The notes below the pieces were generated by a model. It did not search any database and was not told the origin of the DNA. It worked only from the letters and a program-made list of their open reading frames with translations. The position numbers were made by a program, and so were the translations under genes. From positions 1-6,745 of the forward strand of contig CALGZD010000332.1 of assembly GCA_937934635.1 (NCBI GenBank): a DNA stretch of 6,745 bases. The letters are read 5' to 3'. Below, piece after piece: positions 1-6,745 of the stretch. This stretch comes from an uncultured Deinococcales bacterium (lineage in GTDB: Bacteria > Deinococcota > Deinococci > Deinococcales > Trueperaceae). Within the stretch, counting starts at the first letter, position 1. Each line of letters begins with the position of its first letter.

Positions 1-55
1 ATACACCAAAATGTATTATCTACTAAGATGTTTTTGTAGCGAAGCGAAAAAAACT

Positions 56-140
56 CTAAAGGTGTGTCCGTATCGGATATTCAAGAATTTTTGTGCTATG
101 CCTAAATGTTTTCATCGGTAATATTCGGACACACCCCTAA
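56..140. repeat. Short inverted-repeat element, possible MITE relic
   Basis: GGTGTGTCCG at 61-70 is the exact reverse complement of CGGACACACC at 126-135. The outermost pair (A60 and C136) does not match. Directly outside lies CTAA on both sides (56-59 and 137-140), which reads as a 4-bp target duplication around a 77-bp element. Four-base CTAA-type duplications are known for the IS5 group, but four bases can match by chance in AT-rich DNA. There is no coding capacity for a transposase. The ends resemble those of the element at 2557-2701. A plain RNA hairpin with a 55-base loop is the alternative reading. Confidence 0.5.
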
Positions 141-296
141 CAAGCATTTTGTGATAGGAATTGTTCTAAAATTTAAAAATAAGTCAAATAATTTGTTTTG
201 CTTTCAGGGCTAAATATGTTAGCGTGTATTACCGATTAATATAAGGCTAAAACAAATAATTAATATCAGAAGTTTAGCTATTGTTTATTACACGTT

Positions 297-325
297 TTGC
301 TACATGTTTTGCCGCAATATATTTT
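297..325 (+). promoter_or_regulatory. Possible oppDF promoter (weak)
   Basis: TTGCTA (297-302) and TATTTT (320-325) are separated by 17 bases and match the −35 and −10 consensus at four of six positions or so each. In such AT-rich DNA similar pairs are common, and TATATT or TTATAT further downstream (318-323, 345-350, 354-359) compete as −10 boxes. An imperfect 12-bp direct duplication (290-313) overlaps the −35 and could be an operator. This is a guess from spacing and position. Confidence 0.25.
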
Positions 326-360
326 ATTAGTTTATTTGAGTTTGTTATATTTGTTATATA

Positions 361-365
361 AGGAG
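361..365 (+). promoter_or_regulatory. Ribosome binding site of oppD
   Basis: AGGAG ends 11 bases before the ATG at 377. Another ATG at 367 is out of frame and too close to the site, which supports 377 as the start. Confidence 0.7.
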
Positions 366-376
366 TATGTTACTAA

Positions 377-1486
377 ATGGCAGAAAAACTACTTGAGGTT
401 AAAGGTCTAAAAACCTATTTTGATACTGACGAAGGTACAGTAAAAGCTGTCGATGGGGTTAGTTTTCACATTGACAAAGGGGAAACACTCGCAGTTGTTG
501 GTGAGTCTGGTTCTGGTAAGTCAGTAACAAGTCTGTCGATTATGCGTCTTATTCCTATGCCACCAGGTCGCTTTGCTGGTGGTGAAATCAACTTTGAAGG
601 TCAAAATATCTTACAGCTCAATGAGCGTGGTATGCGCCAGATTCGTGGTAACGATATTTCCATGATTTTCCAAGAGCCTATGACCAGCTTGAACCCTGTA
701 TATACAGTGGGTGATCAAATTGCTGAGGCAATTGTGCTTCACCAAGGCAAGACAAAGTCGCAAGCTATGAAGCTAGCTGCTGAAATGCTAGACCTTGTAG
801 GTATTCCTGAGCCAGGAAAGCGTGTTAAAAACTATCCACACCAAATGTCAGGTGGTATGCGTCAGCGTGTCATGATTGCTATGGCGCTTTCTTGTAGTCC
901 TAAGCTACTCATAGCTGACGAGCCAACAACAGCACTTGACGTAACCATTCAAGCTCAGATTCTTGACCTCATGCGTAAGCTGCAAAAAGAGATTGGTATG
1001 TCTATTCTATTCATTACTCACGATTTAGGTGTGGTAGCAGAAATTGCTGACCGAGTTGTGGTGATGTACTCAGGACGTGCTGTGGAAGAAGCAGAAGTCG
1101 AAACGATTTATGCGAAACCACGTCACCCATATACAATGGGTCTACTAAATTCGATTCCAAGGGTAGATAAAGCAGCAGAACACCAAGAGCGTCTGGAAGC
1201 TATTCCAGGTAATGTACCAAACCCACTTTATTTGCCTGATGGTTGTGCGTTTAATCCACGCTGTGGTTATGTCAAAGATATATGCAAAGAAGAAATTCCA
1301 ACATTAGCCGATTCTGGTGGTGGTCATATGGTGCGTTGTGCAAGATGGCAATCTGTTGCTGAAGAACGTGCTAGTAACAGAACTAACCTAACCCTTAGTG
1401 ATATAAATTCAGGTAATATAAATCTTGATGATTTAACGCAAGATGAAATAAATCGACTAACTCTAAACAAAGAGGCATTAGTATGA
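377..1486 (+). CDS. oppD: Oligopeptide/dipeptide ABC importer ATP-binding subunit (OppD/DppD type)
   Basis: This 369-residue protein is one of two cytoplasmic ATPases that would power a peptide importer of the Opp/Dpp (or nickel/peptide) class. All ABC motifs are present: Walker A GESGSGKS at residues 42-49, Q-loop Gln99 in [10 protein letters not shown], signature SGGMRQR at 158-164, Walker B LLIADE at 177-182 with catalytic Glu182, D-loop ALD, and switch His215 in ITHD. The C-terminal oligopeptide domain starts near HPYT (251-254) and carries four cysteines, C291, C297, C304 and C322, at the positions expected for the iron-sulfur-type cluster described in some OppD/DppD proteins. About 45 residues follow the last cysteine, an Asn/Asp/Leu-rich hydrophilic tail longer than in typical family members (usually about 325-340 residues). 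The gene overlaps oppF by four bases. Substrate cannot be told from sequence, so Opp versus Dpp naming is by convention only. Confidence 0.95.
1471..1475 (+). promoter_or_regulatory. Ribosome binding site of oppF inside oppD
   Basis: AGAGG lies 7 bases before the ATG at 1483, inside the end of oppD. Together with the ATGA overlap (start 1483, oppD stop 1484-1486) it fixes the oppF start and suggests translational coupling, which would keep the two ATPases near 1:1. Confidence 0.7.
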
Positions 1487-2529
1487 GTGCAGTAGCAGAA
1501 TCTCAAAACACAGCTTCAAACACAGCTTCAAACACAGCTTCAAATACAACCAAAACAGCAAAAGGCAACGAATACCTTTTGGAAGTAAAAAATCTTAAGA
1601 AGTATTTTCCAATTCGTGGCGGTATCCTATCGCAGGTTGTTGGCAATGTAAAAGCAGTAGAAGATTTGAACTTTGGAATTCGCCCAGGTGAAGTAGTAGG
1701 TCTTGTGGGTGAGTCTGGTTCAGGTAAGACAACTGCAGGGCGTGCAATTTTGCGTTTGATTGAACCAACCGCTGGCGAAGTTATTTTTGATGGTACAGAC
1801 TTAACCAAAGTCAATAAGCGCACTATGCGTGAGTATCGTAAAGAAATGCAAATTATCTTTCAAGATCCATTTGCGAGTCTTAACCCACGTATGACTGTTG
1901 GTGACATCATTGGTGAGGCATTAGAAATTCACAAGCTTGCTAAAGGCAAAGCCAAAGATGAAAAAGTAGCGGATTTGCTTGAAAAAGTAGGTCTTTCTAG
2001 CGCTCACATGCGCCGCTACCCACACGAATTTTCTGGTGGTCAGCGTCAACGTATTGGTATTGCAAGAGCGCTTGCTGTAGATCCACAGTTTATTGTGGCT
2101 GATGAGCCAGTGTCTGCGCTTGATGTTTCGATTCAGGCACAGGTTGTGAACCTGCTTCAAGATTTGAAAGAAGAGCTTGGTCTTACGCTCCTCTTCATTG
2201 CACACGATTTAGCAGTTGTTGAGTACATTAGTGACGTCGTTATCGTTATGTACTTAGGGCGAATCATGGAAATTGCACCAGCTCGTGAGCTGTATAGCAA
2301 TCCTGTTCACCCGTATACAGAGTCGCTACTTTCAGCGATTCCGATTCCAGATCCAACTTTGAAGCGTGAGCGTATTTTGCTAGAAGGTGACATCCCTTCA
2401 CCAATCAACCCGCCAAGTGGCTGTGTATTCCGTACACGCTGTCCAATCGCAACAAAAGAATGCGCTGAGGTTGTGCCTACCCTCGAAGAAGTTAGCCCTG
2501 ACCACTTTAAGGCGTGTATACATCGATAA
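1483..2529 (+). CDS. oppF: Oligopeptide/dipeptide ABC importer ATP-binding subunit (OppF/DppF type)
   Basis: This 348-residue protein is the partner ATPase of OppD; the two are expected to form a heterodimer under a pair of membrane permeases. Motifs: Walker A GESGSGKT at 76-83, Q-loop Gln127 in [10 protein letters not shown], signature FSGGQRQR at 183-190, Walker B FIVADE at 203-208, D-loop ALD, and switch His241 in IAHD. The run [20 protein letters not shown] is typical of OppF. The C-terminal domain has C314, C320, C327 and C345, with the same spacing as in the upstream OppD (C-x5-C-x6-C-x17-C). The ABC domain begins at about residue 31 ([12 protein letters not shown]). The preceding 30 residues are a low-complexity leader with three NTAS repeats that is not part of the family fold. 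No permease or solute-binding gene follows; the downstream region is non-coding and then unrelated. Confidence 0.95.
1507..1542 (+). repeat. Three tandem 12-bp repeats in the oppF start region
   Basis: The unit AACACAGCTTCA occurs three times without a mismatch (1507-1518, 1519-1530, 1531-1542), with a decayed fourth copy after it. It encodes NTAS repeated in frame at OppF residues 9-20. Because the unit is a multiple of three, gain or loss of copies would change length without breaking the frame. Confidence 0.95.
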
Positions 2530-2547
2530 GTTATTTGAATAATTTCT

Positions 2548-2710
2548 AAAGCTTCGGGGTGCGTCCCGCTATAGGTTGGATGTATAGTTCACATAGTTAT
2601 AATGTGTTAAGTACTTAAGGGACGCACCTTGGAAGTTTTTCAAAAAGCAAAAAACTTCTATTTGCTTTGAAACTATTTCCAACCTCAAATGGGACGCACC
2701 CAAAGCTTCG
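2548..2710. mobile_element. MITE-like non-autonomous element with 9-bp flanking repeats
   Basis: GGGTGCGTCCC (2557-2567) and GGGACGCACCC (2691-2701) are perfect 11-bp terminal inverted repeats. The match resumes inside as AGGTTGGA (2573-2580) against TCCAACCT (2678-2685), so 20 of the outer 24 positions pair. Directly outside both ends stands the 9-bp direct repeat AAAGCTTCG (2548-2556 and 2702-2710), as left by transposition. The 145-bp element has no coding capacity. Inside are a third copy of the end, GGGACGCACC (2619-2628), preceded by the palindrome TTAAGTACTTAA (2607-2618), and a hairpin GAAGTTTTT/AAAAACTTC (2632-2640 and 2650-2658). It sits just after oppF and may also act as a folded transcript end. 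The parent transposase family cannot be named from this window; 9-bp duplications occur in several IS families. Confidence 0.75.
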
Positions 2711-2718
2711 TAATTTTG

Positions 2719-2750
2719 ACAGAAGGCTGGTGTTATACTAGCCTTCTGTT
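2719..2750 (+). terminator. Perfect hairpin, possible terminator
   Basis: ACAGAAGGCT (2719-2728) pairs exactly with AGCCTTCTGT (2740-2749), and two more pairs (one G-U) narrow the loop to TGTTATA. T-rich sequence (TTGTTTG) follows, but without a real T run. It could end the oppDF transcript. It also encloses a −10-like box of the next gene, so the terminator call is only one of two readings. Confidence 0.4.
2731..2739 (+). promoter_or_regulatory. Extended −10 promoter for the membrane gene pair
   Basis: TGTTATACT fits an extended −10 (TG-N-TATACT), with TATACT at 2734-2739, which puts the transcript start near 2746 and leaves a leader of about 24 bases that includes the ribosome site AGGTGA (2758-2763). 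A good TTGACA lies at 2716-2721 but only 12 bases upstream, too close for a normal −35, so the extended −10 reading is preferred. The box sits in the loop of the hairpin 2719-2750. Confidence 0.45.
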
Positions 2751-2757
2751 TGTTTGT

Positions 2758-2763
2758 AGGTGA
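2758..2763 (+). promoter_or_regulatory. Ribosome binding site for the 149-residue membrane protein
   Basis: AGGTGA ends 6 bases before the first of three consecutive-looking Met codons (ATGATGATG from 2770) and supports the start at 2770 over the internal Met18 at 2821. Confidence 0.6.
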
Positions 2764-2769
2764 CCAATT

Positions 2770-3219
2770 ATGATGATGCTGTGGGATGAAATACAAGAAT
2801 TTTTGCAAGGCTTATTCAATATGAAGAAGTCAAAACTGGTGTGGACTGTTTGGATAGTTGTGATTAATTTGCTTAGTTTGGCATTTTTGCCAAGACCTGA
2901 AGCCATAGCTGTATTCATGGGTTTTATGCTCAGTAGTGCCACTATGTTTTGGTTAGCAGAAATCAAAGGTTTTGTTCGCTTGCTTGGTGCAGCCTATTTT
3001 TGGTGGATTCCAGTATTGATTTATCTTGCGCTACGTATGGAGACTATAGATTTTTTATCTACTTTTGGAATATGGCTGGTATTGCTTTATCTTACGAATA
3101 TCATTGCTTTAGTATTTGATATGGTAGATGTGTATAGATACTTTCGTGGTGAAGATGATGAAATGATTGTCCACCCGCTTGTGGATATGGAGTTAAGCGA
3201 AAACCATCCTGAAAGATAG
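2770..3219 (+). CDS. Small four-helix membrane protein, function unknown
   Basis: I do not recognise the family. The 149-residue product has about four hydrophobic segments: roughly residues 23-40, 45-63, 71-88 and 96-116. The first 22 residues look amphipathic, and the C-terminal 23 or so are hydrophilic and acidic (GEDDE, ELSENHPER). Charged residues sit at the helix borders, including E64, K66 and R70 between helices 2 and 3, and D117, D120, R123 and R126 after helix 4. The FWW cluster at 77-79 probably lies at a membrane surface. There is no signal peptide cleavage pattern and no catalytic motif I can name. The start is supported by AGGTGA; an alternative is Met18 (MKKSK). The next gene begins one base after its stop, so the two are probably translated from one mRNA. 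Confidence 0.8.
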   Translation: MMMLWDEIQEFLQGLFNMKKSKLVWTVWIVVINLLSLAFLPRPEAIAVFMGFMLSSATMFWLAEIKGFVRLLGAAYFWWIPVLIYLALRMETIDFLSTFGIWLVLLYLTNIIALVFDMVDVYRYFRGEDDEMIVHPLVDMELSENHPER

Positions 3220-3220
3220 T

Positions 3221-3478
3221 ATGCTACAACCAACTACTAGAAACCAATTTATTATCGCTTTTACTTTTTTTGCATTAGCTGTTTTCTTCTACTATGTCTA
3301 TTACATCCGCTATTGGAAGTGGCAAGATTGTATTGGTGAGGTTTTAGAAACTTGCCCATCTGGAAGTCCAGCAAACATTAACACCATCGAAGCAATTTGG
3401 GCTGTGGTTTCTGTTGGGTTTTTCTTGATAGCTTTAGATAGAGCCTTAAAGGCATTGCGGTCTAGAAACAAAAACTAG
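3221..3478 (+). CDS. Small two-helix membrane protein, function unknown
   Basis: An 85-residue protein with hydrophobic segments at about 9-29 and 56-73, joined by a 26-residue loop that contains two cysteines (C37 and C45), and ending in a basic tail (R74, K77, R80, R82, K84). The charge pattern places both ends in the cytoplasm and the cysteine loop outside, where a disulfide is possible. I do not know the family. The ATG comes one base after the stop of the upstream membrane gene and has no good ribosome site of its own (only GAAAG), which argues for coupled translation and a shared role. Its TAG stop (3476-3478) interlocks with the stop of the minus-strand gene, so the reading frames overlap by four bases tail to tail. 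Confidence 0.75.
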   Translation: MLQPTTRNQFIIAFTFFALAVFFYYVYYIRYWKWQDCIGEVLETCPSGSPANINTIEAIWAVVSVGFFLIALDRALKALRSRNKN

Positions 3479-4038
3479 AAGTTACCTTCAAACACATCAC
3501 AAAACCAAAGACCATTTAGAGGAATGGTGTCATAAGAAGCGTTTTGTGCTGGTCCTATAGCCTGTTTGCCCCAGTCATCGGCTAAATCTTGAGTCTTAAA
3601 AGGACCAACCATTACGTCAAAATCTTGTTGCCACTTTTCCACTGCGATTGGCAAAACAAATTCTCGGTGTTCACCTTTTAAATCATTCACCACTCGAAAA
3701 AAAGCATGTTGCGCTTTCATATTGGGTGCATCACTTAGGGTATAGAGTGTATTTTCTAAAGATTTGAGTGCTTCTTTGTCTAGTGCAGGAAAGCAAAGCA
3801 AGCGTGTGCGTGCTTCAGTAATAGGCAAATCAAAGAATTGATGGTCTTGAAAGTGAGCGTGTAAGGTATTTGCCACATCATTTTTTACAAGATTATCTAC
3901 ATCTAAACAACTTTCGGCATTTAGAATGGCGTACTGGGTAGGTTCTTCCAAGCGAAGCTTTTCGATATCTAAACCTGCTTGTTCCGCACGTCTTCGTGCA
4001 GATTCTGTTGGAACGTGTGATGTGATATCAAGTGGCAT
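3475..4038 (-). CDS. Hypothetical soluble protein, possible SPOR-like C-terminal segment
   Basis: A 187-residue protein without signal peptide or membrane segment. I cannot assign a family with certainty. The N-terminal part has a charged helix (residues 12-32, ESARRRAEQAGLDIEKLRLE) and a His-rich stretch LHAHFQDHQFFD (59-70). Residues 140-161 (FDVMVGPFKTQDLADDWGKQ and on) resemble the V-GPF-x(n)-A core of SPOR domains, which bind peptidoglycan, but the match is short and the protein has no export signal, so I give it little weight. The steady codon quality and the promoter-like sequence before it make a real gene likely. The start at 4038 is the only upstream Met; no Shine-Dalgarno is present. 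The end overlaps the convergent membrane gene by four bases. Confidence 0.75.
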   Translation of the reverse strand: MPLDITSHVPTESARRRAEQAGLDIEKLRLEEPTQYAILNAESCLDVDNLVKNDVANTLHAHFQDHQFFDLPITEARTRLLCFPALDKEALKSLENTLYTLSDAPNMKAQHAFFRVVNDLKGEHREFVLPIAVEKWQQDFDVMVGPFKTQDLADDWGKQAIGPAQNASYDTIPLNGLWFCDVFEGNF

Positions 4039-4078
4039 AAGCTTATTTATATCAACATGAGCTTGTAAATTGTGTCAA
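4039..4078 (-). promoter_or_regulatory. Promoter with −10 next to the start codon, likely leaderless mRNA
   Basis: Reading the minus strand, TATAAA (4051-4046) is followed by only seven bases (TAAGCTT) before the ATG at 4038. With normal spacing, transcription would start at or next to the A of the ATG, and no Shine-Dalgarno is present. A perfect TTGACA lies at 4078-4073, but the 21-base spacer is too long for a classic sigma-70 pair. A 17-base spacer would select TTGATA (4055-4050), a poor −10. Confidence 0.5.
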
Positions 4079-4119
4079 AGCACTTTGTCTTAAAACACTT
4101 TACAGTATGATGTTTGGTC

Positions 4120-4149
4120 GCTAATGCTATTTATGCTAATGCTATTTAT
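4120..4149 (+). repeat. 15-bp tandem duplication
   Basis: GCTAATGCTATTTAT occurs twice, back to back and identical (4120-4134 and 4135-4149). Its position upstream of the minus-strand gene is outside the core promoter, and no role is evident. Confidence 0.95.
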
Positions 4150-4291
4150 ATAGTCGTGTGCTACGTTGAAGTTCTTGAATAGATAATACCCGTGTCCGAA
4201 AATATGTGTAGTAAGAAGAATGCCTCAGAAGCTTCAGGTGCGTTAGTTTATTCTGCTAGTTACCTGAACTACTACTTAAAAACACTTTTAG

Positions 4292-4430
4292 ACTTTACTT
4301 TACTTTACTTTACTTTACATTGAATTGGATTGAATTGAATTGGATTGAATTGGATTGAATTGAATTGAATTGAATTGAAGTGGATTGAAGTGGATTGAAG
4401 TGGATTTAAGCAGAATTGGTATAAGTGGAT
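4292..4430 (+). repeat. Pentanucleotide tandem array next to the deacetylase start
   Basis: Five ACTTT units (4292-4316) are followed, after ACAT, by 17 pentamers of the TGAAT/TGGAT/TGAAG type (4321-4405). Within these, TGAAGTGGAT forms a 10-bp unit repeated three times (4376-4405). The phase continues in decayed form (TTAAG, CAGAA, TTGGT, ATAAG, TGGAT) to 4430, seven bases before the ATG at 4438. The array is outside the coding sequence. Such arrays change copy number by slipped-strand synthesis, so this locus is likely to vary between strains. Confidence 0.95.
4395..4425 (+). promoter_or_regulatory. Possible promoter within the pentamer array
   Basis: TATAAG (4420-4425) is the best −10 candidate, with TTGAAG (4395-4400) 19 bases upstream as a −35 supplied by a repeat unit. 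Transcription would start about six bases before the ATG at 4438. Because nearly every unit gives a TTGAAT or TTGGAT, many alternative −35-like sites exist. There is no Shine-Dalgarno, in keeping with a very short leader. Confidence 0.35.
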
Positions 4431-4437
4431 AGTTGTA

Positions 4438-5379
4438 ATGGCTACAAATAAAATATACAAACTAAAGCCCAAAATGGGAGAACGAAAACTTATCATCAAT
4501 GCGGATGATTATGGGCTTTCAGAGTCGGTCAGTGAAGGCATCATAAAAGGTTGGTCGGAGGGGATTATCAGTTCGTCTTCTGCGATTATGAATATGCCAG
4601 ATGCTGTGAATAGGTTGGAGCAAGCCCCTGCCGACATGCCAATTGGCTTACACCTAAACGTTACACTAGGAAGACCAGTTTTACCTCCTGAACTTATACC
4701 CAGTTTGGTAAATAGAAAAGGCAACTTTTATCCCTTAATTGATTTAATAACGCGTTTTAAGGATGTTTCGCTTGATGAACTTCGTGCCGAGGCACAAGCA
4801 CAAGCAGTCCGTTTTTTAACGTCTGGGCGGAAGTTCGACCATATTGACTATCATCAACACGTGTTTGTTATCTATAACCCCTTTTTCCCAATCGTGGTTG
4901 AACTAGCACAGCAGTATAAGGTACCAATTCGGCAACCTGTACCTATAAAGGTAAAAGTACCTAATAAAAAGACAGCCACAGATTATGTTTGGGACTATGT
5001 ACAGCTAGGTTTAAAAAACCCTGCTTTGATGATGCAAACTTTGCCACAAATGATGCTGTGGGAAAGAGAACGGGCTAAAGACATAGAAGCGCATGGTTTG
5101 TGTACACCAAATCACTTAGTGCTTGATTTGTTCCGTAATTATAGCTATGACAAATTTAAGGCCATCATAGAACAGATTCCTGAAGGCATTACGGAGATGG
5201 TGGTTCACCCTGCATTGAGCGTAGAGGGTGATGCGTCTTATACGGAACGTTATGGTTTGGAGGAGAGGGTAAGTGAGCTGGATTTGCTTTGTGATGACAG
5301 GGCTCGAGCCCTCCTTAAAGCCCACGATATAGAACTTACTAATTTCCAAAAAGAAAATAAAAACTCTAAAATCAACTAA
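4438..5379 (+). CDS. ChbG/YdjC-family carbohydrate deacetylase
   Basis: A 313-residue cytoplasmic enzyme of the YdjC/ChbG/HpnK family. Members are metal-dependent hydrolases that remove acetyl groups from amino sugars; E. coli ChbG acts on chitooligosaccharides and HpnK-type relatives act on hopanoid sugars. Seen here: the LIINADDYGLS motif at residues 18-28 with Asp23 and Asp24, GLHLN with His72, HIDYHQH with His135, His139 and His141, and a late VVHPA with His257. Asp24, His72 and His139 are the likely metal ligands by family analogy. Length is normal (about 250-310 in the family), with a Lys/Asn-rich tail after residue 300. Met1 at 4438 is the first Met in the open frame (an in-frame TGA lies at 4396-4398); Met13 at 4474 is five residues before the motif and is possible too. 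Neither has a clear ribosome site. The substrate cannot be set from context, since no chitobiose or glycan genes are adjacent. Confidence 0.88.
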   Translation: MATNKIYKLKPKMGERKLIINADDYGLSESVSEGIIKGWSEGIISSSSAIMNMPDAVNRLEQAPADMPIGLHLNVTLGRPVLPPELIPSLVNRKGNFYPLIDLITRFKDVSLDELRAEAQAQAVRFLTSGRKFDHIDYHQHVFVIYNPFFPIVVELAQQYKVPIRQPVPIKVKVPNKKTATDYVWDYVQLGLKNPALMMQTLPQMMLWERERAKDIEAHGLCTPNHLVLDLFRNYSYDKFKAIIEQIPEGITEMVVHPALSVEGDASYTERYGLEERVSELDLLCDDRARALLKAHDIELTNFQKENKNSKIN

Positions 5380-5426
5380 GAGAGAACCTTTCGGCTGTGA
5401 TAAGCTACTAGCTAAGTAAGTATTAG

Positions 5427-5456
5427 TTCAGTTTTTAAACAAAGACTAAGTAAAAT
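5427..5456 (+). promoter_or_regulatory. Possible mutS promoter (weak)
   Basis: TAAAAT (5451-5456) makes a fair −10 and TTCAGT (5427-5432), 18 bases upstream, a poor −35. If used, the mRNA would start near 5463 and include the hairpin at 5473-5497. No terminator is evident after the deacetylase stop at 5379, so read-through from that gene is an alternative. Confidence 0.3.
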
Positions 5457-5472
5457 ACAGCGAATAATAATC

Positions 5473-5497
5473 CTTTACCTTGAATTTTAAGGTAAAG
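5473..5497 (+). promoter_or_regulatory. Hairpin enclosing the mutS ribosome binding site
   Basis: CTTTACCTT (5473-5481) pairs perfectly with AAGGTAAAG (5489-5497) across the loop GAATTTT. The only Shine-Dalgarno-like sequence before mutS, AAGG (5489-5492), is inside the 3' arm. In the folded mRNA it would be hidden, which could lower or regulate MutS translation. That function is inferred. Confidence 0.55.
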
Positions 5498-5500
5498 TAC

Positions 5501-5524
5501 ATGAATGGTAATGGCCGTGGGTAA
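5501..5524 (+). other. Possible seven-codon upstream ORF overlapping the mutS start
   Basis: The ATG at 5501 is placed best relative to AAGG (8 bases), but its frame encodes only MNGNGRG before TAA at 5522-5524 and overlaps the mutS start out of frame. It could be a chance ATG or a small decoy/leader ORF. Confidence 0.3.
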
Positions 5525-6745
5525 TTTAGCAGCAACACAGAGTACAGGCTCTCTTAAGGGAGAAGGCAAAGGGGAACTACCACCTCTTTTAGTTCAATAT
5601 GTCGAATTGCGAGATAAGTATCATGACTACTTACTCCTCTTTCAAGTTGGGGATTTTTACGAGTGCTTTGGTGAAGATGCTGAGCGTCTGGCAAGAGCGC
5701 TAAGTATCATCCTCACACACAAAACCAGTAAAGATTTTGTCACACCTATGGCTGGCATACCTATCCGCAGTGTAGATGCCAATGTTGAAAAATTGCTAGC
5801 GCAGGGCATCCGTGTAGCAATTGCCGATCAAGTAGATATACACAACCTTGGACCAGACAAACTAGTCAAGCGTGAAATCACCCAACTGATTACACCGGGG
5901 ACTATCACTGATGAACGTTTGCTCAAGCCAGATGCTAACTATCTAGCAGCAGTTGCTACAGGTGATGGTTATGGTCTAACCCTATTAGATTTAAGTACAG
6001 GAGAGTTTCGAGGTACGCATCTATACAGTCGTGCAAGTTTGTACGATGAACTCAAGCGTTACCGTCCAGCCGAAGTGCTGCTTGCACCAGAACTTTACGA
6101 GCAAGATGCTTTTAGGCAAGCCTTTAGCCAACGTTTTGCAGTCATGCTTAGCAATGGACGTTTTGAATCTGCCGAAGATGTTTTACAAAGCCACTTTGGC
6201 AAAGTACCCTCAAGCCTGACAACCGAAGCACTAACACGTGCTGCAGCAGCAGTACTGTCCTACGCACTAGAAACGCAACAAGGCAAACTGCCACAAGTTA
6301 GAAACTTTTTACGTTACGACCCCGGTGCCTATATGAACATAGGCGAGGTGGCACTTTCTACTCTAGAAGTTTTCGATACACAAGTTGGAGACAGCGATAG
6401 AACACTGTTTTCTATATTAAGCGATTGCCGTACAACACCTGGTAGACGTTTACTACAAGCGTGGTTGAGACATCCACTTTTAGATAAAGCACTCATCGAG
6501 CAACGGCAACACACAGTTGAGGCATTTGTAAAAGATAAAGTTTTGCGAGATGAGCTTCGCAAAGCACTTTTTAAAGTGCATGATTTGGAACGTTTATCTA
6601 CACGGCTTAGTGCGAATACAGTCAAGGCTCGAGACCTAGCAGCTTTAGCAAGAAGCCTAGCAGTTATTCCAGAACTCAAAATATTACTTTCTCAAAGGCA
6701 AGAAAGTACCTTGCTGTCACTAAATGAACGCTTACACGCTTTAAG
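5505..6745 (+). CDS. mutS: DNA mismatch repair protein MutS, N-terminal half (runs off the window)
   Basis: MutS binds mismatches and small loops and recruits MutL to start repair. The frame is open from 5505 to the window end: 413 codons of a protein usually of about 800-880 residues. With the 5505 start, the mismatch-reading motif is Phe51-Tyr52-Glu53 in QVGDFYECFGEDAERLARAL, followed by HKTSKDFVTPMAGIP (domain I), the connector with KREITQLITPGTI and the LTLLDLSTGEF stretch, and the core beginning near FLRYDPGAYMNIGEV and TTPGRRLLQAWLRHPLLDK. The remaining lever, clamp and the whole ATPase domain lie beyond the edge. The Phe-x-Glu motif marks MutS1 rather than MutS2. Start choice: ATG 5505 (12 bases after AAGG) and ATG 5511 share the frame; an in-frame TGA (5502-5504) blocks anything earlier. 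About 25 residues precede the usual family start near PPLLVQY. Confidence 0.95.
   Translation, partial: MVMAVGNLAATQSTGSLKGEGKGELPPLLVQYVELRDKYHDYLLLFQVGDFYECFGEDAERLARALSIILTHKTSKDFVTPMAGIPIRSVDANVEKLLAQGIRVAIADQVDIHNLGPDKLVKREITQLITPGTITDERLLKPDANYLAAVATGDGYGLTLLDLSTGEFRGTHLYSRASLYDELKRYRPAEVLLAPELYEQDAFRQAFSQRFAVMLSNGRFESAEDVLQSHFGKVPSSLTTEALTRAAAAVLSYALETQQGKLPQVRNFLRYDPGAYMNIGEVALSTLEVFDTQVGDSDRTLFSILSDCRTTPGRRLLQAWLRHPLLDKALIEQRQHTVEAFVKDKVLRDELRKALFKVHDLERLSTRLSANTVKARDLAALARSLAVIPELKILLSQRQESTLLSLNERLHAL

What the first reader, a model, noticed from the sequence alone, without database searches (positions are those of the whole stretch)
2548..2710. MITE-like element with perfect ends and a perfect 9-bp target duplication
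The 145-bp unit begins GGGTGCGTCCC and ends GGGACGCACCC, and AAAGCTTCG abuts both outer ends. Terminal repeats plus flanking direct repeats, with no ORF, is the signature of a non-autonomous transposed element. Six of the nine flank bases (AAGCTT) are palindromic, so I checked the alternative that the flanks extend the inverted repeat: as a direct repeat they match 9 of 9, as an inverted repeat they do not align. The perfect match suggests recent insertion.
Basis: seen in the sequence. Interest (0 to 1): 0.7.

Follow-up and report, generated by a model that had tools for sequence, protein, structure and literature searches.

The report
Small mobile DNA repeat, transposase missing
The 145-base sequence is a real small jumping element with no genes of its own that inserted behind a transporter gene in an uncultured Deinococcus-related bacterium; dozens of relatives sit in a related genome that lacks it at this spot, so it is a new but ordinary kind of bacterial mini-transposon.

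Summary
Ends, 9-bp flanks and coordinates are exact. The host is an uncultured Deinococcota. In an unnamed related genome (G080; OppF 95% identical) the element matches about 40 places at 73-88% DNA identity. Of 50 near-complete copies profiled, 24 carry perfect 9-bp target duplications, all different, against 3 of 2450 swapped flank pairs, all three from copies sharing a flank. The orthologous oppF-downstream site of G080 is empty: 91 bp between genes, versus 86 bp in the window without element and one duplication, and the same terminator hairpin. So this is a MITE insertion, most likely made after the two lineages split. No parent transposase was found: ISKra4, ISLre2, IS256 and DDE_Tnp_1 searches of G080 gave none with these ends. 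A covariance model matched 1 of 111 Deinococcota genomes (capped scoring). New family of a known kind; modest interest.

The parts
2548..2556 (+). left copy of the 9-bp target-site duplication AAAGCTTCG
   Evidence: 9-bp duplications at G080 copies
2557..2580 (+). left terminal inverted repeat, outer 11 nt GGGTGCGTCCC, 24-nt arm
   Evidence: conserved in alignment A2
2619..2629 (-). internal third copy of the end (GGGACGCACCT on +), same orientation as the right end
   Evidence: present, with some substitutions, in the 31 aligned elements and in family B
2632..2658 (+). hairpin GAAGTTTTT..AAAAAACTTC beside the internal copy
   Evidence: folded alone with its surroundings it is not unusual (z -1.35)
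2678..2701 (-). right terminal inverted repeat, ends GGGACGCACCC
2702..2710 (+). right copy of the 9-bp target-site duplication AAAGCTTCG
2719..2749 (+). terminator-like hairpin downstream of oppF, outside the element, also present at the empty site in G080
   Evidence: inverted repeat I20
1483..2529 (+). oppF-like ABC transporter ATPase upstream of the insertion
2770..3219 (+). 149-aa gene of unknown function downstream; 148-aa counterpart at the same place in G080
1..136 (-). edge-cut copy of sister MITE family B: end GGGTGTGTCCG (136-126), internal CGGACACACCT (70-60), then a T-rich/A-rich stretch; other end lies outside the window

Best explanation
Positions 2557-2701 are a MITE: a 145-bp non-autonomous DNA transposon. 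A DDE-type transposase supplied in trans recognises the GGGTGYGTCC ends and inserts the element through a 9-bp staggered cut whose repair makes the flanking 9-bp duplication. Here it inserted between the oppF stop codon and the oppF terminator, most likely after this lineage split from G080. Shown: dispersed copies, 9-bp duplications, an empty orthologous site, conserved ends. Inferred: the transposase type, action in trans, and that the internal third end copy comes from, or serves as, an extra transposase-binding site.
For: Copies: 57 matches in G080, 40 of 102 first-look candidates scored; 149 sites within one mismatch of the end against 3 for the reversed control. Duplications: a search that kept only 8 or 9 matches of 9 lists 31 elements, 27 perfect; at fixed boundaries 24 of 50 near-complete copies are perfect, all 24 different, while swapped pairs give 3 of 2450, all from copies that share a flank. 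Empty site: orthologous oppF and 148/149-aa genes with no element between them and the same terminator hairpin. Sites: at 30 of 33 insertions examined, window included, no ORF of 90 aa or more spans the site. Chance: 0 of 1000 resampled windows have such an inverted pair with abutting 9-mers.
Against: No transposase with these ends was found: ISKra4 and ISLre2 models 0 matches in G080, IS256 one match below cut-off, six DDE_Tnp_1 genes none flanked by the ends within the 1.5 kb or less of flank held; no element longer than 282 bp (limit 4.5 kb) with such ends and a duplication in 818 kb of fetched G080 loci, overlaps included. 21 of 50 near-complete copies match at 7 or fewer of 9 flank bases; some share a flank with another copy (chimeric assembly or recombination), others look decayed. 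The profile behind the 50 was built from the window element plus 28 G080 elements that had been picked for having duplications, so the fraction is not an unbiased estimate. The window's own genome is not held, so copy number there is unknown.
Confidence: 0.95

Rival explanations
1. A REP/BIME-like palindromic repeat moved by a RAYT (Y1) transposase through single-stranded DNA.
For: Palindromic GC-rich ends, high copy number, mostly between genes, strong folding, three copies of the palindrome arm.
Against: Perfect 9-bp duplications at 24 of 50 copies; IS200/IS605-type Y1 transposition makes none (recalled). I did not search G080 for a Y1 transposase.
Confidence: 0.02
2. A conserved RNA or transcription element (terminator, 3' UTR stabiliser) of oppF whose ends look like a transposon by chance.
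For: Lies in the oppF 3' region; RNA of the whole element folds strongly on both strands (z -7.8 and -8.1); some stem pairs change on both sides.
Against: Absent from the orthologous site of G080 while copies sit at dozens of other sites; no Rfam match in the window. It may still affect the oppF transcript as a side effect.
Confidence: 0.02
3. The element is a true MITE and its internal end copy works as an alternative end, so that the left half can move alone.
For: L182 holds a 74-bp element from the left end to the internal copy, flanks matching 7 of 9; 7 or better occurs in 12 of 2450 swapped pairs. Families A, A' and B keep the internal copy.
Against: Only one such derivative seen; its duplication is imperfect and I chose the boundary that fits; an internal deletion inside a full copy would look the same.
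Confidence: 0.25

Closest known systems
MITEAba12 of Acinetobacter (PMC6382973; abstract and passages seen)
   Same: 113-bp element without known coding sequence, imperfect 16-bp terminal repeats, 9-bp target duplications (36 of 90 copies), identity to IS elements confined to the ends.
   Different: Its proposed parent ISAba12 is resident there, none is found here; different phylum; no three-end layout in the passages I saw. I did not align the two sequences.
QMITE2 of Coxiella burnetii (figure legend in review PMC10969869)
   Same: Same size class: direct repeats 7-9 bp, terminal repeats 23-29 bp, core 113-145 bp, strong predicted fold.
   Different: Only the legend was seen; no sequence comparison was made.
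Nezha MITE of cyanobacteria (seen only as a reference title; details recalled)
   Same: Small MITE with terminal repeats and duplications of similar length, from memory.
   Different: Not compared here; I did not try to open the paper.
REP/BIME elements with RAYT transposases (recalled)
   Same: Palindromic intergenic repeats in high copy number.
   Different: No target duplications expected there; 9-bp duplications found here.

Membership tests
Bacterial MITE | Short element (about 50-600 bp) without a gene | tested here: met
   145 bp; no ORF of 60 aa or more contained, the one overlapping frame has no Pfam match; 30 of the 31 G080 elements are 141-149 bp
Bacterial MITE | AT-rich | tested here: inconclusive
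   element 40.0% GC, the same as the window (40.4%); the core 2581-2677 is 29.9% GC
Bacterial MITE | Terminal inverted repeats | tested here: met
   24-nt arms at 83%, outer 11 nt perfect; conserved among 31 aligned elements
Bacterial MITE | Target-site duplication of fixed length, different at each site | tested here: met
   9 bp; 24 of 50 near-complete copies perfect and all different, 21 of 50 match 7 or fewer of 9
Bacterial MITE | Multiple dispersed copies | tested here: met
   about 40 places in G080; not testable in the window's own genome
Bacterial MITE | Filled versus empty orthologous site | tested here: met
Bacterial MITE | Autonomous parent IS with the same ends and duplication length | tested here: inconclusive
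   none found in G080 for ISKra4, ISLre2, IS256, DDE_Tnp_1; other families not searched; the smallest contig fetched is 2500 bp, so short IS-only contigs may be missing from the bin
ISKra4-derived MITE | ISKra4 transposase in the genome | tested here: inconclusive
   0 matches in the fragmented genome G080 at E 10; the window's own genome is not held
REP/BIME (RAYT) | No target-site duplication (recalled) | tested here: not met
   9-bp duplications

The most novel reading that the evidence does not exclude
Three diverged MITE families (A, A', B) share one layout: left end, inverted internal copy of the end followed by a T-rich/A-rich stem, right end. The internal module stays recognisable (GGACRCACCTT..TTTTT..AAAAA) where most of the remaining sequence has diverged, and a 74-bp element ends at the internal copy. 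So the module may be under selection: a second transposase site that gives alternative ends, or a structured RNA, making a nested MITE that can shed its right half.
Probability: 0.3. Interest if true: 0.45.

Novelty: new member of a known kind. Interest (0 to 1): 0.3.

Why it matters
It documents a group of MITE families in uncultured Deinococcota, with an empty-site test of insertion. Such repeats shape intergenic regions and can break or chimerise metagenome assemblies. If the internal end copy works, the family would be a simple natural case for testing how extra transposase-binding sites let short derivatives arise and spread.

Tried and rejected
Own-genome search: no genome held. First genome-contig scan with the YdjC protein: 34 pattern matches, none a relative; a MutS alignment worked. 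Viral-contig pattern scans: 46 loci, not examined one by one; 15 loci, whose listed end-like 11-mers include no oppositely oriented pair within 300 bp; 0. Plasmid blastn: three hits at E 5 and none. Phylum pattern GGGTGCGTCCCN{0,30}GGTTGG: one match in each of 6 of 111 genomes, only the G080 one recognised as this element. Transposase hunt in G080: ISKra4, ISLre2, IS256, DDE_Tnp_1; IS1, IS66, IS3, IS630 and others were not searched. Two loci with a lone end, L173 and L176: no transposase-like ORF among those listed, judged by eye. Papers: the end sequence as text gave 36 papers, 20 listed, none about insertion sequences by title; MITE, Deinococcus and three more terms together gave 0; two of Truepera, insertion sequence, miniature inverted gave 206 papers, none of the 10 listed holding Truepera; two searches were used for comparison. 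These searches do not prove the family unpublished. The AAGCTT palindrome as part of the stem: it can pair in the fold, but most duplications at other copies are not palindromic, so I take it as a coincidence of this target.

Full report
What is there. The inverted repeat is the longest listed in the window. Identical 9-mers abutting such a pair occur in 0 of 1000 Markov-1 resampled windows, although an inverted 11-mer pair alone occurs in 497 of 1000. The element sits between the oppF stop (2529) and a terminator-like hairpin (2719-2749), ahead of a 149-aa gene (2770). A third copy of the end lies inside at 2619-2629 in the orientation of the right end, next to a hairpin at 2632-2658.

Host. 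The named relatives of OppF near the top of the list are Deinococcales, Trueperaceae and Deinococcota metagenome bins, and MutS is up to 69% identical, best segment, to Trueperaceae bins. No genome is held for the window.

Copies. The element with its surroundings matched G080 in 57 places; 40 of 102 first-look candidates were scored. The 40 best rows reach E 2.7e-16 or better at 73-88% identity, several of them covering only the right half; the other 17 are short matches of ends. The end within one mismatch occurs 149 times in G080 against 3 for the reversed control. Thirty copies were printed with flanks, and the window element and 30 G080 elements were aligned. A profile from 29 elements (the window's and 28 of G080 picked for having duplications), searched on the G080 loci fetched by then, gave 116 deduplicated hits. 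I dropped 66 of them from the count below: antisense matches through the palindromic ends, partial or weak ones. That leaves 50 near-complete sense copies.

Target duplications. At fixed boundaries 24 of 50 copies match 9 of 9, 5 match 8, 5 match 7 and 16 match 6 or fewer; allowing a shift of one base gives 25 and 6 for 9 and 8. Swapped left/right pairs reach 9 of 9 in 3 of 2450 and 8 in none; all three come from copies that share a flank (L116/L111, L147/L126, L172/L147), which points to recombination or misassembly. A separate search that kept only matches of 8 or 9 lists 31 elements, 27 perfect. The duplicated nonamers are AT-rich (31% GC over 25 perfect ones, the window's included) with weak base preferences.

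Empty site. G080 contig C190 holds oppD, oppF and the counterpart of the 149-aa gene in the same order. Between the oppF and 148-aa ORFs lie 91 bp (ORF ends). The window has 240 bp there, which is 86 bp without the element and one duplication. The terminator hairpin is shared and the element is absent. G080 has AAAGCTAAG near the expected place, but the alignment of this short stretch is loose and did not pair it with AAAGCTTCG, so I do not claim the exact target base. With oppD/oppF DNA at 84-85% identity, the insertion postdates the split unless G080 lost the element precisely.

Sister families. Two elements of G080 (L183, L178; family A') have the same layout with a different middle and perfect duplications. 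Family B is represented by L240 (153 bp, perfect duplication AGTGTGGAT) and L239 (282 bp, with another dispersed repeat inside, duplication 8 of 9). Window 1-136, minus strand, is a further copy of B cut by the window edge: 85% identical to L239 over 61 nt, with end GGGTGTGTCCG at 136-126 and internal copy at 70-60; its outer flank and other end cannot be checked. In these sequences GGACRCACCTT followed by a T-rich and then an A-rich stretch is kept, though single copies of family A carry substitutions in it.

Structure. RNAalifold pairs the stem; 7 of 27 consensus pairs have at least one sequence changed on both sides, four of them only in L183/L178, and the covariation term is small, -0.68 kcal/mol. 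Against a conserved RNA: the stretch around the window hairpin folded alone gives z -1.35 with 23 of 200 shuffles as good, and the family-B module of L240 gives z -0.30 and a different fold. The strong fold of the whole element (z -7.8 and -8.1 for the two strands) is largely what long inverted ends give.

Derivatives. L182 holds a 74-bp element from the left end to the internal copy, and L164 a 97-bp one; both have flanks matching 7 of 9. 7 of 9 or better is seen in 12 of 2450 swapped pairs. This suggests, but does not prove, that the internal copy can serve as an end; I chose the boundary that fits.

Distribution. A covariance model of 31 elements matched at E 0.001 in 1 of 111 Deinococcota genomes, G080. 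In the genomes listed only 28 candidates each were scored, with stricter filters, so weak relatives could be missed, and G080's 28 matches are a floor. No Rfam family matches anywhere in the window at E 1.

Parent. No transposase with these ends was found in G080: ISKra4 0, ISLre2 0, IS256 one match below cut-off, DDE_Tnp_1 six without the ends. In 818 kb of fetched G080 loci, overlaps included, no element longer than 282 bp (limit 4.5 kb) has such ends with a duplication. G080 is fragmented and the smallest contig fetched is 2500 bp, so a multicopy IS may simply not be in the bin. The transposase type therefore rests on duplication length and end structure, which is inference.

Effect on the host. 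Around 33 insertions examined, window included, 27 have an ORF of 90 aa or more on both sides in the sequence held; at 30 of 33 no such ORF spans the site, and at 3 (L112, L129, L154) one of unknown standing does. This is a rough ORF scan: several neighbouring ORFs end within a few bases of the element (for example L110, L113, L134), and a shortened gene end is not excluded. In the window the element would be transcribed as part of the oppF 3' region; any effect on the transcript is untested.

Verdict. A real, ordinary MITE insertion, of a family I did not find described in the searches made, with an unusual but unproven three-end layout.

Noticed in passing
window 1-136 (-): Edge-cut copy of sister MITE family B (GGGTGTGTCCG end, internal CGGACACACCT); the other end and flank are outside the window.
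   Followed up: partly
L239 1324-1605 and matches in L135, L303, L273, L182, L231, L263, L176: A further dispersed repeat of about 130 bp, lying inside the family-B element of L239 and found elsewhere in G080 (77-96% identity; 74% over a shorter stretch in L176).
   Followed up: no
window 4294-4433: Long array of five-base units (TTTAC, then ATTGA/ATTGG/AGTGG) upstream of the YdjC-like gene (D1).
   Followed up: no
window 1502-1545: 12-bp in-frame repeat adding NTAS units to the OppF N-terminus; the OppF of G080 lacks it.
   Followed up: no
window 4120-4149: Perfect 15-bp tandem duplication GCTAATGCTATTTAT (D11).
   Followed up: no
L111/L116, L147/L126, L172/L147: MITE copies in G080 that share one flank but not the other, suggesting chimeric assembly or recombination at the repeats.
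   Followed up: partly
L224 2108-2566 (G080): A 152-aa protein gene (looks like an acetyltransferase, judged by eye) sits between the 148-aa and 90-aa genes in G080 and is absent from the window order.
   Followed up: no
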